DNA from: Polyangiaceae bacterium
GTDB taxonomy: Bacteria; Myxococcota; Polyangia; Polyangiales; Polyangiaceae
Length of the DNA stretch: 9,286 bases
Assembly: GCA_025936205.1 (NCBI GenBank)
Contig: JAICTU010000369.1
Coordinates: 1 to 9,286, forward strand
Direction: 5' to 3'
Positions 1-9,286 of the stretch are shown one piece after another. The first letter of the stretch is position 1. Every line of letters starts with the position of its first letter. A program made the translations under genes and the position numbers. Below the pieces are notes generated by a model that was given only the letters and a program-made list of their open reading frames with translations, searched no databases and was not told where the DNA came from.

Positions 1-75
1 ATGCTCGCGCCCGCCAGCACGCCCCGCACGATACTCGCTGCCGCCCTGCCCCTTCCCCCCCTGACCTCCCCCCGG
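1..75. other. Sequence beyond the methyltransferase gene, no gene identified
   Basis: A C-rich plus strand (G-rich on the transcribed strand). On the minus strand a GTG at 29 opens a frame VRGVLAGAS that runs off the window edge and could be the start of a further gene, but there is too little sequence to tell, and the ribosome site is not convincing. Confidence 0.3.
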
Positions 76-95
76 GAGCCCGTCACGACGGGCTC
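76..95 (-). terminator. Perfect stem-loop spanning the methyltransferase stop codon
   Basis: GAGCCCGT-CACG-ACGGGCTC forms an 8-bp stem with a 4-nt loop that contains part of the stop codon TGA (83-85). No T run follows on the minus strand; a G-rich stretch follows instead. It ends the gene in the same fashion as the hairpins after fliC1, fliC2 and flgL. Termination is inferred, not shown. Confidence 0.5.
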
Positions 96-1414
96 GAGAT
101 CGAATCGAGATGCTCCAGCAGCTCCGCGACGGCTTCCGAATCGGGCGCTTGCACGCGGGCCAGCTCGGCCTCGAGCCGCGCTTCACCGAAGCGCTCGCGC
201 GCGGAGTAGAGCCAGGCCAGCGTGATATGGAAATCAGCGCCCAGATCGTCGCGGAACTTGCGCACGCGCTCCAGCACCCAGATCGCGTAGGGCAGCTCGC
301 CGTGTGCCGCAGCGAGCCGGCTGGCTTCGCTCGCCGACGCCAGATCCGAGGGCGCGAGTCCATTGGCGATGCGCCACGACGCAAAGGCCTCCGGCTGCTC
401 CAGGCGATCGGCTGCGCCGGCCATCGCCTGCACGGCGCTCAGCTCGCACGGGTCGGTCTCCAGGGCGCGCACCGCGAGCGTCAGAGCCTGGCGCGCGTCG
501 CCGGTGAGCAGCGAGATCTCCGCCAATCCAGCCAGCGCCCGCGGGTGGCCGGGGCTCGTCTGTACCGCGTCGAGCAAGCAGCGGCAGGTGGCGTCGATCT
601 CTCCGCGCTCGCCGTGCACGGAGGCGCAGCCGAGCAATGCCTCGGCGCCGAGCTCCGCCGAGCCGAGCTGGGCCGCGTTCGCGTACGCCTCGAGCGCCGC
701 GGCGGCGTTGCCCTGCTGGCGAGCTCGGTCGCCGCGCTCCAGCCACACCCAGCCACCGTCTTTGCTGGGCACCAGCACACACGCGACGAAGTTGCCGAGA
801 TCGTCGAGCCAGCGCTCGACCTCCCAGCCCGAGCGCAGCAGCAACTGCGTGAGGCCGGGGCGGGTGAAGGCGCACAGGACCGGCGGTAACAGGGCCTGGT
901 TCGGATATGCGCGCGGCTCGGCCAGGAACAAGCGTCCGCTCTCGCTGACCCAGCGGTGTGCGTCGCGCAGCGCGTCGACCGGGCTCGGGGTATGTCCCAG
1001 CATGTCGATCAGACAGCCCGCGTCGTGTTGCACGCCCCTCTCCACGCCGGAGCCCAGCGCGGTGTGTACGATCTCGATCTCGGACGCTGGCGCCAGGTAC
1101 TGGCGAGCAAAGGCCACCGCGACCGGATCGGAGTCGACGACGCCCAGGCGTTGGAAGCGCGCCGACAGCTCGGCCGCCCCCATACCCGAGCCGCAACCGA
1201 GATCCACGACCGACGTCGCCCCTTCGAGCAAGTCCGCGGCCAGCAGATACAGCGCGCGCGTGTCGGGGGCGTCACCCACCAGACCGGGATAGCAACGCGC
1301 CCGGCCGCACTCGACGCTGAGCGTCGTCTCGGGGAAGGTCGCCGCGTAGATATGTGCCTTGGGTGACCGCTGATAGCGCGGTGGCACCACGGGCAGAGCG
1401 CCGCTCGTAGCCAT
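83..1414 (-). CDS. SAM-dependent methyltransferase with C-terminal TPR domain
   Basis: A 443-residue two-domain protein. Residues 55-215 are a Rossmann-type class I methyltransferase with motif I VVDLGCGSGMG (69-79) and the acidic VVDSD (92-96) for SAM binding. The later part of the domain (FLAEP at 163-167) is also methyltransferase-like. Residues 222-340 look like TPR helical repeats (ERGDRARQQGNAAAALEAYA and similar), and the rest is also helical. I prefer ATG 1414, which has GGGAGG 9 nt upstream. ATG 1423 would overlap the fliS stop as ATGA but has no spacing to that site. Position after Maf, flagellins and fliS suggests flagellin or flagellar-glycan methylation, with the TPR part for partner binding. 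It does not resemble FliB. Substrate unknown; I know no gene symbol. Confidence 0.8.
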   Translation of the reverse strand: MATSGALPVVPPRYQRSPKAHIYAATFPETTLSVECGRARCYPGLVGDAPDTRALYLLAADLLEGATSVVDLGCGSGMGAAELSARFQRLGVVDSDPVAVAFARQYLAPASEIEIVHTALGSGVERGVQHDAGCLIDMLGHTPSPVDALRDAHRWVSESGRLFLAEPRAYPNQALLPPVLCAFTRPGLTQLLLRSGWEVERWLDDLGNFVACVLVPSKDGGWVWLERGDRARQQGNAAAALEAYANAAQLGSAELGAEALLGCASVHGERGEIDATCRCLLDAVQTSPGHPRALAGLAEISLLTGDARQALTLAVRALETDPCELSAVQAMAGAADRLEQPEAFASWRIANGLAPSDLASASEASRLAAAHGELPYAIWVLERVRKFRDDLGADFHITLAWLYSARERFGEARLEAELARVQAPDSEAVAELLEHLDSISSPS

Positions 1415-1419
1415 GTGAC

Positions 1420-1821
1420 TCATCCTCCCTTCTTCGCGTTGGCCTCGGCGATCGCCTTGGGCACGGCCAGTGCCCAGGCCTCGCGCAATGGCGTCAGCGT
1501 GCGAACGACATCCGCGATCGGCTGCGCCGTCGCGCTGCGGTTCGCTTCGGACAGTCGCGAGAGCGCGAAGTCGTAGACGGCAGCGAGGTTTGCGCACAGC
1601 TCCGGCGACGCTGAATGGTCGAGCGCCAGCATCAGCTCGCTGATGATCGCGTGTGCCTTGCCGACCAGCTCGCGCCCGCGCGGTGCCTGCTGGTTCTCGA
1701 AGCAAACCTTCGCGCCATTCAGGAAACGGAACAAGCCATCATACAGGGCGAGCAACAGCTCACCAGGAGTCGATGTGTTCGCTTGGACTTGTCGATAGCG
1801 ATCCGCCGCTTTGCCGGACAT
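1420..1821 (-). CDS. fliS: FliS, flagellin export chaperone
   Basis: A 133-residue, all-helical protein of normal FliS length. FliS binds the C-terminal D0 helix of flagellin in the cytoplasm and keeps it from polymerising before export. The family block around TSTPGELLLALYDGLFRFLN (16-35), with the LYDG motif, is clear, and helices ANLAAVYDFALSRL and LTPLREAW follow. I chose ATG at 1821 because MSGKAADRY fits the family start; an in-frame TTG at 1833 would add four residues. The ribosome site is poor (GATGGA touching the ATG). Two ANGGA words, ACGGA (1844-1848) and ATGGA (1822-1826), lie before the start. The stop lies beside the methyltransferase start region. No fliD is present next to it, unlike many loci. 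Confidence 0.9.
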   Translation of the reverse strand: MSGKAADRYRQVQANTSTPGELLLALYDGLFRFLNGAKVCFENQQAPRGRELVGKAHAIISELMLALDHSASPELCANLAAVYDFALSRLSEANRSATAQPIADVVRTLTPLREAWALAVPKAIAEANAKKGG

Positions 1822-1887
1822 TCCATCAGTCAAAACGGAAGGATCCGTGGTCTCGATAGGGCGATGACCTTGGGGGTGTCAGGACGC

Positions 1888-1928
1888 GTGAACGCGGTGT
1901 GGGCCGCTTGGCGCCACACCGCGTACAC
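1888..1928 (-). terminator. Long stem-loop between fliC1 and fliS (terminator-like)
   Basis: Plus-strand arms GTGAACGCGGTGTGG (1888-1902) and CCACACCGCGTACAC (1914-1928) pair over 15 bp with one mismatch around an 11-nt loop that can partly pair itself. It starts 23 nt after the fliC1 stop. On the minus strand no T run follows; on the plus strand CTTTT follows. It is well placed to attenuate read-through from the highly expressed flagellin into fliS, or to stabilise the flagellin mRNA. Confidence 0.6.
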
Positions 1929-1951
1929 CTTTTGCTCGATCGACCCAAAAA

Positions 1952-2785
1952 TCAGCCGCGGAGCAGGTTCAGCGCCATCTGCGGCAGCTGGTTGGCCTGC
2001 GCCAACACCGACAGGCCCGCCTGCGACAGCACCTGGTTGCGGGACATCTGCGCCGTCTCGCCGGCCACGTCCACGTCGCGGATGCGCGAGTTGGCTGCCG
2101 ACAGGTTCAGACGCATGGTCTGGATGTTGCTCTGAGCAACTTCCAGGCGGTTCATCGCCGCACCGAACGAGGAGCGAGCTGTCGACACGTTCGAGATCGC
2201 GGTGTCGATCGTCGACAGCGAGGACAGCGCGTTGGCGGACGTGGTGCCCGAGAGCGCGACCGCAGATCCCGAGATGGTCGCCAGCGAAACGCCGCCGAGC
2301 GTCACCTTGATCTGATCCGAGCTCAACGCCTGGAGCCCCACCTGCAGCGTGATCGTGTTCGCGGTCGAGCCCAGGAGTTGCTTGCCGTTGAACTTGGCCG
2401 AGCCCTGGATGCGCGTGATTTCTTGCTGGAGCTGCGAAAACTCCGTCTGCAAGAAGCCGCGGTCCGTGCCCGTCAAGCTGCCGTTCGACGCCTGAACCGC
2501 CAGCTCGCGCATGCGGCCCAGGATGTTATGAACCTCGCCCAGCGAGCCTTCCGCCGTCTGCGCCATCGAGATGCCGTCGCCGGCGTTGCGCTCGGCAACG
2601 GTGAACGAACGGATCTGGCTCTTCAAGTTCTCGCTGATCGCCAAGCCTGCGGCGTCGTCCTTGGCCGAGTTGATGCGGAAGCCGCTGGACAGACGGTTGA
2701 AGCTGAGCTGGAGCTGAGACTGGTTGTAGCCGAGGTTCTTCTGCGCCTCCATCGAGGAGACGTTCGTTTGAATGAATAGTGCCAT
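1952..2785 (-). CDS. fliC: Flagellin (fliC1)
   Basis: A 277-residue flagellin made of the D0/D1 core. MALFIQTNVSSMEAQKNLGY starts D0, LSSGFRINSAKDDAAGLAI is at 32-50, RMRELAVQASNG at 91-102, and the C-terminal D0 helix ends AQANQLPQMALNLLRG. Residues 168-206 (from ATISGSAVALSGTT to STARSS) are very rich in Ser and Thr and form the exposed, possibly glycosylated part. It is a close paralogue of fliC2. The ATG at 2785 has a strong ribosome site. About 130 nt separate it from fliS, with a long stem-loop between, so fliS may receive only part of the flagellin transcription. Confidence 0.96.
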   Translation of the reverse strand: MALFIQTNVSSMEAQKNLGYNQSQLQLSFNRLSSGFRINSAKDDAAGLAISENLKSQIRSFTVAERNAGDGISMAQTAEGSLGEVHNILGRMRELAVQASNGSLTGTDRGFLQTEFSQLQQEITRIQGSAKFNGKQLLGSTANTITLQVGLQALSSDQIKVTLGGVSLATISGSAVALSGTTSANALSSLSTIDTAISNVSTARSSFGAAMNRLEVAQSNIQTMRLNLSAANSRIRDVDVAGETAQMSRNQVLSQAGLSVLAQANQLPQMALNLLRG

Positions 2786-2790
2786 GTGGC

Positions 2791-2803
2791 CCCCTTCCTT
2801 GGG
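2791..2803 (-). promoter_or_regulatory. fliC1 ribosome binding site within a candidate CsrA hairpin
   Basis: The minus strand reads CCCAAGGAAGGGG, then GCCAC and ATG. CCC (2803-2801) pairs with GGG (2794-2792), presenting the hexaloop AAGGAA. The core CAAGGAAG fits the CANGGANG CsrA consensus. The Shine-Dalgarno sequence GGAAGGGG overlaps it. The arrangement is the same as before fliC2, with one base changed in the loop. Confidence 0.6.
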
Positions 2804-2833
2804 TGGTTCGGCACCCCCCGAAGGTGGTGCACA

Positions 2834-2855
2834 GCGAGCACTTCATTGCGCTCGC
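2834..2855 (-). other. fliC1 leader stem-loop
   Basis: GCGAGC (2834-2839) and GCTCGC (2850-2855) form a perfect 6-bp stem with a 10-nt loop, about 50-70 nt upstream of the fliC1 ATG. It occupies a place similar to the two leader stem-loops of fliC2. No promoter that I can recognise lies in the 217-nt spacer. Confidence 0.4.
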
Positions 2856-2901
2856 AAGCCAAGTGAACGGAGCCGGGTTGGCGGCCTTGAACGCGTCCAG
2901 C

Positions 2902-2935
2902 CTCGACCGGCACCCCCTGAGGGTGAGCCGGCGAG
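2902..2935 (-). other. Stem-loop in the fliC1 leader region
   Basis: CTCG (2902-2905) and CCGGC-ACCC (2907-2915) pair with GGGT (2921-2924), GCCGG (2927-2931) and CGAG (2932-2935), with a bulged A2906 and a GA bulge at 2925-2926, around a CCTGA loop. It lies between the fliC2 hairpin and the fliC1 start. Its proximity to the preceding hairpin suggests a strongly structured fliC2-fliC1 spacer. Confidence 0.45.
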
Positions 2936-2960
2936 GTGGCGCGTGGGCTAGTTGTGCTGC

Positions 2961-2993
2961 ACGCGAGCCGGGTCGCCCCCCAGCGGCTCGCGT
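2961..2993 (-). terminator. GC stem-loop just after fliC2 (terminator-like, no U tract)
   Basis: On the minus strand ACGCGAGCCG pairs perfectly with CGGCTCGCGT around a 13-nt loop, beginning 10 nt after the fliC2 stop. The following bases (GCAGCACAAC) lack a T run, so intrinsic termination would be weak. It may reduce read-through into fliC1 or stabilise the 3' end of fliC2 mRNA. Pairing is certain; the role is inferred. Confidence 0.5.
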
Positions 2994-3002
2994 TTACCAG
3001 TA

Positions 3003-3833
3003 TTAGTGCAAGAGGCCGAAGGCCAGCTGCGGCAGCTGATTGGCCTGGGCCAGGACGGACACGCCGGCCTGGGTCAGCACCTGGTTACGAGACAGCTGGG
3101 CGGTCTCGCTCGCGACGTCGACGTCGGCGATGCGCGAGTTAGCAGCCGAGAGGTTCAGACGCATGGTCTGAATGCTGCTCTGTGCCACTTCGAGGCGGTT
3201 CATCGCCGCGCCGAAGGTGGAGCGCGCCGTCGACACGTTGCCGATCGCGGTGTCGATGGTCGACAGCGCCGCCAGGGCGTTGTCGGAGTTGCTGCCCGAG
3301 AGCAGCGCGGCACTGCCCGTGATGTCGGAGAGCGAAACGCCGCCCAGCTGGACCTGGATCTGGTCGCTGGAGGCGTCGTTCAGACCGACCTGGAGCGTGA
3401 CGGTGTTGGCCGTGGAGCCCAACAACTGCTTGCCGTTGAACTTGGCCGACCCCTGAATGCGGGTGACTTCCTTCTGCAGAGACGAAAACTCCGTCTGCAA
3501 GAAGCCACGATCTTCCGCCGTCAGAGGACCGTTCGAGGCCTGAACCGCCAGCTCGCGCATACGGCCGAGGATGCCGTGCACCTCGCCCAACGAGCCTTCA
3601 GCGGTCTGCGCCATCGAGATGCCGTCGCCCGCGTTGCGCTCCGCAACGTTGAACGACCGGATCTGCGACTTCAAGCTTTCGCTAATCGCGAGACCGGCGG
3701 CATCGTCCTTGGCCGAGTTGATGCGGAGACCGCTCGACAAGCGAGCGAAGCTCGACTGCAACTTGGCCTGGTTGGCTCCGAGGTTCTTCTGAGCAGATTC
3801 GGAGGCAACGTTCGTGTTGATATAAAGAGCCAT
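3003..3833 (-). CDS. fliC: Flagellin (fliC2)
   Basis: A 276-residue flagellin with D0/D1 only. The N-terminus MALYINTNVASESAQKNLGA, the signature LSSGLRINSAKDDAAGLAI (32-50), GRMRELAVQASNG (90-102) and the C-terminus AQANQLPQLAFGLLH are all typical. The RELAVQ segment is of the TLR5-recognised type of flagellin (family knowledge). It is much closer to fliC1 than to fliC3 and shares with fliC1 the leader CANGGANG element, so these two look like the products of a more recent duplication that included the leader. A strong GGAAGGGG ribosome site sits 7 nt before the ATG. A perfect GC hairpin lies 10 nt after the stop. Residues 140-205 are rich in Ser and are the likely surface and possible glycosylation region. 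Confidence 0.96.
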   Translation of the reverse strand: MALYINTNVASESAQKNLGANQAKLQSSFARLSSGLRINSAKDDAAGLAISESLKSQIRSFNVAERNAGDGISMAQTAEGSLGEVHGILGRMRELAVQASNGPLTAEDRGFLQTEFSSLQKEVTRIQGSAKFNGKQLLGSTANTVTLQVGLNDASSDQIQVQLGGVSLSDITGSAALLSGSNSDNALAALSTIDTAIGNVSTARSTFGAAMNRLEVAQSSIQTMRLNLSAANSRIADVDVASETAQLSRNQVLTQAGVSVLAQANQLPQLAFGLLH

Positions 3834-3840
3834 CTTCGGA

Positions 3841-3854
3841 CCCCTTCCGTGGGA
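3841..3854 (-). promoter_or_regulatory. fliC2 ribosome binding site within a candidate CsrA hairpin
   Basis: The minus strand reads TCCCACGGAAGGGG, then seven bases to the ATG. CCC and GGG can pair and leave the hexaloop ACGGAA, with a further U-G pair outside. The core CACGGAAG fits CANGGANG, the established CsrA/RsmE hexaloop consensus in which C and G close an ANGGAN loop. The Shine-Dalgarno sequence is GGAAGGGG, so a bound CsrA dimer would cover it. The stem is short, which is normal for these sites. Confidence 0.6.
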
Positions 3855-3859
3855 GAAGT

Positions 3860-3876
3860 GCGCTCGCTTTGAGCGC
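3860..3876 (-). other. fliC2 leader stem-loop 2
   Basis: GCGCTC-AAAGC-GAGCGC on the minus strand forms a perfect 6-bp stem with a 5-nt loop, one base downstream of the previous stem-loop and 6 nt before the candidate CsrA hairpin. Together the three elements would make the last 64 nt of the fliC2 leader largely structured. Confidence 0.5.
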
Positions 3877-3877
3877 G

Positions 3878-3896
3878 CGAGGGCTTATTGCCCTCG
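3878..3896 (-). other. fliC2 leader stem-loop 1
   Basis: On the minus strand CGAGGGC-AATAA-GCCCTCG forms a perfect 7-bp stem with a 5-nt loop, 45-63 nt upstream of the fliC2 ATG. It stands next to a second stem-loop at 3860-3876. Such leader structures often protect abundant flagellin mRNAs from decay; here this is inferred. Confidence 0.55.
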
Positions 3897-4179
3897 TTCT
3901 CTGGGAACGGAGTCCGGGGGGTTGGCTTGAACGCCATTGGGCGCACCAACTCGCTCTCCAAGTCACCCCTTGGGGTAAGCCTGCGCGCCCCAAAAGGAAC
4001 ATGCCTTGGAGTACCGCTCGTCCGCTGCGCTCGGTCGGATCGGAATTCGGGTACCGTTCCAGCCGGGAGCAATGGCCGCGGGCTTCAGCTCACCCCCGAG
4101 CCGCAGCAGCAGTGCAGCAGTGCTCGGTCGGGCTCGCTGAGCCACACCCGTCAGGCTGACGCCCGTCGGGAGCTATGTA

Positions 4180-4285
4180 ATCGGGTGTTGTGACGCGGCC
4201 ATCGGGTTAGCCGCGGTAGGAAGTTGCTGCGAGAATCGGGTTACCCGCAGCAGATGTCACACGAGGCAGGAATCGGGTTACCCAC
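4180..4285. repeat. Four-copy ATCGGGTTA motif array with independent inverted arms
   Basis: On the plus strand ATCGGGT occurs at 4180-4186, ATCGGGTTA at 4201-4209, ATCGGGTTACCCGC at 4235-4248 and ATCGGGTTACCCAC at 4272-4285, with start-to-start steps of 21, 34 and 37 nt. The last three are enclosed by different inverted arms: CGCGGC/GCCGCG (4194-4199 and 4210-4215), TGCTGCG/CGCAGCA (4225-4231 and 4246-4252) and ATGTCAC/GTGACAT (4254-4260 and 4291-4297). The first copy can pair through CGGGTGT (4182-4188) with ACACCCG (4144-4150). A constant loop with unrelated stems suggests a structured RNA or a cruciform protein site. On the fliC2-sense strand the loop reads TAACCCGAT. Function unknown. Confidence 0.7.
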
Positions 4286-4370
4286 CAGCGGTGACATACA
4301 GCTGTACGGCACGGGAAAGGCGCTCTGAACCAAAACCGTGCGTTTCATTCTGTCAGCTGGCTCGACCGGG

Positions 4371-4408
4371 CGAGCAACTGTCGCGGGGCAACTGCCGATG
4401 GTTGCTCG
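4371..4408. other. Stem-loop in the fliC3-fliC2 gap
   Basis: CGAGCAAC (4371-4378) pairs perfectly with GTTGCTCG (4401-4408). Inside the loop GGCA and TGCC (4388-4391 with 4393-4396) can pair as well. It lies 83-120 nt beyond the fliC3 stop with no T run following on the minus strand. It could mark the 3' end of the fliC3 transcript, but this is uncertain. Confidence 0.4.
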
Positions 4409-4490
4409 AGGACCAATGTGGAACAGGCAACAGAAATGGGAATAGGGAATGAAGGGCGACGATATTGCGCAGCAACCTATCTGCGGGCGC

Positions 4491-5321
4491 TTACTGCAAC
4501 AGGTTCAGCGCCAGCTCGGGCAGCTTGTTGGCCTGCGCGAGCACGGAGACGCCGGCTTGCGACAGCACCTGATTCTTCGACATCGTCGCGGTCTCGGTCG
4601 CGACGTCCACGTCGCGGATGCGCGAGTTGGCTGCCGAGAGGTTGAGGCGCATGGTCTCGATCGAAGAAATGGTGCTGTCGAGGCGATTCATGGAGGCGCC
4701 GTACTTGGCGCGCTCGGTGGAGACGATGCTGAGCGCGTTGTCGATGATGCCGAGCGCGGCGAGCGCGTTGTCGATGCTGGAGCCTCCGATCGCGTTGGCA
4801 CTGCCGGTGATCGCAGTGAGCCCGAAGCCGCCGAAGGTCAGAGTCAGCTGATCGGAACTCGCATCATCCAGGCCGATCTGGAACTGGATGGTCGAGACGT
4901 TGAGCGAGAGTAGATCCTTGCCGTTGAACTTGGCCGCGCCCTGGATGCGCCCGATCTCGGCCTTGAGCGCCTGATATTCGGTATCGAGAAAGCCGCGGTC
5001 CGTCTGGGTCAAGCTGCCATTGGCGCCCTGCATCGCGAGCTCGCGCATGCGGCCCATGATCGAGTGCACCTCGGAGAGCGCGCCTTCCGCCGTCTGCACC
5101 ATGCTGACCGCATCCTGCGCATTCCGCTCTGCGATGGTATAGGAGCGAATCTGCGTGCTCATGCTCTCGCTGATCGCGAGCCCTGCCGCGTCGTCCGCCG
5201 CCGTCACGATGCGCAGACCGCTCGACAGCTTGTCGAAGCTGGTGTTCAGCGCCGCGGTCGATTTCGCAAGGTTCTTCTGCGCCTGGAGCGATGGGATGTT
5301 GGTCTTGATTACTAGGGACAT
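4491..5321 (-). CDS. fliC: Flagellin (divergent copy, fliC3)
   Basis: A 276-residue flagellin lacking the variable D2/D3 domains; only the D0/D1 core is present. MSLVIKTNIPSLQAQKNL begins the N-terminal D0 helix, LSSGLRIVTAADDAAGLAI (32-50) is the flagellin signature, GRMRELAMQGANG lies in D1, and the C-terminus ends ANKLPELALNLLQ. It differs clearly from the other two copies: VTAADD replaces NSAKDD, and the central region (SLNVSTIQFQIG onwards) is distinct. It follows the Maf gene by 15 nt and probably shares its transcript. The ribosome site is weak (AGAGAAAG, 8 nt from ATG), and the CANGGANG element seen before the other two flagellins is absent. It may be a minor or differently timed filament subunit. 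Confidence 0.95.
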   Translation of the reverse strand: MSLVIKTNIPSLQAQKNLAKSTAALNTSFDKLSSGLRIVTAADDAAGLAISESMSTQIRSYTIAERNAQDAVSMVQTAEGALSEVHSIMGRMRELAMQGANGSLTQTDRGFLDTEYQALKAEIGRIQGAAKFNGKDLLSLNVSTIQFQIGLDDASSDQLTLTFGGFGLTAITGSANAIGGSSIDNALAALGIIDNALSIVSTERAKYGASMNRLDSTISSIETMRLNLSAANSRIRDVDVATETATMSKNQVLSQAGVSVLAQANKLPELALNLLQ

Positions 5322-5336
5322 GACGGCGTGCTTTCT

Positions 5337-7286
5337 CTATTGCTGTCGAGCGACGTTGGCGGCCAGCCGCGCCGCTCCTTCACGGAGCGCTTCTTCGAGC
5401 TCACGCGCCGCCGTCTCGACGGCGCTGGCAACTCGCGCGCTCCGCTGAGTTGCCTCTCTTGCTTCACGATGCGGCCCAGCAGGCATCTCCTCGGAGCTCT
5501 CCACCCGTGAGTGCAGGGCATCGTGAATTGCCTTGTGTGCCCAGGCATCCACGAGCGGACACTGGGCAACCGCCTCGCGGATCTCGAGCTCCGCCTCTTC
5601 CAGGCGGTCGTACGCCGGCGTCACGCGCCGCGGATCGCCGGTCAGCGTGACGCGCGAGGCGTGCTCGGCGAGGCGGCGGATGCGGCGTGACACGCGCCGC
5701 ACGCGCAGGCACGCATGGGCGTGCTTCTCGAGCCAGCGCAGGATCCGGGACGCCTCGATGGGCCTCCACAACTCGCGCGCCTTGCCTGCCATCTCACTGG
5801 CCTGAACGGGCTGCCGCTCCGGCAACTCCGCGAGCAGCTGCGCGAGGGGCAGGTCCTCGAAGCCGGGGATGTGCACGCCGCCCTCGGTGCAGTTGACCAG
5901 ACGCACGCTGCTGCCGGCCTTGTGCAGCAACTCGGCGCTGCGCCGGAACCAATCCTGGATGTTGGCGAAGCTCGCCGCGGAGTCGACCTCGCCCTGGCCG
6001 CCCCAGGCGGGTACCCGGCGGTGCGGCTCGCGCGGCCGCGCGATGCCCTGCTCCTCGCCGTGCACGCGCAACACCTCGTCGTTCCAGTCGAGATGCACCA
6101 GGCCATTCTCGTCGAAGCGGGCCTTCGAGCTCTCGTAGCCGGTGCCCTTCGCGTACGTCTTGCCCTCGGTGTACGCGAGGTCCTGCCCCACCAACACCAG
6201 CGGCGAGCAACCGAGGAAGCGCGCCAGCGAAAACGCCATGGTCGAGACACTGCCCGACACCGGCAAACCGGGCTGCCCGGTGAGCTCCTCCAGCGGAGCA
6301 TCGTACTGCGCGACCAGCTCGTGCACGGGCAGCAGCGGACCGGTACCCGTGCGCAGCGTATCGGGCGCGGCGGTCAGGCTGAAGGCCCGCACGGCGCGTG
6401 AGATGAAGGGCAGATCGCGCAGCTTGGTGGAAGCGTCGATGCTCTCGATGCAGGCCACCACCTGTGGCTCGACGCCGTGCTTGCCCAGCGACACGGCGCC
6501 CGAGTTCGTGGCAAACACGATGCCCTTCTGCGCGGCCTGGTTCAACAGCGCGATGTTCTTGTCGAGCGAAGGGCCAGCGCCGATGATGAACGCCGGCACG
6601 CCCTGGTACTGCCCGCGCAGCGTCAAAAACGGCGGCGCGTCCGTCAACAACTCGACGTTGGCGATGATGTCCTGGATCCAGACCTTGCCGCGGTTGTTGA
6701 ACGTGGCCTTGGAGACCAACGTGCGCTGCAGCAAGCTCGGGATGACCTCCACGAACGCCGCCGCTTCCTCCGGGTAGGCATGGTAGTAGCCTGGAGTCGT
6801 CAGCACCCGCACATCCAGCACGCGCGCCGCGAACTCACGCCACACCCGCATCAGGTCTGCCACGCCGTTGACGATGATCACGCTGCCGAGATCCAGCGGA
6901 CCGTACTCCAGCAGCGTGCGCAACAGCGCGACATCCGGCTCGTAGACGACGATCGGCACCTTGCACATCGCGCGCGCGATGCGCGGCAGCTGCCCGGCTG
7001 CCATACCGAAGATCACGACGACGTTATCGTCCGGAATATCGTGCAGCTGGGCGAAGACCTCGTTGGTCGCGAGCTCCATTCCGAAGCGCCGGCTGCCGTC
7101 ACGCAGGTACGGAGTGCCGTCCGCCTGCAGCTCCACCCTGCCGCGTGGCTCGGCATCGCGGATCGCTTGCCGCGTCTCCTGCGGGATCGGCAGCGCCTGG
7201 AGGTTGGCCTCCAGAAAGTACGTCCGCCGCTGCGCGCTTCTGTCCACCAACGGCGGCGCGAGCGAAGCAACGGCGGCCGCGCTCAT
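5337..7286 (-). CDS. Maf/DUF115 family motility accessory factor, probable flagellin glycosyltransferase
   Basis: A 649-residue protein of the MAF_flag10 / DUF115 (MptE-like) family, members of which transfer pseudaminic or legionaminic acid to Ser/Thr of flagellin in the cytoplasm before export. Visible family marks are the N-terminal region with VVVIFGMAAGQLPR (89-102) and VVYEPD (113-118), then NNRGKVWIQDIIANV (197-211), the nucleotide-binding-like IIGAGPSLDKN (234-244), VGQDLAYTEGKTY (366-378) and NCTEGGVHIPGF (465-476). Residues from about 500 to the end are helical and Arg/Glu-rich, as in other Maf C-termini. It overlaps csrA by 4 nt and is followed by fliC3 after 15 nt, placing a modification enzyme next to its likely substrates. 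The sugar donor and acceptor are inferred; no nonulosonic-acid biosynthesis genes are visible here. Confidence 0.85.
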   Translation of the reverse strand: MSAAAVASLAPPLVDRSAQRRTYFLEANLQALPIPQETRQAIRDAEPRGRVELQADGTPYLRDGSRRFGMELATNEVFAQLHDIPDDNVVVIFGMAAGQLPRIARAMCKVPIVVYEPDVALLRTLLEYGPLDLGSVIIVNGVADLMRVWREFAARVLDVRVLTTPGYYHAYPEEAAAFVEVIPSLLQRTLVSKATFNNRGKVWIQDIIANVELLTDAPPFLTLRGQYQGVPAFIIGAGPSLDKNIALLNQAAQKGIVFATNSGAVSLGKHGVEPQVVACIESIDASTKLRDLPFISRAVRAFSLTAAPDTLRTGTGPLLPVHELVAQYDAPLEELTGQPGLPVSGSVSTMAFSLARFLGCSPLVLVGQDLAYTEGKTYAKGTGYESSKARFDENGLVHLDWNDEVLRVHGEEQGIARPREPHRRVPAWGGQGEVDSAASFANIQDWFRRSAELLHKAGSSVRLVNCTEGGVHIPGFEDLPLAQLLAELPERQPVQASEMAGKARELWRPIEASRILRWLEKHAHACLRVRRVSRRIRRLAEHASRVTLTGDPRRVTPAYDRLEEAELEIREAVAQCPLVDAWAHKAIHDALHSRVESSEEMPAGPHREAREATQRSARVASAVETAARELEEALREGAARLAANVARQQ

Positions 7287-7591
7287 ACGGGCTTCGGATC
7301 CTTCGCCGGGCCGGCGCCTGGTCGGCGCAGCACCGTCACGGAAATGGCGGCCAGCGGCGTGCCCTCGGCGGGCCGCGCGGGGGTCAAAGCCCCTGCATCC
7401 GCTACGCTACTTTGAGCAGCAGAGCGATTCGCTTCCTCGATGGAGTCGCGAACCTCTCCGCGCAAAACCGTCAGACCGCGCGGGGCGCGAATACCGAGCT
7501 TGACGGAACTCCGATGGACTTCGGTAACGACGAGCTCGATCTCTTCGCCGATCGAAACGCGCTGTCCCTTGCGGCGGGAAATCACCAGCAT
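7283..7591 (-). CDS. csrA: CsrA/RsmA carbon storage regulator with extended C-terminus
   Basis: A 102-residue RNA-binding translational regulator. Residues 1-57 are a canonical CsrA fold: MLVISRRKGQ start, IGEEIELVV at 14-22, VKLGIRAPRG at 30-39 and VLRGEV at 42-47. R44, the family's key RNA-contact residue, is present. CsrA dimers bind ANGGA in mRNA hairpin loops, usually over the ribosome site. Most CsrA proteins have 60-75 residues; here about 45 further residues, rich in Ala, Pro and Gly, follow. The stop TGA overlaps the Maf start as ATGA, so the two are probably translationally coupled. Candidate targets, the fliC1 and fliC2 leaders, lie in the same locus. FliW, the CsrA antagonist in many flagellar loci, is not in this window. 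The start is fixed by the family N-terminus. Confidence 0.93.
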   Translation of the reverse strand: MLVISRRKGQRVSIGEEIELVVTEVHRSSVKLGIRAPRGLTVLRGEVRDSIEEANRSAAQSSVADAGALTPARPAEGTPLAAISVTVLRRPGAGPAKDPKPV

Positions 7592-7603
7592 CGACCCTGC
7601 TCT

Positions 7604-7620
7604 TGCAGGAGCAGTGCCAA
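7604..7620 (-). promoter_or_regulatory. Candidate sigma-54 promoter (-24/-12) overlapping the csrA 5' end
   Basis: The minus strand reads TTGGCACTGCTCCTGCA. TGGCAC (7619-7614) matches the -24 box and CTGCA (7608-7604) the -12 box, with exactly 10 bases between the invariant GG and GC, as sigma-54 requires. A start 12 nt after the -12 C falls near 7593, two bases before the csrA ATG at 7591, so a transcript from here would be almost leaderless. The same bases form an RNA hairpin, CTGCTC-CTGCAA-GAGCAG (7597-7614), in any read-through transcript from flgL, just upstream of the weak csrA ribosome site (GCAGGG). The sequence match is strong; activity is inferred. Confidence 0.6.
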
Positions 7621-7703
7621 CTCAGAACGCTGGCTAATTCCGATACGAGGCCCGATTCAAAGGCTCGCCGGGCCACCAAGTGTCGCTACCTTGACGCAGG
7701 AGG

Positions 7704-7730
7704 GGTCAGGGATCAGTGGTCAGGGATCAG
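7704..7730. repeat. Direct repeat GGTCAGGGATCAG, two copies
   Basis: The 13-mer GGTCAGGGATCAG occurs at 7704-7716 and again at 7718-7730, separated by one T. Copies are exact. Similar TCAGGGATCAG-type words are common in the intergenic DNA of several high-GC bacteria, from general knowledge and not checked here. It lies about 110-140 nt upstream of the csrA start, too far to be part of the core promoter. Confidence 0.7.
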
Positions 7731-7820
7731 AGCTTGGCTCGCCCCTTTAGCACCCTGCCCCCACCAGTATGTGCCCGCTGGACGCAGCGCACGCTTCAGC
7801 CGGAGGCGGTCCGGATACCC

Positions 7821-7853
7821 TGGACCCCTCGACCCCTTGGCCCCTCGACCCTT
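7821..7853. repeat. C-rich imperfect tandem repeat (two units of about 17 nt)
   Basis: On the plus strand TGGACCCCTCGACCCCT (7821-7837) is followed directly by TGGCCCCTCGACCCTT (7838-7853). Each unit is itself built from shorter GACCCCT-like words. It lies between flgL and csrA and encodes nothing I can support. It looks like low-complexity intergenic repeat sequence; no function is implied. Confidence 0.6.
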
Positions 7854-7876
7854 CAGCGGCTCACGGATGCATAGGT

Positions 7877-7891
7877 CGTCGCAAAGCGACG
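7877..7891 (-). other. Stem-loop directly after the flgL stop codon
   Basis: On the minus strand CGTCGC-TTT-GCGACG forms a perfect 6-bp stem with a 3-nt loop, starting one base after the flgL TGA. No run of T follows on the transcribed strand, so it is not a classical intrinsic terminator. It could protect the 3' end of a flgKL transcript or act with Rho. The pairing is seen in the sequence; the role is inferred. Confidence 0.5.
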
Positions 7892-7892
7892 C

Positions 7893-8771
7893 TCAGAACG
7901 TGTCGTTGTTGCCGGTGCCGAGCGTCGTCCGTGCCACGGCGATCGCTTGCTGCAGCGTGGTCGACAGCTGATTCAGCTCGCTCAGCGCGCTGAACGGATC
8001 CACGTCGCCCAGGGTGCTGCGGCGGCGATCGAGCTCCAGCGCCGTGGTCGATAGTGCCTCGTCGGCGGAATCGAGCCGGTTCATGATCAGGCCGGTCTTG
8101 GCCTGCGTGCGCACGATCTGGGCGCGCGACGTCTCGAGGTCGGTCAGCGTGCGGGCCACGCCATCGCCATCGTTCGACTCCAGCGCAGCGCGCAGCGCGC
8201 TGAGCGTCGCATAGGCATCCGCGCCGCCGGCGCTGCTGAAGGCCTCCGCTCCGGTGACGCTGACGGACGTGGTCACCCCCGGCGAGATCTCGACCTCGTG
8301 CTGGGACGCATCTCCCTGGTAACTACCGTTTTCGTCGAGCGCGGCCTTGTTGGTGAGGTTGCCCGAGAACAGGAAGCCACGGCTGCCGCGCGTGTTGGCA
8401 GTGGAGATGAACTGCTTCTGGATGGTCTCCACTTCGTTGGCGAGCATGCGTCGATCGTCGGCCGTGAGGCTGCCGTTGGAGCCCTGGATGGCGAGCTCCT
8501 TGGCGCGCACCATCAGATCAGAGGCTTGCGCCAGGCCGGCTTCGCTCAGCTCCAGGTCGGAGCGCACCGTGCTGATCGTCGAGCGGTAGTCGGCGGTGCG
8601 CGCCGACTGAGCGGCGATGCGCGTCAGGCGCGAGGCCGCCGCCGGATCGTCGGAAGGAGCGCCGATCTTGCTTCCTGATGAGATCTGCCCCGTCAGCGTC
8701 GCCTGCCGCGAACGCAGCGCAGACAGCGAGCGTTGCACGGAATCAAAGCGCATGTTGTCGGCGATTCTCAT
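7893..8771 (-). CDS. flgL: FlgL, flagellar hook-filament junction protein 3
   Basis: A complete 292-residue protein of usual FlgL length. FlgL is exported and sits between FlgK and the first flagellin subunits. The start MRIADNMRFDSVQRSL is typical (family MRISTxMxF). Residues 30-46 contain ISSGSKIGAPSDDPAAAS, the conserved flagellin-like N-terminal block with PSDDP. Residues 91-103 (KELAIQGSNGSLT) and RGFLFSGNLT at 131-140 are further FlgL marks, followed by the G-Y-x-GD segment at 149-153. The C-terminus is a helical D0 region. The start at 8771 is supported by GAAGGA five bases upstream. It follows flgK by 25 nt and is almost certainly co-transcribed with it. A small hairpin lies directly after the stop. 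Confidence 0.94.
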   Translation of the reverse strand: MRIADNMRFDSVQRSLSALRSRQATLTGQISSGSKIGAPSDDPAAASRLTRIAAQSARTADYRSTISTVRSDLELSEAGLAQASDLMVRAKELAIQGSNGSLTADDRRMLANEVETIQKQFISTANTRGSRGFLFSGNLTNKAALDENGSYQGDASQHEVEISPGVTTSVSVTGAEAFSSAGGADAYATLSALRAALESNDGDGVARTLTDLETSRAQIVRTQAKTGLIMNRLDSADEALSTTALELDRRRSTLGDVDPFSALSELNQLSTTLQQAIAVARTTLGTGNNDTF

Positions 8772-8796
8772 GGCATTCCTTCAGATCTGACGCGGT

Positions 8797-9286
8797 TTAG
8801 CGGCCCACCGTGTTGAGCAGCTCCTCGAGCATTTGGTCGGCGGTGGTGAAGACGCGGGAAGCCGCCTGGAAGGCGCGCTGGAACTTGCTCAGCGAGACCA
8901 TTTCTTCGTCGAGCGAGACGCCGCTGATCGATTGGCGCATGGCCTCGACCTGCGCGGTCATGGCTTCGCGCGTGTCGAGCGTGGCCGCCGCATCGGCCTT
9001 GCGCTGGCCGACGCTGCCCACGATGCGCGCATAGGCTTGCCCCGGATCCAGGTCGCCCAGCGCGGCGATCGGGGTGCTGCCGAGCTTGGCCAGCGCGGTC
9101 GCCTGGGTGGCGTTGCCGGGCACCTCACCGGCGCTGCTGGAGGCGCCGAGCAGCTCCGGGTGATCCTTCAACGTGGCGTTCAGGTTCAGGGATGCCGCGG
9201 CGCCGGCCTGCGTGCCGCTGAGCGTGAACAGCACGCGGCCGCCGCTGCCGTCGAGGCCGAAGCCGGCGGCGTGGACGCTGTTGATC
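8797..9286 (-). CDS. flgK: FlgK, flagellar hook-filament junction protein 1, C-terminal part
   Basis: This is the C-terminal end of a gene that continues beyond the right edge; 162 residues before the TAA stop are visible. FlgK is an exported axial protein that joins the hook to the filament and works together with FlgL. The frame stays open to the window edge, beginning INSVHAAGFGLDGSGG, which matches the family block INxxHxxGxdLnG. The end reads SLDEEMVSLSKFQRAFQAA followed by RVFTTADQMLEELLNTVGR, the usual FlgK C-terminal D0 heptad region. The GTG at 9234 is internal, not a start. flgL begins 25 nt downstream, as in most flgK-flgL pairs. Nothing looks degraded. Identification rests on sequence motifs and the flgL neighbour. 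The length and N-terminus cannot be judged. Confidence 0.93.
   Translation of the reverse strand, partial: INSVHAAGFGLDGSGGRVLFTLSGTQAGAAASLNLNATLKDHPELLGASSSAGEVPGNATQATALAKLGSTPIAALGDLDPGQAYARIVGSVGQRKADAAATLDTREAMTAQVEAMRQSISGVSLDEEMVSLSKFQRAFQAASRVFTTADQMLEELLNTVGR

Follow-up and report, generated by a model that had tools for sequence, protein, structure and literature searches.

In Bacillus subtilis, the leader of the flagellin gene hag carries the CsrA sites BS1 and BS2. A CsrA site on the Shine-Dalgarno (SD) sequence of the flagellin mRNA, antagonism by FliW, and partner switching have been described for this system (PMC7652899). The flaA leader of Campylobacter jejuni has two sites with ANGGA in both loops, and mutating GGA in SL1 (to AAA or UGA) or in SL2 raised the Kd of CsrA 4- to 10-fold (PMC4894983); C. 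jejuni also has a second flagellin, flaB, whose level is hardly altered without csrA. The parts of these papers drawn on here document direct repression of flagellin by CsrA in both organisms, as a sequence-only reading of the locus described below had stated. One of the RNAs bound by RsmE in the present comparison is presumably hcnA. With this RNA and RsmZ, RsmE binds A(N)GGAX loops, in which a C-ANGGAX-G hexaloop on a stem resembles those of fliC1 and fliC2; the sections of that paper used here give 5 to 8 nt as the range of loops bound and mention a paper on pentaloops, Lapouge 2013 (PMC4005645). L2 and L4 of CsrA lie near the GG pair, according to the part of a further study cited here (PMC6692469). 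Both the two-site CsrA flagellin leader and GGA loops of 5 to 8 nt are already known from these portions of the literature.

The window, by which we mean the whole 9286-nt stretch of DNA analyzed, is a minus-strand flagellar gene cluster that resembles the flaA system in having an ANGGA stem-loop that covers the main flagellin's ribosome site, a stem-loop upstream of it, csrA (with fliW in relatives), and a further flagellin gene. On the comparisons reported here, the hairpins over the SD sequences of fliC1 and fliC2 are very probably CsrA operators of these mRNAs in a FliW-CsrA-flagellin checkpoint from which fliC3 would be exempt. Unlike those of C. jejuni, the upstream loops are AAUGAA (fliC1) and AAUAA (fliC2) rather than ANGGA, and an extra hairpin lies between both sites. 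In contrast to B. subtilis, the upstream loop lacks GGA and csrA is located between flgL and an MptE-like gene.

Gene content of the window and its relatives

The genes run in the order flgK-like gene end, flgL, csrA, MptE-like gene, fliC3, fliC2, fliC1, fliS, and a methyltransferase/TPR gene. At the cluster edge, the gene end with PF06429 (minus strand) is one that we take to be flgK, and the gene at 7893..8771 (minus strand), with flagellin N and C domains, is presumably flgL, given its position and size. The csrA gene (7283..7591, minus strand; PF02599, 62.5 bits), which the sequence-only reading had correctly placed in this locus, encodes a CsrA of 102 aa with a long C-terminal tail and, in the alignment, Ile at position 4. 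Between csrA and fliC3 is the MptE-like gene (5337-7286, PF01973), a type of gene associated with the glycosylation of flagellin. The flagellin genes fliC1 (1952..2785) and fliC2 (3003..3833), both on the minus strand, contain PF00669 and PF00700; fliC3 (4491..5321, minus strand) is a flagellin paralogue, and fliS (1420..1833, minus strand; PF02561) encodes the flagellin chaperone. The top matches to fliC2 were Polyangiaceae metagenome-assembled genomes (MAGs), L001 (83% identity) and L002 (69%). FliW is present in G001, the genome of L001 and nearest relative, and in all six of the first relatives searched. Rfam at gathering scores gave no match anywhere in the window, and among 15 matched plasmid records none covered >80% of the gene.

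Hairpins over the ribosome binding sites of fliC1 and fliC2

The fliC1 SD hairpin, CCC-AAGGAA-GGG (2792..2803, minus strand), and the fliC2 SD hairpin, UCCC-ACGGAA-GGGG (3841..3854, minus strand), were identified by sequence and motif count, and each presents ANGGA in the loop of a hairpin that covers the flagellin SD, with the caveat on the fliC1 fold given below. The fliC2 stem is lengthened by CUUC/GAAG (3855-3858 / 3834-3837). The start codons are at 2785 (fliC1) and 3833 (fliC2) on the minus strand, and the hairpin loops begin 15 and 17 nt, respectively, before the ATG; the CCC/GGG-flanked ANGGAN hexaloop that had been picked out 15-17 nt before the ATG was thus recovered in both leaders. 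The pattern CCCANGGANGGG (CCC-ANGGAN-GGG) occurs twice in the window, once over the ribosome site of fliC1 and once over that of fliC2, compared with a mean of 0.01 in 200 dinucleotide shuffles, none of which reached two. The shared string CANGGANG is indeed present in both leaders, as had been claimed, but it is uninformative alone: the window holds nine matches versus 6.1 expected, 31 of the 200 shuffles had as many, and a string at chance level is therefore by itself no evidence. No such hairpin lies over the SD in the fliC3 leader.

The fliC2 hexaloop falls within the MFE structure of a 79-nt leader, with a pair probability of 0.29-0.33. For the fliC1 hexaloop, the pair probability is 0.87-0.88 in a 37-nt piece and 0.00-0.01 in seven leaders of 52-102 nt, where a rival pairing wins; at 102 nt, the hexaloop fold is 10.6 kcal/mol worse than the MFE. 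A competitor in the predicted folds is the fliC1 middle hairpin GCACCACCUUCGGGGGGUGC (2811..2830, minus strand), located between the two sites of this leader. Accessibility of the SD by folding was tried as a discriminator and rejected, as the mean unpaired fraction of the SD zone hardly differed between leaders with the hairpin (0.50), those without it in CsrA/FliW genomes (0.58), and those of genomes without the system (0.56).

Distribution of the hairpin with CsrA and FliW

We drew 144 genomes from the order of G001 and searched them for flagellin, which was found in 61, of which 42 had FliW and 41 had CsrA. The resulting order sample comprises 158 starts, including those of the window and four other loci; 12 of these were left out of the comparison (4 of L008 and 8 with <44% identity or <30 nt upstream). 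The phylum sample consists of one flagellin region each from 40 further genomes, starts with <30 nt upstream again being left out. A flagellin match was found in 114 of 282 phylum genomes, some of which also belong to the order sample; each sample is a draw, and the phylum sample may include further members of the order. A leader was scored as having the hairpin if it contained a C-closed ANGGAN loop on a stem of at least 2 bp or a C- or U-closed ANGAN loop on at least 4 bp, and if this loop began 11-24 nt ahead of the start. This single rule, the same for all groups, replaced an earlier one that was set after viewing the leaders and missed hexaloops with weak stems (5/33 in the phylum sample, versus 19/33 under the final rule), and counts therefore differ between the rules.

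Where CsrA and FliW are both present, the hairpin was found in 80/112 leaders and 37/39 genomes of the order and in 19/33 leaders and 18/23 genomes of the phylum sample, leaving 32/112 and 14/33 leaders without it. With neither protein, it was found in 2/21 leaders of the order and 1/11 of the phylum sample (3/32 together). These three matches come from G046 and G365, and missing contigs are the likely cause, because the flagellins of G046 are identical to those of the CsrA-containing G008 and the G365 assembly, at 1.8 Mb, is probably incomplete; with both genomes set aside, the count is 0/29. In the order, the single leader with CsrA and no FliW has the hairpin (1/1), as do both leaders with FliW and no CsrA (2/2). 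The phylum sample has 14 leaders with CsrA and no FliW, none with the hairpin (0/14). They belong to eight genomes without a FliW match (L282, L291, L305, and others), whose CsrA may serve other targets.

The hairpin is present in 4/7 leaders of L002, L005, and L006 and in 2/3 of the window. Among SD-matched nonflagellin starts of the same regions, 6/537 conform to the rule. In loci L007 to L080, mostly of Burkholderiales and counted irrespective of CsrA/FliW status, 1/68 first starts satisfied the earlier rule, at -31. By our own count of the table, of the sites with the pentaloop SD pattern, 39/63 in genomes with CsrA or FliW are flagellin starts, compared with 0/16 in genomes with neither protein.

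Pairing of the flanks and phylogeny

Conservation beyond the SD core, which the sequence-only reading had offered as a check, was assessed in 125 distinct CsrA/FliW leaders with ANGGAN near the start, using the most upstream site and demanding no stem; these include pentaloop leaders, in which A4-N5-GGAG fits ANGGAN. Flanking positions 1 to 3 pair in 95, 83, and 72 of the 125 leaders, exceeding the means of 52.7, 50.0, and 39.5 for reassorted arms, and none of 500 shuffles was as high; at positions 4 and 5, pairing is not above reassortment. Among 19 leaders without the system, positions 1 to 3 pair in 8, 3, and 4, as in shuffles. For ANGAN sites picked irrespective of any stem, pairs 2 to 4 are above reassortment, and the closing pair (60/132, versus a reassorted mean of 55.6) is not.

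In the flagellin tree, all 18 rows of the fliC1/fliC2 group have the hairpin and all 8 rows of the fliC3 group lack it, which suggests that the fliC3 group may represent flagellin paralogues that are not under the brake, much like flaB of C. jejuni. The tree shows a minimum of five exchanges between hexaloop and pentaloop, and both occur among the tandem flagellins of G086. Five independent contrasts between FliW and the hairpin gave no discordant case and a mean of 4.5 (one row per genome) or 3.9 (all rows) concordant ones, with a median sign-test p of 0.0625 and 0.125, respectively; they are consistent with a link between FliW and the hairpin, but they are few. With these few contrasts, the hairpin is kept beyond the SD core where CsrA/FliW occur and is absent where they do not. 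That it tracks CsrA and FliW across genomes and that its flanks pair beyond shuffles support the proposal, made from the letters of the window, that the hexaloops are candidate CsrA sites.

Upstream hairpins

The fliC1 leader contains an upstream SL1-like hairpin, GCGAGCGC-AAUGAA-GUGCUCGC (2834..2855, minus strand), with a stem of 8 bp that folds alone at -13.7 kcal/mol. It was overlooked in the sequence-only reading, whose remark that one clear site per leader is visible needs changing for fliC1, although the loop of this second hairpin, A-N-N-G-A-N, is without GGA. A flagellin leader of G001 has an identical stem with an AUUGAA loop, and the hairpin sits where relatives carry a second site. 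In the fliC2 leader, sequence and folding revealed a middle hairpin, GCGCUC-AAAGC-GAGCGC (3860..3876, minus strand), and at the SL1 position an upstream hairpin, GAGGGC-AAUAA-GCCCUC (3879..3895, minus strand), whose loop has neither the GGA nor the GA motif. Neither AAUGAA of fliC1 nor AAUAA of fliC2 thus has the GGA of the upstream loop in the two-site flaA/hag type of leader.

Members of the order without a CsrA-FliW fusion are here called the window's kind. Their set of 62 leaders from 33 genomes comprises the hairpin leaders of the nonfused order genomes, those of the window, and a further four leaders belonging to L002, L005, and L006. The GA-loop pattern was first spotted by eye and tested afterwards, with shuffles and leaders without CsrA/FliW as controls. 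In the window's kind, 29/62 leaders and 19/33 genomes have an upstream C-ANGAN-G or C-ANNGAN-G without GGA, such as GUC-AUGAU-GAC (G078, G097), GGGC-AAUGAC-GCCC (G122), and GGGC-AACGAC-GCCC (G090); shuffles of the same 62 leaders gave a mean of 0.40 and a maximum of 2. Such GA-only loops occur upstream in 1/43 leaders without CsrA/FliW, in 1/47 leaders of the fused-CsrA genomes and the phylum sample, and in 5/50 paralogues without an SD hairpin in CsrA/FliW genomes (0.2 in shuffles). They are not explicable by the SD, because there is no ribosome site at this position. Upstream GGA loops are found in 25/47 leaders of the fused-CsrA genomes and the phylum sample (2.4 in dinucleotide shuffles), which corresponds to the two-site arrangement of flaA in C. 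jejuni, in 5/62 leaders of the window's kind (2.3 in shuffles), and in 5/43 leaders without CsrA/FliW (1.3 in shuffles). Across 106 upstream hairpins, A, G, and A occupy the motif positions of the loop in 34 (30 without GGA), and the next triplet in 7. An anti-anti-SD ahead of the pentaloop, seen by eye in G090 and G057 only, was dropped as a general feature.

Since the GGA mutants of C. jejuni bind more weakly in the part of that study used here (PMC4894983), canonical CsrA should read GA-only loops poorly; given the weaker binding of SL1 with GGA changed to UGA, the AAUGAA loop of the window would be dead for it, yet such loops are kept in the window's group. The RsmE-bound loops in the sections cited of PMC4005645 likewise all contain GGA, whereas ANGAN and ANNGAN lack it unless the base at N happens to create one.

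GA-type loops and residue 4 of CsrA

Pentaloops, mostly CUCC-ANGAN-GGAG or CUCU-ANGAN-GGAG, make up 45 of the 80 hairpins of the order sample. Over all starts under the earlier rule, the loops were AAGAA (21), AGGAA (8), ACGAA (6), AUGAA (6), AAGAG (5), AAGAC (3), and AGGAG (1), of which AGGAA and AGGAG still contain GGA. A1, G3, and A4 are retained, whereas all four bases occur at N2 and three at N5, a variation like that of N and X in ANGGAX but with one G fewer. A scan free of loop sequence found some hairpin over the SD at 92/132 starts in CsrA/FliW genomes. By our own count, 64 of these have motif loops, the remaining loops being singletons except for one pair; 46 of the 49 five-nucleotide SD loops were ANGAN. 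In genomes with neither protein, 8/21 starts had a hairpin and none had the motif.

An SD loop with GA only (ANGAN, one G of GGA lost) occurs somewhere in 24 of the 33 genomes of the window's kind. Counted per genome and not per leader, 16 of these 24 also have a GA-only upstream loop, and a single genome has GGA without GA upstream. The window has GGA over both SDs and AAUGAA upstream of fliC1. Position 4 of CsrA is Ile, Val, or Phe in 21/24 GA-type genomes, among which the window is placed by its upstream loop, and in 6/37 GGA-type genomes (G001, G003, G048, G117, G141, and L002, by our reading of the alignment). No single residue of CsrA separates the classes strictly, and a one-residue switch was rejected; Leu4 is suggestive, with phylogeny as a confounder, and its association is a lead only, because the GA and GGA types largely belong to different clades.

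From these patterns, there is close to an even chance, though slightly less, that the RNA code of CsrA in the nonfused order members shifted from C-ANGGAN-G to C-A(N)NGAN-G, both leader sites following; that the change goes with the loss of Leu4 is a lead only. If so, the window would be an intermediate, with GGA over the SDs, GA upstream of fliC1, and Ile4 in CsrA. In CsrA recognition, GGA is taken as a fixed core and used for target prediction; a large group with both flagellin sites dropping one G but retaining the A, the GA, and the closing C-G (or U-G) pair would mean that the CsrA code is able to evolve, and GA-type targets would escape GGA-based searches. Some SD hairpins of L006 (Nannocystaceae), G343 (L280), G256 (L279), and G226 (L286) have ANGAA or ANGAAA loops, perhaps a separate loss of GGA.

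Alternative explanations

Any strong SD includes GGA, and with CANGGANG alone at chance level, the hairpins might be ordinary AGGA-type SDs with chance CCC/GGG flanks in GC-rich DNA. We regard this as extremely improbable, as just 6/537 SD-matched starts of the same regions and 0/29 flagellin starts with neither protein (G046 and G365 set aside) conform to the rule, and the flanks pair beyond shuffles. An RNA switch that hides the SD without any protein, responding to temperature or ribosome access and merely co-occurring with CsrA/FliW, would fit the location of part of the SD in the 3' arm, clearest in CUCC-ANGAN-GGAG. It is nonetheless very unlikely: the SD zone is unpaired to a similar degree with the hairpin and without the system (0.50 versus 0.56), a bare stem needs no ANGAN loop with N2 free such as that of 46/49 five-nucleotide SD loops, similar loops recur upstream away from any SD, and the absence of the hairpin parallels that of CsrA/FliW.

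A more serious rival, plausible but rated below even, concerns the GA-only loops, which CsrA may not read at all: the pentaloop class would be bound at A4-N5-GGAG with the stem opened, and the upstream loops would serve another factor or mRNA stabilization. The CUCC/CUCU-ANGAN-GGAG form does spell ANGGAN at A4-N5-G-G-A-G, and in the portion cited of a C. jejuni SELEX study, 2/51 ligands had AnGGA in a stem and all contained GGA (PMC6692469). Stem opening leaves unexplained, however, why A1 and G3 are kept while N2 is free and why C-A(N)NGAN-G occurs in 29/62 upstream regions, and it does not account for the SD and upstream sites both having one G fewer in 16/24 genomes (counted per genome).

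Proposed mechanism

With the SD hairpins as CsrA operators, free CsrA would bind the SD loops of fliC1 and fliC2 and keep ribosomes off, probably also touching the upstream hairpin and perhaps bridging the two. Flagellin export would release FliW, which would take CsrA away so that translation could restart; fliC3, which has no hairpin, would escape the brake. In many sampled genomes of the window's kind, the ANGGAN loop would have become A(N)NGAN, perhaps jointly with CsrA. For the organism of the window, we infer CsrA binding and repression, as well as the presence and role of FliW, from these comparisons.

Among the matches listed in literature searches, with most subscription journals outside their scope, we found no account of CsrA loops with GA only, of flagellin regulation by CsrA in Myxococcota, or of a fusion between CsrA and FliW; these negatives do not extend to PMC12316311, the one paper among those matches that holds CsrA, Myxococcota, and flagellin. 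The genome set offers natural absences of CsrA/FliW, CsrA-FliW single chains, and flagellin paralogues without hairpins, and the flagellin brake is thus open to comparative study in Myxococcota, a phylum known largely from MAGs.

CsrA-FliW fusions and an intergenic repeat

In 13 of the 61 order genomes with flagellin, including G007 (L222), G008 (L220), and G016 (L219), csrA and fliW form one open frame. Three fused proteins carry both Pfam domains, as do 46/49 database matches of one of them; 8 of these 46 have an organism in the name (4 Sandaracinaceae and 4 other Myxococcales, Myxococcota, or Deltaproteobacteria). Judged by its domains, the fusion is CsrA joined to its own antagonist.

Between fliC3 and fliC2, at 4200-4283, AATCGGGTTACCC occurs three times in the window, with 2 mismatches in one copy, at spacings of 34 and 37 nt, compared with 0.03 expected. 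This array looks operator-like, and the relative L001 has three similar copies at 9628-9713, spaced by 36 and 37 nt.
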